NCBI RefSeq assembly: GCF_005943945.1
Contig: NZ_CP040710.1
Span: forward strand, 4,199,501-4,263,500
Length of the DNA stretch: 64,000 nt
Reading direction: 5' to 3'
DNA from: Aggregatimonas sangjinii
GTDB lineage: Bacteria > Bacteroidota > Bacteroidia > Flavobacteriales > Flavobacteriaceae
Within the stretch, counting starts at the first letter, position 1. Each line of letters begins with the position of its first letter. The notes under the pieces are model-generated. The model did not search any database. It had not been told where the DNA came from and saw only the letters and a program-made list of their open reading frames with translations. Positions 1 through 64,000 of this stretch are shown one piece after another. A program made the translations under genes and the position numbers.

Positions 1-542
1 TGCTTTTGAATTAAAACATAATTGCATAGGGTCATCAAACATCTCAGAAGTTGTATTTTTTTATAACTATGAAAAGAGAATTAAAAGTTTCAATGCTGTT
101 CGCCCTCGCCTTTCTCGCAAGCCTGCTCATTTTATCCATCAGTTAAATCAAAGGAAACAGGGAATTACTTATGAACTCCGAGTAAAATTAGGTCGTAACT
201 ATCAAAAACAAGGTTTTTCGAACCCGCCAAGAGCATGTTCAGGAAATACCGCCATTTTTTGCCCAAATCTCTAAAGGACAAGGTGTTCGATTTTCAGGGC
301 ATACTATCAACAGAAGTTTGCACCAACGTCATCTAGATTGGTACGTTTATTGCTCTTCCCAATTCGCAAAAATAAATCGCCATGCATTATAGTTGTGAAA
401 TTGAACCCGATAAACAGTGTGGCAAAAATGCATCCGATAAAGTGAACGTTTGGTCTAACTAAACGCATTAGCTTTTATAGAGCTATTATCTTTATGCTTT
501 TGAGTTATTTTATATGCTCCGAAATCCTTTTATTTACCCGCT
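1..542. other. Intergenic region with decayed coding remnants
   Basis: No intact gene was found in these 542 bases. The stretch contains the 25-codon remnant at 69-146 (separate entry). Around 200-390 one + frame reads about 60 codons without a stop, but I recognise no family and it lacks a convincing start. The last 60 bases before 543 share short matches with bases 1-68, for example tgcttttgaatta at 1 and tgcttttgagtta near 497. This fits an old duplication that included the upstream region. Confidence 0.5.
69..146 (+). pseudogene. Truncated 5' remnant of a CotH-type lipoprotein paralogue
   Basis: The 25-codon reading frame begins MKRELKVSMLFALAFLAS and matches the signal peptide of the gene at 543 at 21 of 25 residues, then stops at a TAA where the lipobox would be completed. 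The lipobox cysteine of the intact copy is replaced by isoleucine. The codons differ from the intact copy at many synonymous positions, so this is not a fresh copy: it looks like the start of an older paralogue that lost the rest of its coding region. No recognisable CotH sequence follows before 543. Confidence 0.65.
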
Positions 543-2060
543 ATGAAAAGAGAACTCAAGATTTCAATACTATTTGCACTTGCTTTTTTGGCAAGTTTGC
601 TGATCGTATCGTGCAGCAAAGATGACACTGAGCCCCTTATTGAGCCGGAGATAGAGCAGACTGACGAACCAGACTCCTCGGGCGAACCTGTTATCGAGGC
701 GTCTACCTTGCAAAGTGCATTTATAAAGGACACCAATCGTTCGTTAATTCTTTACAATGGAAGCGATGTACAATTTCAGGGTAAAATCGTTGTAAATAGC
801 GATACACTATATTTAGAGACCACCGATACTAATTTAAAACTTGGGAAAGGGTACCCAGGAATACTTGCCAATGATACCATAACCATTTTTAGGACCGAAT
901 TGCCGATTATATCAATCGACACGAAAGGATCTGTTATAGTAGACGAGCCTAAGATTGCAAGTACTTTTCGGCTATTGCAAAACGGCGAAGTCATTCTCGA
1001 AAGCGATTTGGGTATCGAAATTAGGGGTGGTCTTTCACAGACCTTTCCGAAAAAGAGCTTTAGCATAGAGTTATGGGTTGATTCGGAAGAATCCGATACG
1101 GTAGATGCATCTTTACTTGGAATGCGTGACGATGACGATTGGATTTTGGATGGCCTTTGGAATGAACCCTTACATCTTAGAGATTATGTTTCACATGAGT
1201 TATGGCTTCGTATGGGTAGATACCCCTACAGCCAGGAAGAGAACATTACTCTTGGAATAAAACGGGAGTTCTGTGAACTTTTTATCAATAACGAGTATCG
1301 GGGGGTTTATTATCTTTCCGAGAAAATCGATAGAAAACAATTACAGCTTAAAAAATATGATGATAATACCCAGCAAGTACGAGGTGAGCTCTTTAAGGGT
1401 TCGCAATGGGACGACCCCCTTCTTTTTAGGGCTGTAACACCTTTTAGTAATTCAAGTCTGGTATGGGGTGGATATGAGGCCAAATATCCAGATGATATGG
1501 GGGAGTTGGATTGGACCAATCTACATGCCTTTACCGATTTTGTTGTGAACAACGATCAGGCAACATTTGATGCTACCATAGCGGAACGTTTGGATATTGA
1601 CAACATGGTCGATTATTTCATCTTTATGAATGTGACTTTCGCACATGACAATTGGGGTAAAAACGTTTATACCGCCCGATATGACGAAAACTCTCCTTAT
1701 TTTTTCGTGCCATGGGATTTGGATGGGACTTTTGGTAATACCTGGACAGGTGAACGTATCAATATCACTGACCAAATTTTAATCAGAAATGTGCTGTATG
1801 AGAAAATGTTGTTGAATCCCGAATATGTCTCGTCGCTCAAAACGAGATGGAACGACCTAAGGGGCAACGTACTTGCTACCGGCGAAATTCAAGGCATGTT
1901 CGATGATTCATACCAAATTTTACAAGGAAATAAAGTCTACGATCGAGAAGCAATGGTGGAAGGATTTCCATTTAATTACAGCGATCAGGAAATCGATTTT
2001 ATCAAATCGTGGATTTCCAGTAGAATGGCCTTTCTCGATGGCTATTTCGCAAATCTTTAG
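543..2060 (+). CDS. CotH kinase family lipoprotein
   Basis: This is a 505-residue predicted lipoprotein. A hydrophobic signal (residues 6-22) ends in the lipobox LLIVSC and is followed by an acidic linker. The body carries CotH-family hallmarks: CELFINNEYRGVYYLSEKID near residue 250, then DNMVDYFIFMNVT, DNWGKN and FVPWDLDGTFGN between about 352 and 402. CotH of spore formers is an atypical surface protein kinase. Bacteroidota homologues are cell-surface lipoproteins of largely unknown substrate, so kinase activity here is inferred from the family only. The start is supported by the truncated paralogue at 69, which begins with the same residues. It stands alone, about 110 bases before the arsenosugar-type genes, and has no evident link to them. 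Confidence 0.85.
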   Translation: MKRELKISILFALAFLASLLIVSCSKDDTEPLIEPEIEQTDEPDSSGEPVIEASTLQSAFIKDTNRSLILYNGSDVQFQGKIVVNSDTLYLETTDTNLKLGKGYPGILANDTITIFRTELPIISIDTKGSVIVDEPKIASTFRLLQNGEVILESDLGIEIRGGLSQTFPKKSFSIELWVDSEESDTVDASLLGMRDDDDWILDGLWNEPLHLRDYVSHELWLRMGRYPYSQEENITLGIKREFCELFINNEYRGVYYLSEKIDRKQLQLKKYDDNTQQVRGELFKGSQWDDPLLFRAVTPFSNSSLVWGGYEAKYPDDMGELDWTNLHAFTDFVVNNDQATFDATIAERLDIDNMVDYFIFMNVTFAHDNWGKNVYTARYDENSPYFFVPWDLDGTFGNTWTGERINITDQILIRNVLYEKMLLNPEYVSSLKTRWNDLRGNVLATGEIQGMFDDSYQILQGNKVYDREAMVEGFPFNYSDQEIDFIKSWISSRMAFLDGYFANL

Positions 2061-2148
2061 GTTTTTGGCCATCATTTCATAAAATAGGCGCGACGGCAAC
2101 GATTGAAATCATAGCGGATTACTTTATCGGATAGCTAAGAATTCTTCG

Positions 2149-2156
2149 TAAGTTTG
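2149..2156 (+). promoter_or_regulatory. Candidate -7 box (TAnnTTTG) upstream of the DUF2064 gene
   Basis: The octamer taagtttg fits the Bacteroidota -7 consensus TAnnTTTG and lies 17 bases before the ATG at 2173. No good TTG -33 element sits about 19-22 bases upstream; the nearest is ttta at 2123-2126. It would be the likely start of transcription for the arsenosugar-type gene set. The evidence is a single short motif. Confidence 0.35.
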
Positions 2157-2172
2157 TAGGAGCGCTGAAAAC

Positions 2173-2868
2173 ATGAACCAGAACAATACATCAAAGACGG
2201 CCATTTTGGTCTTCGCCAACTCTTCCCGAGAGGAAGTGAAGCATAAGGCTATTGCCAGAGGTGATGTTTTGTTCGACGCATTGACCAACCATACCCTTGA
2301 AACCGTTGAAAAAACACGGCTTCCCTATTTTCATTTTAGCGAAAAACACCAATTCGGCAAAACATTCGGCGAACGCTTTACGAATGCTATTCAAGCGGTG
2401 TACGATAGGGGTTTTGAACGTGTAATTACCATAGGCAACGATTCCCCACAATTAAGACCACAGCACATTACCGAGGCGGAAAGACAGCTTGAAAATAATA
2501 AGTTTGTCATCGGGCCAGCAACCGACGGGGGTTTTTATCTCATGGGATTGCATAAAGATCAGTTCGATGGTAATGCCTTCCGCCAATTGGATTGGCAGAC
2601 CTCGAAACTTTCAAAGCAACTGTTAAGTTTGGTCTCCAATACGATGCATGTGTTTCGACTACCAATGCTGTTCGATATCGATACTGTGGCCGATATCAAA
2701 TCGTTTCTTTCATACGCTTACGCTATTCCTGTTAAAATCTTTCAAATACTTCTTCAAATTTTAGAGGAAGCCGAAAAAACGTCGGCGTGTTACATATTAC
2801 GTGTAGAAAATCTTCACTTCAGATTACCCCACAACAAGGGTTCCCCCCTTCTACTTCAATCCGCTTAA
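2173..2868 (+). CDS. DUF2064 / TIGR04282-type arsenosugar-associated glycosyltransferase
   Basis: The 231-residue protein has the nucleotidyl/glycosyltransferase-like fold of DUF2064. It opens with a KTAILVFANSSREEVKHK strand near the N-terminus, then IGNDSPQLRPQHI at about 86-98 and FVIGPATDGGFYLMGL at about 112-127, with a late DIDTVAD motif. This family (rSAM/selenodomain-associated transferase 1) occurs next to ArsS-type radical SAM genes and is annotated as an arsenosugar biosynthesis glycosyltransferase; the enzyme reaction is not established. ArsS lies 8 kb downstream on the same strand, which supports the assignment. The last 30 or so residues (from TSACYILRVENL) extend past the expected domain and look non-conserved. 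SusC starts 82 bases downstream. Confidence 0.75.
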   Translation: MNQNNTSKTAILVFANSSREEVKHKAIARGDVLFDALTNHTLETVEKTRLPYFHFSEKHQFGKTFGERFTNAIQAVYDRGFERVITIGNDSPQLRPQHITEAERQLENNKFVIGPATDGGFYLMGLHKDQFDGNAFRQLDWQTSKLSKQLLSLVSNTMHVFRLPMLFDIDTVADIKSFLSYAYAIPVKIFQILLQILEEAEKTSACYILRVENLHFRLPHNKGSPLLLQSA

Positions 2869-2950
2869 ATTCCTGCCTACAGCCGAATTCGATCCTTAAG
2901 GAAGAAAATTCAGTGCGGGCCGATTGTTGTAATTCTTTTAAATACCCTTG

Positions 2951-5900
2951 ATGAAATATATTTATTTTGCAATGGCCGTTTGCTTTGCCACAACGGGCTT
3001 TTCACAAACCATTATTAATGGAACGGTAACCGATGAAAATAAGGTACCCATACCTTTTGTCAATATTTTGGCAGTGGATACCGAAACAGGAGCCACCACA
3101 GATGAAAACGGAGACTACTCCATTACCATACCTCTGAATTCGGGGGTATTGCGCTTCTCAATTCTCGGCTATACCCCTGCGGAAGTTCCTTTTGACACTT
3201 CAGGAACCTTGAATGTAACACTGACCGAAGCTTCCGAAGAACTTTCGGAGGTGGTCATCACTGCTTTAGGGGTTCGGCGCGAAACCAAGGAGCTTGGATA
3301 TGTCGTACAAAGCCTTGATTCTGAAAGTATTACTGAAGTAAAATCAATTAACTTTTTGGACAATCTTTCAGGAAAACTGGCCGGGGTAACCATCAACCAA
3401 GGGGCGACCGGCGTTGGTTCTTCCTCAAAAATCACCATTCGTGGGGAGGCCTCGTTCTCGAACAACAATCCACTTTTTGTCGTCGATGGGGTACCAATAA
3501 ACAATAATTCGGTTTTCAACTTTACCAATGAGGCGGCTGCTGGCTTTCAGGAAATTGATTTTGGGAATGGTGCCATGGAAGTAAATCCCGACGATATCGC
3601 AGAAGTTTCTGTCCTTAAAGGCCCGAGTGCCGCGGCGCTATACGGGACACGAGCATCGAACGGGGTTATCGTTATCGAAACTAAAAGTGGGGCCAAGAGC
3701 AAAGGTTTGGGCATTAGTTATAACACTAGCTTCTTTGTGGATTCCGCCTTTCGATTACCGGATTTTCAGAATACTTTCGGACAAGGAAACTCCGGTGAAT
3801 TTGCTTATGTTGATGGTTTGGGCGGCGGTACCAATGATAACATTACGTACAGCTGGGGCCCCCGATTGGATGTGGGCAACCTGATTCCGCAATTCGATAG
3901 CCCCGTTACCTTGCCGGATGGCAGTATTGTACGGGGGGGCGATACGGCTTTATATAACGGGCTGCCCATCACGGCAACGCCCTTTACCTCAAACCCCGAC
4001 AATTTGAAGAATTTTTACCAGACCGGAACGACCTTTATCAATAACATCGCGATTTCATCGGGTTTTGATAAAGGTGATATCCGGCTCTCCTTTACCGACC
4101 TCCGAAGCGAGTCGATCATTCCCGGAGTAAATCTTGATCGGCAGACCGTTAGCGCTAAATTAGGTTTTCGACCGACCGAAAAACTGCGCATCAACAGTAC
4201 GATCAGCTATATAAACTCACAAAGTGACAACCGCCCCTCGAACGGTTACGGCTCCGAAAACGTCAATTACTCTTTGGTAGCATGGGGACCGCGTTCCTTA
4301 AATATCGATAATCTTAGAAATTATTGGCAGCCCGGTCTAGAAGGCACACAACAGTACTCGTTCAATTACACCTTTTTCGACAATCCGTATTTTATACTTT
4401 TCGAAAATAGAAACTCTTTCAATAGAGACCGGGTTTTTGGAAACATATCCGCCAGCTATGATATTACGCAACACCTGACTGCCACCGTGCGCACGGGAAT
4501 GGACTATAGCAGCGAATTGCGGCAATTGCGTCGTGCATTTAGCTCCAACCGATTCAGTAATGGTGGTTATGCCGAGCACGATGTGTTTTTTAGGGAAATA
4601 AATACCGATTTCTTGATCAATTACAGTAATGTCTTCAATGATTTTAAAGTGGACGTCTCATTAGGCGGAAATCGGTTGGACCAAAAAGCATTTACCGGAC
4701 AATCGCAGACCACGTCTCTGGCGCAGCCGGGTATTTTTAGACTATCGAACGCCGCATCGCCGATTGAAGTCTTCGAATTTGAAAGCAACAAACGCATCAA
4801 TAGTTTTTATGGCATTGCCAAATTCGGATATAAAGATTTTCTTTTTGTGGATGTTACCGGCCGGAACGATTGGTCAAGTGTGTTGGCAACTCCCTTTTCG
4901 GTAGACAATACTTCTTTCTTCTATCCTTCGGTGTCCAGTAGTTTTATCCTTTCAAACGTGGTAGACCTTCCTGAGCTCGTCTCCTTCGCGAAACTCCGTG
5001 CCAGCTGGGCACAGGTCGGGAACGATACCAATGCCTACCAAACTACGGGCGCCTTTGTAGCACAAACGCCATTTAATGGTCAACCTACCTTCAGCAACCA
5101 AAATTCCATAGCGAATCCGAATCTAAGGCCGGAGCGTACCTCTTCTTTTGAGGTAGGTGCGGATATTCGTTTTTTCGGAGACCAATTGCGATTCGATATA
5201 TCGTATTATAATGCCCTGACCGAAGATCAGATCATTTCCTTGCCCATTGGAATTTCCTCCGGGTTTACCCAACAGGTAGTGAATGGTGGGAAAGTCCGTT
5301 CGAAAGGCTTGGAAATCATCGCTGGAATTTCGCCCATTATATCCGATAATTTTCGATGGAACAGCACTTTGAATTTTAGTACGAACCGTGCCACGGTCGA
5401 AGACCTCCCGCAAGAAGATGGCCGGTTAACACTGGCGTATTCTAGAATCTATGACAGCCAAAACCAAACGGTTTTTTTACAGGTAGATGAGGGAGGGCGA
5501 GTCGGGGACCTCTATGGCACGGGTTATTTGAAAAATGAGGATGGCGATTTTATCCTCACAGACGAAGGTCGTTACATTCCCGACAACAACCTGCAAAAGC
5601 TAGGCAATTACAATCCTGATTTTATCCTTGGTTTTAACAATCAGTTCAACTATAAAAATTGGAATCTAGGCTTTTTGTTCGATTGGCGACAAGGCGGAAT
5701 CATCGTTTCCAGAACCCGAGCCTTGGGTAATGTTGGCGGACAATTGGCCGAAACGGAAAACCGTCCGGAAGCGGGTATTGTTCCCGAAGGCGTGGTAAAT
5801 GTAGGTACGAACGAAGCTCCAGTATACGAGCCCAACACTGTAGCAGTTTCGGCGGAAAGTTATTATCGGCAGTTTTATGATCGCAACCATGAAGAAAACA

Positions 5901-6154
5901 ATACTTACGACGCCTCTTTCCTAAAACTGCGGCAATTCGCTATCGGCTATACCTTCGATAACTTAAATTTTTTCAATCAAAATACCAGCATAAGCCTATC
6001 CATAATCGGAAGGAACTTGTTTGCTATCACCGAGAACCCACATTTTGACCCGGAGCAACTGGCCGTGCAAGGCCAAGGCTTTATAAGCGGGATCGAAGAT
6101 ATGTCATATGCTACCACCCGAAGTTTCGGATTTAAGGCAGGGTTTAACTTTTAA
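2951..6154 (+). CDS. SusC/RagA-type TonB-dependent outer-membrane receptor
   Basis: This 1067-residue outer-membrane transporter is set to start at the ATG at 2951; the TTG just before it is unnecessary. A signal peptide ending in TTGFSQ is followed by a carboxypeptidase-D-regulatory-like domain (about 20-100), then a plug (about 110-245) with LSGKLAGVTINQGA and the SusC signature FVVDGVPINNN. A 22-strand-type barrel ends in the aromatic GFKAGFNF. Family members import glycans, peptides or other large ligands with a SusD lipoprotein, driven by TonB. The SusD partner starts 11 bases later. Substrate cannot be read from the sequence; the flanking ArsS-linked genes suggest an organoarsenical or a precursor, which is inference. 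Confidence 0.93.
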   Translation: MKYIYFAMAVCFATTGFSQTIINGTVTDENKVPIPFVNILAVDTETGATTDENGDYSITIPLNSGVLRFSILGYTPAEVPFDTSGTLNVTLTEASEELSEVVITALGVRRETKELGYVVQSLDSESITEVKSINFLDNLSGKLAGVTINQGATGVGSSSKITIRGEASFSNNNPLFVVDGVPINNNSVFNFTNEAAAGFQEIDFGNGAMEVNPDDIAEVSVLKGPSAAALYGTRASNGVIVIETKSGAKSKGLGISYNTSFFVDSAFRLPDFQNTFGQGNSGEFAYVDGLGGGTNDNITYSWGPRLDVGNLIPQFDSPVTLPDGSIVRGGDTALYNGLPITATPFTSNPDNLKNFYQTGTTFINNIAISSGFDKGDIRLSFTDLRSESIIPGVNLDRQTVSAKLGFRPTEKLRINSTISYINSQSDNRPSNGYGSENVNYSLVAWGPRSLNIDNLRNYWQPGLEGTQQYSFNYTFFDNPYFILFENRNSFNRDRVFGNISASYDITQHLTATVRTGMDYSSELRQLRRAFSSNRFSNGGYAEHDVFFREINTDFLINYSNVFNDFKVDVSLGGNRLDQKAFTGQSQTTSLAQPGIFRLSNAASPIEVFEFESNKRINSFYGIAKFGYKDFLFVDVTGRNDWSSVLATPFSVDNTSFFYPSVSSSFILSNVVDLPELVSFAKLRASWAQVGNDTNAYQTTGAFVAQTPFNGQPTFSNQNSIANPNLRPERTSSFEVGADIRFFGDQLRFDISYYNALTEDQIISLPIGISSGFTQQVVNGGKVRSKGLEIIAGISPIISDNFRWNSTLNFSTNRATVEDLPQEDGRLTLAYSRIYDSQNQTVFLQVDEGGRVGDLYGTGYLKNEDGDFILTDEGRYIPDNNLQKLGNYNPDFILGFNNQFNYKNWNLGFLFDWRQGGIIVSRTRALGNVGGQLAETENRPEAGIVPEGVVNVGTNEAPVYEPNTVAVSAESYYRQFYDRNHEENNTYDASFLKLRQFAIGYTFDNLNFFNQNTSISLSIIGRNLFAITENPHFDPEQLAVQGQGFISGIEDMSYATTRSFGFKAGFNF

Positions 6155-6164
6155 AATTAGCATA

Positions 6165-7706
6165 ATGAACTTTATATATAAATTAATAATGGTGTTTAGA
6201 GAATGGTTGTCTCCCCAAAGACGGTTTACTTTAAAAAAAGTAGCCCCTTCTGTTGTTCTCGACTACGCTCGAAAAGCCAGCTCGTGCTTATTGCTTGTGT
6301 TTGTGTTTTTCACCTCCTGTACCCAGGACTTTGAGGAAATCAATACCAATCCGAATTCCCCAGTTGCCGTACAGCCCAGTTTGCTATTGCGTCAGGTCGT
6401 CTATGATTATGGGGAGCAAATGTCTTACGAAGGCTTCACGGCAGGCAATCTTTTAGGACAGTACACCACGGCTCTGGATTTTAATCTTTTCGACCGGCAT
6501 AACCTTAAATCGCCCCAATTGGGGGGCAATCCCTGGCCTATTTTGTACACGAATCTTAGAGACAATGAAATTATGTTGAACCTAGCGCTCGAAAACGAAA
6601 CGTTTGCCGTATACGAAGGTCCGTCACGAATCATGAAAGCCTATATGGCCGCTGCATTGACCGATATTTTTGGGGACGTGCCCTATTTCGAGGCATTTCG
6701 AGGGTCTAATGCCACGGTTACTCCCATATACGATAGCCAAGAATCAATATATATGGATGAAGATGGCATTTTAGACAATTTGGATAAAGGTATCGCCGCC
6801 ATTCAAAACTATTCCGGAACTATCGCCCTTGAGGGGGATATTCTCTTTAATGGGGATTTAGATGGATGGTCGCGTTTTGCAAATTCCCTAAAAATCAAAT
6901 ACCTGATACGCATTTCGGATAAGATGGATGTTTCCCAAACCTTGCAGAATGTGGTTTCGGATGGAAATTTCATCAGCGAGAGCAATCAGAATGCAACATT
7001 CGATTTTACCGATGGCGAACCCAACAACTTCCGTTTGGCGCGTTTACGTATCGGCGATTTCAACAACTTCGTGCTGTCGGAGACGATGGATGATATCCTA
7101 ACCGAGCTCAACGACCCGAGAATCGCTACACTTTTCCGCCCTTTTGGGAATAGCATGAGCGGGGATTTCAACGGTCTTCTAAATGGTATCGATGCCTCGC
7201 AGACCTCTATCGCCCTGGCTGACTACTCCTTGGCCGGAACGATTTTTAGGGAAAATACCGGGGCTTTGGATGCCAATTTTATGACGAGCTGGGAAACCCA
7301 TTTCCTCTTGGCGGAAGCCGCCGAAAAGGGCTTGATATCCGGTGATGCACAAGAACTTTACGAGTTGGGTGTGAGCCAGGCCTTCGCCTATTGGAACGTA
7401 TCCTTACCGGAAAACTACCTCAACGCAGAGGGAGCATATGCAGCTCCGGGAACGAGTGCGCTACAGCAAATCATCACCCAAAAGTGGATAGCCAATATGA
7501 TCAACGGTTATGAAGGGTGGATTGAATATAGGAGAACAGGATTTCCGCAGTTACAAACTATTTCGGCAAGTTTAAACGACGATTTGATTCCAGTGCGCAT
7601 GCCGTATCCTGCTGAAGAAGCGGCTTTGAACAATGTAAATTACTCCAAGGCGGCAGAGGCTACCGAAGGGAACAGTATTAACGTACGGGTTTGGTGGGAC
7701 GATTAA
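6165..7706 (+). CDS. SusD/RagB-like outer-membrane lipoprotein (SusD-like_2 type)
   Basis: The protein is 513 residues from the ATG at 6165, which lies 10 bases after the SusC stop. The lipobox cysteine comes late, at about residue 52 (FVFFTSC), followed by TQDFEEINTNPNSP, a typical start of mature SusD-like_2 proteins. A helical substrate-binding body follows, with AYMAAALTDIFGDVPYFEAF and, near the end, GYEGWIEYRRTGFP. It would form the lid over the neighbouring SusC barrel. The n-region before the hydrophobic core is about 40 residues, much longer than usual for a lipoprotein signal. It includes the stretch SVVLDYARKASS encoded by a palindrome-like ctcgactacgctcgaaa motif, possibly a repeat insertion. 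Confidence 0.9.
   Translation: MNFIYKLIMVFREWLSPQRRFTLKKVAPSVVLDYARKASSCLLLVFVFFTSCTQDFEEINTNPNSPVAVQPSLLLRQVVYDYGEQMSYEGFTAGNLLGQYTTALDFNLFDRHNLKSPQLGGNPWPILYTNLRDNEIMLNLALENETFAVYEGPSRIMKAYMAAALTDIFGDVPYFEAFRGSNATVTPIYDSQESIYMDEDGILDNLDKGIAAIQNYSGTIALEGDILFNGDLDGWSRFANSLKIKYLIRISDKMDVSQTLQNVVSDGNFISESNQNATFDFTDGEPNNFRLARLRIGDFNNFVLSETMDDILTELNDPRIATLFRPFGNSMSGDFNGLLNGIDASQTSIALADYSLAGTIFRENTGALDANFMTSWETHFLLAEAAEKGLISGDAQELYELGVSQAFAYWNVSLPENYLNAEGAYAAPGTSALQQIITQKWIANMINGYEGWIEYRRTGFPQLQTISASLNDDLIPVRMPYPAEEAALNNVNYSKAAEATEGNSINVRVWWDD
6250..6281 (+). repeat. Possible REP-like insert in the SusD signal region
   Basis: The stretch around ctcgactacgctcgaaa has short inverted TCGA arms flanked by tt and aa. 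It resembles the ttcgactacgctc palindromic repeats that I recall as scattered through flavobacterial genomes. It is in frame and lengthens the signal-peptide n-region of the SusD-like protein. Only one copy is seen in this window, so repeat status is inferred. Confidence 0.3.
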
Positions 7707-7828
7707 GGAGGCAAGCTAGTTAAGCAGTTGGCCGTGCTGGTTCTATAATCATGGGAGCGCACGGAATTTATAAATATTAGGATAACATAAAATCACATTT
7801 AACAACAGCAATAGTTGAATAATTCGAA

Positions 7829-9208
7829 ATGACAACAATAGGTAACATTCTACTAGCAGACATCTCTCCTCTTGGGGTAAGGGGGATGCAGTGGGCCCTT
7901 GTCATCGCATCGAGTTTGGTGCTGTTTTTCCTATCTCCCTTGGCAAAAAATACCAATCAGTTTTTTAAAGCGGTGCATAAAAAAAAGGTGCCGAATACCT
8001 TCATGTTGATGGGTAGTCTGGTCATCTCTTGGATATTCGCCAAAAGCATCACTAATGCAGCCAATCTAGGATTGGATTATGGCCTGGTGGGCGGAGTGGC
8101 ATATGCGGGCTATTATTTTTCTTTTGCCGTGGCGGGTATCATCATCTATCGAATGCGTATTCAAGGGAATTTTACGAGTATCCATCATTTTCTAACCTTC
8201 AAATTCGGGCAAGGGGCGGTCGCCGTATTTTCCATTCTGATAGCGATACGTTTATTCAACGAGGTTTGGAGCAATACCATGGTCATCGGAACGTATTTTG
8301 GGGATATGGGCACCAGCAGTTATTATTGGTCTATTTTGGTATTTACGACGCTCACCTTGGCCTACGTGCTTAAAGGGGGGATGAGCAGTTCTATTTTTAC
8401 CGACGTCTTACAAATGGGGCTTTTTTCCGTTCTACTCATAGTAATTCTATGGAGTATTTTCAGCCAGGAGACCTCTTTTACCGCCCAAAGGATGTTGGCG
8501 TCCGGTACTTGGTCTTTTGAAATGGGATTGAACCTGTTGTTTGCGGCCGTATTACAATCGTTAAGCTATCCGTTTCATGACCCGGTGATGACCGATAGGG
8601 GGTTCTTGAGCAGTCCTAAGGTAACCTTGCGGAGTTTTTTATTGGCGGGTATCGTCGGGGCTATTTGTATCGTACTCTTTAGTGTCATCGGCATCTACGC
8701 ACAATCACAAAACATGACGGGACAAGCGGCCGTTGAAGTCGGGAAAGCCTTTGGGGTGGTCATTCTCTTGGTCATCAACTTTATCATGATTACCTCCGCC
8801 GCCTCGACCTTGGACTCTACCTTCTCCTCCTTCTCGAAATTGTTGTCGGTTGACCTCAATCTCGGGAATACCCTAAAATTTGGGCGTTGGTCGATGGTTT
8901 TGATTGCCATTTTAGGAACATTGCCCGTTTTTTTGGATGCCGAAATACTTTCTGCAACAACTATTAGCGGCACCATGGTTATCGGTTTGACTCCCGTTTT
9001 TATATTCTGGAAGACCAAAGCGCCCAAAATCAGTTTTCATTTAAGCGTTTTTTGTGGGATTTTATTCGGATTTTTGCTGATTTTCAAATGGTTCCCTCAA
9101 CAGATGATATTCACTACTGGTAAATATGCCGACCTGCTCTGGATTAATTTCTGGGGAATACTAAGTTGTGTAACCCTTTATTTGATACCCAAATGGATAA
9201 AAGGATAA
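7829..9208 (+). CDS. Sodium:solute symporter (SSS family)
   Basis: The 459-residue inner-membrane protein has about 12-13 hydrophobic segments through its whole length. The order and features fit the SSS family: an N-terminal segment, then NKKVPNTF-like loop sequence (HKKKVPNTFMLMGSL), SITNAANLGLDYG, and the central FHDPVMTDRGFLSSPK loop. It would couple sodium entry to import of a small organic solute or ion. It follows the SusC/SusD pair by 122 bases and overlaps the next gene by 16 bases, so it probably provides the inner-membrane step of the same uptake route. Substrate is unknown. Confidence 0.88.
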   Translation: MTTIGNILLADISPLGVRGMQWALVIASSLVLFFLSPLAKNTNQFFKAVHKKKVPNTFMLMGSLVISWIFAKSITNAANLGLDYGLVGGVAYAGYYFSFAVAGIIIYRMRIQGNFTSIHHFLTFKFGQGAVAVFSILIAIRLFNEVWSNTMVIGTYFGDMGTSSYYWSILVFTTLTLAYVLKGGMSSSIFTDVLQMGLFSVLLIVILWSIFSQETSFTAQRMLASGTWSFEMGLNLLFAAVLQSLSYPFHDPVMTDRGFLSSPKVTLRSFLLAGIVGAICIVLFSVIGIYAQSQNMTGQAAVEVGKAFGVVILLVINFIMITSAASTLDSTFSSFSKLLSVDLNLGNTLKFGRWSMVLIAILGTLPVFLDAEILSATTISGTMVIGLTPVFIFWKTKAPKISFHLSVFCGILFGFLLIFKWFPQQMIFTTGKYADLLWINFWGILSCVTLYLIPKWIKG

Positions 9209-10494
9209 CACATATCGGCGCTAAAAATGGCAAACTACTGCTCTTTGGTGGTGTGTACAGCAATCTACAGGCTTTGGAAAAATTGATTTCCATCGCGGAG
9301 ACCGAAGGCATACCGGCGGAAAACTGTATCTGTACCGGAGATATTACCGGTTATTGTGCACAACCAGAGGAAACCGTGCAGTTGTTTAAAAAATGGGGTG
9401 CCCTGGCTATCGCTGGAAATGTAGAGCTTCAGCTTGCGAACGATAGCGAAGATTGCGGTTGTGACTTTAAGGCCGGTGGGCGATGCGACAGCTTTTCAAA
9501 AATGTGGTTTCCGTATACCAAAGGTCATTTGTCCGCAGATTCCCTGCAATGGATTTCTGAAATCCCGCAAAATATTGGTTTCGATTATGCCGGAAACAAA
9601 GTAACTGTCGTTCATGGCACCCTGGCCAATGTGTCGGAATTCGTTTTTGCATCCAATGGAGAACACCACAAACGGCGATGTTTTGAAGAAACGGGAAGTG
9701 ATATCATTATCGCAGGACATTGTGGACTCCCCTTCCATAAATCGGTACAGGACAAACTTTGGCTCAATCCCGGCGTTATTGGAATGCCCGCCAACGACGG
9801 TACCACGCGCGTTTGGTATATGATTTTAGAAAGTAACGGAGATGAAGTAAACGACCTCGGGGCAAGCCCGAGAGGTATTCGAAAAGGAAAAGAACTTAGC
9901 GCATCGAGGCAAGCCTCGGAGCATTCAAATCTCGATTATCGAGTAAATTATACTCATCGGTCTTTTGAATACGATTATAAGACCGCACAACGCTTAATGT
10001 ACCAAAACCATTTGCCGGAAGCGTATGGCGACACCCTTTCCTCCGGTATTTGGGACAATATGGAAATCCTTCCCGAAATCGAAAAGATGGGGCAGGGCAT
10101 CCCGATATATTTTGATACCGACGAAAAAGAGAAAGTAGCACCTAAAAAACAGAAAAAAATGGCAGATACTTATTATGACCCTAAGGATTTGAGAAAATTT
10201 GGAAAAATAACGGAATGGAGCGAAGAGCTTGGTACTAAATTTTTCGACTACTACGGTTCCGTTTTCGAGGAAGGCGCTTTAAGTGCAAGGGAGAAGTCCC
10301 TGATTGCATTGGCCGTCTCCCACGTAGTTAAATGTCCCTATTGCATAGATGCCTATACAAAAGACGGCTTGCAAAAAGGCATTACCAAAGAAGAAATGAT
10401 GGAAGCAGTGCACGTAGGGGCTGCCATTGAAAGCGGTGCCACCCTGGTGCACGGCGTACAGATGATGAACAAGTATAATAAACTCTCTATGTAA
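9193..10494 (+). CDS. Metallophosphoesterase-like / AhpD-like fusion protein, arsenosugar-associated
   Basis: The protein is 433 residues from the ATG at 9193, inside the end of the symporter gene. Residues 1-225 resemble a calcineurin-type phosphoesterase, but the metal motifs are altered: LFGGVYSNLQAL replaces the usual D-x-H, GNVE replaces GNHE/D, and GHCGLPF replaces GHTH, while TGDITGY and VVHG remain. Residues from about 323 (MADTYYDPKDLRKFG) form an AhpD/carboxymuconolactone-decarboxylase-like domain with KCPYCIDAY; the CxxC pair is present but the usual histidine is tyrosine. This domain matches the arsenosugar-biosynthesis-associated peroxidase-like family, normally encoded near ArsS. 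The linker between domains contains a low-conservation insert of hairpin-rich DNA (9856-9947). Function is not established. Confidence 0.8.
   Translation: MDKRITHIGAKNGKLLLFGGVYSNLQALEKLISIAETEGIPAENCICTGDITGYCAQPEETVQLFKKWGALAIAGNVELQLANDSEDCGCDFKAGGRCDSFSKMWFPYTKGHLSADSLQWISEIPQNIGFDYAGNKVTVVHGTLANVSEFVFASNGEHHKRRCFEETGSDIIIAGHCGLPFHKSVQDKLWLNPGVIGMPANDGTTRVWYMILESNGDEVNDLGASPRGIRKGKELSASRQASEHSNLDYRVNYTHRSFEYDYKTAQRLMYQNHLPEAYGDTLSSGIWDNMEILPEIEKMGQGIPIYFDTDEKEKVAPKKQKKMADTYYDPKDLRKFGKITEWSEELGTKFFDYYGSVFEEGALSAREKSLIALAVSHVVKCPYCIDAYTKDGLQKGITKEEMMEAVHVGAAIESGATLVHGVQMMNKYNKLSM
9856..9947 (+). repeat. Hairpin-rich REP-like element inserted in frame in the fusion gene
   Basis: Three palindromes lie in 90 bases: ctcggg-gcaag-cccgag (9856-9872), cgaggc-aa-gcctcg (9905-9918) and ctcgat-t-atcgag (9931-9943). 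The first two share caag-containing loops. The last 20 bases recur with one mismatch at 59414-59433. The encoded peptide (about DLGASPRGIRKGKELSASRQ and on) is basic and low in complexity, lying between two conserved domains. This pattern is typical of a palindromic element that was inserted in frame; family membership was not checked. Confidence 0.5.
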
Positions 10495-10671
10495 CGAGCA
10501 GTAAGTAGTAGCAGTTGGCAGCGTCTAAATTGACTAAATGCTAATCGCTGGATATTTAAAACTAAAACGAATTTACAACGTAGGTAACTTGTAGACAATT
10601 GACATGTGCAGTTAACAATAGCGATATTTGCTCAAACTGCCCACTACAATGGCCTACTGAAAATTGAACAA

Positions 10672-11727
10672 ATGGCGACGAAATCATTAAAAGCGAAAGG
10701 CGACGAACTAGCGGTAAGCAATAAGCAGCTCGAAATTCTCAATGGAGGCATCTTTGCTGAAGGCGAACTCCCTTACTTTAAGGATAAAATAAATGAAATC
10801 GGACACTTTCCGTTGCGGCCCGCAAAATTGGAAATCCTACAGATTAATGTAGGCTATATGTGCAACCAGGTCTGCGAGCATTGCCATGTCGATGCTGGCC
10901 CCGACCGAAAGGAAATCATGACGCGGGAAACGATGTACCAATGCTTGGACGTTATTCGTAATACCGGGGCGCATACCCTGGATCTTACTGGTGGCGCGCC
11001 AGAGATGAACCCCGATTTTCGGTGGTTTGTGGAAGAGGCCGCGAAGGCTGGTATCAAAGATTTTATCGTACGGTCGAATCTGACCATCATTCGGGCGAAC
11101 AAAAAATACTACGATCTACCGGAGTTTTTTAAGAAGCACAATGTGCATGTTATTTCCTCCATGCCGCATTACACCCGTGGCAAGACCGATAAGCAACGCG
11201 GGGACGGTGTTTTCGACAAATCGATAAAAGCACTACAGGAATTGAATGCCGTTGGTTATGGTCTGCCAGGTAGCGGCCTGCGTTTGGATTTGGTCTACAA
11301 CCCATCAGGTGCCTACCTTCCCGGGGACCAAATGGCCCTGGAGGCGGACTTTAAAAAAGCGTTGAAGGAGGATTTCGATATCGTCTTCCACAATCTGTTC
11401 GCCATTACCAACCTGCCCATCGCGCGTTTTCTGGATTATTTGATCGCTTCTGAAAATTATGAGGATTATATGTATGCACTAGTTGAAGCCTACAACCCGG
11501 CCGCGGTCGAAAACGTAATGTGTACCAATACCATTTCCATCAGTTGGGATGGCTGGTTATACGACTGTGATTTTAACCAGATGTTGGATTTAAAAGTTGC
11601 CAGTAAGGTAAAGCACATCAAAGATTACAATGAGGATATTTTGAATGACCGCAATATCATCATCTCACAACATTGTTATGGCTGTACCGCAGGAGCGGGA
11701 AGTAGTTGTCAGGGGACGGTGGCATAA
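10672..11727 (+). CDS. arsS: Arsenosugar biosynthesis radical SAM protein ArsS
   Basis: The protein is 351 residues from the ATG at 10672 (MATKSLKAKG); a GTG at 10606 would add 22 unconserved residues. The radical SAM cluster motif is CNQVCEHCH with cysteines 64, 68 and 71, followed by VDAGPDRKEIM and the SAM-binding LDLTGGAPEMNP. The C-terminal DUF3641 domain holds LYDCDFNQMLDL and CYGCTAGAGSSCQG, where some relatives carry selenocysteine; here all positions are cysteine codons. ArsS of cyanobacteria transfers the 5'-deoxyadenosyl group of SAM to dimethylated arsenic, giving the arsenosugar skeleton. The ArsM methyltransferase that supplies the substrate is not in this window. It follows the fusion gene by 177 bases. 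Confidence 0.9.
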   Translation: MATKSLKAKGDELAVSNKQLEILNGGIFAEGELPYFKDKINEIGHFPLRPAKLEILQINVGYMCNQVCEHCHVDAGPDRKEIMTRETMYQCLDVIRNTGAHTLDLTGGAPEMNPDFRWFVEEAAKAGIKDFIVRSNLTIIRANKKYYDLPEFFKKHNVHVISSMPHYTRGKTDKQRGDGVFDKSIKALQELNAVGYGLPGSGLRLDLVYNPSGAYLPGDQMALEADFKKALKEDFDIVFHNLFAITNLPIARFLDYLIASENYEDYMYALVEAYNPAAVENVMCTNTISISWDGWLYDCDFNQMLDLKVASKVKHIKDYNEDILNDRNIIISQHCYGCTAGAGSSCQGTVA

Positions 11728-11728
11728 G

Positions 11729-11755
11729 GCCCCCTAGCCCCCAAAGGGGAAACTT
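11729..11755 (+). repeat. CCCC/GGGG inverted repeat after arsS
   Basis: Directly after the arsS stop lies ggccccctagcccccaaaggggaaact, with C-rich and G-rich arms that can pair as CCCC-caaa-GGGG. Similar ccctagcccc(c)aaagggg stretches are familiar between flavobacterial genes. It could act as a weak terminator or mRNA 3' stabiliser. No T-run follows closely. Confidence 0.35.
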
Positions 11756-11956
11756 TTGATATTCCCTTAAAAAGAATAGCCATTAGGTTTCAGTACCATG
11801 CCCCCAAACCGGAGCCTATACTACAAACCACTCGGTTCGTTTTTATGGTTTGAACGAAATTTCAGTCATTTGATTTCGCTACGCTATATCGTTAATTCAC
11901 AACAAAACATCGCGCTCCATATACTAAAACAAAAGTTTTCGGGTTTGTAGTAGTTC

Positions 11957-11975
11957 CCGACTTCTTAGTCGGTTT
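11957..11975 (+). terminator. Weak hairpin between arsS and the TetR gene
   Basis: The stem ccgact/agtcgg with a tctt loop is followed by only three T residues. It lies 230 bases after arsS and about 20 bases before the TetR start. It could end read-through from arsS or sit in the TetR leader. The T-run is short. Confidence 0.3.
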
Positions 11976-11992
11976 CGCATCTAACCAAACCT

Positions 11993-12619
11993 ATGTTATC
12001 GATGGAAAAAAGTATAAAACGTATGGCAACGATGAATAGAATGCAGGTTACCGGACTGGAACTATTCTACAAAAAGGGCTATTATAATACTAGCGTTGAT
12101 GATATCCTGAAAGAACTTTCGCTCTCCAAAGGAGCCTTTTATTATCACTTCGATTCGAAGGAGGATTTCTTTATCCAGATTATCGAAAATCTTGTCGTCC
12201 GAAAAGTTTATACCATGCTCATTGAGCCGATAGAAGGGCACGAACATACTTTGGATTTGATAAGCAGTTGTTTTGAAAATGCCTTGGAAACCGCCGTACA
12301 CAACGAACTTGATTTTGGGTTTGTACTCAATAATTTCGTAAACGAATTCAATGGCCGAAACGAGCATATTATGAAGCACTTGAACGAAGTGCTCAAAGTT
12401 TGGGAAGTTACTTTGGTTTCCGCGGTGCAAAGGGGTAAGTTCAATGGGCATATCGACCGTCATGTAGATGCCGAAGGTGTGGCCATTTACTTGATGAGCG
12501 CTTTTCTAGGTATTCGTACACTTATGGTCGAAACCGCGCCTAGTGCCCGAAAGTACCGTTTTATGTCTCAATTGCGCTATTATTTTAAAACCTTGGAACC
12601 TAGAACCACCTCGGTCTAA
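11993..12619 (+). CDS. TetR/AcrR family transcriptional regulator
   Basis: The 208-residue protein has an N-terminal TetR helix-turn-helix (about 15-62) reading GLELFYKKGYYNTSVDDILK then LSLSKGAFYYHFDSKEDFF, and a helical ligand-binding C-terminal domain. A second ATG at 12002 (MEKSIKRM) is an equally plausible start. Regulators of this family usually repress adjacent genes and release DNA on binding a small ligand. It lies 265 bases after arsS on the same strand and is the only regulator next to the arsenosugar-type genes, so control of that locus is a reasonable inference. Its stop is 4 bases from the stop of the convergent GT9 gene, leaving no room for a terminator. Confidence 0.9.
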   Translation: MLSMEKSIKRMATMNRMQVTGLELFYKKGYYNTSVDDILKELSLSKGAFYYHFDSKEDFFIQIIENLVVRKVYTMLIEPIEGHEHTLDLISSCFENALETAVHNELDFGFVLNNFVNEFNGRNEHIMKHLNEVLKVWEVTLVSAVQRGKFNGHIDRHVDAEGVAIYLMSAFLGIRTLMVETAPSARKYRFMSQLRYYFKTLEPRTTSV

Positions 12620-12623
12620 TCGC

Positions 12624-13664
12624 TCACGTTACTGAAAGTTCAAGTATTTTGTCAACGACCGTTTGCGGTGCAATGCTGGCAATAGCTTTTTCATACCCTT
12701 CTGGCGCTTTATTGCCGTAAACGGAGGTCGGAATCAACGGAAATTCATGTCTGTCGGCTACCAAGGTGTGTGCTTGCTGACCGAAAGGGGCAAATCCGGC
12801 AAACGGATGTGTTACACCCCAAAGCGTAACTGTCGGAATCCCGCACATAGCTGCCAAATGCGCGTTGCCACTATCCATAGCGAGCATCACATCCAAATTG
12901 CTGATCAATGCCAGTTCTTCGGCAAAACCGAGCTGACCGATGGTATTGACGCAGTCTTTTCCATCGGCAAATTGGTCTAATCGTCGCTTTTCTTCGGTAC
13001 CGCCACCAAACAAGAAAATCTTGTAGTCTCCCTTGTCTTTTAAGCCTTTGATGACTTCCCCCATTTGGGTTATCGGATACTCTTTACCCTCAAAAGCTGC
13101 GAAGGGTGCAATCCCGATTATTTTTTTATTGCCGGGGTAAAGAAGTTTAGCGCGATTTCCCGAAAGGGTTTCTTTCTTTAATAGCGTCGTTTTCTCCAAT
13201 TGAATAGGGTAACCCATTTGGGAAAATACGTCGGCATACCGTTGATGGGTCGTTCGTAATTGTGCAAAGACTTTATTCTTGCGCGCAGTAAGGGCCCTTT
13301 TCTCATTTCGACCTTTATCAATTTGATAAAAGGGTACCAAATCCAATCGAAAAAGAGGTTTCAACACATTGCTTCGGAGCACATTATGTAGGTCGGCCAC
13401 TGCATCGAACCGCATTTTTTTTAAAGCTTTGTAAAGATTCCACAGCCCTAAAAGTCCTTTGTGGGCTCCTTTTACATCAGCCTCGAAAACGGTCACATTT
13501 GACATTTGAGAAAACATGGGTGTAAAGAAGGCTCGGGTAAGCACGGTAATCTTTAGCTCAGGATAGTGCTGCGTAAGTGCCAGAAGTACAGGGACGGTCA
13601 TGGCAACATCGCCCATAGCGGAAAGGCGTATCACCAAGATATGGGCTTTGGCGTTCATCCCCAT
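12624..13664 (-). CDS. Glycosyltransferase family 9 (heptosyltransferase-like)
   Basis: The 346-residue protein has the GT9/heptosyltransferase layout: N-terminal ILVIRLSAMGDVAMTVPVL, a middle linker, and a C-terminal donor-binding half with IGIAPFAAFEGK, FLFGGGTEE, and the late LAMDSGNAHLAAMCGIPTVT followed by WG. Such enzymes add heptose or related sugars to the lipopolysaccharide core on the inner face of the cytoplasmic membrane. Its ATG overlaps the stop of the DUF4254 gene by one base (TAATG), indicating translational coupling. A second ATG six bases later is also possible. The pairing with DUF4254 is common in Bacteroidota. Confidence 0.88.
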   Translation of the reverse strand: MGMNAKAHILVIRLSAMGDVAMTVPVLLALTQHYPELKITVLTRAFFTPMFSQMSNVTVFEADVKGAHKGLLGLWNLYKALKKMRFDAVADLHNVLRSNVLKPLFRLDLVPFYQIDKGRNEKRALTARKNKVFAQLRTTHQRYADVFSQMGYPIQLEKTTLLKKETLSGNRAKLLYPGNKKIIGIAPFAAFEGKEYPITQMGEVIKGLKDKGDYKIFLFGGGTEEKRRLDQFADGKDCVNTIGQLGFAEELALISNLDVMLAMDSGNAHLAAMCGIPTVTLWGVTHPFAGFAPFGQQAHTLVADRHEFPLIPTSVYGNKAPEGYEKAIASIAPQTVVDKILELSVT

Positions 13665-14266
13665 TATTTTTGACCTCTCAACACCGGGTTTAGCTCGTCG
13701 TCATTGTACATCTTCATTTGTTTATACACTTTCATGTATTTTCTCCCTGCTTCGATATCGGCCAACAGCTGATCGATTGCTGTGGAAAGATCGGTGCGTT
13801 GTTCCAGCAACACCTTCAATTTGTCCTGGCATTTTTTGAGATGCGCTTCAGAGGCTCCTTTTCTACTAGCCTCCTCTGCCATATGGTAAATCTTCAGTGC
13901 CAAGATGGACAGCCGATCAATGGCCCAAGCCGGGCTTTCGGTGTTGATGGTCGCATTTTCCAAAGTTTCTACCGATTGGTACTTTTTTAGGAAATAACTG
14001 TCGATGTACTCAACAAGGTCTGTTCGGTCCTGATTGCTCGCATCGATTTTACGCTTAAGCGTTAGCGCTGCATCCGGTTCGATATTCGGGTCACGAATGA
14101 TATCCTCATAATGCCATTGCACCGTATCTATCCAGTTTTTACGATAGAGCAAATGTGCGATGTCGTCTTTCGGATACGGGTTTTCAAAGGACTGATATAC
14201 ATCGTCTTTTATATGATAGGTCTGAATGCTTTTTTCGAAAATACCAAAGGTGAAATCACTGAACAT
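13664..14266 (-). CDS. DUF4254 domain-containing protein
   Basis: This 200-residue soluble, mostly helical protein belongs to DUF4254. A charged N-terminal half contains LLYRKNWIDTVQWHYEDIIR at about 38-57. Its middle, around residue 120, reads DRLSILALKIYHMAEEASRK, typical of the family, with long coiled helices. It has no signal peptide and no known biochemical activity. The gene is translationally coupled to the downstream GT9 gene, which suggests a part in core-oligosaccharide assembly. Upstream is a GC-rich hairpin (14320-14337). Confidence 0.85.
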   Translation of the reverse strand: MFSDFTFGIFEKSIQTYHIKDDVYQSFENPYPKDDIAHLLYRKNWIDTVQWHYEDIIRDPNIEPDAALTLKRKIDASNQDRTDLVEYIDSYFLKKYQSVETLENATINTESPAWAIDRLSILALKIYHMAEEASRKGASEAHLKKCQDKLKVLLEQRTDLSTAIDQLLADIEAGRKYMKVYKQMKMYNDDELNPVLRGQK

Positions 14267-14319
14267 CTGTTGCTGTTTTGGGATAAAGATATCGATATTA
14301 TCTATGAAACCCTACCGCC

Positions 14320-14337
14320 GGGCACCTCCATAGGTGC
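14320..14337 (-). promoter_or_regulatory. GC-rich hairpin upstream of DUF4254
   Basis: The sequence ggcacctccataggtgcc forms a 7-bp stem with a 4-base loop in the 105-base gap between DUF6427 and DUF4254. There is no adjacent T-run on either strand, so it is not a classical terminator. It may be an mRNA processing or leader structure, or a repeat remnant. Confidence 0.3.
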
Positions 14338-14371
14338 CGCTGACTTACTAATCGGATTGTGACAAATATTT

Positions 14372-15310
14372 CTAGCGTATGATCAGGCCGATAAAAAAGA
14401 CCATAAAGGGAATAAAAATCGAAAGCATCAGAACGATTTCCTTAATGTTCGCCTTTTTGATAGACTCGACATACTTGGCCAAGAAAATGGCCGCGGGGAA
14501 GAAGGTGACCATGATGGGATATTTCCCAGGTGTAGCGATCAGCACTTCTAGCACAAGGCCTAAAAAGAATAAAAATGCGATTAAGCGGAGGGTGGCCACC
14601 TTGCCGACACCTGCTTTCCCTACACTCAGAAAGCTCATAAACCCCACAAAGGAAATCCCGATAATGTACAGAACCAGCTTAGTGCTATGAAGCCAGTTAA
14701 GAAAATACGCCTTGTCAAAAGTGTATTCCAAACGATAATGTTCTTGCAGAAAATCGGTGTTTCCCGTCAGCACCAATACACAATACATGATCATAAAAAC
14801 GGTAAACAGACCGGCCAAGGGTGCCATCCAGTTTTTTAGGTTTTTTGGCTCGTAGATATAAATGGCCAAAAAGACGACAAGCAAATAAATAAGCGCCCAA
14901 TCATAGAAAATACTGGCCGTTACGATCCAAAGGGTCGCATCGAAAATCTTAAGCCTGATGGTTTTCATTGACCGAACACTGATGAGCCTGCGCATGGTGA
15001 GAAAGAGAAAAAAGGTACAGAGCACCGCATTGTTGTCGATTAAGGTTTGTGGAAAAACCATAAGCAACATTGTAAAAAATAGAATTGCAAAGGAATGGGT
15101 ACCCGTTATTTTATTGCGCTTCACGATAAAATTAAGCACAAAAAGCCCAAAAGAAAGAATGGCCAAAATGACGAGCTGCAGCACTAATTCTTCCAAACCG
15201 TACGTTTTATCAAAGACGATAAAGTGCACGAACCAATAGAAAATGAAGATAAAGGTGATTAGAATGATATAATTAATTGGCTTTGTTTTGCCAAAAAAGC
15301 TTGAAATCAT
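14372..15310 (-). CDS. DUF6427 family integral membrane protein
   Basis: The 312-residue protein is hydrophobic throughout, with about nine predicted membrane segments starting with INYIILITFIFIFYWFVHFI. A short basic loop RRLISVRSMKTIRLKIFD lies near the middle. The opening MISSFFGKTKPINY is characteristic of flavobacterial DUF6427 proteins, which usually stand next to a DUF6341 gene, as here. Function is unknown. It diverges from the DUF6341 gene, with which it shares a 60-base intergenic region. Confidence 0.8.
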   Translation of the reverse strand: MISSFFGKTKPINYIILITFIFIFYWFVHFIVFDKTYGLEELVLQLVILAILSFGLFVLNFIVKRNKITGTHSFAILFFTMLLMVFPQTLIDNNAVLCTFFLFLTMRRLISVRSMKTIRLKIFDATLWIVTASIFYDWALIYLLVVFLAIYIYEPKNLKNWMAPLAGLFTVFMIMYCVLVLTGNTDFLQEHYRLEYTFDKAYFLNWLHSTKLVLYIIGISFVGFMSFLSVGKAGVGKVATLRLIAFLFFLGLVLEVLIATPGKYPIMVTFFPAAIFLAKYVESIKKANIKEIVLMLSIFIPFMVFFIGLIIR

Positions 15311-15330
15311 CTTTGATTTTTATATTTTTG
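15301..15330 (+). promoter_or_regulatory. Bacteroidota-type promoter for the DUF6341 gene
   Basis: A TTG at 15301-15303 is followed after 19 bases by TATTTTTG (15323-15330), matching the TTG-N19-TAnnTTTG pattern of Bacteroidota primary sigma promoters. It is the best promoter match I found in the window. Transcription would start near 15337, about 34 bases before the ATG. The -33 part lies inside the first codons of the divergent DUF6427 gene. Confidence 0.5.
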
Positions 15331-15370
15331 CGGTTCGCAATGATATTGATTTTCGTAAATATACTATAAC

Positions 15371-15592
15371 ATGAAAGCATTTTTCGAAGGCATAGAAGAT
15401 TTATTCGTAAACGTACTTTTCGCTCCCTATGATATGTTTCGTTTTATGGAAAGCTGGTGGGCCGCTAACACCATAAACTGGATTCTTGCTATCATCGGTT
15501 CGGTCGCTTTCGTGTATTGGATGCTCGAACTCAAGAAGTATGATGACAAGGGCGAAGAGGATAAGAGTGTAACTTCTCATTCCTACCTATAG
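15371..15592 (+). CDS. DUF6341 family small membrane protein
   Basis: This is a 73-residue protein with one transmembrane helix (about 36-51, WILAIIGSVAFVYWML) after an amphipathic N-terminus reading GIEDLFVNVLFAPYDMFRFM. The C-terminus is acidic and soluble. The sequence and size match DUF6341, a conserved flavobacterial protein of unknown function found beside DUF6427. The start is supported by the well-placed promoter upstream. It converges with purD. Confidence 0.85.
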   Translation: MKAFFEGIEDLFVNVLFAPYDMFRFMESWWAANTINWILAIIGSVAFVYWMLELKKYDDKGEEDKSVTSHSYL

Positions 15593-15654
15593 TATCCCCT
15601 ACCTTAAAGCCCTTTCAGCCTAATACATTGTGTTAAGTCTAGTTGTGAAAAGTG

Positions 15655-16926
15655 CTAGAGATCGAATCCTAAATCGGTTCGGTAATTCATTCCTTCAAAG
15701 GATATTTTTGCAATGTTGCCGTAGGAAGTTTTGAGCGCTTCCTTAAATTCTTCTCCGAATGAAGTGATGGCCATAACACGCCCCCCATTCGTTACTACCT
15801 TCCCATCTTGATGCTTAGTCCCTGCATGGAATACCAACGATTCCTTTACGGTTTCAACGCCAGTAATTGCTTTTCCCTTTTCATAAGCCTCTGGATAGCC
15901 CCCCGAAACCAACATCACCGTTGTTGCGGTACGTTCGTCGATCTTTAAATCGATGGTATCCAGAGTTTCATTGGCGACCGCCTGAAAAAGCTCCACAAAG
16001 TCATTTTGAATTCTAGGGACTACTACTTCGGTTTCGGGATCTCCCAAGCGTACGTTGTATTCGATTACCCTGGGTTCATCACCTACCTTTATCAAACCGA
16101 TAAAAATGAAACCCTTGTAGGGGAGCTTATCCTTTTTAAGGCCTTCTACAGTCGGTTTTACGATGCGGTCGTGTATTTTCCCCATAAATTCCGCATCGGC
16201 AAAAGGAACGGGCGAAATAGCACCCATACCGCCCGTATTCAATCCGGTATCTCCCTCTCCGATCCGCTTATAGTCTTTGGCCGTCGGCAAAACTTTGTAA
16301 CCCTTGCCATCGGTAAGCACGAAAACGCTTAACTCTATGCCGTCTAAAAATTCTTCTATGACCACCGTAGTGCTGGCTTTGCCGAATTTCGCATCGATCA
16401 ACATGGTCTTTAGTTCGCTTTTGGCCTCCTGTAAATCATTTAAGATCAACACGCCCTTTCCTGCTGCCAAACCATCGGCTTTGAGTACGTACGGAGGGGC
16501 AAGGCTTTCTAAAAATGCGTAGCCCTGTTCCAAACTTGCGGAAGTAAAGCTTTGATACGCAGCGGTGGGGATATGATGGCGCATCATGAATTCCTTGGCG
16601 AACTCTTTACTTCCTTCTAAAGTAGCGGCAGCTTTTTGGGGACCAATAACCCCAACCTTCTGCAATTGGGCGTCGTTGAGAAAAAAGTCGTGAACCCCAT
16701 TGACCAAGGGGTCTTCCGGACCAACTACGACGAGGTCGATATTTTCGCTAAGAACCAATTTCTTGATTCCCTCAAAATCGTTTACACCAATCGGTATGTT
16801 CGTAGCGATTTGCGAAGTACCGGCATTACCGGGTGCCACAACTAATTTTTTTAATTTCGGACTCTGTGTCAACTTCCAAGCTAAAGTATGTTCACGGCCT
16901 CCCGCGCCAAGGATAAGGATGTTCAT
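15655..16926 (-). CDS. purD: Phosphoribosylamine--glycine ligase
   Basis: The 423-residue cytoplasmic enzyme joins phosphoribosylamine and glycine using ATP, the second step of purine synthesis. The N-terminal domain starts MNILILGAGGREHTLAWKL and has VVAPGNAGT. The ATP-grasp domain (about 105-325) includes VLKADGLAAGKGVLI, and GGMGAISPVPF and EYNVRLGDPETEVV are near its end. Length is typical. It lies 33 bases downstream of the UDP-xylose synthase gene in the same orientation, but a possible -7 box in that gap suggests separate transcription. Confidence 0.97.
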   Translation of the reverse strand: MNILILGAGGREHTLAWKLTQSPKLKKLVVAPGNAGTSQIATNIPIGVNDFEGIKKLVLSENIDLVVVGPEDPLVNGVHDFFLNDAQLQKVGVIGPQKAAATLEGSKEFAKEFMMRHHIPTAAYQSFTSASLEQGYAFLESLAPPYVLKADGLAAGKGVLILNDLQEAKSELKTMLIDAKFGKASTTVVIEEFLDGIELSVFVLTDGKGYKVLPTAKDYKRIGEGDTGLNTGGMGAISPVPFADAEFMGKIHDRIVKPTVEGLKKDKLPYKGFIFIGLIKVGDEPRVIEYNVRLGDPETEVVVPRIQNDFVELFQAVANETLDTIDLKIDERTATTVMLVSGGYPEAYEKGKAITGVETVKESLVFHAGTKHQDGKVVTNGGRVMAITSFGEEFKEALKTSYGNIAKISFEGMNYRTDLGFDL

Positions 16927-16937
16927 GAGATATTCTT

Positions 16938-16945
16938 CAAAGTTA
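16938..16945 (-). promoter_or_regulatory. Candidate -7 box for purD
   Basis: Read on the minus strand the octamer is TAACTTTG, fitting TAnnTTTG, 11 bases before the purD ATG. No clear TTG -33 element is seen. The short distance to the ATG would give a very short leader. Confidence 0.3.
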
Positions 16946-16959
16946 AATGGATATTCTAA

Positions 16960-17940
16960 TTAATTACTCTTGGCGAATTCGCGATGCGCCTTACGCTCTA
17001 AAACCTCCGCTGGAAGGGATTTGAAGTAATCGTATACGATTTTTAGCCCCTCGGAACGGGCCACTTTCGGCTCCCAACCCAAGAGCTCTTTTGCCTTGGT
17101 GATGTCCGGTTGTCGCTGCAAGGGATCGTCTTGGGGCAGAGGTTTGTAAATCACTTTTTGTTTCGTGCCCGTTAGGGCGATAATCTCCTCGGCGAACTCC
17201 CCTATGGTTGTTTCATGAGGGTTTCCGATATTTACAGGGTCGGAATAGCCACTTAGTAGCAATCGGTATATTCCCTCCACTTGGTCATCTATATAACAGA
17301 AAGATCGGGTTTGTGTTCCATCCCCGAACACTGTCAAATCCTCACCTCTCAACGCTTGACCCATAAATGCAGGAACTACGCGACCATCGTTCAAGCGCAT
17401 GCGCGATCCATACGTATTGAAAATACGGACAATGCGTGTGTCGACACCATGAAAGCGATGGTATGCCATGGTAATCGACTCCATAAAACGTTTCGCCTCA
17501 TCATAAACGCCCCGAGGGCCTATAGGGCTCACGTTGCCATAGTACTCTTCATTCTGAGGATGTACCAAGGGATCCCCGTAAACCTCCGAGGTTGAGGCGA
17601 CCAGGATAGTTGCGTTCTTCTCCTTTGCCAGCCCCAAAAGGTTAAGTGTTCCCAAAGATCCGACTTTTAATGTTTCAATCGGTATTTTCAGATAATCGAT
17701 AGGGCTTGCCGGAGATGCAAAATGCAGAATATAATCCAGCTTGCCGGGCAGGTGCACGAACTTGGTAACATCATGATGGTGAAATTCGAACTGCTCGAGC
17801 GGAAAAAGGTGCTCGATATTCTTCAGGTCTCCAGTAATCAGATTATCCATACCGATGACGTAATACCCTTCCTTGATGAACCTATCGCATAAATGGGACC
17901 CTAAAAAACCGGCCGCTCCCGTAATTAAAACTTTTTTCAT
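16960..17940 (-). CDS. UDP-glucuronate decarboxylase (UDP-xylose synthase)
   Basis: The 326-residue short-chain dehydrogenase-type enzyme converts UDP-glucuronate to UDP-xylose with NAD. Seen motifs are the Rossmann [10 protein letters not shown] at 8-17, [19 protein letters not shown], the catalytic STSEVYGDP and [10 protein letters not shown] (YxxxK), and [19 protein letters not shown]. These are close to known UXS enzymes rather than to epimerases. It supplies a nucleotide sugar for the adjacent polysaccharide genes and probably is the last gene of that transcription unit, 59 bases after the sugar transferase. Confidence 0.9.
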
Positions 17941-17999
17941 AAATGTTGTTTGTGCGTATTGAAATCGATGGCCTCCTTAGTACCCTTTCCTTGCATTTA

Positions 18000-19367
18000 C
18001 TAAATACCTCTGGAGAAAAGAACGGTTGTCACGGTCTTCAATACTATCCTCAAATCTAAGGTTATTGATTTGTTTTTTATATAGTAAAAATCATATTCCA
18101 GCTTTTTGACCGAATCCTCTAAATTCTGGCCATATTTGAACTTCACCTGTGCCCAGCCCGTTATGCCCGGTCTAATAAGATGACGAACATTGTAGTAGGG
18201 TGTTAGCTTACTGATTTCCTTTACAAAAACCTTCCGCTCGGGCCTAGGACCTATAAATTGCATATCGCCTTTGATGACCGATATGATCTGGGGCAATTCA
18301 TCGATGCGGAAAAGGCGCAATACCTTCCCAAAGGGTGTAATTCGACTATCGCCGCTGGATGCCATTTTGGCCCCTTCTTTTTCAGCGTCGATGACCATGG
18401 ATCGGAACTTGTATATTTTGAATTCCTCTCCATAGAGACCAACTCTTTTTTGGGTGTAGAACATGGGACCTTTATTGAAAAGTAGGTTTCCAATAAACAC
18501 AAAGGGTATCGATAGCACGAAAATAAGACCGACGAACAGGGAGAGCAGAAAATTCATTACAAAACTGAAAATCAGCTGTAAGTATCTGATTTTCCTATTT
18601 CGAAGCTGCAACAATTCATAAAAGCTATCATTATGGGAACGAATGGGCATGGCCTCATAGGTGTTCTCGTAGAAAGAAGTGAAGGAAATAACCTCTTTTC
18701 CCTTCACAATAGACCTCAGCATCAATTTCTCCAAATCGCTTGGCAACTCATTGTAATTTCTGGTGTTGATGATAAAGGTGTCTATTTTACCCGCAGCCGA
18801 CAAAAAAAACTTCTTATTGATAGAAGAATCCTGTTCTATGGAATAGGTCAATTTTACCTTATGAAAGGTTTTTATTTCGTTTCCGTTAATAATGGCGATA
18901 TCTTCCCGTAAGCTTCCAAACGTGTGCGCATCGTAGATGTACAATACATTCTTCGAATCCGGTATTACCGCAAAAATATTCCTGAACAACAAACGCCAAC
19001 CCCCAATTTGTACAGGTGTCAGCAACAAAAAACTTAAAAGGGGGATGCGCCAAAAACTCGCGTCGAAAATCAGTACAGAAAATATAAAAACCAAAAAAAC
19101 GAACAGTCCGGTTACATAGATAGACTGGGCAACGATATTCCTTCGTCTGCTCACCTTTTCCAAGCTATAAAATTCCAGAATATACGCCAAGGATAGGTAC
19201 ACGAAAATGCCAAACGTAAAAACGCCTATTTTCAGCCGCATCGAAATAAATTCGGCGTCAATGGCGGAGTTGACAAAAACATTAAGCGCTAGCAGCACTA
19301 TACCGAGATCACCGATAAGTAATATGAACTTGCGTTCTATTGAATTTAAAATGGACGGTCTGGGCAT
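18000..19367 (-). CDS. Exopolysaccharide polyprenyl-phosphate sugar transferase (WcaJ-like)
   Basis: The 455-residue membrane protein initiates repeat-unit synthesis by moving a sugar phosphate onto undecaprenyl phosphate. Four membrane segments occupy about residues 12-130, followed by a cytoplasmic nucleotide-binding-like region. The C-terminal catalytic domain (about 260-455) opens with a membrane hairpin and holds FYTQKRVGLYGEEFKIYKFR, SRITPFGKVLRLFRIDELPQ, IGPRPERKVF and RPGITGWAQVKFKYG. These match the bacterial sugar transferase family. The identity of the sugar cannot be told. It sits between GT4 and UDP-xylose synthase genes. Confidence 0.93.
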   Translation of the reverse strand: MPRPSILNSIERKFILLIGDLGIVLLALNVFVNSAIDAEFISMRLKIGVFTFGIFVYLSLAYILEFYSLEKVSRRRNIVAQSIYVTGLFVFLVFIFSVLIFDASFWRIPLLSFLLLTPVQIGGWRLLFRNIFAVIPDSKNVLYIYDAHTFGSLREDIAIINGNEIKTFHKVKLTYSIEQDSSINKKFFLSAAGKIDTFIINTRNYNELPSDLEKLMLRSIVKGKEVISFTSFYENTYEAMPIRSHNDSFYELLQLRNRKIRYLQLIFSFVMNFLLSLFVGLIFVLSIPFVFIGNLLFNKGPMFYTQKRVGLYGEEFKIYKFRSMVIDAEKEGAKMASSGDSRITPFGKVLRLFRIDELPQIISVIKGDMQFIGPRPERKVFVKEISKLTPYYNVRHLIRPGITGWAQVKFKYGQNLEDSVKKLEYDFYYIKNKSITLDLRIVLKTVTTVLFSRGI

Positions 19368-19394
19368 TTACAAATTTAAACAATTGGGTTATAG

Positions 19395-20579
19395 CTACTC
19401 CGCTAAACCGTTCATCACTTTCTTTAATTCCGCAATTTGATTTTCAAAATTTAATTGATTCTCGCCGTAGTTGTCGCAATTTAGAGTGAATTGGGCATAT
19501 TCTTCGGTTGTCAGGTTTTTAGCCCTTTCAATATTAGCATAAAGTTCACTAAAATTACCAGGTTCTGAAACATACCCTAAACCATTAGAGGCAATTATTT
19601 CAGCACCTTCCCCGCCGCCACAAAAAAGTACAGGTACACCCAACAGGGTCAACTCGAATATCTTCGAAGGTACGGCGCCATAGATTCTATTTCGGAGTGG
19701 AACGATGGAAAAATGGTAACACGGCAATTTTTCACGAATCTCATTAGCGGTATAAGAACCCATATATTGGATATTCTTTGAGCCATCACTCGCGATTTTC
19801 TTAATATCGTCCAGTTCATTTCCCTTCCCATAAATATGAAACTCCACCCCTAACCTTTTGAAATCCACTCTTTCGCAAATTTCCAATACTCCTTGTGCAA
19901 CACCCAACAAACCGGCATATACGACTTTAAAAGGGCTTGTTTTTTTTATCTTGCTGCTAGGGCTATTTAACATCGGTATATTTCGGTATAAAAAATACTC
20001 CTTGTCAGATACCAATTCTTTTATATGCGTAAGAATCTCATTCGACTGTCCTAGGATTAAGTCGGCGTTTCGGTAATTGAACTTTTCTATCCGTTCAAGT
20101 ACACTGTAAAAATAACCTCGATGTAATACACCTAGCTCCAATGCCGACAAGGGCCATAGGTCAGAGACGTTGAGCACGATTTTAGACCGTGTAAAGAGTT
20201 TGCCATAAATGATTCCAAAAAAAGAAACCAGCAAAGGAGAATTCTGTACAATGATGATTTTAGGCGCCTTTCGGATAAGATGAATGATGTCCAAAAACAT
20301 CACAAAACCGAACGAAACCATCGAAATAAACCTTTTAAAGGGATTTTTAGAAATCGAATTATAGGTCTTGTACCTTCTTGCCCTGAACGTATCTATTTTT
20401 TCCTTTTTGAAGAACGTATCTCGATAGTTTTCGAAAATCCTACCTGTAGGGTAATTTGGTAAAGGTGCCAAGACCGTTACCTCATAATCCACTCCAAGTT
20501 CGTTTGCCATTTGGGTGATTCTATTTGGCGCGGCACCGGTTTCCGGGTATAAGTAATTGCTTATTATAAAGATTTTCAT
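19395..20579 (-). CDS. Glycosyltransferase family 4 (WbuB-like)
   Basis: This 394-residue GT-B enzyme has an N-terminal acceptor half (MKIFIISNYLYPETGAAPNR, VLAPLPNYPTGRIF) and a C-terminal donor half with FKVVYAGLLGVAQGVLEIC, VEFHIYGKGNE and VPSKIFELTLLGVPVLF (the E-x7-E-like region). It is most like WbuB/WbpH-type enzymes that act early in O-antigen or capsule repeat synthesis. It lies 27 bases upstream of the initiating transferase gene, so it may add the second sugar. Confidence 0.9.
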   Translation of the reverse strand: MKIFIISNYLYPETGAAPNRITQMANELGVDYEVTVLAPLPNYPTGRIFENYRDTFFKKEKIDTFRARRYKTYNSISKNPFKRFISMVSFGFVMFLDIIHLIRKAPKIIIVQNSPLLVSFFGIIYGKLFTRSKIVLNVSDLWPLSALELGVLHRGYFYSVLERIEKFNYRNADLILGQSNEILTHIKELVSDKEYFLYRNIPMLNSPSSKIKKTSPFKVVYAGLLGVAQGVLEICERVDFKRLGVEFHIYGKGNELDDIKKIASDGSKNIQYMGSYTANEIREKLPCYHFSIVPLRNRIYGAVPSKIFELTLLGVPVLFCGGGEGAEIIASNGLGYVSEPGNFSELYANIERAKNLTTEEYAQFTLNCDNYGENQLNFENQIAELKKVMNGLAE

Positions 20580-20646
20580 TTCGGTAATTTTACTGCATGC
20601 CGAGCGTATAACTCAATTATTCCCGATAATAACAAATTGCAATCTT

Positions 20647-22227
20647 TCACAACTGTATATGTGTACGTAATGTATTGCAAAATTGTACCTCAATTTTTTT
20701 TGATTTTACCCTTTTATTAAACCCAATAGCATAATCATACGATTTCAGTGCTACTCTTTGCGAATTTTCGAAAATTATATTGATTCCCTCATCAACTAGT
20801 TTCAGGGAATCATCAAAAATTTCTATGTTTTCTACGGATGGATGGAAATGAAAATAGGCAATTGAACCTAGTTCAATGTCCTTACCCAAGAAATCCTCTA
20901 TTAAAATTTTCGAAGTTTCGGTAGTAAATTGTCTTGTATGGTTGACACCTAGATTTCTATAACCATTATGCGTAGCACTTAAGAAATCTTTTCTTTCAAT
21001 AATATCGATAACTTTCGCTCGCTTTGCAACCCTGAAGGCACCCCATACCTGAGTTTGCTCACGACCATCGATTTTTACCGTATTATGCGCAGCGGTTTCC
21101 CGCTCTTGCTGTCGTCGACTATTATTTTCATAAGTAGAAGTTCCCGTATCTACTATCACCGGACTACCGAGTACATACATTTCAAAATTAAAGGTATCGG
21201 AATGGGCGTGTCCTGATTGATACTTCGGGCCAACATTTCCTATATCCACGAAAAGCTCATAATCTATTTTTGTAACCTTTCTATATCCGGAATCCGAAAG
21301 TTTACCCTGTTGCCAAACAATCCCTAATTGTTCGGCATAATCAAAAAGCTGTTGTGACGAAGGAGCGATTCCATAAGCGCTATCGTTCACCATTGGTGTA
21401 CTACCATTGGCAAAGGTGACTTCCTGAAGCCATGAGAGCATGTTTGCGGCTTTGTTTCTTAAGAGCTGACCAATATCATCATTTTGCCATTGGTTCGTCT
21501 CTACCAGTTTAAAACAGTCTAATAACCGAAATAATAAAATTTGATGGTACATGGGGGACAATTCAAAATGAGCGCCATCATTCAGTATTTGTTCCGAGAG
21601 TTCTGCTTTTAGAATTTGCTTGGCTTTTGTATAGAATTTCTTATTCTCAAAATAATAGGCTCCGAACAGTAAGGAGTATCCGTTTTCCAATAAATGGTTT
21701 CCTAAAAGATGGTATTCTAGATTGTGGAGTAACGTTTGATAATGATTAAAAAGTAGCTGATCAATTTCGAAATTGGAAATCATGTTTTTTGAGAGAAACT
21801 TGACCCAATTGATTCCTCTGAGTGAAATAGGATAAGGTTCCTTTCCATCTTTCAAGATCGAATCTTTTGTACTATAATCTAAAATCAATCTCAAACCCTC
21901 TTCAGGGGAAATGGTCTGCTGATTTAGAAAATCAAAATAGTTAAGATTATAGGTCCAAAGTTTTCCGAAATTGGAATAATTCCAGTCTATATCAGCCGTA
22001 AATCGATGTTCTAGATTTAAAAATAAAAAAGAATTCGAACCAATATAACTATCGGTATATAAAATGGAGTCGTTCCATTTCAAAAATCCCTCCCGTTGGT
22101 TCAGCGTCTTTTTATACGCTCTTTTAAAAAATCGATTTCGTACAACATAATATATTCGATAATAGATTTGTTTAAGACGAAGATATCTTAGGGTATGAAA
22201 CAGTAACCTTAGTTTATGGAGATCCAT
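20647..22227 (-). CDS. Heparinase II/III-like protein (alginate-lyase superfamily)
   Basis: The 526-residue protein has an all-helical toroid N-terminal part (about 60-300) and a C-terminal beta-sandwich domain with SGHAHSDTFNFEMYVLGSPV, DTGTSTYENN and HNTVKIDGREQTQVWGAF. No signal peptide is obvious: the N-terminus MDLHKLRLLFHTLRYLRLKQ is basic and amphipathic. Homologues inside capsule clusters are thought to modify or cleave uronic-acid-containing polymers, for example during assembly or release. It overlaps the bi-domain oxidoreductase gene by 19 bases, a pairing common in such loci. Lyase activity is inferred from the family. Confidence 0.85.
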   Translation of the reverse strand: MDLHKLRLLFHTLRYLRLKQIYYRIYYVVRNRFFKRAYKKTLNQREGFLKWNDSILYTDSYIGSNSFLFLNLEHRFTADIDWNYSNFGKLWTYNLNYFDFLNQQTISPEEGLRLILDYSTKDSILKDGKEPYPISLRGINWVKFLSKNMISNFEIDQLLFNHYQTLLHNLEYHLLGNHLLENGYSLLFGAYYFENKKFYTKAKQILKAELSEQILNDGAHFELSPMYHQILLFRLLDCFKLVETNQWQNDDIGQLLRNKAANMLSWLQEVTFANGSTPMVNDSAYGIAPSSQQLFDYAEQLGIVWQQGKLSDSGYRKVTKIDYELFVDIGNVGPKYQSGHAHSDTFNFEMYVLGSPVIVDTGTSTYENNSRRQQERETAAHNTVKIDGREQTQVWGAFRVAKRAKVIDIIERKDFLSATHNGYRNLGVNHTRQFTTETSKILIEDFLGKDIELGSIAYFHFHPSVENIEIFDDSLKLVDEGINIIFENSQRVALKSYDYAIGFNKRVKSKKIEVQFCNTLRTHIQL

Positions 22228-24329
22228 TGACCTTGCTTCAATGATTCGATAGCCGCAAACGATGCTTTAGTGGTATTTAAAATTTCTTTGAAAGGAATGA
22301 TCGGACTCCCACCTTTTTGCTGTTGTGCTATCAATTCCTGAAATTGATTATAATGCCCTTTGTCCTGTTTTGAAGAAGCATTTCTCCCATCTTTAAATCC
22401 GTAAGACTTCAATTTTCTCCAATTATTCATAACCAACGTACGCTCCTGTGAGTATACCTCCACGCGTTCTTTCGAATAAGCCTTGCTGCCGTTGGAAAAA
22501 TAGTTGATGACGGCATTTGAACCGTTTTCGTAACGCAATAGAATACTCGCATTATCGGTATTCTCCTGAGGGTCGGTACCCATGGCATTCATGCACACCG
22601 ACTTCACCAAGCTTCCTGTAAAATACGTGCATAAATCGATATAATGGCAGGCTTCCCCAATGATTCGGCCGCCACCTACTTGCATATCGTGTACCCAAAC
22701 ATCGGCAGATATAAAGCCGGCATTCATCGTCGCAACGATGTTAACAGGAGCATCATTATTTCCTAATTGGGCTTTCATGTTTTTTGCCAAAGGCGCAAAA
22801 CGCCTGTTAAAACCAACGCTTACACTAACATTCTGCTGATTGTATTCAGTGATGATCGCCTCAAGTTCTTTTTCATTTAGTGCCAAGGGCTTTTCGACAA
22901 AAACACTTTTACCCGCCTTCATGGTTTCCAGCACCATGGGCGCGTGCATGTGATGTTGGGTAGTAATAAGTACAAGATCTACTCCCGCGTCAGTTAAGAT
23001 TTCTTTGTAGTTCGATGTTGAATTACCAATGGAGTGGCGCTTGGCCATAATGGTTGATGATAGACCTCCCGAGCTCGCAATATATTTAATATCGGCATTC
23101 AGTTTTTTAAGGTTCGGAAGTAGTGTAGAACTAGTAAAGTTACCTGAACCTATAATTCCGATAACGCCTTTCTTGCCTTCGAAAGATTTATCAGTAATCG
23201 TGACGGTGTTCACTGGTGATTCAGTAGTATCATATTCCAAAATGGAGGCAATAGACTTAGAATTGGTCATATCACCATAAATCTCACTATAATTTTTGAG
23301 CGGTATACGCTCGGTAATCAGGGGTTTTACATCTAAGGTGCCTTTGGAAATGGCATTCAGTATCGCCTCGAAATTGCGTTTTTCGGTCCAGCGAACGAAG
23401 CCAATCGGGTAATCGTTTCCTTTTTGTTCGTATTCCTCATCATAGCGACCAGGGCCATAAGAACAGGATACTTGAAAAGAAATCTCTTTTTCATAAAAAT
23501 CGGCCCGGCTGATGTCCAACCCGATCACACCAACCAAAATTACTCGACCACGCTTTCTACACATTTGAGCCGATTGGGCAATTATCTCATTGCTTTTATT
23601 AGAAGCGGTAATGATCACGCCATCCGCACCCACGCCTTTCGTGTGGGACTCCACAAATTTTACTTGGTCGGTACCCTCACCCGGGTTGATGCCTACAATA
23701 CCCTTTTCATTCGCAATGCGCACTTTTTCCGGGTCAAAATCAAAACCTATCACATTGCATCCGTTAGCCAACAATAGCTCAGCTGTAACTAGGCCTATAA
23801 GTCCCAGGCCTACTACCACAATGGTTTCTCCAAATGTTGGGTCTAATAAGCGGATACCCTGTAGACCTATAGAACCGATAACCGTAAAGGCCGCTTCCTC
23901 GTCAGTTACGTTATCTGGAACCTTTGCCACCAAATTCTTTGGAAGATTGACATATTCAGCGTGATTTCCATTGGAAGCTACGCGATCTCCGACTTGAAAT
24001 TCGGTAACACCCCTTCCTACGCCAACCACTTTCCCTACATTACAATACCCTAAGGGCAAAGGCTGATTGAGTTTGTTCAGCACGGCATCCATAGTGGGTT
24101 TAAGGCCATCTGTCTTTACTTTATTCAAAACCATTTTGACCTTATCGGGCTGTTGTTTGGCCTTTTGGATAAAATTGGCCTTGCCGAATTCGACCAACAT
24201 ACGCTCGGTACCTAAGGAGACCAATGTTCTCGAGGTTTTAATGAGCACGCAGCCCGATTTTACCATGGGAACCGGAACTTCTTCTAAAATGGTTTCTCCG
24301 TTCTTTAGGTCTTGTATGATTTGTTTCAT
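22209..24329 (-). CDS. Bi-domain oxidoreductase (zinc-dehydrogenase-like plus Gfo/Idh/MocA)
   Basis: This 706-residue cytoplasmic protein joins two dehydrogenase folds. Residues 1-355 are a medium-chain alcohol-dehydrogenase-like domain with LGYCNVGKVVGVGRG and the Rossmann VVVGLGLIGLVTAELLLANG. Residues about 385-706 are a Gfo/Idh/MocA domain with GVIGIIGSGNFTSSTLLPNL, FVEKPLALNEKELEAI and GEACHYIDLCTYFTG. This architecture occurs in polysaccharide clusters beside heparinase-like genes and probably oxidises or epimerises a nucleotide-linked or polymer sugar. The exact reaction is not known. It is the upstream partner of the overlapping heparinase-like gene. Confidence 0.9.
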   Translation of the reverse strand: MKQIIQDLKNGETILEEVPVPMVKSGCVLIKTSRTLVSLGTERMLVEFGKANFIQKAKQQPDKVKMVLNKVKTDGLKPTMDAVLNKLNQPLPLGYCNVGKVVGVGRGVTEFQVGDRVASNGNHAEYVNLPKNLVAKVPDNVTDEEAAFTVIGSIGLQGIRLLDPTFGETIVVVGLGLIGLVTAELLLANGCNVIGFDFDPEKVRIANEKGIVGINPGEGTDQVKFVESHTKGVGADGVIITASNKSNEIIAQSAQMCRKRGRVILVGVIGLDISRADFYEKEISFQVSCSYGPGRYDEEYEQKGNDYPIGFVRWTEKRNFEAILNAISKGTLDVKPLITERIPLKNYSEIYGDMTNSKSIASILEYDTTESPVNTVTITDKSFEGKKGVIGIIGSGNFTSSTLLPNLKKLNADIKYIASSGGLSSTIMAKRHSIGNSTSNYKEILTDAGVDLVLITTQHHMHAPMVLETMKAGKSVFVEKPLALNEKELEAIITEYNQQNVSVSVGFNRRFAPLAKNMKAQLGNNDAPVNIVATMNAGFISADVWVHDMQVGGGRIIGEACHYIDLCTYFTGSLVKSVCMNAMGTDPQENTDNASILLRYENGSNAVINYFSNGSKAYSKERVEVYSQERTLVMNNWRKLKSYGFKDGRNASSKQDKGHYNQFQELIAQQQKGGSPIIPFKEILNTTKASFAAIESLKQGQWISIN

Positions 24330-24592
24330 GTTATTTCGCCAATTCTCCTTAACAAGGATTGAATACAGTGCGAAAATAACATTTTTGAAAACACTTTAGT
24401 CGAAATTGCCAATGGAACACCATTTAGAATTACTCTATTTTCAGTGAAAAAAAAATTTACATTAAAAGCTTCGAATAAAGACAGCATAACCGAAAACCGT
24501 AAGAAGCTCATCTTTATGCTAAGAGTAAGGCGTTGGTGATGTTATTAAAGTGTGCCAGTTTTAAGACATATTTAAGAACGCTTGAAGCAGGA

Positions 24593-25543
24593 TTATTTTC
24601 GAATTAGTTCTTGTAATTGTAGATGCTCGAATGAACCCGGAGCACTGTGTGAGGTACCCATAGAATAATCGTAAATTTCCTCGATACCACGTTCAGTGCT
24701 TACCGTAATTCTTGATGGAGCATGGTAAATCCATGAAGATGGTCGGAAAACATGATTTTCTTCCGCTGTATACGAAAATCTTTGAATCATCCAATAATTT
24801 TCATTACAAAACGTGCCGCTGCAATGTGGATAAGTAAATTGGTAAACTAATATGACATTGGAAGCTCCGAACCCATAATTCACTGTTTCTCCAAAACGAT
24901 CCCCCATTATTTTTGGATTTTCTTTCTCTAGCTCGCCAGTAATTTTAAATATCGTTGTAGAGTCGATCTCGGTTGTCAGTATAGCAGATTCGTCATCAAA
25001 TCTGTCTTCGAAAAATGTTTTGTTTGCAGTCAAGCTTTCTTCGATGGTGTAGATGGAAAATCCATTCTCTTTGGTAATGTCCAAAATCTTCCATTCCTTA
25101 ATACCTTCTATTTTTTGATAAGTATAAGCATATCCGTTAGTATATAGTGCATCATATGTATAAACAAGTACATCTCCTTCCTTATAATTAAAGAAGTCGC
25201 GAAGGGCAGTCGAAGAAACCTTAAAATCTAAATTGAAGGGGGTTTTATCTACCGCAATTACGGTATCCAAAAAAACCTCCTGGTCGTTTTCAATCTTAAA
25301 TTTATATTCCGAAAAAACGATATCCTTAAAATCGAAAGTCCCCAAGCTATCCAGTGCCACGATCATGGTATCACCAAGGGTTACCTTAAGGCCATAGTCT
25401 TCAGTGTTGAGTGAGGTCCCGTTCATCTCGAAGATCACTTTGCCACTGACTTCGGTTGATTTGGGGATTTTAACACTATCATCTTTCGAACATGACAGCA
25501 TCAGGACAATCAAAGTGCTACAATACAATACATATCTTCTCAT
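24593..25543 (-). CDS. Predicted lipoprotein of unknown function
   Basis: The 316-residue protein starts at the ATG at 25543 (MRRYVLYCSTLIVLMLSCSK), which gives a clean lipoprotein signal with the lipobox LMLSC; an upstream ATG at 25591 would add 16 residues before it. The N-terminal mature part looks like a small carboxypeptidase-regulatory or Ig-type domain (SGKVIFEMNGTSLNTEDYGL). The rest is beta-rich without a family I recognise. It lies inside the polysaccharide cluster, 151 bases after the O-antigen-ligase-type gene, and has 263 bases after it with no gene seen. Confidence 0.75.
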   Translation of the reverse strand: MRRYVLYCSTLIVLMLSCSKDDSVKIPKSTEVSGKVIFEMNGTSLNTEDYGLKVTLGDTMIVALDSLGTFDFKDIVFSEYKFKIENDQEVFLDTVIAVDKTPFNLDFKVSSTALRDFFNYKEGDVLVYTYDALYTNGYAYTYQKIEGIKEWKILDITKENGFSIYTIEESLTANKTFFEDRFDDESAILTTEIDSTTIFKITGELEKENPKIMGDRFGETVNYGFGASNVILVYQFTYPHCSGTFCNENYWMIQRFSYTAEENHVFRPSSWIYHAPSRITVSTERGIEEIYDYSMGTSHSAPGSFEHLQLQELIRK

Positions 25544-25694
25544 AACCAAAGTAGTTCTAACCAGAACGCAAGAGCTTCCAATTTTCCGCAAAGAACCGAA
25601 ATCTTATCCAAATGAATCACTTGTCCGATGAAAGCGCCGTAATTTTAGAGAACCAGCCAAAATTAAGGATAAAACGGTTTGGCATACCTGCATT

Positions 25695-27533
25695 TTAAGG
25701 CCCGCTGTCGATTTTATCGATTTTGTAGTCCGGCAACGCGAAGAGTACCATTCCCTTTATCTCTGCAAATTCTTTGGCCAAATCCATTCGAACACCAATG
25801 GCAAAACGTTCGCTAAAACCTTTATCGGTCATCTCCAAATACTGCCAACTTCCTTTTTTGCTCATATCGTAATCTATTCTGTAAGTTATGTCTACCCGAT
25901 TCCAGGCATAGATATACGCTTCCTTCAAATTACAATTTTCAGAAAGGTAGCACCAAATACCAGCAGTTGCAGCAACTGGGCCGTCATTTTGTGTTCGAAA
26001 AATTTCAGGTGCGATGAACGAGCCTCGTTCAAAGGTGGAAAACGCTTCTAAATCTTTAAACGAGCAGGCAGCTGTTTTTTCTGGAAGGTTTTTTTTCAAG
26101 GGTAAGTCGCTGTACCCAACTTCAATAAAAGGAGCCGTCATATATGTTTTCGGGTCTTTGCTATCAAAAGACTTCGATTTTGCCCAAAGAAAAACACCAA
26201 TCAGAATAAATGCGGAAATCAACGCGCAGGAAACAAGAAATGTTTTTTTCCACTTTGACCCGTCGTCATATTCAACATCTTTCTCATTCTCGACCGAGCG
26301 AGTCGAGAGCAATACAAACATCCAAAACGTCATCGGGAAGACTCCGATATTTCTTGCTAAAATTGATTCTACAAAGAAGCCTGCGCCAAATACAAGGACG
26401 AAGACCCAAAACTGCCCTTCTTTCCTGTTTACTCCCCAGAACAATGAGAAAAGGAAAAGCAGAAGGAACAAAAGACCCAAAATACCAGATTCAACCATAG
26501 TCTGTAAGTACTGGTTGTGTACATTGAGTTCATTTTCGAGCTCAATACGATTTCCGTTTTTTTTATACGCATCAAGCAGTTCAGTTTTGCCATCTCCAAT
26601 ACCTACCCCGAAAACCGGATTCTTCATAATAATATCTATGGCATTCTCCCATGTGGCAAGACGGCTATCGATTTTATCGAGCGGCTTATTCTTTTGAATG
26701 AGGTCGAGGGTCAGCCGCGTTCTAGGATGTTTATAAATAAAAGTCCCGGCGACGATAGCTGCTATCAGTAATGTTAATACATAATACCTAAATTGAATCT
26801 TCTGTTTAAGGACATTCATGCCTGCTAAAAGAAATATAATAAGCATTAGGATAACCAGTATTCTTGATCCGGACGAATACAGTATAAAACAAACCAAGCC
26901 CAAAGAAAGCAACCAGGAAATACGCAAAGTTAGATGGTGCACTCGTACGATTTTATTCAAGAGTAATGGAATACCCATAAGTAGTAGAATACCGATATAA
27001 AGTCGATGTTCGAACCAGACCAACATATTTACCTCATTAAAGCCTTTAACCAGTGTTACGGCCAAATAGTGCCCATCATAAAACAAATAGACTGTATACA
27101 GAAGACTTAGAAGAACTACCGTTAACAGACCGAAAAGAAAAAAAATTGTTACCCTTTTAAAATTAAACTGTCTATGGTCGCCAATCAGTCCTAAAATTGA
27201 AATCAGGAGGAATGGAATCTTCTTCTCTACCTGCTTTAATCCTTGGTATAGGTCTTCTGAATAAAAGAGGGTTACCAAGTTCCATAGCACAAAAAGCAAC
27301 AACAATAGATAAGGTATTTTGCCTTTTTCCATCGTTATGTTTTGGTACTCCTTAAAATAAATTGCCTTAATTAGTAAAGAAGCTATAAAAAAATAGAAGA
27401 CAAAACTGAAGGGTAGGTAGAAAACCGTCACGGCCCACAAATACAGAAGTACATGGGGCAATCGTTGAAGTATATGGTTGCCTTTATGAACGGAGTTCTT
27501 TTTGGCTAAGGCTGATTTCTGTTTAGACTGCAT
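25695..27533 (-). CDS. O-antigen ligase/polymerase family protein with soluble C-terminal extension
   Basis: The 612-residue protein has about 10-12 membrane segments over residues 25-450 and the Wzy_C core with RLATWENAIDIIMKNPVFGV and NVHNQYLQTMVESGILGLL (the HNxxLxxxxExG pattern). After the last membrane segment (about 437-455) there is an extra 155-residue soluble region of unknown fold, ending CALPDYKI-like (FALPDYKIDKIDSGP). Membrane proteins of this class either polymerise repeat units (Wzy) or ligate O-antigen or other glycans. Which role applies cannot be told, as a second family member lies at 30726. Confidence 0.87.
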   Translation of the reverse strand: MQSKQKSALAKKNSVHKGNHILQRLPHVLLYLWAVTVFYLPFSFVFYFFIASLLIKAIYFKEYQNITMEKGKIPYLLLLLFVLWNLVTLFYSEDLYQGLKQVEKKIPFLLISILGLIGDHRQFNFKRVTIFFLFGLLTVVLLSLLYTVYLFYDGHYLAVTLVKGFNEVNMLVWFEHRLYIGILLLMGIPLLLNKIVRVHHLTLRISWLLSLGLVCFILYSSGSRILVILMLIIFLLAGMNVLKQKIQFRYYVLTLLIAAIVAGTFIYKHPRTRLTLDLIQKNKPLDKIDSRLATWENAIDIIMKNPVFGVGIGDGKTELLDAYKKNGNRIELENELNVHNQYLQTMVESGILGLLFLLLFLFSLFWGVNRKEGQFWVFVLVFGAGFFVESILARNIGVFPMTFWMFVLLSTRSVENEKDVEYDDGSKWKKTFLVSCALISAFILIGVFLWAKSKSFDSKDPKTYMTAPFIEVGYSDLPLKKNLPEKTAACSFKDLEAFSTFERGSFIAPEIFRTQNDGPVAATAGIWCYLSENCNLKEAYIYAWNRVDITYRIDYDMSKKGSWQYLEMTDKGFSERFAIGVRMDLAKEFAEIKGMVLFALPDYKIDKIDSGP

Positions 27534-27751
27534 GAAATCTATAAATTTACGATTCTTAAGTAAAACGATGGGCTTTTACACTCAAACAGAATTCTTAAGG
27601 TACACCCGAGTTAACTCATAAACTTTAATCTAATCTTTTTAAACCATAATGTTTTGGCCTGTGCCTTTTTTTTTAGACCTTGGTAATCCCTACATCATAG
27701 TGTTAAAGTAAGAGAGCCTCTTTCTTCGCCAATAAAAATATTGACAATACA

Positions 27752-28615
27752 ATGAATCCTAAAATCAAAGCCGTATTCTTAAAAACTTTTGGTGTAAAAG
27801 GTGTTAATCATCTTAGAAAGATTAAATGGTCCATTTTAAAACCCTTTACAAAAGATGAAGATCTCATTAGGGATTTTTATAAGACCGAGGTCGAAATACC
27901 TGTTTTAGAAAAGTTATTGCCCATATTGATTTCCGATAAAAAACAGGTTCTTATCGATATCGGGGCGAATATTGGTGCTTATTCTTTCTATTTATCAAAA
28001 TTTAGCGAGCCTTTGGGGGCTAGATGTATTGGATTTGAGCCTAGAAAGGACACTTTTTCAAGACTCATTAAAAACGTTACCGCTCCTAATTTTCACGCAG
28101 AGCACTGTGCTTGTTCAAGCGAAAATGGTTTTGCGGATATTTTCCTCCCTCCAAGTCATGGCCAATCGTCACTATTAAAAATGCCGGAATTCGAGGGTAT
28201 TGCCACGGAACGAATTACTACAACAACGCTTGATGACTATTGCCTAAAGAACAAGGTGACAAATCTAGTATTCCTCAAAATCGATGTTGAAGGGTTCGAA
28301 TTCGAAGTGTTCAAAGGAGCAGAAAACACTATTAAGGAAAATATGCCCATCATCATCTGTGAATCCGAAAACAGACACTTAAATGTTCAGGGTAAAACCA
28401 CTCAGAATTTGATAGATAAGGTTTGCGAAATGGGATATTCGGCCTATGTGATATCGAAAAGCGGCAAAGACTTTCTGCCCGTTACACAAATAGTAATACC
28501 CAAAAACAGGGAAACTGCCGATGAATATTACTTTAATTATTGGTTCGTCCCGAACAGCGAAACCAAGGTTTTGCTTCCTGTTATCAATGATATATTGGTA
28601 AAGACCGGGACATAG
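27752..28615 (+). CDS. FkbM family methyltransferase
   Basis: The 287-residue protein is a SAM-dependent methyltransferase: LIDIGANIGAYSFYLSKF (SAM-binding motif I) at about 69-87, IGFEPRKDTFSRL, then TTLDDYCLKNK and VFLKIDVEGFEFEVFKGAEN typical of FkbM. Members O-methylate sugars or other small groups, often in polysaccharide loci. It is the only + strand gene in the polysaccharide region, with 218 bases upstream shared with the divergent O-antigen-ligase-type gene, and its stop is 14 bases from the convergent GT4 stop. Confidence 0.9.
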   Translation: MNPKIKAVFLKTFGVKGVNHLRKIKWSILKPFTKDEDLIRDFYKTEVEIPVLEKLLPILISDKKQVLIDIGANIGAYSFYLSKFSEPLGARCIGFEPRKDTFSRLIKNVTAPNFHAEHCACSSENGFADIFLPPSHGQSSLLKMPEFEGIATERITTTTLDDYCLKNKVTNLVFLKIDVEGFEFEVFKGAENTIKENMPIIICESENRHLNVQGKTTQNLIDKVCEMGYSAYVISKSGKDFLPVTQIVIPKNRETADEYYFNYWFVPNSETKVLLPVINDILVKTGT

Positions 28616-28629
28616 GTTCCCAAATAGTA

Positions 28630-29646
28630 CTAAACTGTACGCTCCAATAAGTCGACGATAGCTGCCCTTCGTCGCTCCACTAAGAATAAATCGGTTAATC
28701 GCTGTCTAGCTTTTCTTTGATATTTCTCATAATCGTGGGGATCGTTAATCAGGTCTACAACAGCTTCGGCAATTGTGCTGGGTGTGGTTTTGTCTAGAAC
28801 CACGGCCGCATCGCCTACTACATTTGGCACCTCACCTGCGTCACTGGTCACTATCGCGCAGCCACAGCTCATCGCTTCGGCAATGGCAACACCGAAACCC
28901 TCGTAAATCGTTGGCTGTAGGTATATTTTACATGAAGAAAGCAACTCGATTTTCTTTGTCTCGGTTATATCGACCAGGACCTCAATATGACTTTCAAGAT
29001 TGGCAGCTTTTATATATTCTTTCAATTCTAGTTCGGCATCTCCACTTCTTCCTGCGATAACTAAGCGTAAGTCATATCCTCTCTCTCTAAGTGTTGCCAG
29101 GGCATCAACGCTTGTGTATACGCATTTTCTCTGCAAATTCGACTTTTCAAGCCAGCTAATGGTAAGTAAGAAATCCGAATTTCTTTCATATACCGGGATA
29201 TAATTTTCAGCATATACCCCATGGGGGATATATTCGATATTTGAGAATTGTAGTTTTTCGTTAAAAATATCGAACTCCCTCTTCGAAACAAAAATATTGG
29301 TCGATGCGCATCTTGCAGAAATCCAGATAAGCATACGCTGCCATGCAGGTCGCATTGAAAAATCATTAGGTGACCCAGGAGCCTCGTAATTGAACGTACC
29401 TGTGATAATAACTCTCTTTCCTAAAAGCCTTCCTAATAGGACCGGGACGAAGGCGTAAGTCCACCACCAAATGAAAATTACATCCGAGCTATACTTTATT
29501 TCCCCCCATTTCGTCGCAATTACCAACTCAGGGTCGATACCCGATAATATATCCAGATCTTGAGCATAAAAAAGATTTTGCCGTAAAGCCTTTTTATTCT
29601 TAATTCTACAGAAAAATGTTATCCTCGGTTTTTTAATTGTCTTCAA
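28630..29646 (-). CDS. Glycosyltransferase (GT4 family)
   Basis: The 338-residue GT-B enzyme has a short N-terminal half with VIFIWWWTYAFVPVLLGRLL and a donor half with FLLTISWLEKSNLQRKCVYT, LRLVIAGRSGDAELELKEYI and the nucleotide-sugar-binding YEGFGVAIAEAMSCGCAIVT. It would add one sugar to the growing lipid-linked repeat unit. The ATG overlaps the stop of the upstream GT4 gene by four bases (ATGA), so the two are coupled. Confidence 0.9.
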   Translation of the reverse strand: MKTIKKPRITFFCRIKNKKALRQNLFYAQDLDILSGIDPELVIATKWGEIKYSSDVIFIWWWTYAFVPVLLGRLLGKRVIITGTFNYEAPGSPNDFSMRPAWQRMLIWISARCASTNIFVSKREFDIFNEKLQFSNIEYIPHGVYAENYIPVYERNSDFLLTISWLEKSNLQRKCVYTSVDALATLRERGYDLRLVIAGRSGDAELELKEYIKAANLESHIEVLVDITETKKIELLSSCKIYLQPTIYEGFGVAIAEAMSCGCAIVTSDAGEVPNVVGDAAVVLDKTTPSTIAEAVVDLINDPHDYEKYQRKARQRLTDLFLVERRRAAIVDLLERTV

Positions 29647-30713
29647 ATGACATCATTTTTTAAGATTTCACCGTAATAGAATTTTCGGATATCGTTATCG
29701 ACGTCCTCCATGCTTCTAATTTCTTTGGCCAAATTTATATTGTTTTGACGCAGTTTTTGTCTAAGCTCTTTATTCTTTAGGAGGTGAGTCAGTTTTTTGC
29801 TGAACTCCGCTATATTGCAATTCTCTACCAGTATGCCATTTACTCCGTCTTGAACCAAATAGGGTATTGCAGAATTATTAAAAGCTATAACGGGGATTCC
29901 GTAGAGCATAGCTTCTTTTATGACCATACCATATCCTTCATGTAAAGAAGGAAAAACAAAAATGGAAGCGTTGGAGAAATATTCAGAAAGCTCCCTTTTC
30001 GATACTCTGCCACGAAAGAATACCCGATCTTCCATATTATTTTCGCTAACTTTTGCGATGAGCATTTTAAAATAGTTGTCATCTTCATTATAGTTTCCTA
30101 TTATATCCAAAGTATAATGCTCGGAGACCTCTTGTAAAGATTTGATTAATAAATCCAGTCCTTTCCTCTTTTCAATACTACCCACGTACAAAAGGTGATC
30201 ATCGTTTAATTCTTCTTTTGGTGCGCTGTGTTCTTTTACAAAACCTATTTCAATAAAAAAAATTCGTTTCTTCGGCAACAAATTACCAGTAATCTCTTTT
30301 ACGTAAGGGCTTGGTACGATCAGAGTGTCGAATTTTCGTAAAAAATTGAGTTCCAAATAGCGATTCAGTTTTTTTTTGAAACCTGTCTGGGCTAAGAAAT
30401 TATAATGGTGATGGATACAGATAGTCTTATTCTTCTTATTTAATAGCTTAATCATATTCATTACGAGGAAGAGCCTCGGGTAAAGTCTGCTATTCGTAAT
30501 AATAACATCCGCCTTACTTAGCGTATTCAATTTCAGGAAATAGAGAATGTTATAAATGGGAGAGAGACGCGTCTTAAACAGCAACATTTCATCTGTTAAA
30601 AAGGAGACATTACCGCCTATCCTTTCTAGGAACTTTATAAGATACTTATTGTACTTCTGGCCTCCCGTGCCCGAATCCTTTTCATTTGGTACTACTACTA
30701 AAATCCTTTTCAT
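29643..30713 (-). CDS. Glycosyltransferase (GT4 family)
   Basis: The 356-residue GT-B enzyme begins MKRILVVVPNEKDSGTGGQK (a glycine-rich acceptor loop) and has a typical GT4 donor half: HLLYVGSIEKRKGLDLLIKS, LDIIGNYNEDDNYFK, VFFRGRVSKREL and SLHEGYGMVIKEAMLYGIPV. It overlaps the next gene by four bases and follows the Wzy-type gene by 12 bases. Donor and acceptor sugars are unknown. Confidence 0.9.
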   Translation of the reverse strand: MKRILVVVPNEKDSGTGGQKYNKYLIKFLERIGGNVSFLTDEMLLFKTRLSPIYNILYFLKLNTLSKADVIITNSRLYPRLFLVMNMIKLLNKKNKTICIHHHYNFLAQTGFKKKLNRYLELNFLRKFDTLIVPSPYVKEITGNLLPKKRIFFIEIGFVKEHSAPKEELNDDHLLYVGSIEKRKGLDLLIKSLQEVSEHYTLDIIGNYNEDDNYFKMLIAKVSENNMEDRVFFRGRVSKRELSEYFSNASIFVFPSLHEGYGMVIKEAMLYGIPVIAFNNSAIPYLVQDGVNGILVENCNIAEFSKKLTHLLKNKELRQKLRQNNINLAKEIRSMEDVDNDIRKFYYGEILKNDVI

Positions 30714-30725
30714 GACATCTCTTTA

Positions 30726-31943
30726 TTATTTAGCAAACCTTCTATAACGTAGAAAAATTACATACGCTATCCAAAAGAATATGTCAATCGTAATCCAGCC
30801 TCTATTGATTATTCCGTTGCTTTCGAAGAAATTTCGAATAACTAGTCCTACGAACAATCCCCAAACTAAAAAATAAAAATTTTTTTCATTTGATGAAGCT
30901 AATTTGATACCACGAAAGTATTTATATCCAATACTCAGGAGTATCAGCAAAAGTACAAAAGCACCAAAAATCCCAATTTCCGCCGCTGTTTCCAAATAAA
31001 CATTATGTGAACTTTGTACAGTAAGTTTCAGAATCTCGTCTTTCTGCCACCGACTTATGGGGTAGGATTCAACATAACCCACGCCTATCTCTCGAAGGTT
31101 TCCGAGACCTACTCCGAAAAATGGATAGTCCATCGCAACATCGGCGCCTACGTCATATAGAATCTGTCTTGCCGAAAGACCTCTCTCCAATCGCAAATTC
31201 AAAATAATTTTATCCTTAAAGAAAAAGAAGCCCGCACCGGCAAATATGAAGCCGATCGTGGCTAGAACGATAATTTTCTTTGTCAACCTAAACCTTAGGT
31301 TGTATACCACAGCGGTTATTGCCAAGGCTAACATACTTGCTCTGGAGCCTGTAATAAAAAGTCCTATCAATAGAACTGCTATAAAGATGATGTACTTTCG
31401 CTTTTTTGCTTCGAGATACAATAGAAAGGCAAATACAAGGGAAACATAAAGAATGAAGCCCGCGCTATTCACATTGGAATAAATTCCTCCTGCTCGAACC
31501 GCCCCTTCAAGTTCACGGATTACGGTACCAAAGAACCGACTGTAAAAAATAGATGCGCTTAATACTAAACCACTTAAAACGATAGCTTTAAGGAATAACA
31601 GATACCTAAAACGAGTAGACATCCAATCATGTAGCGCCGCAATCAATAAAAAAAACACTAGAATACGTGCCGAAAATATTAAGCTGTTCATGGTGTCGTA
31701 GGCGAACAAAGAAGAAATAAAGCAGAGGGTTATGTAAACGAAAATTAATATAGTTTCTATCCTGATTTTGCTTGTAAACTTTTTTTTAGATAGCCAATAC
31801 GTTATTATCAATACTGGCAAGACCAAAGAAATGAACTTTCTAATCGGAGAATCCCAATAGCCAGTTATGGTAACAAGGAAGATGAATACCGGAAAATAGT
31901 AATCTTTGATTTTATGTTTTTGTATAACGCTCATACTACGCAA
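30726..31943 (-). CDS. O-antigen polymerase/ligase family membrane protein (Wzy-like)
   Basis: The 405-residue protein has about 11-12 membrane segments and the Wzy_C core: GGIYSNVNSAGFILY, FITGSRASMLALAIT, then DYPFFGVGLGNLREIGVG and QSSHNVYLETAAEIGIFGAF (HNxxLExxxExG). It is shorter than the relative at 25695 and lacks its C-terminal extension. Tight packing between a flippase gene (8-base overlap) and two glycosyltransferases makes it the better candidate for the repeat-unit polymerase Wzy. Confidence 0.87.
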   Translation of the reverse strand: MRSMSVIQKHKIKDYYFPVFIFLVTITGYWDSPIRKFISLVLPVLIITYWLSKKKFTSKIRIETILIFVYITLCFISSLFAYDTMNSLIFSARILVFFLLIAALHDWMSTRFRYLLFLKAIVLSGLVLSASIFYSRFFGTVIRELEGAVRAGGIYSNVNSAGFILYVSLVFAFLLYLEAKKRKYIIFIAVLLIGLFITGSRASMLALAITAVVYNLRFRLTKKIIVLATIGFIFAGAGFFFFKDKIILNLRLERGLSARQILYDVGADVAMDYPFFGVGLGNLREIGVGYVESYPISRWQKDEILKLTVQSSHNVYLETAAEIGIFGAFVLLLILLSIGYKYFRGIKLASSNEKNFYFLVWGLFVGLVIRNFFESNGIINRGWITIDIFFWIAYVIFLRYRRFAK

Positions 31944-33234
31944 AAAGCCGGTTCCTATTTTTATAAAAAATGCTTCCGATCATAATAACGTTAAAGAAAA
32001 AGCTTATACTAGTTGATAACGCTAAACCCCAGTAATAATCTGCACTAACAAATACAGAACTCAAACAAATTTTTATCCCCACCGCTGCTAAAGTACTTAA
32101 TAACAATATTTTCTCCTGATGAAGTGCAAAACAGAGTTTTGCCAATAATACGTGTAAAAATATAAATGGTAGCCCAAAGGATAATGCTGTCAGATAATTG
32201 CTGGTAATTTCACTGGTACTGCTTGAAAAAGCACCTCTTTCGAACATAAGGGTAATAAGTAATTTACCGAAAAATGAAAAAAGTAATACAAAGGGAATGG
32301 CAATGCCCAAAGAAAATAAAAATCCTTTGTATAACACCTTCTTTAGCTCTAAGAACCTCTTTTCCTGAACATATAATGAAATCCTAGGAAAAAGTATTGT
32401 ACCGGCCGTCAAGCCCAGTATTGTGACCGGGAGGTTATTCAAAATACCGGCGTAATACAAGGAAGAGATGTGACCTTCTGGCAGACTACTAATAAAAGAA
32501 CGATCTATCAAAGTGAAGCTTTGGCCTAACAACTCGATTGCCAATATGATGATATACGCCGATGTAAATACTTTTTCATATTGCATCGAAAATTTGAAGA
32601 AAACCGCTATTTCCTTTCGCTTCAAATCATAGACGTACACTAAAATCTGAAGTACAGATCCAAATAATAAACCAAGGCCGAAGGAATACACGCCGTACTC
32701 CTCATACATGAACAAAACAGAAGTAATGACGCTAAAATGTATTAGTAAGGGAGTAAATGCGGGGAGGGTAAATTCGTTCTTAGCATTATATACCGCTTTG
32801 AAAATATTGAACAATGAGCTAAAAAACGCAAAAATCGAAAAGACGATCGTTAAGTTAATAATGAGCTCTCTGTAATCCTGAAATTCTGTAGGAATGAAAA
32901 AAGTAATGTAAATGTAAAAAAGTAGATTATATAGGGCCAAAATGAAAATCAAGAAAAAAACGTACGGCCAAAAAAACTGTTTTGAGAAGTTCGAGTAAAA
33001 ATTTTGATTGGATTTTTCACTAAGATCCAGTCTTGGAATAATGATATGTGGTATGGCATATAGCAACAGACTCACTATCATATTTGGTACTACAAACACC
33101 GTTAATAGAATATCGAATTCATTGGAAGCACCGAATTTAGAGGCCAGTACCATTTCCCTCATAAAACCAACGCCCTTACTAAGTATTGTCGCCAAAAATA
33201 ATATACCGAAACTCTTTTTCAGGGATTTAGTCAT
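31936..33234 (-). CDS. MurJ/Wzx-type lipid-linked oligosaccharide flippase
   Basis: The 432-residue integral membrane protein has about 12-14 segments. Its N-terminus (LFLATILSKGVGFMREMVLA then SKFGASNEFDILLTVFVVPN) is MurJ/MviN-like, more than classical Wzx-like. A typical MurJ is somewhat longer. In the middle of a polysaccharide locus it most likely flips the completed lipid-linked repeat unit outward. A role in peptidoglycan would be expected only if no other murJ exists in the genome. It overlaps the Wzy-like gene by 8 bases. Confidence 0.85.
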   Translation of the reverse strand: MTKSLKKSFGILFLATILSKGVGFMREMVLASKFGASNEFDILLTVFVVPNMIVSLLLYAIPHIIIPRLDLSEKSNQNFYSNFSKQFFWPYVFFLIFILALYNLLFYIYITFFIPTEFQDYRELIINLTIVFSIFAFFSSLFNIFKAVYNAKNEFTLPAFTPLLIHFSVITSVLFMYEEYGVYSFGLGLLFGSVLQILVYVYDLKRKEIAVFFKFSMQYEKVFTSAYIIILAIELLGQSFTLIDRSFISSLPEGHISSLYYAGILNNLPVTILGLTAGTILFPRISLYVQEKRFLELKKVLYKGFLFSLGIAIPFVLLFSFFGKLLITLMFERGAFSSSTSEITSNYLTALSFGLPFIFLHVLLAKLCFALHQEKILLLSTLAAVGIKICLSSVFVSADYYWGLALSTSISFFFNVIMIGSIFYKNRNRLFA

Positions 33235-33332
33235 TCAGGCAAGGTTAAGCGACTATTTTATTTTTTGTAAAGTATTTTTATGACCACTGCCATATTTAAC
33301 TTGAAGAGAACTCACCATATCTGGCGTTATCG

Positions 33333-33340
33333 CAAAAGTA
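33333..33340 (-). promoter_or_regulatory. Candidate -7 box for the flippase transcription unit
   Basis: On the minus strand the octamer is TACTTTTG, matching TAnnTTTG, about 100 bases before the flippase ATG. A -33 TTG at the usual spacing is not apparent. It is the only full -7 match found in the gap. Confidence 0.33.
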
Positions 33341-33609
33341 CGATAATTATAAACCCTGTAAAGCTGAACCCTGACTTTGAATTCACTTTCCTAAATATTT
33401 CGGATTACGCAACCATTAAAGAAGTTGAATTCTAAGGTCTTTTCTGTTTTAAAGGTTCAATTTAAGTGCTATTCTTAAAGGTTGCTTTAAACCAAAATTC
33501 ATTCGGCCAGCTCAATTTTCGCAAATAGAATAATAGCCTTGTGCGAATTTTTTCAATTTGAGGAGGCGACCACAGGCAAGAATCCCTAAATATTCTTTAA
33601 TAGAATTAT

Positions 33610-33637
33610 AAAAAATACGCATTATGTTGATGATGCG
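33610..33637 (-). terminator. Possible rho-independent terminator after wecC
   Basis: On the minus strand a cgcat stem pairs with atgcg across a 10-base loop and is followed by TATTTTTT. The stem is only 5 bp. Its position 83 bases after the wecC stop suits a terminator. Confidence 0.35.
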
Positions 33638-33719
33638 GTTTCATCAGCGAGAAAAGTACTTTCATGTACGGTGGGGTGTCACCCAAACAAAGAACATTGT
33701 CGTCTGGATTCAAAATGCA

Positions 33720-34934
33720 TTAACTCATGACGCCACAAAAATCTAAAACAACGACCTGATCACTAAGGTCTAATTTCTTAAATTCGTCATGGGCCACCAA
33801 AAAGGCCAAAATATCCGCTTTTTTGGCCGCTTCTTTATAATTCGTGAGTTTAAAGACTTTATGGTCGGCTATATTTGGCTCTACAATGTAATAGTCCTCA
33901 TCATTGGCGTTTTGTAAAACCTTTTGGGCGATATATTTTGCAGGAGATTCACGTAAATCATCAATATTCGGTTTAAACGCCAAACCCATTAATGCAATAC
34001 TGGGTTTTCTACCATGTTTTAGTTCAAACTCCAGTTTGGATGTTTTTATTTTCTCTGCGCACCAGAACGATTTGTAGTTGTTGATTTCACGGGCCGTACC
34101 GATTATTTTAGATTCCATCGGATAATCCGCCACTATAAAATAGGGGTCTACCGCTATACAATGACCACCCACTCCACAACCAGGTTGCAAAATATTAACC
34201 CTTGGATGTTTGTTCGCCAATGCGATCAACTCCCATACATTGATTTCGGCCTTGTCACATATTAAAGAAAGTTCATTTGCAAACGCAATTTGAACGTCCC
34301 TTGATGAGTTTTCTACCAATTTACACATTTCGGCGGTGCGCGCATTCGTTTTGTGCAATTCTCCCTTAATGAATTGAGCGTAAAAAGCTGTTGCCTTAGT
34401 TGTTGATTTTTCATCTACACCTCCGATAACCCTGTCGTTATTGACCAATTCATACATGACATTGCCTGGAAGCACTCTCTCTGGACAATAGGCAATGTGT
34501 AGCTTCCCTTTTAATTCGGGCCTGCCCTCATAGATCAAATGCATCATGCGCTCTGTAGTACCAATAGGCGAGGTAGACTCGATAATGTATAGGTCGCCTT
34601 CCTTTAACAATGGAAGTATGGCCTCTGTAGCTGCTTTTACAAAGGACGTGTCCGGTTCGTTTTTATCTTTAAAAGGAGTGGGAACGACTATAATATAGGT
34701 GTTCGCTTTTTCTGGAGTCGTCGCCGCTTTTAAATAACCTTCCTTGACCGAAGTTGCTACCGCTTCATCCAATTCAGGTTCAATAATATGTATTTTACCT
34801 GCATTGATGGTTTCAACGACTTGCGGATTGATATCAACCCCGTGCACCCTTACTTTGTTCTGTGCAATCAACGCCGCTGTGGGCAGACCAATATAACCGA
34901 GGCCCATCATTACAACTTCTGGTGTAGTGCTCAT
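33720..34934 (-). CDS. wecC: UDP-N-acetyl-D-mannosamine dehydrogenase
   Basis: The 404-residue protein is set to start at the ATG at 34934 (MSTTPEVVMMGLGYIGLPTA), which overlaps the wecB stop as ATGA. It belongs to the UDP-glucose/GDP-mannose dehydrogenase family: an N-terminal Rossmann domain, VPTPFKDKNEPDTSFV, IESTSPIGTTERM, YCPERVLPGN, and the catalytic cysteine region LQPGCGVGGHCIAVDPYF. It oxidises UDP-ManNAc to UDP-ManNAcA in two steps with NAD. Together with wecB it provides a uronic-acid-type sugar for the polysaccharide, which would make the polymer acidic. Confidence 0.93.
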   Translation of the reverse strand: MSTTPEVVMMGLGYIGLPTAALIAQNKVRVHGVDINPQVVETINAGKIHIIEPELDEAVATSVKEGYLKAATTPEKANTYIIVVPTPFKDKNEPDTSFVKAATEAILPLLKEGDLYIIESTSPIGTTERMMHLIYEGRPELKGKLHIAYCPERVLPGNVMYELVNNDRVIGGVDEKSTTKATAFYAQFIKGELHKTNARTAEMCKLVENSSRDVQIAFANELSLICDKAEINVWELIALANKHPRVNILQPGCGVGGHCIAVDPYFIVADYPMESKIIGTAREINNYKSFWCAEKIKTSKLEFELKHGRKPSIALMGLAFKPNIDDLRESPAKYIAQKVLQNANDEDYYIVEPNIADHKVFKLTNYKEAAKKADILAFLVAHDEFKKLDLSDQVVVLDFCGVMS

Positions 34935-36064
34935 TTTTTGAGTTTTGAAATGTAATCTACAATTTTTTCGCACGCTTTTCCATCACCGTAAGGGTTATGA
35001 AGAGTGCTCATCTCAGCGTAGGCATCCTTGTTTTCAAGTAATTTCGTCGCTTCTATAAAAATCTTTTCCTTGTTTGTACCGACTAGTATAACGGTACCTG
35101 CATCAACGGCTTCCGGCCGTTCCGTCGTGTCCCTCATGACCAATACTGGTTTTCCTAAACTCGGGGCTTCCTCCTGTACGCCACCACTATCGGTAATAAT
35201 CATATATGATTTGTGCATTAACCAGACAAATGCCGGATATGACAATGGGGCTATCAATTTAATCGCTTTTATACCAGCTAAAATTTCATACACTGGCTTT
35301 TGAACATTTGGGTTCAAGTGCACCGGATAGATAATTTGAATATCGGAACGAGTTGCCGCCAAATCCTTAAGTGCTTGGCAAATATCTACGAAACCTTGGC
35401 CGTGGTTTTCTCTTCGGTGGCCAGTGACCAATACTATCTTCTTATCTACATCCAATACCTGCTGTAGGCGATTGATTTCTTCGTCCTCAAAGGTTGATGA
35501 ATTCACCTTATCGACACTAAATTTTAATGCATCTATGACCGTGTTTCCCGTTACCAGAATACTTTCGCTTTCCTTATTTTCAAGAATCAGGTTTTCTTTT
35601 GATTTTTCGGTAGGACAAAAATGAATATCGGAAACTACCCCGATAACGCTTCTGTTCATTTCTTCGGGGTAGGGCGATTTCATGTCGAAGGTGCGAAGAC
35701 CAGCTTCTACATGGCACACTTTTGATCTTGCGTAAAACGCTGCGAGGCTAGCGGACATGCCAGTTGTAGTGTCTCCATGAATATGTACGTAATCAGGTTT
35801 AAATTCCTCCAAAACAGGTTTAAGGCCTGTGACTATATCTGCTGTAAGCGAATAAAGGTTTTGGTCGGGTTTCATCAAATCCAAATCATAATCTGGGATG
35901 ATTTCAAAAAAGGAAAGCACCTGGTCTAGCATTTCCCGATGTTGGGCGGTTATACAAACCTTTGTTTCAAATTTCTCCGGATACTTTTGAAATTCCTTGA
36001 CCAGAGGCGCCATTTTAATGGCCTCCGGCCTTGTTCCAAAAATGACTAAAATCTTCTTCCTCAT
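34931..36064 (-). CDS. wecB: UDP-N-acetylglucosamine 2-epimerase (non-hydrolysing)
   Basis: The 377-residue cytoplasmic enzyme interconverts UDP-GlcNAc and UDP-ManNAc. Motifs seen are IFGTRPEAIKMAPLVKEF at the N-terminus, HIHGDTTTGMSASLAAFY, CHVEAGLRTFD, LVTGHRRENHGQGF, and the C-terminal ITDSGGVQEEAPSLGKPV with RDTTERPEAVDAG. The length is typical. It is translationally coupled to wecC and lies 108 bases after gpsA. Confidence 0.95.
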   Translation of the reverse strand: MRKKILVIFGTRPEAIKMAPLVKEFQKYPEKFETKVCITAQHREMLDQVLSFFEIIPDYDLDLMKPDQNLYSLTADIVTGLKPVLEEFKPDYVHIHGDTTTGMSASLAAFYARSKVCHVEAGLRTFDMKSPYPEEMNRSVIGVVSDIHFCPTEKSKENLILENKESESILVTGNTVIDALKFSVDKVNSSTFEDEEINRLQQVLDVDKKIVLVTGHRRENHGQGFVDICQALKDLAATRSDIQIIYPVHLNPNVQKPVYEILAGIKAIKLIAPLSYPAFVWLMHKSYMIITDSGGVQEEAPSLGKPVLVMRDTTERPEAVDAGTVILVGTNKEKIFIEATKLLENKDAYAEMSTLHNPYGDGKACEKIVDYISKLKK

Positions 36065-36172
36065 TCCCTAATCTATTAAATGCTTTGTCGGACGACTATA
36101 TTACCTGGTCTACTTTCAAAAGTACGCTATTTATTAACTTCTTTGGTTGTCGCCATGGCCAAGGCGTACAAG

Positions 36173-37144
36173 TCAGTCAACCAAACTATTAAATCGAATC
36201 TTGAACTTCGATTCCTTGTCTCTGAAGAAAGATTCCAGCCTATTGAACAGCGGCAACTGTTTTTGTATGGAATCATCGGTCGCCTTCGATATCAACTCGA
36301 TCGTTCTAAGACCTTCGAGTACGACACTGCTCTGGTTCACGTCGGAATTGTAAAACCCCTTCCCGATCAAAAGCCCCAAAGTTCGGTTTCTACTCAGGTC
36401 GTTCAGCGCCGTGAGACCAAAGTCTCCGTAACCACAGGCCAAGAACAAGGTGTCTTCCTTACCCCCTAGTGCTTCGAGCAACACCCGTATCTCGCTAAAA
36501 GCCTTCGTGAGGATCATATGCCGGGTGTTGATGGCATTGTATTGGGCGTCTACGATTCCCATGATGATGGCATACACGTTCTTTAACGCGCTTAACAGCT
36601 CCACACCAGCGATATCGGTAGTATGGTCGATATGGATGTTCGTTTTCCTTACGAGCTCCTTTATCGTATGGTATTGGGTCTCCGTATCATGACCTAGAGT
36701 GAACAGGGAATGTTCATTGTTCATCAATTCTACCGCGAAAGTGGGTCCTTTCATGGTCACCACATTGGGACTGTTCAATTTGTCCTTTAAATAATCGACC
36801 AGGTTACGGCCATTTTTAAAAAGTCCCTTTGAAAGATTAACGACCAATGCTTCCGTAGGGATTGCTATTTTCAAGTCTTTTATATGCTCTTTTAATGCGG
36901 CTGTAGGTAAGGCCATAAAAACGATATCGGCATCGGAAAGTTTGGAAAGAGAGGCCGACGCCCTTAGCGAATCATGTAGCGTTTTATTCGGAAAATAACG
37001 TAGATTGGTGTGGTTATCATTGATTTCCTGCTGTTGGTCTTCGCTTCTGCAGATTAGGCAAACGCTGTCCTCCGTATTGAAGGCCAATTGATTGGCTATG
37101 GCGGTTCCGAACGAACCTGCTCCTATGACATATATATGTTTCAT
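36173..37144 (-). CDS. gpsA: NAD(P)H-dependent glycerol-3-phosphate dehydrogenase
   Basis: The 323-residue protein is set to start at the ATG at 37144 (MKHIYVIGAGSFGTAIANQL); an in-frame start at 37204 would run 20 residues into the rfbD end. Seen are the Rossmann GAGSFGTA, the VVNLSKGLF segment, GPTFAVEL, and the catalytic VELLSALKNVYAIIMG and GYGDFGLTALNDLSRNRTLG. It reduces dihydroxyacetone phosphate to sn-glycerol 3-phosphate for phospholipids. Its location between rfbD and wecB raises the option that glycerol phosphate also decorates the polysaccharide, which is inference. A second copy elsewhere would support this. Confidence 0.9.
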   Translation of the reverse strand: MKHIYVIGAGSFGTAIANQLAFNTEDSVCLICRSEDQQQEINDNHTNLRYFPNKTLHDSLRASASLSKLSDADIVFMALPTAALKEHIKDLKIAIPTEALVVNLSKGLFKNGRNLVDYLKDKLNSPNVVTMKGPTFAVELMNNEHSLFTLGHDTETQYHTIKELVRKTNIHIDHTTDIAGVELLSALKNVYAIIMGIVDAQYNAINTRHMILTKAFSEIRVLLEALGGKEDTLFLACGYGDFGLTALNDLSRNRTLGLLIGKGFYNSDVNQSSVVLEGLRTIELISKATDDSIQKQLPLFNRLESFFRDKESKFKIRFNSLVD

Positions 37145-37167
37145 TCCTGATTGTTTCAACGGGGTTG

Positions 37168-38034
37168 CTACTTGTTTTGCGTAATTCCTAATTTGGATAG
37201 GCACTCTTTCAGACTATCCTTCCATTCTGGGATTTCAATGCCAAAAGCGTCTTGAACCTTTCGCTTGGCCAACACGCTATATCTTGGTCGCTGCGCCGCC
37301 GTAGGATATTCGTTGCTTTTGATAGCCATTACAGCAACCTGTGTTTGGGAATATTCAAAGATAGCCGATGCGAACTCATACCAAGTCGCGACACCCTTAT
37401 TACTATAATGATAGCTTCCGTACTTATCGGTATTTTCGTTGATCAAACGCACAATAAACCGTGCCAAATCTCTAGCGTAGGTAGGAGTACCATATTGATC
37501 ATCTACGATTTGCAGTATTCCCTTTTCCTTTCCCAAACGTAGCATGGTCTTCATAAAATTTTGACCGTGTTGGGCATAAAGCCAAGAGGTCCTTAAGATG
37601 ACATGGGCTTCTAAATTATCGGCAATGGCTTTTTCGCCCTCCAATTTTGTTTGCCCATATACTCCTAGAGGGTTTGTTACGTCTTGTTCATTATACGGAG
37701 TATTCTTAGTACCGTCAAAAACGAAATCCGTTGATATATGGATTAAGGTTGTGCCATGCCGATAACAACTTTGTGCCAAGTGTTTTGCGCCATCAACATT
37801 GATGCGTTTGGCTTGCACCGGTTCTGATTCGGCCTTATCAACCGCTGTATAAGCAGCGCAATTCACACAGAAGTCAGGCCTTAACTCATCAAAAACTTTT
37901 TGAACGGCTTTCTGGTCCGTAATGTCCAGGTCTTCCTTACCAAGAAAAATAAATATATTCTCGGACTGCCGACTTTCATCTTTGATACAGGTCGCCAATT
38001 GGCCCCTTCCCCCAGTGACGATAATCTTGCTCAT
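37168..38034 (-). CDS. rfbD: dTDP-4-dehydrorhamnose reductase
   Basis: The 288-residue short-chain dehydrogenase has the N-terminal IVTGGRGQLATCIKD, VNCAAYTAVDKAESEP, HISTDFVFDGTKNTPYNEQD and the catalytic YGQTKLEGEKAI. It makes the last step to dTDP-L-rhamnose. It overlaps rfbC by four bases (ATGA) and precedes gpsA by 23 bases. Confidence 0.95.
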   Translation of the reverse strand: MSKIIVTGGRGQLATCIKDESRQSENIFIFLGKEDLDITDQKAVQKVFDELRPDFCVNCAAYTAVDKAESEPVQAKRINVDGAKHLAQSCYRHGTTLIHISTDFVFDGTKNTPYNEQDVTNPLGVYGQTKLEGEKAIADNLEAHVILRTSWLYAQHGQNFMKTMLRLGKEKGILQIVDDQYGTPTYARDLARFIVRLINENTDKYGSYHYSNKGVATWYEFASAIFEYSQTQVAVMAIKSNEYPTAAQRPRYSVLAKRKVQDAFGIEIPEWKDSLKECLSKLGITQNK

Positions 38035-38576
38035 GATTTGGCGGTATCGAAATTCGGTAATGCTTTATCTTTCTCTGAAAGAATAAGCGAATCGGCCGGC
38101 AATTTCCAATCGATATCAAAATCGGGATCGTTGTAGGCAATTCCCCCTTCGGCCTCCTTGTGGTAGTAATTGTCGCATTTATAACATACCTCTGCCGTAG
38201 CACTTAAAACCACAAAGCCATGGGCAAAACCTCTTGGTATAAAAAGCTGCTTTTTGTTTTCGTAGCTAAGTTTAACGCCGATATACTGCTTGTAAGTGGG
38301 CGAGTCGCCGCGAAGATCGACCGCTACGTCCCAAATAATGCCGTGTAGTACGCGAATCAATTTTGCTTGCGCGTGATCTCCCAATTGAAAATGCAAGGCT
38401 CGCACCACCCCGTATTGTGAAAAAGACTGGTTGTCCTGAACAAAATCGATATCCTTGCCGATGGCCTGTTTAAAGCGTCTCGCGTTAAAGACCTCTGTTA
38501 AATAGCCCCTTTCATCTTCAAATATTTCTGGCTCCAAAATATAGCAGCCAGCTAATTTCGTTTCGGTCACCTTCAT
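38031..38576 (-). CDS. rfbC: dTDP-4-dehydrorhamnose 3,5-epimerase
   Basis: The 181-residue cupin-fold enzyme has typical motifs: [34 protein letters not shown] with the catalytic histidine, [10 protein letters not shown], and [15 protein letters not shown], then ending [13 protein letters not shown]. Its length is normal. It overlaps both rfbA and rfbD by four bases, so the four genes from rfbB to rfbD are probably one unit. Confidence 0.96.
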
Positions 38577-39442
38577 GAATACTTATTTAGAATGCCCAAA
38601 AGATTTTTTCCATAGCCGCTCTTCATCAAGGGCTCCGCCAACGCTTTGAACTGTTGTTTGTCTATATAATCCATTTCGAAAGCGGCCGCTTCTATTGCGC
38701 CTATTTTCAAGCCTTGACGTTCTTCAAGAACTTCGACAAATTGGGCCGCCTGCAATAAGGATTGAAATGTGCCCGTATCAAGCCAAGCGGTGCCCCTATC
38801 GAGAATACTTACCCGTAGCTTACCTTCTTCCAAGTAAGCTTTATTGATATCGGTTATTTCCAATTCCCCTCTATTACTCGGTTGTATCGCTTTGGCGATT
38901 TCAATAACCCTGTTGTCATAAAAATAAATACCGGGAACGGCATAATTCGATTTCGGGTCTACGGGCTTTTCCTCGATGCTAATGGCCTTCCCTTCTTCGT
39001 CAAATTCGACTACCCCGTAACGTTCCGGATCGTGAACACGGTAAGCATAAATAATACCACCATCGGGATCATTGTTTTCCTGTAATAATTTTGCCAATCC
39101 AGATCCATAAAAGATATTGTCCCCCAAGATAAGGGCGACCTTATCCTGTCCGACAAAATCGGCCCCTATGATAAAAGCCTCCGCCAAACCGTTTGGATTT
39201 TCCTGTACGGCATAGTCGAAAGTGCATCCGTATTTTTTGCCATCACCCAATAACTCTTGAAATAAGGGAAGGTCTTTTGGGGTAGAAATAACGAGTATTT
39301 CTCGAATACCGGCATACATGAGCGTAGACAATGGATAATACACCATTGGCTTGTCATAAATCGGCATCAGTTGTTTTGACACCGATAGTGTTAACGGGTG
39401 CAGCCGCGTTCCAGAACCTCCTGCCAATAGTATTCCTTTCAT
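38573..39442 (-). CDS. rfbA: Glucose-1-phosphate thymidylyltransferase
   Basis: The 289-residue nucleotidyltransferase opens [20 protein letters not shown] then [18 protein letters not shown], the signature of RfbA/RmlA, with [13 protein letters not shown] and the late [20 protein letters not shown]. It forms dTDP-glucose from dTTP and glucose 1-phosphate. The gene is 93 bases after rfbB and overlaps rfbC. Confidence 0.96.
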
Positions 39443-39535
39443 TTATGAATTATTGTTATAAGACCATGTCATTGCAAACCTTGTAAGTTTTGTTCGGCAC
39501 AACAAAAAGGGGTTGGGGATCCCGTGGTTGCTGAT

Positions 39536-40600
39536 TCAACTGTACATATCCTCATAGTATTTTTGATAGTCACCCGTGGTGACATTTTTAAGCCATTCCC
39601 CATTCGCAAGATACCAGTCAATTGTCCGTTCCAAGCCTTGCTCAAAAGTTACTGAAGGCTTCCACCCCAGTTCATTGTTGATTTTGCCGGAATCGATGGC
39701 ATAACGCCTATCATGTCCGGGCCGATCCTTTACGAAAGTGATCAGCTGTTCAGAAGTATGTTCGGGACGATTGAGCCGTTTATCCATCAATCTGCACAAC
39801 AACTTCACCAAATCAATGTTTTTCCATTCATTACACCCTCCTACATTATACGTTTCCTGATTTTTTCCTTCATGAAAAATAAGGTCTATCGCCTGTGCAT
39901 GGTCTTCTACGAATAACCAATCCCTAGTGTAATCGCCGTCACCATAAACTGGAAGTGCGATTCGCTCAATAATATTATGGATCAATAACGGAATCAGCTT
40001 TTCCGGAAACTGATTGGGGCCATAATTATTAGAACAGTTTGAAAGTACAAAAGGTAAACCATAGGTCTCTCCGTAGGCGCGCACAAAATGGTCGGCACTC
40101 GCTTTGGAGGCCGAGTATGGGGAGTTTGGTCGGTATGGAGAAACTTCGGAAAAGAGTCCTTGCGCTCCCAACGATCCGTAGACCTCATCAGTACTTATGT
40201 GATAGAACCTTTTGTTGTGTGCATCGGCTTTCCAGAGGTCTACGGCAGCATTCAAAAGGTTTACCGTGCCCAAGATGTTTGTGCGTACAAAAACCAAAGG
40301 ATCGGCAATCGATCGATCTACATGGGATTCGGCGGCCAAATGAACGACGCCATCAAAACGATATTCTTTAAAGATTTTTCTTATAAAGGATTCATCCGCA
40401 ATATTCCCCTTCAAGAAGGTGTAGTTCGGAGCGGTCTCAATATCCCTTAGATTTTCAAGATTTCCTGCATACGTCAGGGCGTCTACATTGTAGATATGAT
40501 AGCTTGGGTAGCGGTTTACAAATCGTCTGACCACATGGGAGCCGATGAATCCGGCGCCTCCTGTAATCAACAACCGTTTATTTGCTCGATTTTCTTCCAT
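39536..40600 (-). CDS. rfbB: dTDP-glucose 4,6-dehydratase
   Basis: The 354-residue extended SDR enzyme has GGAGFIGSHVVRRF at the N-terminus, HLAAESHVDRSI, the catalytic STDEVYGSLG and YSASKASADHFVRAYGETYG (YxxxK), and NNYGPNQFPEKLIPL. It converts dTDP-glucose to dTDP-4-keto-6-deoxyglucose, first in the rhamnose branch. It lies 5 bases after the Wzz-like gene. Confidence 0.96.
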   Translation of the reverse strand: MEENRANKRLLITGGAGFIGSHVVRRFVNRYPSYHIYNVDALTYAGNLENLRDIETAPNYTFLKGNIADESFIRKIFKEYRFDGVVHLAAESHVDRSIADPLVFVRTNILGTVNLLNAAVDLWKADAHNKRFYHISTDEVYGSLGAQGLFSEVSPYRPNSPYSASKASADHFVRAYGETYGLPFVLSNCSNNYGPNQFPEKLIPLLIHNIIERIALPVYGDGDYTRDWLFVEDHAQAIDLIFHEGKNQETYNVGGCNEWKNIDLVKLLCRLMDKRLNRPEHTSEQLITFVKDRPGHDRRYAIDSGKINNELGWKPSVTFEQGLERTIDWYLANGEWLKNVTTGDYQKYYEDMYS

Positions 40601-40605
40601 CGTGC

Positions 40606-41616
40606 CTATGCTATTTCCTTGGCCTTTCTATCGAGATAACGCAGGAATATGAAAAGTAGAAATCCTAGAACCAGAACCATCGGAATCGTAAACATGCGAT
40701 TGTTAAACAATGACTTTCTTACCACCTGTGTATTTCCCAAGTTGATGATGCTGATAATATTGGCTTGTTGTTTCAGCTCCAGTTTTTTCTCCTCGACTTC
40801 CTTGATTAGATTGTTTTTCAAAGTCAAAAGAGAGGGCACATTCAGCGCATTCTCCTTTTCGAAATATAAAGTGCCGGTACCAGGTTTGGAGGATTCATTG
40901 GTAAGGGACTTCGAATAATTTGCCACTAAATCGTCAATTTGAATGATGAGCTTTGTATTGTCCTCTATTCTCGAAGCCGCATTACTTACCGAAATTTCCC
41001 TGAATTCTTCCAAGTAGTCATTCGTGTTGATCAACTTGAGCAATTTTCGGGATATTTCCGGGCCCGTTAATTCATTTGTGTATAAGAATGTAATTTTATG
41101 GTTGACTACGCTCTTTTCGGCCAGTTCCGATTTTATAATATCAACAACATAGCTCTGCTCTTTAAAATTGCTTAGCGCTTCAAGGTACCGCATCTGGTTC
41201 ATTACCTCATCCTCGTCTTCTTTTACTACGTCTTCTATAGGTTCGATTTCGATTTCGAAACCTTTCAGGTCTTCCAGTTCAACTCCGATCGATTTAAAGA
41301 AGTTTTCATTTTCAGCTTTTATATTGGCAGTTAATTCATTAACCACATCATATAAATAGTCCTTACTATCAAAATTTGGCCTTACGATGACCTCGGTCTT
41401 CAACTTTTTGGAGATTATTTGATTGAGCCCGAAACTGATGGCCACTCCTAATGCGGCCAATCCTATCAAAATCAGCGCATATTTCTTGAAAAAAAGAAAA
41501 ATTCTTAAAAACACATTGCCAAGCTGATGGAACCCCCTTTTCAACAGTTGTAAAAGCTGGCCCAAATCAATCTCATCAGAAGCTGTATTTTTAGAAGATG
41601 GCGTATTTGCTGACAT
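40606..41616 (-). CDS. Wzz-like chain-length determinant protein
   Basis: The 336-residue inner-membrane protein has two transmembrane segments, near residues 45-66 (YALILIGLAALGVAISFG) and near 309-326 (FTIPMVLVLGFLLFIFL), with a long periplasmic, coiled-coil-rich region between. This is the layout of polysaccharide co-polymerases that set chain length. No C-terminal tyrosine-kinase domain is present. The periplasmic part contains an acidic run (VVKEDEDEV). The gene lies 4 bases after DUF6909 and 5 before rfbB. Confidence 0.85.
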   Translation of the reverse strand: MSANTPSSKNTASDEIDLGQLLQLLKRGFHQLGNVFLRIFLFFKKYALILIGLAALGVAISFGLNQIISKKLKTEVIVRPNFDSKDYLYDVVNELTANIKAENENFFKSIGVELEDLKGFEIEIEPIEDVVKEDEDEVMNQMRYLEALSNFKEQSYVVDIIKSELAEKSVVNHKITFLYTNELTGPEISRKLLKLINTNDYLEEFREISVSNAASRIEDNTKLIIQIDDLVANYSKSLTNESSKPGTGTLYFEKENALNVPSLLTLKNNLIKEVEEKKLELKQQANIISIINLGNTQVVRKSLFNNRMFTIPMVLVLGFLLFIFLRYLDRKAKEIA

Positions 41617-41620
41617 ATAA

Positions 41621-43306
41621 CTATAAATTGAATATTTGCTTTAAAATCTTATCGGTAATTAAATAGGTCGGTTTTACGCCTGTGGTTCCCAAACCACCGG
41701 AAGCCAAGGTGCTTCCCGTTTCCAAAGGGTTGTCAGATGCGTAGTACGCATACCGCACTTTTACATCTTCGCGAATGCTCTTGCGTATCTTCGAAGCCGA
41801 TTGTATCGCTTTTTGGTAGTGTACACCTTCCATCTCCAAGCCGATTACATTCCACGTGCTGCGATGAAAGAATTTCAAAATATCCTTGTTTTGCAAAGAT
41901 GTTCCTAAAACCGTTACCATCGTACCCTCGAAAACTTTAAGGCCATGCCCTTCAAAATCTGCTGCGCATAACTCATTCGTAAAGGGGTAATTATCTGCCG
42001 TACCTTCAAATATATGCGCCGAGGGAATCATTAAGTCTCCTTTGCCACCTTCCAAGATGCCTGCCTTGCCCATAATCGAAACAGATTTGATGTTCATAAA
42101 AACGGGTTTCTTTTTAGACCCACCAAATGGTTTCAATAACTCGTCAATCGTTTCATAAGCCTGCTCTCCAAAGGCGTAATCCATTACAAAGATAACAGGT
42201 TTTTCATCATCCGGAATATCCCCGGATAGCTCATAGCAGCAGCCATCCTTTCCCAACTTGGCCATGTCGAAAAGCTGTACGTCTATATTGGTGCCCGAGC
42301 GATCGTCTATCGCTATCATGCCGTTTTTTTTGGCAACCGTAGTTACCTTATTTCGCAAAGCCTGATTTGCTGAGGAGCTTAACGCTTGGTATATTTTTAA
42401 GGAATCTTCCTCCGGAAAATCCTTTTTCAATGCATTTCTTGCAAAGAGGGAGTTCATAACACTATGCATATTGGCACTTATGATATGTATCGGTCGATGC
42501 AATAATCCCTTTTTCGCCAAAACCTCTTTGATCGTGGTCGCCCAGCGCTCCCCGTGAATGTGATGTCCCAGACGCTCCCTCAACAAAGCGCTAAAATTGA
42601 TTTCCCTCTTTTCGCCGGTTACCTCTTCCTCGATAGCCAATTTGCCCAACCAGTAAACGATATGTAAAAACCGTTCGGAATTTTTTGCGGTCGCGAAAAG
42701 TTCATACACCTCCATAATCTCCTCAAAGGACCTGCCCAATACGTTGGCCGTATGAATTAAGGTAACCTCGCGCTCGGCTTGACTAAGTTTGCCTTTTTTA
42801 ACGGCCGCCTCGAGCTTTTTCCAATCACGGGTAGTTTTATCGGTATCCTCGATAAGGACTTTTTGAGCGATTTTTTCGGACTCTATGAACAGGAAGGTTA
42901 AATGTGTTAAAATATCGTAAATATCCGATCTGCCGCGAGTAATCTCGATATTCATTTGCTCATCGTCGATACGATAGCAATTACGCCTTCGTTTTGGAGG
43001 AATAATCGGTTTGAAATTCGAACGGCCATAGCCCTCATCGGAAGTGAGGTTGATGAAGCGGCATTGTTCAATGCCTTCCGGTAAACGTTCCAAAACGTAA
43101 ATGAGCCCGTTCAGCTCAACCTTTTCCTCTGCGATACTTCCGTAAATTTCAGGTCGTAATAATAAAAGTGCTTCTTTTAGACTTTCCCCTGAAACACCCG
43201 TGGGTTTATAAAATCCTCGGTTGAAAAGGTGGCGCATGGTAATGTAAAGTCTTTCGATGGCATTGGTAGATTCCTGCGCGCGAGTGGTGTTCGGTGTTTT
43301 ACCCAT
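41621..43306 (-). CDS. DUF6909 family protein
   Basis: The 561-residue protein is a soluble flavobacterial conserved protein of DUF6909 with no known activity. Seen segments include RLYITMRHLFNRGFYKPTG near the N-terminus, PPKRRRNCYRIDDEQMN and HLTFLFIESEKIAQKVL, and a C-terminal half with phosphorylase-like patches (FEGTMVTVLGTSLQN, IGLEMEGVHYQKAIQ) that resemble nucleoside-phosphorylase loops. The resemblance is by eye only. It is packed 4 bases ahead of the Wzz-like gene, which may just reflect cotranscription. Confidence 0.75.
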   Translation of the reverse strand: MGKTPNTTRAQESTNAIERLYITMRHLFNRGFYKPTGVSGESLKEALLLLRPEIYGSIAEEKVELNGLIYVLERLPEGIEQCRFINLTSDEGYGRSNFKPIIPPKRRRNCYRIDDEQMNIEITRGRSDIYDILTHLTFLFIESEKIAQKVLIEDTDKTTRDWKKLEAAVKKGKLSQAEREVTLIHTANVLGRSFEEIMEVYELFATAKNSERFLHIVYWLGKLAIEEEVTGEKREINFSALLRERLGHHIHGERWATTIKEVLAKKGLLHRPIHIISANMHSVMNSLFARNALKKDFPEEDSLKIYQALSSSANQALRNKVTTVAKKNGMIAIDDRSGTNIDVQLFDMAKLGKDGCCYELSGDIPDDEKPVIFVMDYAFGEQAYETIDELLKPFGGSKKKPVFMNIKSVSIMGKAGILEGGKGDLMIPSAHIFEGTADNYPFTNELCAADFEGHGLKVFEGTMVTVLGTSLQNKDILKFFHRSTWNVIGLEMEGVHYQKAIQSASKIRKSIREDVKVRYAYYASDNPLETGSTLASGGLGTTGVKPTYLITDKILKQIFNL

Positions 43307-43387
43307 AATCCTATTTCGGGATAAAATTACGAATAATTAATTTCTTATCGCATGGGCCGAACAAGGTCAATTACGGGATTTTTATTA

Positions 43388-44893
43388 CTAAAGACCCGTA
43401 ACACGATGCGTTGAAAGTTCGTCGGCAACCTTGCGGTCGTTGGAGAGTCGTTGTACCTTGTTCTGTCCTCCAAGTTTCCCAATGGATTTCATATAGGCGC
43501 GGAACCCCCCAGGAACTATTGGGGTTACTTTTAGGGTTTGTAGGATGTTCCCGGAAATCAAATCAAAATAATAACTGTTCTGTTCTTGGAGTGAGGTATC
43601 CAATACTTCAATGAATTTATCCATCTCAGAGGGAAGTCTTTCGAATTCGACCAACCATTCGTGATAGGGCAATTCGTCACCCGGGGGAACTATCTGTGGT
43701 GCCACGGTAAACTCATTTACCTTGGCATCGGTCTGGGCTATCGCAGATTGCATAGCTTCTTCGACTTCCTTTGCGATAACATGCTCCCCAAAGGCAGAAA
43801 TAAAATGTTTGATTCTCCCGGAAACGATGATTTTATAGGGCTTTAAAGAAATAAACTGAATGGTATCTCCAAGATTATAGGCCCACAAACCAGCATTGGT
43901 CGATATGATCATCACATAGTTCACATGGCATACCACATCCTTAATCGTGATGCGTTTTGCATTCGCCTCGAAAAACTCATCCGCTTTTACAAATTCATAA
44001 AATATACCGGAATCGAGCAGCAAAAGCATCCCTTTTTCAGTTTGTGAATTTTGATAGGCGAAAAAGCCTTCGCTCGCCGGAAATAATTCAATGCTATCTA
44101 CCTTGCGACCTATCAGCGTTTCGAACTTGTTCCTGTAGGGCTCAAAGTTTACACCGCCATAGATAAAAAGCTGAAAATTTTCAAATAGTTCGCCCACTTT
44201 CCTGTCCGTTCTCTCGTTCAACTTCTCAAAGTACATCTGCACCCAAGACGGTATCCCGGCAATTACGGTCATATCTTCGGAAACGGTCTCTTTGACGATG
44301 GCATCGACTTTGGTCTCCCAATCCTCGATGCAATTGGTTTCCCAGCTCGGCAGGCGATTTTTTTGAAGGTAATTGGGTACATAATGCGCGGCTATACCTG
44401 AGAGACGACCAAGTTTAACTCCGTTCTTTTTGATAAGTTCAGGGCTTCCCTGCAGAAAAATCATCTTTCCGTCAACAAAATTCGCGTTACCCGTTTCACG
44501 TATGTAGTTAAGCATTGCATTTCTAGAAGCTTCTACTTGGTGCTTTATCGATTGCTCCGTAATCGGAATATACTTTGCTCCGGAGGTCGTTCCCGAGGTT
44601 TTTGCAAAATATATCGGTTTTCCCGGCCATAAAACGTCTTTCTCCCCAGCGACCATCCGATCTACATAAGATTTTAACTCCTCATAATCGCGTACAGGGA
44701 CGTTGGCGACAAAATCAGAATGGGATTGTATGCCGGCAAAGTTATGGGCCCTGCCGAACAGCGTGTCTTTTGAATCACGAATCAGTTCTTTGAATACCCT
44801 TTCCTGGGTAGCAATGGGGTCGTTTACCCATGTTGCCGTTTTTCTGGCAACGTGCTTCGCAAAAAGTTTGGCGGCAAACGATTTTAAGGACAT
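43388..44893 (-). CDS. GH3 family acyl-adenylating (auxin-responsive GH3-like) protein
   Basis: The 501-residue protein belongs to the GH3 family of the ANL adenylating superfamily. Seen are the nucleotide-binding AKTSGTTSGAKYIPIT at about 107-122, the middle FPASEGFFAYQNSQTEKGM, and YNLGDTIQFISLKPYKIIVSGRIKHF. Plant members conjugate amino acids to jasmonate or auxin; the bacterial substrates are unknown. It stands 63 bases after the M23 peptidase gene and 81 bases before DUF6909 in the same orientation. Confidence 0.9.
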   Translation of the reverse strand: MSLKSFAAKLFAKHVARKTATWVNDPIATQERVFKELIRDSKDTLFGRAHNFAGIQSHSDFVANVPVRDYEELKSYVDRMVAGEKDVLWPGKPIYFAKTSGTTSGAKYIPITEQSIKHQVEASRNAMLNYIRETGNANFVDGKMIFLQGSPELIKKNGVKLGRLSGIAAHYVPNYLQKNRLPSWETNCIEDWETKVDAIVKETVSEDMTVIAGIPSWVQMYFEKLNERTDRKVGELFENFQLFIYGGVNFEPYRNKFETLIGRKVDSIELFPASEGFFAYQNSQTEKGMLLLLDSGIFYEFVKADEFFEANAKRITIKDVVCHVNYVMIISTNAGLWAYNLGDTIQFISLKPYKIIVSGRIKHFISAFGEHVIAKEVEEAMQSAIAQTDAKVNEFTVAPQIVPPGDELPYHEWLVEFERLPSEMDKFIEVLDTSLQEQNSYYFDLISGNILQTLKVTPIVPGGFRAYMKSIGKLGGQNKVQRLSNDRKVADELSTHRVTGL

Positions 44894-44956
44894 TGAAAAG
44901 GGTTGCGGTTTAAAGATTAACTATTAAAAAGACCAGCTTCATAAGTACTACCCGCC

Positions 44957-45826
44957 TTACCTGAAATCAATATAATCCGTCGGGTTTACGGGGGCTCCAT
45001 TGTTCCAAAGTTCAAAATGTAGGTGGGGACCGGTAGTAAATTCACCGGTGTTGCCCACAGAGGCAATGACTTCTCCCGAATTAACCCGGTCTCCTTGGCT
45101 TTTGTTCAAGGAACCGTTGTGTTTATAGACGCTGAGGATGCCGTCTCTATGTTCGATAATGATGACGTGACCGGTATCCGCCGTCCACTCCGCGAAAATC
45201 ACAGTGCCATCGGCGACCGTTTTAATCGGTGTTTCGCGAGGCGCGACTACGTCCACTGCAAAATGCTTTTTCTCTGCATCGTAGCGTTGCGAAATGGTAC
45301 CGCTTAGCGGAGGAAAGAAAATCATGGTCTTGCTGGGAGCGGCACGTTCGAAAAGATTGTATTTATCCTCTAGGGCAACCTCTGCACGCAACATCGAATC
45401 CTCTCGGCTCGGTGTCAAATCAATTGAAGACGGATCTAATTTAAACTTTTCAAAAAGAGAGTCCCTATTTACCTCACTATTCTCGATATCACCTGTAAGT
45501 ACCATGCGTACATTTTCTAAATACCGATTGGAATTATTTAGTACCCGTACCAGCGAATCCGTTTTATAAGTAAGGTTGGTCGCTTGCATTTTCAGCTTTG
45601 TGGAAGAGTACCCGGGAATATACTCCCTCAAAGGGGTAAAGGCGATGAGCAGTGTCGTAAGACCGATAAGCCCTATAATACATAAGGTACCCGTAACGAA
45701 AACGTTCAGCCTACTCAACTTGAAGGATATCTTCTCTTCAAAAGTGCTTTCGTTCAAAATGACCAAACGGTACTTATGCAGTAACTTTCGCTTGATTTCC
45801 CTTCTTTTTCGAACCTTTTTCGCCAT
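44957..45826 (-). CDS. M23 family metallopeptidase
   Basis: The 289-residue protein is set to start at the ATG at 45826 (MAKKVRKRREIKRKLLHKYR), giving a basic cytoplasmic tail before one membrane segment (about 40-66, LNVFVTGTLCIIGLIGLTT). A periplasmic coiled region follows. The C-terminal LytM domain (about 178-289) has HFAVDVVAPRETPI and GPHLHFELW, which hold the zinc ligands H-x3-D and HxH. Such proteins cut peptidoglycan cross-bridges or activate amidases in envelope growth. An in-frame ATG at 45886 would add 20 residues and is less likely. Confidence 0.9.
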   Translation of the reverse strand: MAKKVRKRREIKRKLLHKYRLVILNESTFEEKISFKLSRLNVFVTGTLCIIGLIGLTTLLIAFTPLREYIPGYSSTKLKMQATNLTYKTDSLVRVLNNSNRYLENVRMVLTGDIENSEVNRDSLFEKFKLDPSSIDLTPSREDSMLRAEVALEDKYNLFERAAPSKTMIFFPPLSGTISQRYDAEKKHFAVDVVAPRETPIKTVADGTVIFAEWTADTGHVIIIEHRDGILSVYKHNGSLNKSQGDRVNSGEVIASVGNTGEFTTGPHLHFELWNNGAPVNPTDYIDFR

Positions 45827-45985
45827 GGTGAACAAATATAAGCATGCTGTTGATTTCTGTAGTATATCTTTAGAAATTTCTAACACCCTAAGCCAATTGC
45901 ACTTTTTTTACATAAATCAGGTTGTCATTACAATTAAATAGGAATTGCGAAGTTTGTATTAACAGCAATCTCATTGTTTTTTTAG

Positions 45986-45993
45986 TACATTTG
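45986..45993 (+). promoter_or_regulatory. Candidate -7 box for the tatA gene
   Basis: The octamer TACATTTG fits TAnnTTTG and lies 22 bases before the tatA ATG. No TTG lies at the standard spacing. A TTTG at 45953 is about 30 bases upstream. Confidence 0.4.
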
Positions 45994-46015
45994 TTACGAT
46001 TTTAAATATCAAACT

Positions 46016-46198
46016 ATGACAGCTTTACATATATTCTTGGCAATAGGACCGTGGCAAATCGGTATTGTGGTACTTGTTGTACTTCTTTTGTTCGGTGGAA
46101 AGAAAATTCCGGAATTGATGCGTGGCCTTGGAAGCGGCATAAAGGAATTCAAGGATGCCTCCAAGGAAGACGAGAAATTGGAAGAAAAGAAAGAGTGA
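46016..46198 (+). CDS. tatA: Sec-independent protein translocase subunit TatA/E
   Basis: This 60-residue protein has one membrane helix ([12 protein letters not shown], about 16-27), then the hinge and amphipathic helix [20 protein letters not shown], and a short charged tail. The pattern fits TatA/TatE, which forms the channel for folded twin-arginine proteins. It is at the short end of the family. tatC is not in this window. The gene has its own candidate promoter and is followed by a strong terminator, so it is probably monocistronic. Confidence 0.9.
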
Positions 46199-46229
46199 AA
46201 GAATAAGGTTATCAATATGATACAATGGA

Positions 46230-46256
46230 ACCCTCGGCATACCCGAGGGTTTTTTT
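46230..46256 (+). terminator. Rho-independent terminator after tatA
   Basis: An 8-bp stem, accctcgg paired with ccgagggt, with a 5-base loop is followed directly by a run of T. It lies about 30 bases after the tatA stop. Confidence 0.85.
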
Positions 46257-46494
46257 ATTCTACATATATCCATCACGCCGATCAATCGCAAATTCATATA
46301 CCCAAAATGAAAATTAAAATATAGTTGACTTACAAGAAACGGTTTTTGACAACAATATTTACAGGCCCCCACAACAAATACTATGTAGTGGTATACAAAA
46401 TGTTAAAATTTGATGTTGTTAATATTAATTAAAGATAATACCGCATGCTTTTATAAGGAGTATTCGGTCTTATCCCATCAAGTTTTAACCAACC

Positions 46495-49400
46495 ATGCCC
46501 AATCTACTGAAACCGTTACTTGCAGTTTTGCTTTTCATAGGCCTAACAAGCTATATCGTTCCAGACCCCAATAGAGAAACTGTTGTTGCCGATGCAATCA
46601 TCAAAGGTAGTCTACCCGTTCTGGTGCCAACCTTTTCAAACTGTCCTTCAAATATTACCAACGTCATGCCAAATCCCGGCAGCTGCACGGCAGTCGTAAA
46701 TTGGACGCCTCCCACAGCATCGGGAACGGGACCGGTAACCGTTACGAGCAATTATAATCCTGGAGATGAATTTTTTGCCGGAACACACCGGGTAATCTAC
46801 AGGGCAACGGACATCAATGGTACGTCGTTCTGCGAATTTACCATTCAAGTAAACGACGTTCAGGCGCCTGTGATTAACGTACCGGCAAACATTACCACTA
46901 CGGCGGACCCAGGCAGTTGCGGTGCCGTTGTAACTTTTCCATATCCACAGGCTACGGACAACTGTCCTGCCGGAGAAGGTGCACCAATCGACGAAAATTT
47001 CGATAGCGGAACCGATTTAAGCACACAGTGTTATGATTTTGACGGATCCTTTATCGGTACTGCAGGGGAAGTGAATGGTTCGGTAGGCGAATTGGAGACC
47101 GTAGAACTTATTAGAAATGATATTCGATCCTTCACGAGTCCTTTGACTCGATTCAATGGTACCGGAGAAATCTTTTTCGACCATAAAATCATTGCTGGGA
47201 GCCCCAGTGGAAATATCGGTAATGGAGCGAGACTTACCGTCAAACTGATCAACACCGCTGCGGTCGAAACCATCATTTTTACCGAACTATATCTTGACGA
47301 GAATGTTCAGACCGAATATATCCCAATAACACAGAGTGGTAATTTTTATGTTCAGTTTGAATGGGAAACCAATCAAAATAGAAGTGATATCGCTTATATG
47401 GATAATCTCTATATACCAGGTTATGTCATTTCGGATGTTACTGTCGTTACCTGTAATGTGGCAACTCACCGGGTGGTACAAATTGCCGGCCAGCCATATC
47501 GAAGCGGTCGGGAATTTCCTGTCGGAACCACCACTCTTGAATACCTTACCAGGGATGCCGCCGGGAATGTCGGGTTCAATTCTTTTCAGGTAACCGTGAC
47601 CAACAATATTACTCCACCAGCAGGAAATGATGTTACCTATTGTGAAGGCGCCCCTATCCCCGAGCTATCAGTGACCGTTGGAGCCGGCGAAACGGTCGAT
47701 TGGTATGATGCTGCCGTAGGCGGTACTCTACTTTTGGCAGACAGTAGCACGTATACCCCACCGGCACCCGGCAACTATTATGCGGAAACAAGAAATATAA
47801 CCACAGGCTGTGTAAGTGCTACCAGAAGAAGAATCCGTTTAATAGAAAATCCGCAACCAGCTCCTCCAACGGCTCCAAGCCCCATTGAATACTGCATCAA
47901 CGATATAGCAGTACCTTTAACGGCGGCAGGTGAACCGGGGAATAGTCTAAATTGGTATGATGCCCCCACGGGCGGAACCATGTATCCTTCCGCACCTACG
48001 CCCGACACCTCCGTGGCCCAGACCATATTCTATTATGTGGAACAGGTAGATTCCGCAACGCTTTGCGTAAGCGATCGCTCGGAAGTCGTGGTTACTGTTT
48101 ATGCCTTGCCACTGGCGCCGATGGTCACAACGCCTGTAGAATACTGTATTGGCGAAACATCCAATGAATTGAACAGTAGTGTGACCAGTGGTTCAAATCT
48201 GCGATGGTTCGATGCGGCCACGGGCGGTACTGAAATTCCGGGCACCACCAGACCCGACACCTCTACTGCTGGACAACAATTTTATTGGGTGACCCAGTCG
48301 GCTATGTCCGGAAGTACGAATTGCGAAAGTGAACGAACGCGATTGACGGTGAATGTCAATCCCCCCCCTGCCATAACCATGCAACCAATAAACCGTTCGG
48401 TATGCGAGAATGGGGATGCCATTTTTGCCGTTGGCGCCTCAGATGCCGATACGTTTCAATGGCAACTGTTCGATGGTACAAGCTGGGTCGACTTGACCAA
48501 TACTGCACCGTACAGCGGTGTCTTATCGAATACGCTGACCATAACCGATGCCACCGCGGCCCTTGATGGCGCCATGTATCGCGTGGTAGCTTCAAGCCCT
48601 GCGGCCAGCTGCGCCGACGCTATCTCAGACAGCGCGACGCTTACGATAAATACCGTACCTGCGCCCCCAGTAAGTAGCAACCAAACAGAATGTGCCCAAA
48701 ATCCGGTACAGACCTTAACCGCAACGGCAACACCACCAAGTGGGTCGGCAATTGTTTGGTACGACGCCGCTACTGGAGGTACCGTGGTTCCCAGTCCTAT
48801 CTTAGATGCTGTCGGTACTATAACCTATTATGCCGAGAGTGAAGATACGATCAATAGCTGCGGAAGTTCTTCCAGAACACCTGTAACGCTAACGATTCAA
48901 CCAGCCCCGGCAGCCCCAACCAGTGGCGGTGACCAAACGGAGTGCGAGCAGAACCCTATCCAAACATTGACGGCAACGGCAACAGCACCATCAGGTTCTT
49001 CCGTGGTCTGGTACACGGCGATGACAGGCGGAAGCGTCGTATCTAGTCCTATTTTGGATAGTGTGGGTACGATTACCTACTACGCCCAGAGCAATGATGA
49101 TATTTCGGGATGCCCCAGCAACGCAAGAACTGCTGTTGTCCTTACGATTCAACCGGCTCCTCCGGCCCCAACGAGCGGCGGAGACCAAACCGAATGCGAA
49201 ACAACCCCTACACAAACCCTAACGGCAACCGCAAATGCACCTTCAGGCACGACAATTATCTGGTATGATGCGGCAACGGGAGGCACCGTGGTTCCCAGTC
49301 CGATTTTGGATACTGTCGGGAGCATAACCTATTACGCCGAAAGTGAAAATACCACCACAAATTGTACAAGCGTTTCAAGAACTCCTGTTACCTTGACCAT

Positions 49401-52400
49401 TGAAGAAATTCCAGTCGCGCCGACAAGTGGAGGCGACCAAACGGAATGTGAGACCAATCCGACCCAAACGTTGACCGCAACAGCGACTGCACCTTCTGGA
49501 GCTACGGTAGTTTGGTACGATGCTCCTTCCGGAGGAAGTGTTGTCCCAAGCCCTTCTTTGAATTCGGTGGGCACGAACACCTACTATGCCGAAAGCAGAA
49601 CGACTAGCAGTGGCTGTGTTAGCGATAGCAGAACCGCTGTCACACTTACCATAAACCCTAGACCTACTATTTCCGTTACCCCTGCCTCCCAATCCTGTTC
49701 TGTAGATTTGACGACCTATTCCGTATCCGTTGATGTAGATCGGGGAGCGGTAACCGCTTCGGAAGGAACAGTAACGGATAACGGCGGAAATAACTGGACT
49801 ATCTCTGGAATTACTTCCGGGAACGATATAACGGTAACCGTTACCGACAGCAATACCTGTTCGGAAAGTATTGCTATAAACGCACCAAATTGCGCTTGCC
49901 CTACCGTTAACGCTCCCGTAAGCGGAGGCAATCAGACGGAGTGTGAAGCCAATCCCATTCAAACCTTGACCGCCACAGCAACACCACCCTCGGGTGCCGA
50001 TGTTGTCTGGTACGATGCCGCTTCTGGTGGAAATGTCATTGCAAGTCCAACTTGGAATACGGTAGGGGCCGTAACATATTTTGCAGAAAGCGTTGATCCG
50101 ATCAACAATTGTACAAGTGCTACACGAACTCCCGTAACATTGACCATTCAAGCAGCTCCGATAGCACCCACTAGTGGAGGAAACCAAACAGAATGTGAGA
50201 CAACACCGACACAAACCCTGACGGCAACTGCAACAAGTCCGGTAGGAACTTCAGTAGTTTGGTATACTGCACCTACGGGAGGAAGCATCGTCGCCAGCCC
50301 TATTTTAGATGCTGTAGGAAGCATCACGTACTATGCAGAAAGCCAAGATGATAGCACCAGTTGCCCCAGCCATTCCAGAACAGCGGTAACCTTGACAATC
50401 GAGCCTAATCCTACCGCCCCCACAAGTGGTGGTAACCAAACCGAATGTGCATCGAATCCTATACAAACGTTAACAGCTACCGCAACAGCTTCCTCCGGAT
50501 CTACTGTTGTATGGTACACGGCGGCCACGGGAGGTAGTGTCGTACCCAATCCCATTCTAAATACTGTCGGGTCTATCACCTACTTTGCGGAAAGCGAAAA
50601 TGGGACAACAGGTTGTGTAAGTAATTCAAGAACATCTGTGAGCCTTACGATTCAGGAAACCCCTACCATAAACGAAACTCCTGCATCGGCAAGTTGTTCT
50701 CCCGATTTGACGACCTATTCCGTATCGGTAGATGTAAGTAACGGAACCGTAACTTCAACAGAGGGTTCCGTAATCGACAACGGAGGCAACAACTGGACTA
50801 TTTCCGGTATTACTTCCGGGAACGATATTACACTGACCGTCACCGCCCCGAACACCTGTACACAGACCTTGGCCATTACCGCCCCGGATTGTAACTGCCC
50901 AGTAGTGGATGCACCGATAAGCGGTGGGGACCAAACGGAGTGCGAACAGAACCCGGTTCAAACCTTGACCGCTACGGCCACACCTCCGGCAGATGCCACT
51001 ATCGTTTGGTACGACGCTGCCACGGGAGGGAACGTCGTGGGCAGTCCGACCTTAAACACCGTTGGGAGTACGACCTACTTTGCCGAAAGCGTACAGAACG
51101 TTACCAACTGCTCAAGTAGCACGAGAACCCCCGTTACCTTAACGATATTGGCAACTCCCGCCGACCCCGTCAGTGGTGGGGACCAGACCGAGTGTGAGGC
51201 CAACCCTACGCAGACCCTTACGGCGACGGCAACAGCCCCTACCGGCGCGAGCATAGTCTGGTACGATGCCCCTACCGGAGGAAACGTTGTCGCAAATCCG
51301 ATTTTGAATTCCTCGGGAACCATAACCTACTTCGCCGAAAGTAGCGATGACACGAGTTCCTGTACCAGTTTCAATAGAACGCCTGTTACCCTTACCATCC
51401 AGGATACTCCCGATATTTCCATCTCAAACGCGCCTAGCTGTGCGCCAGATCTGTTGACCTATTCGGTTTCAGTTTCGGTAAGCGAAGGAACGGTAACGGC
51501 AACCGAGGGTACCGTAATCGACAACGGAGGCAACAACTGGACTATTTCCGGTATTACTTCCGGGAACGATGTTACACTGACCGTCACCGCCCCGAACACC
51601 TGTACACAGACCTTGGCCATTACCGCCCCGGATTGTAACTGCCCGGTGGTGGATGCACCGATAAGCGGTGGGGACCAAACGGAGTGCGAACAGAGCCCGG
51701 TTCAAACCTTGACCGCTACGGCCACACCTCCGGCAGATGCCACTATAGTCTGGTACGACGCTGCCACGGGAGGGAACGTCGTGACCAGCCCGACCTTAAA
51801 CACCGTTGGGAGTACGACCTACTTTGCCGAAAGTGTTCAGAACGTTACCAATTGTACCAGCAGTACCCGAACCCCAGTGCGCTTGACCATTCAGGCGACG
51901 CCCTCCGACCCTGTTAGTGGAGGAGATCAGGTCGAATGTGAACAAAGCCCCATCCAAACATTGACAGCTACGGCAACGACAACGACCGGTACAAGTATCG
52001 TTTGGTACGATGCGGCAATTGGAGGAAACGTTGTCGCAAATCCTATAAGAAACACAGTCGGCAGCAGTACCTATTTTGCCGAAAGTAGCGATGACACGAG
52101 TTCCTGTACCAGTTTCAATAGAACACCTGTTACCCTTACCATCCAGGATACTCCCGATATTTCCATCTCAAACGCGCCTAGCTGTGCGCCAGATCTGTTG
52201 ACCTATTCGGTTTCAGTTTCGGTAAGCGAAGGAACGGTAACGGCAACCGAGGGTACGGTGATCGACAACGGAGGCAACAACTGGACTATTTCCGGTATTA
52301 CTTCCGGGAACGATGTTACACTGACCGTCACCGCCCCGAACACCTGTACACAGACCTTGGCCATTACCGCCCCGGATTGTAACTGCCCGGTAGTGGATGC

Positions 52401-55377
52401 ACCGATAAGCGGAGGGGACCAAACGGAGTGCGAACAGAACCCGGTTCAAACCTTGACCGCTACGGCTACACCCCCGGCAGATGCCACTATCGTTTGGTAC
52501 GACGCTGCCACGGGAGGGAACGTCGTGGGCAGTCCGACCTTAAACACCGTTGGGAGTACGACCTACTTTGCCGAAAGCGTACAGAACGTTACCAACTGCT
52601 CAAGTAGCACGAGAACCCCCGTTACCTTAACGATATTGGCAACTCCCGCCGACCCCGTCAGTGGTGGGGACCAGACCGAGTGTGAGGCCAACCCTACGCA
52701 GACCCTTACGGCGACGGCAACAGCCCCTACCGGCGCGAGCATAGTCTGGTACGATGCCCCTACCGGAGGAAACGTTGTCGCAAATCCGATTTTGAATTCC
52801 TCGGGAACCATAACCTACTTCGCCGAAAGTAGCGATGACACGAGTTCCTGTACCAGTTTCAGTAGAACAGCGGTGCAATTAACCATTAATGCACTACCCC
52901 CTGTAGTGGCGAATGCGACAACAACAATGATCAATGCAGGAGAACCTGTGACCTTGACCGGTTCCGGTGCCGTCTCCTATGTATGGGATAATGGCGTAAC
53001 CGATGGAGATACGGTTTTTCCCTTGGTGACTACTACATACACGGTTATTGGTACTGATGGCAATACCTGCGAAAACAGCGATTCCGTAACAATTGTAGTA
53101 GGCGCTACTTCGGATATCCGTTTAGAGAAAACCGTTGATGTGGCAAGCCCTAACGTAGGCGAAACCGTTACGTTTACTTTAACCGCTACAAATGATGGCC
53201 CGAGCGATGATTTAGGCGGAAGTATCGTTACCGATGTACTTCCGATCGGATATACCTATACTACGGATACCGGGGACTTAGCTACCGGAATCTATGACGA
53301 TGCTTCCGGAAACTGGACATTGCCTGCTCTACCCAACGGAAGCGCGGTATCCATAGACATAAGCGCCATCGTGAATGCACCTACAGGTGTCGCCGATGAA
53401 TACAACAATAGCGCTCAGGTAACATTTGCAAACAATTTCGATTCAGACTCCACACCCAACAATGATGACGGAGATCAGAGTGAAGATGACGAAGCCGCGG
53501 TGTCAACTACGCCACAATTCGCCGATCTTGAAGTTACGAATTCCATTTCCCAGCCCACCGCGAACCCAGGCGATGCGCTAACCTTAACGATTACCATTTC
53601 AAACAACGGTCCCAGTGACGCGACGAACGTAACCGTTGAGAATTATATTCCAATTGGGTATACCGTTATGAATATCAATGATGGCGGATCGCAGACTGGA
53701 AATACCATTTCTTGGGCGGGACTGAATATTCCTAATGGGACCACTACCACGCTTACCTTCGAAGTTAGCGTTAATGATCCGGTCAATACGGTTGGCGAGT
53801 ATTTGAATACGGTTCAGATAACCACAGTTGATCAATTTGATCTCGATTCAGCTCCAAATAATGACGATGGAGACCAAAGCGAGGATGATGAGGACAATAT
53901 CCTTTTAATCCTTCAATCCACCGATCTTGAAGTCATAAATACGGTAACACCGGATTCGGGGAATCCTGGTGATTCATTGACACTTACCATCGACATTGTC
54001 AATAATGGAATCGACGATGCCACAGGTGTGGCTATTGAAAACGTGGTTCCTTCCGGATTTAACGTTATCAACATAAATGACGGTGGAACACAGACCGGCA
54101 ATACAATATTGTGGGACGGTTTGAGCATACCAAATGGTACAACTATAACGCTCACTTTTGAAGTAGTCATCAATGTACCGACAAATGCGACTGGCGAATA
54201 CGTTAACACCGTTCAAATTGTTTCCGTAGACCAACTAGATCCCGATTCATCACCCAATAATGATGATGGCGATCAAAGTGAGGATGATGAGGACAATGCG
54301 GAGATTGTACTTATTCCTGCTGACCTGAGTTTGGAAAAAAGATTGAGTGCAAGTTCAAATCAAACTCCAAATAGCGGCGATACCGTAACTTTTGAATTAA
54401 CGCTTACCAATGCCGGGCCTGGTCTAGCTACAAATGTGAGGGTAATCGATCAAATTCCTACAGGCTTTACCGTTGGGACCATCGATCCGAGCGGCAGACA
54501 GGTAGGATCTCAACTAGAATGGGATATTCCGTCTTTGCCCGTGGGTGATACGACCTTCTCTTACGAAGTAATCATAAACGCCCCGGAAAACAGCGCGGAT
54601 GAATATACCAATACCGCACAGGTAGTAGCATCAGATCAATTCGACCCCGACTCTACACCGAATAATGACGACGGGGATCAAAGTGAGGATGATGAGGCGC
54701 GTTACACGATCGACCCGCCAACGGTTGATTTGGAAATCAACAAAACGGTGGATAAACCACAGACCTTTTTTGAAGATATTATTGTATTTACCATAACCGC
54801 AACGAACAATAGTGCATATGAAGCAACGAACATCGGGATAGAAGATGTTTTACCTGATGGATTTGCAATGGTTTCGCACGTTGCTGACTTAGGTGTCTAC
54901 AACGAAACGACCGCAACATGGGAAATTCCTTCCATAGCCATTGGCGCCACGGCTACCTTGGAAATGACGGTAACCGTAAGGGAAACCGGAAGTTATACGA
55001 ACATAGCCGAATTGATTTACGTCGATCAGATTGACTTGAATACCGCCAACGACAGAGCGGAGGTTACTCCAGAAATAACCCAGTCAGAATGCCTGACGGT
55101 TTACAACGAATTTTCACCGAACGGTGATGGCTCCAATGAGATTTTTTATATCGAGTGTATCGACCAATATCCAAACAACTACCTACAGGTCTTTAACCGA
55201 TGGGGTACGAAAGTATTCGATATGAAAGGGTACGATAACACATGGGATGCCTCTTCCACGGGAAGGGCTACCATTGGCGCCGAAAGAAATCTACCAGTCG
55301 GTACATATTACTATACATTAGATTTAGGTGATGGTACCACTCAACCCAAAGCTGGCTGGCTCTATATCAGTCGGTAA
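46495..55377 (+). CDS. Giant T9SS-secreted multi-domain repeat protein (type B sorting domain)
   Basis: The 2960-residue surface or secreted protein starts with a signal peptide (PLLAVLLFIGLTSYIV). Two HYR-type domains cover about 36-370, the second split by an inserted segment (about 163-310). Then come divergent Ig-like modules (370-720), thirteen 80-85-residue modules starting SGG(D/N)QTEC and four NGGNNWTISGITSG modules (720-2132), a PKD-like module, five DUF11 repeats (2205-2859), and a CHU_C gliding-motility-associated C-terminal domain (2864-2960; NEFSPNGDGSNEIF, VFNRWGTKVF). The C-terminal domain directs export by the type IX system. It is followed by porP/sprF-like and OmpA-family genes, the usual partners of SprB-like adhesins. 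A role in adhesion or gliding is inferred. Confidence 0.92.
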   Translation: MPNLLKPLLAVLLFIGLTSYIVPDPNRETVVADAIIKGSLPVLVPTFSNCPSNITNVMPNPGSCTAVVNWTPPTASGTGPVTVTSNYNPGDEFFAGTHRVIYRATDINGTSFCEFTIQVNDVQAPVINVPANITTTADPGSCGAVVTFPYPQATDNCPAGEGAPIDENFDSGTDLSTQCYDFDGSFIGTAGEVNGSVGELETVELIRNDIRSFTSPLTRFNGTGEIFFDHKIIAGSPSGNIGNGARLTVKLINTAAVETIIFTELYLDENVQTEYIPITQSGNFYVQFEWETNQNRSDIAYMDNLYIPGYVISDVTVVTCNVATHRVVQIAGQPYRSGREFPVGTTTLEYLTRDAAGNVGFNSFQVTVTNNITPPAGNDVTYCEGAPIPELSVTVGAGETVDWYDAAVGGTLLLADSSTYTPPAPGNYYAETRNITTGCVSATRRRIRLIENPQPAPPTAPSPIEYCINDIAVPLTAAGEPGNSLNWYDAPTGGTMYPSAPTPDTSVAQTIFYYVEQVDSATLCVSDRSEVVVTVYALPLAPMVTTPVEYCIGETSNELNSSVTSGSNLRWFDAATGGTEIPGTTRPDTSTAGQQFYWVTQSAMSGSTNCESERTRLTVNVNPPPAITMQPINRSVCENGDAIFAVGASDADTFQWQLFDGTSWVDLTNTAPYSGVLSNTLTITDATAALDGAMYRVVASSPAASCADAISDSATLTINTVPAPPVSSNQTECAQNPVQTLTATATPPSGSAIVWYDAATGGTVVPSPILDAVGTITYYAESEDTINSCGSSSRTPVTLTIQPAPAAPTSGGDQTECEQNPIQTLTATATAPSGSSVVWYTAMTGGSVVSSPILDSVGTITYYAQSNDDISGCPSNARTAVVLTIQPAPPAPTSGGDQTECETTPTQTLTATANAPSGTTIIWYDAATGGTVVPSPILDTVGSITYYAESENTTTNCTSVSRTPVTLTIEEIPVAPTSGGDQTECETNPTQTLTATATAPSGATVVWYDAPSGGSVVPSPSLNSVGTNTYYAESRTTSSGCVSDSRTAVTLTINPRPTISVTPASQSCSVDLTTYSVSVDVDRGAVTASEGTVTDNGGNNWTISGITSGNDITVTVTDSNTCSESIAINAPNCACPTVNAPVSGGNQTECEANPIQTLTATATPPSGADVVWYDAASGGNVIASPTWNTVGAVTYFAESVDPINNCTSATRTPVTLTIQAAPIAPTSGGNQTECETTPTQTLTATATSPVGTSVVWYTAPTGGSIVASPILDAVGSITYYAESQDDSTSCPSHSRTAVTLTIEPNPTAPTSGGNQTECASNPIQTLTATATASSGSTVVWYTAATGGSVVPNPILNTVGSITYFAESENGTTGCVSNSRTSVSLTIQETPTINETPASASCSPDLTTYSVSVDVSNGTVTSTEGSVIDNGGNNWTISGITSGNDITLTVTAPNTCTQTLAITAPDCNCPVVDAPISGGDQTECEQNPVQTLTATATPPADATIVWYDAATGGNVVGSPTLNTVGSTTYFAESVQNVTNCSSSTRTPVTLTILATPADPVSGGDQTECEANPTQTLTATATAPTGASIVWYDAPTGGNVVANPILNSSGTITYFAESSDDTSSCTSFNRTPVTLTIQDTPDISISNAPSCAPDLLTYSVSVSVSEGTVTATEGTVIDNGGNNWTISGITSGNDVTLTVTAPNTCTQTLAITAPDCNCPVVDAPISGGDQTECEQSPVQTLTATATPPADATIVWYDAATGGNVVTSPTLNTVGSTTYFAESVQNVTNCTSSTRTPVRLTIQATPSDPVSGGDQVECEQSPIQTLTATATTTTGTSIVWYDAAIGGNVVANPIRNTVGSSTYFAESSDDTSSCTSFNRTPVTLTIQDTPDISISNAPSCAPDLLTYSVSVSVSEGTVTATEGTVIDNGGNNWTISGITSGNDVTLTVTAPNTCTQTLAITAPDCNCPVVDAPISGGDQTECEQNPVQTLTATATPPADATIVWYDAATGGNVVGSPTLNTVGSTTYFAESVQNVTNCSSSTRTPVTLTILATPADPVSGGDQTECEANPTQTLTATATAPTGASIVWYDAPTGGNVVANPILNSSGTITYFAESSDDTSSCTSFSRTAVQLTINALPPVVANATTTMINAGEPVTLTGSGAVSYVWDNGVTDGDTVFPLVTTTYTVIGTDGNTCENSDSVTIVVGATSDIRLEKTVDVASPNVGETVTFTLTATNDGPSDDLGGSIVTDVLPIGYTYTTDTGDLATGIYDDASGNWTLPALPNGSAVSIDISAIVNAPTGVADEYNNSAQVTFANNFDSDSTPNNDDGDQSEDDEAAVSTTPQFADLEVTNSISQPTANPGDALTLTITISNNGPSDATNVTVENYIPIGYTVMNINDGGSQTGNTISWAGLNIPNGTTTTLTFEVSVNDPVNTVGEYLNTVQITTVDQFDLDSAPNNDDGDQSEDDEDNILLILQSTDLEVINTVTPDSGNPGDSLTLTIDIVNNGIDDATGVAIENVVPSGFNVININDGGTQTGNTILWDGLSIPNGTTITLTFEVVINVPTNATGEYVNTVQIVSVDQLDPDSSPNNDDGDQSEDDEDNAEIVLIPADLSLEKRLSASSNQTPNSGDTVTFELTLTNAGPGLATNVRVIDQIPTGFTVGTIDPSGRQVGSQLEWDIPSLPVGDTTFSYEVIINAPENSADEYTNTAQVVASDQFDPDSTPNNDDGDQSEDDEARYTIDPPTVDLEINKTVDKPQTFFEDIIVFTITATNNSAYEATNIGIEDVLPDGFAMVSHVADLGVYNETTATWEIPSIAIGATATLEMTVTVRETGSYTNIAELIYVDQIDLNTANDRAEVTPEITQSECLTVYNEFSPNGDGSNEIFYIECIDQYPNNYLQVFNRWGTKVFDMKGYDNTWDASSTGRATIGAERNLPVGTYYYTLDLGDGTTQPKAGWLYISR
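48660..52890 (+). repeat. Array of thirteen Ig-like modules in the giant gene
   Basis: Each module of about 250 bases encodes SGG(D/N)QTEC, then PxQTLTATAT, VVWYDAATGG and a final TYYAES-type strand. Groups of modules are separated by four copies of an NNWTISGITSG module, beginning near 49680, 50670, 51400 and 52145. Spacing of the aactgg core (49792, 50791, 51535, 52279) is 999, 744 and 744 bases. Confidence 0.9.
50770..52863 (+). repeat. Near-identical 744-bp tandem repeat (about 2.8 copies)
   Basis: The same DNA recurs at exact 744-base steps (gatgacacgagttcctgtac at 51348, 52092 and 52836). Each unit encodes 248 residues: two Ig-like modules and one NNW module. Within the second unit a stretch near 51880-52080 differs strongly, while the flanking units agree with each other there. 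This indicates recent duplication plus conversion. Confidence 0.9.
53110..55070 (+). repeat. Five DUF11 repeats with acidic linkers
   Basis: Five copies of the DUF11 fold begin DIRLEKTVD, DLEVTNSIS, DLEVINTVT, DLSLEKRLS and DLEINKTVD. The first four end in a nearly constant acidic segment, PNNDDGDQSEDDE, that may bind calcium. DNA identity is lower than in the 744-bp array. Confidence 0.85.
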
Positions 55378-55386
55378 TACAACAAG

Positions 55387-56310
55387 TTGAAAATGCGTAA
55401 GACTTATTATTTATTTTTTATCTTTATCCTTGGCACTGTTTTCGGGCATGCTCAACAAGACCCGCAATATACGCAGTATCAGTATAATCCGATAACGGTC
55501 AATCCGGGATATGCCGGTTCTAGAGGTCATCTGACCCTACTGTCTTTATATCGAAGTCAGTGGGTAGGTTTAGAGGGGTCTCCAAAAACTATAACGTTTG
55601 GTATAGAAACCCCCATAGGCCTTTTTGACGGGGTGGGGCTGTCTATTATTCAAGACGAGTTGGGTCCTGCGACCGAAACCTACTTCGATGCCAATTATGC
55701 GCATCAATTGATTTTAAATCGAAACGGAGATAAACTGGCATTGGGCATTAAAGCTGGGGCGCGCGTGTTTAGCCTCGATTTTTCGAAAGGTATACGTCGA
55801 GATGCTGACGATGTTCGCTTTAATGAAAACGTGAATGGAAAATTACTGCCCTCAATAGGCGCAGGTGTTTTTTATTTTAGTTCAAAGGCCTATCTCGGAC
55901 TATCTGTTCCAAATTTTTTCCCTTCGGAACATTATGACGAGGCGATACAGGCAGAAGCGGACGAAAGAATGCATTTTAATCTTATCGGAGGTTATGTTTT
56001 TGATATCAACCCGATTCTGAAATTCAAACCCTCGTTCTTTGTAAAACAAGTGGTCGGTTCTCCAGTATCAGTTGATGTTTCGACGAACTTTTTATTATAC
56101 GAAACGCTAAATTTAGGCGTTAACTATAGATGGGACGACTCGGTTGCGGCAATTTTAGGCTTTCAAATATCGCCGAAATTTAACTTCGGTTATGCCTATG
56201 ACTACTCCATTAATAATTTGAATGGCTTTAATTCCGGATCACATGAAATTTTTCTTAGATACCAATTGGTATCAAGAGAAAATAGACTCAAATCCCCTAG
56301 ATTTTTCTAA
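55387..56310 (+). CDS. PorP/SprF family type IX secretion membrane protein
   Basis: The 307-residue outer-membrane beta-barrel protein has a signal peptide ending FGHAQ and the PorP/SprF signature: PQYTQYQYNPITVNPGYAGS, LYRSQWVGLEGSPKT, GIETPIG, and a C-terminal YAYDYSINNLNGFNSGSHE then IFLRYQL. Family members pair with a T9SS cargo having a type B C-terminal domain and help anchor or export it. Only 9 bases separate it from the giant gene, so the partner is almost certainly that protein. Confidence 0.93.
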   Translation: MKMRKTYYLFFIFILGTVFGHAQQDPQYTQYQYNPITVNPGYAGSRGHLTLLSLYRSQWVGLEGSPKTITFGIETPIGLFDGVGLSIIQDELGPATETYFDANYAHQLILNRNGDKLALGIKAGARVFSLDFSKGIRRDADDVRFNENVNGKLLPSIGAGVFYFSSKAYLGLSVPNFFPSEHYDEAIQAEADERMHFNLIGGYVFDINPILKFKPSFFVKQVVGSPVSVDVSTNFLLYETLNLGVNYRWDDSVAAILGFQISPKFNFGYAYDYSINNLNGFNSGSHEIFLRYQLVSRENRLKSPRFF

Positions 56311-56321
56311 TTTTTTGAACT

Positions 56322-58877
56322 ATGAAACGATTACTTAGCTGCGGTTTTTTACTCTTTAGCTTTTTTGTTGGTGCGCAGGATTTACCTGACGATTTATTGA
56401 ATCCTACCGCGACAGCAGGTTTTGTTAGTACTGCGGAGACAACTGAATTTAGTCCAGATACGGGTATGCTCTTAGAAAGGGAGGAGACGTTCTCGGAAGC
56501 TGCCGATAAGAACGGTATCGCCCATAGGACGTTCGATGATATTACTAGCGCGGAAGATGGTTTCTACGTAATCAATGCTGTGCTTAGTAAAACCAGGAAT
56601 CTGAAGAGAACGGTTAAAAAATTGAACAAAAAAGGTTTTGATGCAGGATTTATAAAGCATCAGGACAACGGATTACATTACGTTTATCTGAATCATTACA
56701 CCGATTGGAAAAAAGCTATCGCAGCTGTAAATTCAGATTTCGATGGAAAATACAAAGATGACGTCTGGATTTTAAAAGTGGAGAAGGATATGGTACAAAC
56801 CGCTACCATTGAACAGGACGCTGCCGAGACAACTACTACTTCGAAGGAGACGGCTACTGCCGGTTCAAATGACTCGAATGTTGATCTGGACCAAGTCTCT
56901 TATGGGATGTTAAGCAATGCTGAAGCCGAAACCAAGGAAGTACCGTTGGTCTACACCGGAACGAACAAGAGTAAATTGATTCAAAAAGCGGATAGTTACT
57001 TCGACAAAATGTGGTACGCCGAGGCTGCCGAACTATACGAACAAGCCCTTAGTAAGGGAAAGGAAAACTACACTGTTGATATTATTCAAAAAGCCGCAGA
57101 TGCCCACTATTTTAATACCAATATGGAAAAGGCCTATGAATGGTACAACATACTATACGAACAGCAGGGCAAAGATTTCTCAACAGATAATACCTTTCGG
57201 TATTCGCATGCGTTAAAAGGAACAGGTAAATACGGTCGTGCCAAAAGATTGATGCGCCTATACAATAAGAAGATGAGCCGGGGCGAAGGAGAAACCGTTG
57301 ATTTGAGCTCAAACGAGGCACTACCCAACGAGATTATCTTGGATAATATTCTTGCGGCGACCCCTAGTTTCGAAATTAAGAATTTGGCCATCAATACGGA
57401 ATACTCCGAATTTTCACCAATGTTCTTGGATACGACCGAAATCGTTTTTGCCTCGGCAAAGGATTCTTCCTTCCTAAAGACTAGAAAATACAAATGGAAC
57501 GACCAACCCTACCTTGACCTTTATGTAGCCAAAATAAACGAGGAGACCCAAGATTTAAAAGATGCCCTTAAGTTTTCGAAAAAAATAAATACGAAGTATC
57601 ATGAGGCCTCGGTTACCTTTTCGCCCGATAATACTACCATGTATTTTACCCGTAACAACTTCGGAAAAAAATTGAAACGAGATAAAAATGGCGTAAATCA
57701 CCTAAAAATTTACGTTTCCAATAAGGTAGATGGGGAATGGGAAGAAGCCAGAGAAGTTTCCTTTAACAGCGATGACTATTCGACGGGACACCCGGCACTA
57801 AGTCCTGATGGTAAGAAATTGTATTTTGTTTCGGATATGCCCGGTAGTATTGGCCAGACGGATATTTTTGTGGTAGACGTGCTGGAAGGTGGGCAATTTT
57901 CCGAACCGAAAAACCTTGGCCCGAATATCAATACGGAACAAAGGGAAATGTTTCCTTTTATCAATGAAGAAAAATTATTCTTTGCTTCTGACGGTCATGT
58001 CGGCCTTGGTGGGCTAGATATATATGAAGTCGCCATTGACGAAGAAAAAGGCTTTTTAGACGTTGTGAACATGGGCAAGCCTATTAATAGCAACAAAGAT
58101 GATTTCTCCTATATCGCCAACAAGAATAGCTTAAAAGGCTTTTTCGCCTCGAACCGTAAAGGGGGCAAAGGGGATGACGATATTTATTCCTTTGAACGCA
58201 TTGTTCCGGAAAAAGTGGCCGAGAACCTGAACGCTATTGCAGGCGTGGTTACCGAATTGGTCTCCGGTGAATTGATGCCAAAAACCATGGTAGAATTATT
58301 GGACGAAAATGGTATCAAATTAAAAGAAATGGAAACTGCCGAAGATGGTAGTTTTATGTTCGAAGACTTGGATAGCAACACCAAATATGTCCTCAGGACA
58401 AAGAAAGGGGAGTATTTCGAAAATGAAGTACCCGTAACCTCCAAAGACAACGAATTGGTCAACCAAAATGTATCTCTCAAACGTCTCGAGGAGATGATTG
58501 CCTTAGAGGAGGGTATTAAAAAATTAAAGACGGAAATGATCTTCTTCGATTTTGACAAATCGTACATCAGAAATGATGCTGCTACCGAATTGAACAAATT
58601 GGTGGAGGTCATGACAGAGTACCCTACCATGGTTATCAAAATCGAATCCCATACCGACTCGCGAGGTTCGGCCCAATACAACAAGTACCTCTCCGACAAG
58701 CGTGCAAAATCTACAAGGGACTATATCATTTCGCAAGGTATAGATGCCGGTAGAATTCAAAGTGCCAACGGATATGGTGAAGAGATGCTCTTGAACGAAT
58801 GTAACGGTCGTGTACGCTGTACGGAAGAGCAACATTTTAGAAATAGACGTTCCGAATTCATTATCGTGAACATGTAG
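56322..58877 (+). CDS. OmpA family protein with SPOR-like, TPR, PD40 propeller and peptidoglycan-binding domains
   Basis: The 851-residue envelope protein has a signal peptide (FLLFSFFVGAQ), a SPOR-like region (about 66-150), TPR-like helices (about 215-330), a PD40-type beta propeller (about 345-630; FSPDNTTMYFTRN, SPDGKKLYFVSD), a CarboxypepD_reg-like segment (about 640-715) and a C-terminal OmpA domain (735-851). The latter has FFDFDKSYIRNDA, ESHTDSRGSAQYN, LSDKRAKSTRDYI and NRRSEF, which bind peptidoglycan. This architecture resembles PorE-like proteins that anchor type IX components. It follows the PorP/SprF gene by 11 bases and closes the operon at a strong terminator. Confidence 0.92.
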   Translation: MKRLLSCGFLLFSFFVGAQDLPDDLLNPTATAGFVSTAETTEFSPDTGMLLEREETFSEAADKNGIAHRTFDDITSAEDGFYVINAVLSKTRNLKRTVKKLNKKGFDAGFIKHQDNGLHYVYLNHYTDWKKAIAAVNSDFDGKYKDDVWILKVEKDMVQTATIEQDAAETTTTSKETATAGSNDSNVDLDQVSYGMLSNAEAETKEVPLVYTGTNKSKLIQKADSYFDKMWYAEAAELYEQALSKGKENYTVDIIQKAADAHYFNTNMEKAYEWYNILYEQQGKDFSTDNTFRYSHALKGTGKYGRAKRLMRLYNKKMSRGEGETVDLSSNEALPNEIILDNILAATPSFEIKNLAINTEYSEFSPMFLDTTEIVFASAKDSSFLKTRKYKWNDQPYLDLYVAKINEETQDLKDALKFSKKINTKYHEASVTFSPDNTTMYFTRNNFGKKLKRDKNGVNHLKIYVSNKVDGEWEEAREVSFNSDDYSTGHPALSPDGKKLYFVSDMPGSIGQTDIFVVDVLEGGQFSEPKNLGPNINTEQREMFPFINEEKLFFASDGHVGLGGLDIYEVAIDEEKGFLDVVNMGKPINSNKDDFSYIANKNSLKGFFASNRKGGKGDDDIYSFERIVPEKVAENLNAIAGVVTELVSGELMPKTMVELLDENGIKLKEMETAEDGSFMFEDLDSNTKYVLRTKKGEYFENEVPVTSKDNELVNQNVSLKRLEEMIALEEGIKKLKTEMIFFDFDKSYIRNDAATELNKLVEVMTEYPTMVIKIESHTDSRGSAQYNKYLSDKRAKSTRDYIISQGIDAGRIQSANGYGEEMLLNECNGRVRCTEEQHFRNRRSEFIIVNM

Positions 58878-59421
58878 ACGCTCCAAAAAGCCTAAAAATA
58901 ATGTAGAGAACAATGCCAACTTCCTGTAACAGGAAGTTGGCATTGTTATTTATCTTTAAAGATATATACTTACCAGTATTATTATATCGTTGCTTTTGTC
59001 CCTTTATTTCAGCAAAAAAAGCTTTTAGCAAATACTATTAATCAATATGTAGCATAGGTTCTTCATTAACCCGTAGCTTGCGTACAAGCATGGATAAAAT
59101 TCCTAAAGAATGCCGAGCATAGCATTGACAACCATTTAAGCCGGCTTTAAGCCCTTAAACCTTCCGAAGATGCTATGTTACATTTGTAGGGGCCTGAAAG
59201 CCTTGCGTATCCTTTTAAAATCGTGCCGTCACTACTCCTATAAATTGGCCTTGAACTGATACTACTATTGATAATGCATAAAACGCCAAGCAGAACGCGT
59301 CCGAATGGCGCTTTTCATACTTTACGAGGGGGTTTTTCAGAAGAAACTTATGCAGGGCTCTGGGCAACTATGGTTTAAGAATTTTAGGCCTTCCTGCAGC
59401 TTAGAAAAGTTTGAATCTCGA
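58878..59421. other. 544-base intergenic region
   Basis: No gene was identified. The region begins with a perfect 18-bp hairpin (58909-58947). Further on it has an 8-bp inverted repeat (catagcat at 59118, atgctatg at 59170), a + strand TAcaTTTG box at 59179-59186 and a cgcca/tggcg hairpin followed by tttt at 59284-59315, which might bound a small RNA of about 120 bases. Near its end and overlapping the next stop it has a 20-base match to the element at 9928-9947. Confidence 0.5.
58909..58955. terminator. Perfect 18-bp hairpin terminator after the OmpA-family gene
   Basis: The arm at 58909-58926 (aacaatgccaacttcctg) is the exact reverse complement of 58930-58947, with a loop of three bases. 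It is flanked by an A-rich 5' side and followed by atttatctttaaa. It is a long and strong stem that would end the T9SS operon. Confidence 0.85.
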
Positions 59422-59433
59422 TTATCGGGTAAA
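59414..59433 (+). repeat. Second copy of the aatctcgattatcg(g/a)gtaaa motif
   Basis: The 20-base stretch differs at one position from 9928-9947, the palindromic end of the element inside the fusion gene. On the minus strand it provides the stop codon and last residues of the DUF4837 protein. The hairpins of the longer element are absent here. Confidence 0.45.
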
Positions 59434-60411
59434 CTTCAATGTCCTTAAAATCGCTTCCAACTCAAACATATAATCCCTTTTCTCGGTAGCTGGCGCGAAA
59501 GCAAAGCCTTCAATCACTAGTTTGCGCTTGTTTGCGGGGTCATCAACAATGTAGGTCAGAAAGGTACCTGCCATCGCGTAATTTTTAATATCCCAAATAC
59601 CCCGTACCTCTATCGCTTTTTTTCCTGCCAGCTCAGCGGGGAATATATGCGGTGCAAAGCCCGGATCGGTACGCATGTAGGTTACCTTTCCCGGTATGTC
59701 AGCGCCTGGAATATAGGTTTCCCCGATAGAGTCGCGCATTCTCACAATATCCCTGACGAGGGTAGAGTCGTTTTGAAAGGCATCCTCGGGCATGGTATAA
59801 GCAATGATATTCAAAGTGCCTTCCAATATTTGACGATCGATCCAGACAAAATTATCCTCCCGTTTTCCAACCCTGTAAATGGAAGGGATGTCCATTGCAA
59901 TACCAAATTTTTCCTCTAGCACCCCTTCTTTGTTCAACGAACGCAAGAACCGTTTCTGAACCTCTCCGATTTCCAACTTTTTAAAAGCCGCTATCATTTC
60001 TGGCGCATTTTCATCCAAATTGGCCATAATCTCATCATTTGTCCGGCCTTTGACCACACCTACCCGCTGCGGAGAAGCGTACATATCGGCTTTGAGGTGG
60101 CCAATATCCAAGGTGTCTTTCTGTACGTATAGTATGGAACGTGATTGTCTCGTGACACCGCTAAAGACCTGTGGTGGAAAGTGGTTGATACTAAACAAGG
60201 GTTCGGCCCAAATAAGGCCTACCTCGGGTGCAGCGAAATACTCCCGTACCTTATCTCCTACCTCACCTTTCCAAAGCTCGCTATCCATGACGACGACCAA
60301 GGAATTAATCGGGCCGGTACTGGCCGGAAGGTAGCTTTTTTTAGAGCCGCCCTCTTGACAGGAAAAGACGAAAAATACTACCGAAAATAAAAGTGTTCGA
60401 ACAAGATTCAT
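59422..60411 (-). CDS. DUF4837 family lipoprotein
   Basis: The 329-residue protein is set to start at the ATG at 60411 (MNLVRTLLFSVVFFVFSCQE), a lipoprotein signal with FVFSC lipobox; the ORF start at 60441 would add ten polar residues. The body has INSLVVVMDSELWKGEVGDK, FSINHFPPQVFSGVTRQSR and GIWDIKNYAMAGTFLTYIVD, as in DUF4837, a Bacteroidota family of unknown function. It follows the lytic transglycosylase gene by 11 bases and probably shares its transcript. Its last codons lie in a repeat-like motif. Confidence 0.85.
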   Translation of the reverse strand: MNLVRTLLFSVVFFVFSCQEGGSKKSYLPASTGPINSLVVVMDSELWKGEVGDKVREYFAAPEVGLIWAEPLFSINHFPPQVFSGVTRQSRSILYVQKDTLDIGHLKADMYASPQRVGVVKGRTNDEIMANLDENAPEMIAAFKKLEIGEVQKRFLRSLNKEGVLEEKFGIAMDIPSIYRVGKREDNFVWIDRQILEGTLNIIAYTMPEDAFQNDSTLVRDIVRMRDSIGETYIPGADIPGKVTYMRTDPGFAPHIFPAELAGKKAIEVRGIWDIKNYAMAGTFLTYIVDDPANKRKLVIEGFAFAPATEKRDYMFELEAILRTLKFTR

Positions 60412-60422
60412 ACGTGCTGGCT

Positions 60423-62087
60423 TTAAGATGGGCACTCGCACAATTTTAGTTTGGTACCCGGTTTGAGGTTCTTACCACTAATACCGTTCCACTTTTTCAA
60501 ATTCTCTACGGAAATTCCTGGATATTTTCTTGAAATGGTCCAAAGCGAGTCGCCGCTGCGCACCGTATGCAATTTAGTTCCCGGTGGAAAGTTCTGTTGA
60601 CTTACCGATGCTGTCGCCTTTTTGCTTACGACTCCGCCCCGATTTCTCGGATAAATGGTCAAGCGTTGCCCTATGCGCAAATTATTGCTGCGAAGTCCGT
60701 TCCACTGCTTTATTTGACTTACTCGAACGCCATAGCGTTCTGCGATCTTACCTAGAAAATCGCCACTACGCACTTTGTACCGGATTCTATCTTTTTCAGC
60801 TTGGGCGACCAATTTCGGCAAGGGACTCTCCTTACTTTCCAATTCCTTTTTTACAAAGGCGTAAATCTGAGTTTCGTTCGCTACAAATTTGCCTATGGCA
60901 TCCTTCGGCAAGCGCAGGGCGTAGTCTTCACCGTCTACATAGGGAATAACGTTCAACTTATAGGAAGGATTAAGAAGTTCCAGTTCCTTTACACTCACAT
61001 CGGTCAATTTTGAAATCTGATCGAAAGTGATCATGCTCTTCACCCGTACAGTGTCGGTAACGAAGTACGGCCGATCAGCCTTTTTGCGGCTAAGACCGTG
61101 CTCCTCGGCATATTCGAACAGATACATCGTTGCCAAGAAAGCTGGGACGTATCCTGCCGTTTCACGGGGTAAATTGCGGCGTATGTTCCAATAGTTGGTG
61201 TACCCTCCCGATCGTCTTATCGCCTTATTCACGTTGCCAGGGCCAGAGTTATACGCTGCCAACGCCAAATCCCAATCGCCAAAGATCCCGTAGAGCTTTG
61301 AAAGGTATTTGCAAGCTGCCTCTGTGGCCTTAATGGGGTCGCGACGCTCGTCTACGTAGCTATTCACATCCAACTTGTACATTTTCCCGGTGCCGTACAT
61401 GAATTGCCAAAGACCGGTCGCACCAACTCTGGACCTTGCCCGCGGATTCAAAGCGGATTCGACGATAGCGAGGTATTTCATCTCGATCGGAATATCGTAA
61501 TTGTCCAATTGCTGTTCGAACAAAGGGAAATAGAACTGGCTTACGGTAATCATCCGCTCCATTAAACCACTCTTACGCTTAAGGAATGATCGTATAACAC
61601 TTTCCAAAGAAGCATTGTACGCCACGTTAAACGGTGTCTTTTGATTCAATTTCTCCAAACGCGCCTTTAACGTATCCGTTGGGAGCTCTAAGATATAGGC
61701 TTCCGTGTCGTTCTTGACATTGGCATCGAGACTCGCCACCTCATCATACATATCATCAAAAAGCGCAGCGGCCTCGTACAATTCCTTCATCCAAAGGCTA
61801 TCGTATTCTGCGGCCTTTTGATGATCCTGGAGTCCATATTTATTCTTATCCCGTTCCTGTGTGAAAGAAAGCGGCATATCCTCGAAAGGAACTGCGGATT
61901 GCATTTCTTCCATCTGTTCCAAGCCTTGCATATCGATTGACAAAGTGTCCAAGGAAATGTTCTCGGCCTTTACAGTCTTGAGTTCATTGGCTTTTTGGGA
62001 GAGCGTATCCTTTTGTTGGGCGAAAACCACAAAGCCGAAGCCCAGCAATAGTAAAAAAATGAGGGGATTTTTTTTTCTAGTTATCAT
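60423..62087 (-). CDS. Membrane-bound lytic murein transglycosylase D-like protein with LysM domains
   Basis: The 554-residue protein is set to start at the ATG at 62087 (MITRKKNPLIFLLLLGFGFV), giving a clear signal peptide ending FVVFAQ. After a charged linker comes an SLT/MltD domain (about 160-320) with AIVESALNPRARSRVGATGL then WQFM (catalytic glutamate in VES), YVDERRDPIKATEAA and ALAAYNSGPGNVNKAI. Two LysM modules follow: KVRSGDFLGKIAERYGVRV and TVRSGDSLWTISRKYPGIS, each with a WNG. It cleaves glycan strands of peptidoglycan in the periplasm. It precedes DUF4837 in a likely operon. Confidence 0.92.
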   Translation of the reverse strand: MITRKKNPLIFLLLLGFGFVVFAQQKDTLSQKANELKTVKAENISLDTLSIDMQGLEQMEEMQSAVPFEDMPLSFTQERDKNKYGLQDHQKAAEYDSLWMKELYEAAALFDDMYDEVASLDANVKNDTEAYILELPTDTLKARLEKLNQKTPFNVAYNASLESVIRSFLKRKSGLMERMITVSQFYFPLFEQQLDNYDIPIEMKYLAIVESALNPRARSRVGATGLWQFMYGTGKMYKLDVNSYVDERRDPIKATEAACKYLSKLYGIFGDWDLALAAYNSGPGNVNKAIRRSGGYTNYWNIRRNLPRETAGYVPAFLATMYLFEYAEEHGLSRKKADRPYFVTDTVRVKSMITFDQISKLTDVSVKELELLNPSYKLNVIPYVDGEDYALRLPKDAIGKFVANETQIYAFVKKELESKESPLPKLVAQAEKDRIRYKVRSGDFLGKIAERYGVRVSQIKQWNGLRSNNLRIGQRLTIYPRNRGGVVSKKATASVSQQNFPPGTKLHTVRSGDSLWTISRKYPGISVENLKKWNGISGKNLKPGTKLKLCECPS

Positions 62088-62207
62088 AATCGCGAATACT
62101 AATGAGGGAAGGTCAACGAAAATCGCATTTTTTTTTGAAAGTATAAAATTTAAAAAGGATAAACCCAAGGTTTACCCCACGCGACCTACCCTTTACCGAT
62201 AACGTGC

Positions 62208-63401
62208 TTACTCTGCTAATATTGCGGCAATTCCGGGCAGGCTTTTCCCCTCCAGACTTTCCAACATGGCGCCCCCTCCTGTAGATACGTAGCTTACTTT
62301 TTCCTCGAAACCGAATTGCTTCACCGCCGCGACCGAATCGCCGCCACCCACTAAAGAAAATGCGCCATTTCGGGTTGCCTCGTCAATGGCGTTTCCAACC
62401 GCTATCGTACCCTTGGCGAAATTTTCCATCTCGAATACGCCAACGGGACCGTTCCATAAAATGGTCTTGCATTGGGTAATCACCTCTCTGAAGCGCTCCA
62501 AAGTACGTGGTCCGGCATCCAGACCCTGCCACCCGTCCGGAATTTTATCGACATCCACTATTTGCGTATCCGCGTCATTGGCGAAATCGTTCGCCGCAAG
62601 TACATCGACGGGAATATGCACCTCTACACCCTTTTTTTTGGCCTGTTTCAGGATATCCAAAGCCAAGTCCATTTTATCGTCCTCACAAATTGAATCGCCT
62701 ACTTGACCGCCATTGGCCTTAACGAAGGTGTAGGTCATTCCACCACCGATGATGAGGTGGTCAACTTTGTCCAAAATATTTTCTATAATAGTTATTTTAG
62801 AGGATACTTTTGCCCCGCCCAAAATCGCCAAGACCGGTTTCTCACCAGTTCGCATGACCTTTTCAATCGCCTCGATTTCCTTGGCCAAGAGGAATCCAAA
62901 ACACTTCTTTTGCGAAAAGAAGGTGGCCACTACAGTCGTAGAAGCGTGTGCACGATGCGCCGTTCCAAAAGCGTCGTTGACATATATATCGCCCATTTTT
63001 GCGAGTTGTTCGGCAAAGGCCTTATCACCCGCTGTTTCGGCGCTATAAAAACGAAGGTTCTCTAACAACAATACTTCTCCCGGTTGCAGGTCGGCTACGG
63101 CCTTTTCAGCCACCGCGCCCACACAATCCTCAACGAAGTTCACCTTAACCCCGAGGATTTCCGAAACGGTGCTTCGGATATGCTTTAAAGACATATCAGG
63201 GTTCTTTTGCCCGTTTGGTCTGCCCAGATGTGACATCAGTACGGCACTGCCACCATCCTCCAGAACTTTCATAATGGTCGGTTTGGCCGCTTCGATACGG
63301 TTGGTATCGGCAACATTAAAATCGCCGTCCAAAGGAACATTGAAATCTACGCGGATAAGGGCTGTTTTATTTTCGAAGTTAAAATCGTTGATGGTTTTCA
63401 T
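62208..63401 (-). CDS. pgk: Phosphoglycerate kinase
   Basis: The 397-residue cytoplasmic glycolytic enzyme transfers phosphate from 1,3-bisphosphoglycerate to ADP. Motifs seen include [15 protein letters not shown] at the N-terminus, [61 protein letters not shown] and [13 protein letters not shown]. Length is normal. A -7 box lies about 25 bases upstream, and the next gene downstream begins 120 bases on. Confidence 0.98.
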
Positions 63402-63425
63402 GGCAAATGAATTTTAAAAGAAGGG

Positions 63426-63433
63426 CAAATGTA
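63426..63433 (-). promoter_or_regulatory. Candidate -7 box for pgk
   Basis: On the minus strand the octamer is TACATTTG, matching TAnnTTTG, 25 bases before the pgk ATG. No clear TTG at -33 was seen. Confidence 0.38.
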
Positions 63434-63576
63434 ACTAAAAAGACCTAAGACCGCTGCGCTAAAAAACAGAAGACGTAAGGCCAACCGAAAAGAATGCAAT
63501 CCGCTACCTATTTTATTTTACCTCTGGGGAAGTTATGAAGGAGGCCTTTCTTCGAATTTCCAAACATGAAAAAGAT

Positions 63577-63584
63577 TATATTTG
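63577..63584 (+). promoter_or_regulatory. Candidate -7 box for holB
   Basis: The octamer TATATTTG matches TAnnTTTG but lies only 5 bases before the ATG at 63589. It would yield a nearly leaderless transcript, so it may be fortuitous. Confidence 0.25.
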
Positions 63585-63588
63585 ACAC

Positions 63589-64000
63589 ATGCTGTTCAAA
63601 GACATTCTAGGGCTTTCGCATATCAAAAACCACTTGGCGACCAGTGCCGAATCAGGACGTATTTCCCATGCACAATTATTCGTTGGTCCGGAAGGTTCCG
63701 GCACTTTACCCCTGGCAATAGCATATGCCCAATACGTTATCTGTGGAAACTCTGGAGGGGAAAATTCGGGAGGCAATGAAGCGTGTAATCTAAAATTTGG
63801 TTCGATTTCCCATCCGGATATGCACTTTGCTTTTCCGGTCGCGAATGGCGAAAAAGTAAAAAGCCATGCCGTGAGCAATCACTACATGCAGGAGTGGCGC
63901 AGATTTGTTTTGGAGCAACCGTACGGCAATCTTTTCGATTGGTACCGACTAGTCGGTATTGAGAAAAAACAGGGACAGATCGGCGTTGACGAGGCGCAGG
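63589..64000 (+). CDS. holB: DNA polymerase III subunit delta' (partial, cut by the window end)
   Basis: The first 137 codons are present and the gene runs off the window end. The start MLFKDILGLSHIKNHLATSA is followed by SGRISHAQLFVGPEGSGTLP (a P-loop-like segment as in the clamp loader), CNLKFGSISHPDMHFAFPVA and KKQGQIGVDEAQ. The delta' subunit is part of the clamp loader that places the sliding clamp on DNA. It diverges from pgk. Confidence 0.9.
   Translation, partial: MLFKDILGLSHIKNHLATSAESGRISHAQLFVGPEGSGTLPLAIAYAQYVICGNSGGENSGGNEACNLKFGSISHPDMHFAFPVANGEKVKSHAVSNHYMQEWRRFVLEQPYGNLFDWYRLVGIEKKQGQIGVDEAQ

What the first reader, a model, noticed from the sequence alone, without database searches (positions are those of the whole stretch)
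2173..12619. Arsenosugar-type gene set built around a SusC/SusD and sodium-symporter uptake route
Seen: a DUF2064 transferase, SusC, SusD, an SSS symporter, a phosphoesterase-like/AhpD-like fusion, ArsS and a TetR regulator lie in that order on one strand. Known: DUF2064 (TIGR04282-type), the AhpD-like protein and ArsS (TIGR04167-type) are all tied to arsenosugar biosynthesis. Inferred: the locus couples arsenosugar synthesis or salvage to dedicated uptake through both membranes. The usual arsenosugar context is synthesis from methylated arsenic made in the cell; a TonB-dependent importer would instead suggest that seawater or algal organoarsenicals, or a sugar co-substrate, are taken up. I know of no description of this combination.
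Basis: partly seen in the sequence, partly recalled or inferred. Interest (0 to 1): 0.88.

Follow-up and report, generated by a model that had tools for sequence, protein, structure and literature searches.

The report
Likely organoarsenic importer beside arsenosugar genes
Next to its arsenosugar-making gene this flavobacterium carries an import system for both membranes that is kept together in related genera, more often than not in species without the usual arsenic-methylating enzyme, which suggests that they fetch ready-made organic arsenic from outside.

Summary
The gene order is real: divergent DUF2064, SusC, SusD, SSS-type symporter, metallophosphoesterase-like (MPE)/AhpD fusion, ArsS, TetR. 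SusC-SusD-SSS-MPE is a conserved block: in the 80 best loci found through the symporter, SusC and SusD are present in 78, MPE in 80, ArsS in 78. In a sample of 397 family genomes, 50 have the block's MPE; all 50 have ArsS, 49 within 10 kb. A congener has the ArsS locus without the block.

New evidence: the window genome has no detectable ArsM but keeps other arsenosugar genes. Among 288 ArsS genomes, 30 of 50 with the block lack an intact ArsM, against 15 of 238 without it (p about 1e-16; one genome per genus 9e-9); within-genus contrasts run 7 to 0 with 6 ties. Most likely the block imports an already methylated arsenical for ArsS. Cargo, activity and direction are not shown, and 20 block-bearing genomes keep ArsM.

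Corrections: this DUF2064 lacks the canonical N-terminal loop; the "phosphoesterase" has a SapH-like fold with altered metal motifs. My searches of open-licence papers found no description of the combination.

The parts
2173..2868 (+). Divergent DUF2064 protein (DUF2064v), a frequent neighbour of ArsS with or without the block
   Evidence: PF09837 78 bits; TIGR04282 101 bits, below cut-off 134; lacks the canonical N-terminal loop; upstream of the block in 75 of 80 loci
2951..6154 (+). SusC-type TonB-dependent outer-membrane transporter, with plug and CarboxypepD_reg-like N-terminal domain
   Evidence: TIGR04056 581 bits; Pfam plug and barrel; nearest solved chain BT_2264, 5fq6_B; 78 of 80 loci
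6165..7706 (+). SusD-type surface-binding lipoprotein
   Evidence: PF12771 300 bits; 78 of 80 loci; lipoprotein-like FFTSC seen by eye in the translation
7886..9208 (+). Divergent SSS-type symporter (inner membrane)
   Evidence: TIGR00813 28.8 bits, below cut-off; PF00474 in 21 of 30 alignment members; fold matches to SSS structures
9193..10110 (+). Metallophosphoesterase-fold domain with altered metal motifs (MPE)
   Evidence: PF12850 39 bits; AlphaFold pLDDT 83.6; Foldseek SapH 3qfm; motifs
10165..10494 (+). AhpD-like domain (TIGR04169), fused to the MPE in this genome and in 29 of 80 loci
   Evidence: 196 bits, cut-off 120; fusion count
10672..11727 (+). ArsS, radical SAM enzyme of arsenosugar biosynthesis
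   Evidence: TIGR04167 437 bits, cut-off 300; only match over the cut-off in the genome
11993..12619 (+). TetR-family regulator, also beside block-less ArsS loci
   Evidence: PF00440 53 bits; found in 32 of 80 loci; in block-less L231

Best explanation
SusC-SusD-SSS-MPE is a dedicated import block for an organic, already methylated arsenical (a dimethylarsenical, or a larger algal organoarsenical that yields one). SusD and SusC take it through the outer membrane and the SSS symporter through the inner one. The MPE-fold protein, whose gene overlaps the symporter gene and is here fused to the AhpD-like partner, would bind or process the arsenical. ArsS then adds its 5'-deoxyadenosyl group, and the PNP, canonical DUF2064 and glycosyltransferase homologues elsewhere in the genome complete an arsenosugar. 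Imported methylated arsenic thus stands in for ArsM. Shown: gene content, synteny, no detectable ArsM, and the association of block and ArsM absence. Inferred: cargo, direction of transport, role of the MPE-fold protein, and use of the cargo by ArsS.
For: Block and ArsS together: 78 of 80 loci; 50 of 50 genomes with the block's MPE, 49 of 50 within 10 kb. Different arrangements that all keep the linkage. Empty site in the congener G396, which has ArsM. Window genome: no ArsM by two models, but rhodanese, canonical DUF2064, PNP and GT2 homologues kept together. ArsS genomes: with block 20 with and 30 without an intact ArsM; without block 223 and 15. Within-genus contrasts 7 to 0, 6 ties; p 0.016.
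Against: 20 of 50 block-bearing genomes keep ArsM, so the block is not simply a replacement. 15 of 238 block-less ArsS genomes have neither; 9 of them are at least 95% complete. On supported branches of the ArsS tree the paired test has little power (median p 0.06, 0.125). SusC/SusD are missing in three loci that keep SSS-MPE (L054, L215, L216). The block is away from ArsS in G087, L206 and L133. Sequence names no cargo. I recall that small anions such as dimethylarsinate would hardly need SusC/SusD.
Confidence: 0.6

Rival explanations
1. Salvage: the block imports finished algal arsenosugars or arsenosugar-lipid fragments, for breakdown, detoxification or remodelling; ArsS and its partners are not fed by it in the simple sense.
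For: SusC/SusD systems usually take larger molecules (recalled). A phosphodiesterase-like fold stands in the block. ArsM would be dispensable in this case too.
Against: No glycosidase or other degradative enzyme was seen among the eight proteins scanned. The MPE has lost motif residues that its canonical relatives keep. The synthesis-type genes are kept in the window genome.
Confidence: 0.17
2. The block imports another co-substrate of the pathway, such as a nucleoside, a sugar or a peptide-like molecule.
For: The nearest solved SusC is BT_2264, which I recall as a peptide-type transporter. SSS relatives carry sugars, choline, urea or iodide (titles).
Against: Does not explain the link with absence of ArsM.
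Confidence: 0.15
3. An ordinary nutrient SusC/SusD locus that happens to lie beside arsS and stayed there by descent.
For: The 80 kept loci all bear Flavobacteriaceae-type names or MAG titles, so they are not independent.
Against: Linkage in 49 of 50 sampled genomes; different arrangements; presence differs within 13 genera; at least 22 changes on the ArsS tree.
Confidence: 0.05

Closest known systems
Arsenosugar biosynthesis with ArsM and ArsS (titles of Xue 2017 and 2019 and Cheng 2021 seen only in reference lists)
   Same: ArsS, AhpD-like TIGR04169, PNP, canonical DUF2064 and GT2 homologues are in the genome
   Different: No ArsM found; an outer- and inner-membrane import block stands beside ArsS
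SusC/SusD uptake systems of Bacteroidota (nearest solved SusC: BT_2264)
   Same: SusC with plug and barrel, SusD next to it
   Different: Linked to ArsS and an SSS symporter; no glycan-degrading enzyme among the proteins scanned
SapH-type metallophosphoesterase (Spr1479, 3qfm)
   Same: Fold, TMt 0.82; a CGC motif shared with canonical relatives
   Different: SDxH to GGxY, GNYD to GNVE, GHTH to mostly GHCG; two added invariant cysteines, C54 and C97
Sodium:solute symporters (SLC5-like)
   Same: Fold and weak profile matches
   Different: A divergent subfamily; below the curated cut-off of TIGR00813

Membership tests
ArsS (TIGR04167) | Score over the curated cut-off | tested here: met
   437 bits, cut-off 300
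ArsS (TIGR04167) | Adenosylation of a dimethylarsenical | not testable with these tools
   No assay; reaction known to me from a review passage on radical SAM adenosylation of arsenic
Arsenosugar biosynthesis pathway with its own ArsM | An ArsM in the genome | tested here: not met
   NF038099 best 22 bits, cut-off 400; NF008823 no match at E 1e-15
SusC/SusD pair | SusC over the cut-off of TIGR04056 beside a SusD-family protein | tested here: met
   581 bits, cut-off 368; PF12771 300 bits, cut-off 27
Polysaccharide utilization locus | Glycan-degrading enzymes in the locus | tested here: not met
   None among the eight proteins at 543-12619 scanned with Pfam and NCBIfam
Sodium:solute symporter (SSS/SSF) | Curated profile score | tested here: inconclusive
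   TIGR00813 28.8 bits, cut-off 184; no Pfam hit for the window protein, PF00474 in 21 of 30 alignment members at E 0.01
Sodium:solute symporter (SSS/SSF) | LeuT-type SSS fold | tested here: met
   Best Foldseek hits are DUR3, SGLT2, CHT1, NIS; model pLDDT 68 only
Metallophosphoesterase, SapH type | Fold | tested here: met
   3qfm TMt 0.82, 3rqz 0.74-0.76
Metallophosphoesterase, SapH type | Two-metal motifs DxH, GD, GN, HG, GHxH (recalled) | tested here: not met
   DxH and GHxH in 0 of 81 MPEs, GD and HG in 81 of 81, N75 and H175 in 81 of 81; the 11 canonical relatives keep SDxH and GHTH
TIGR04282 transferase | Score over the cut-off and the canonical N-terminal loop | tested here: not met
   101 bits, cut-off 134; loop missing
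TIGR04169 AhpD-like | Score over the cut-off | tested here: met
   196 bits, cut-off 120

The most novel reading that the evidence does not exclude
Some flavobacteria have given up arsenic methylation and instead harvest organic arsenic released by algae through a dedicated TonB-dependent importer for both membranes. A metallophosphoesterase-fold protein, converted into a cysteine-bearing arsenic-handling protein, passes it to ArsS to build arsenosugars. Arsenosugars would then be wanted products and not only waste from detoxification of inorganic arsenic.
Probability: 0.35. Interest if true: 0.92.

Novelty: new variant of a known kind. Interest (0 to 1): 0.8.

Why it matters
If arsenosugars were made only to detoxify inorganic arsenic, a cell without ArsM would gain little from keeping ArsS, still less from importing organic arsenic. 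The block makes the question of why organisms make arsenosugars testable in genera with named strains such as Maribacter, Polaribacter and Winogradskyella (titles; which of those named strains lack ArsM was not checked). It is also a concrete candidate for bacterial uptake of organoarsenicals. A 2025 review, writing of cells in a mainly human and animal context, calls the uptake mechanisms of arsenobetaine, arsenosugars and arsenolipids largely unknown (PMC12608789, passages seen).

Tried and rejected
Chance neighbourhood: rejected by the synteny counts.

Comparison with 11 canonical relatives showed that C87, C89 and C46 have counterparts there, so only C54 and C97 are specific to the block's MPEs (11 of 11 against 0 of 11) and C176 in 8 of 11.

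Mobile palindromic element as the source of the window MPE's insert: one 7-base inverted repeat and single copies in the window; dropped.

Other transporters beside arsS in genomes without ArsM and without the block: six of nine such genomes at least 95% complete were looked at, only as gene-order strings against my own query set; genes that matched no query were not identified, so nothing is excluded.

Literature: searches ('arsenosugar' with 'TonB-dependent'; 'Maribacter' with 'arsenosugar') found 0 papers; one search found 1 (a review of algae as food), one search found 1, one search found 3. Searches returned 10,064, 36, 106 and 66 papers, of which 15, 25, 25 and 10 were listed; 'SusC' also matches words such as 'susceptible'. 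None listed describes the combination. The library holds open-licence papers only.

Rows dropped or chosen: G108 was left out of the block set because its only MPE match is a 32% paralogue. Five long-branch ArsS rows (G185, G300, G389, G098, G143) were left out before the counts. The block-less rows of the trees were chosen by hand among genomes with known coordinates, as were the 40 neighbourhoods, taken from the best-scoring ArsS hits; these are not random samples. The pairing over all branches is my own greedy procedure on a tree with many weak branches; of 200 pairings the eight commonest results (187) are listed: 168 with 0 same and 9-13 opposite, 19 with 1 same and 9-12 opposite.
Full report
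WHAT IS THERE. The window lies at G000:C1:4199501-4263500 of a 4.72 Mb single-contig genome. Between 2173 and 12619 the + strand encodes a divergent DUF2064 protein (DUF2064v), SusC, SusD, an SSS-type symporter, a metallophosphoesterase-like (MPE)/AhpD fusion, ArsS and a TetR regulator (starts). The symporter and MPE genes overlap by 16 bases. ArsS is the only match over the family cut-off in the genome.

IS IT A UNIT? A scan of named prokaryote genomes with an alignment of four symporters found 336 relatives and kept the best 80. In these 80 loci MPE follows the symporter in 80, SusC and SusD precede it in 78, a DUF2064 lies upstream in 75, ArsS is in the locus in 78, and the MPE is fused to AhpD in 29. 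The misses are L080 and L089 (contig begins at the symporter), L108 (6.4 kb contig, no ArsS or upstream DUF2064), L123 (locus begins in front of SusC), L122 (no DUF2064 in front of SusC) and L133 (no ArsS in 21 kb). The genomes of L133 and L108 have ArsS elsewhere. In 397 genomes drawn evenly from the family, 51 match the window MPE at E 1e-20; one (G108) is a 32% paralogue, which leaves 50 in 37 genera. All 51 carry ArsS, against 288 of 397 overall. The MPE lies within 10 kb of ArsS in 49 of the 50; in G087 it lies 180 kb away. Outside the family, MPEs at 47-54% identity occur in five genomes of a phylum sample of 395. All five have ArsS; it is within the stretch I fetched in two (L207, L210) and not in three (L206, L208, L209).

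ARRANGEMENTS AND AN EMPTY SITE. In Maribacter-type loci the block stands between DUF2064v and AhpD-ArsS. In Winogradskyella-type loci the order is AhpD-ArsS-DUF2064v-block, followed as a rule by a rhodanese, canonical DUF2064, PNP and further genes; in L145 these include ArsM (NF038099, 569 bits) and a TIGR04283 glycosyltransferase (229 bits). Of 71 loci of at least 21 kb, 20 hold ArsM and 70 hold ArsS. Three loci have SSS-MPE without SusC/SusD (L054, L215, L216). Of 40 hand-picked ArsS neighbourhoods, 2 had the whole block and 1 had SSS-MPE. The congener G396 has DUF2064v-AhpD-ArsS-TetR with nothing between (L231); its AhpD protein is unfused and it has no block MPE.

THE ArsM TEST. By the titles of papers that I saw only in reference lists, ArsM supplies dimethylarsenic and ArsS acts in arsenosugar biosynthesis. 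If the block imports methylated arsenic, ArsM should be dispensable. The window genome has no arsenosugar-type ArsM (best 22 bits, cut-off 400) and no classical ArsM at E 1e-15. It keeps rhodanese, canonical DUF2064, PNP and GT2 homologues together at about C1:166.5-169.4 kb. In the family sample, 226 of 397 genomes have NF038099. Of the 63 ArsS genomes without it, classical ArsM is over the cut-off in 18 of 33 without the block and in 1 of 30 with it; that one, G121, has a stop inside the match. Two further block-bearing genomes (G153, G348) have weak matches of 71 and 66 bits, cut-off 263. Combined, block-bearing genomes are 20 with and 30 without an intact ArsM, block-less ones 223 and 15 (Fisher p 1e-16; with G121 counted as having ArsM 21 and 29, p 8e-16). 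One genome per genus gives 16 and 16 against 137 and 8 (p 9e-9). The 15 include six genomes under 90% complete and nine of at least 95%. In genera that hold ArsS genomes with and without the block, the bearer lacks ArsM and the other has it in 7 (g1, g45, g54, g93, g97, g172, g176), the reverse holds in 0, and both have ArsM in 6; two-sided sign test p 0.016.

TREES. On an ArsS tree of 147 rows, well-supported branches give 9 independent pairs: on average 5.3 opposite, 0.1 same, 3.5 tied, median p 0.06. My own pairing over all branches most often gives 0 same and 10-12 opposite, though most branches are not strongly supported. A first tree of 122 rows gave 7 pairs, 4.4 opposite, 0.0 same, median p 0.125. 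The direction is consistent; the strictest tree test alone does not reach 0.05.

THE MPE-FOLD PROTEIN. The AlphaFold model (45 rows, pLDDT 83.6, pTM 0.84) is closest to SapH (3qfm, TMt 0.82), then 3rqz, 1nnw and 2gju. In 81 MPEs, DxH and GHxH are absent in all; GD and HG are present in all, as are N75 and H175. My extraction looked for a GGxYSN motif, and no locus failed it. Eleven canonical relatives at about 23-27% identity keep SDxH, GNYD and GHTH. By recalled knowledge of this fold, that removes most ligands of one metal and keeps those of the other. C44, C54, C87, C89 and C97 are invariant in the 81, C176 is in 76 and C46 in 68. C46, C87 and C89 have counterparts in the canonical relatives; C54 and C97 do not. 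Arsenic binding is a guess.

TRANSPORT PARTS AND DUF2064v. SusC is nearest among solved chains to BT_2264. The SusD hits are led by 5j5u and include BT_2263. I recall the BT_2263/2264 pair as peptide-binding, so the cargo need not be a glycan. The symporter profile finds only SLC5A7 in the PDB (E 9e-7); its model, of modest confidence, matches DUR3, SGLT2, CHT1 and NIS. None of this names the cargo. DUF2064v lacks the loop of the canonical copies, so the nucleotidyl- or glycosyltransferase label is doubtful.

VERDICT. The best reading is import of a pre-methylated arsenical that takes the place of ArsM in most, not all, of the sampled carriers (30 of 50). The biochemistry is open. My literature searches found no description, within open-licence papers and capped lists.

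Noticed in passing
family sample: G046, G063, G098, G216, G257, G268, G308, G311, G376: Nine ArsS genomes at least 95% complete have neither a detected ArsM nor the block; where their methylated arsenic would come from is unexplained. Six neighbourhoods were looked at as gene-order strings only.
   Followed up: partly
G121:C1:464811-465596: The only classical ArsM over the cut-off among block-bearing genomes without arsenosugar-type ArsM has an internal stop, as if ArsM were decaying beside the block.
   Followed up: no
window 9850-9945: The window's MPE carries an in-frame insert of about 32 residues whose column is a gap in the other 80 MPEs; repeat searches gave no clear source.
   Followed up: partly
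window 6165-6290: The window's SusD has about 42 extra N-terminal residues before the stretch that aligns with its relatives; its true start may lie further in.
   Followed up: no
window 69-146 and 543-2060: A short open frame resembles the leader of the CotH-family lipoprotein gene downstream, like a remnant of a duplicate (seen by eye).
   Followed up: no
window 2173-2868; L145 4447-5145: A second kind of DUF2064 without the canonical N-terminal loop often neighbours ArsS, with or without the block; its function is unknown.
   Followed up: partly
window 9193-10494; 29 of 80 loci: MPE and the AhpD-like protein are separate genes in some loci and one fused gene in 29 of 80, a hint that the two work together.
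   Followed up: partly
L133 11305-12153: In Flagellimonas beolgyonensis the DUF2064-SusC-SusD-SSS-MPE run stands without ArsS in the 21 kb locus; ArsS is elsewhere in that genome.
   Followed up: yes
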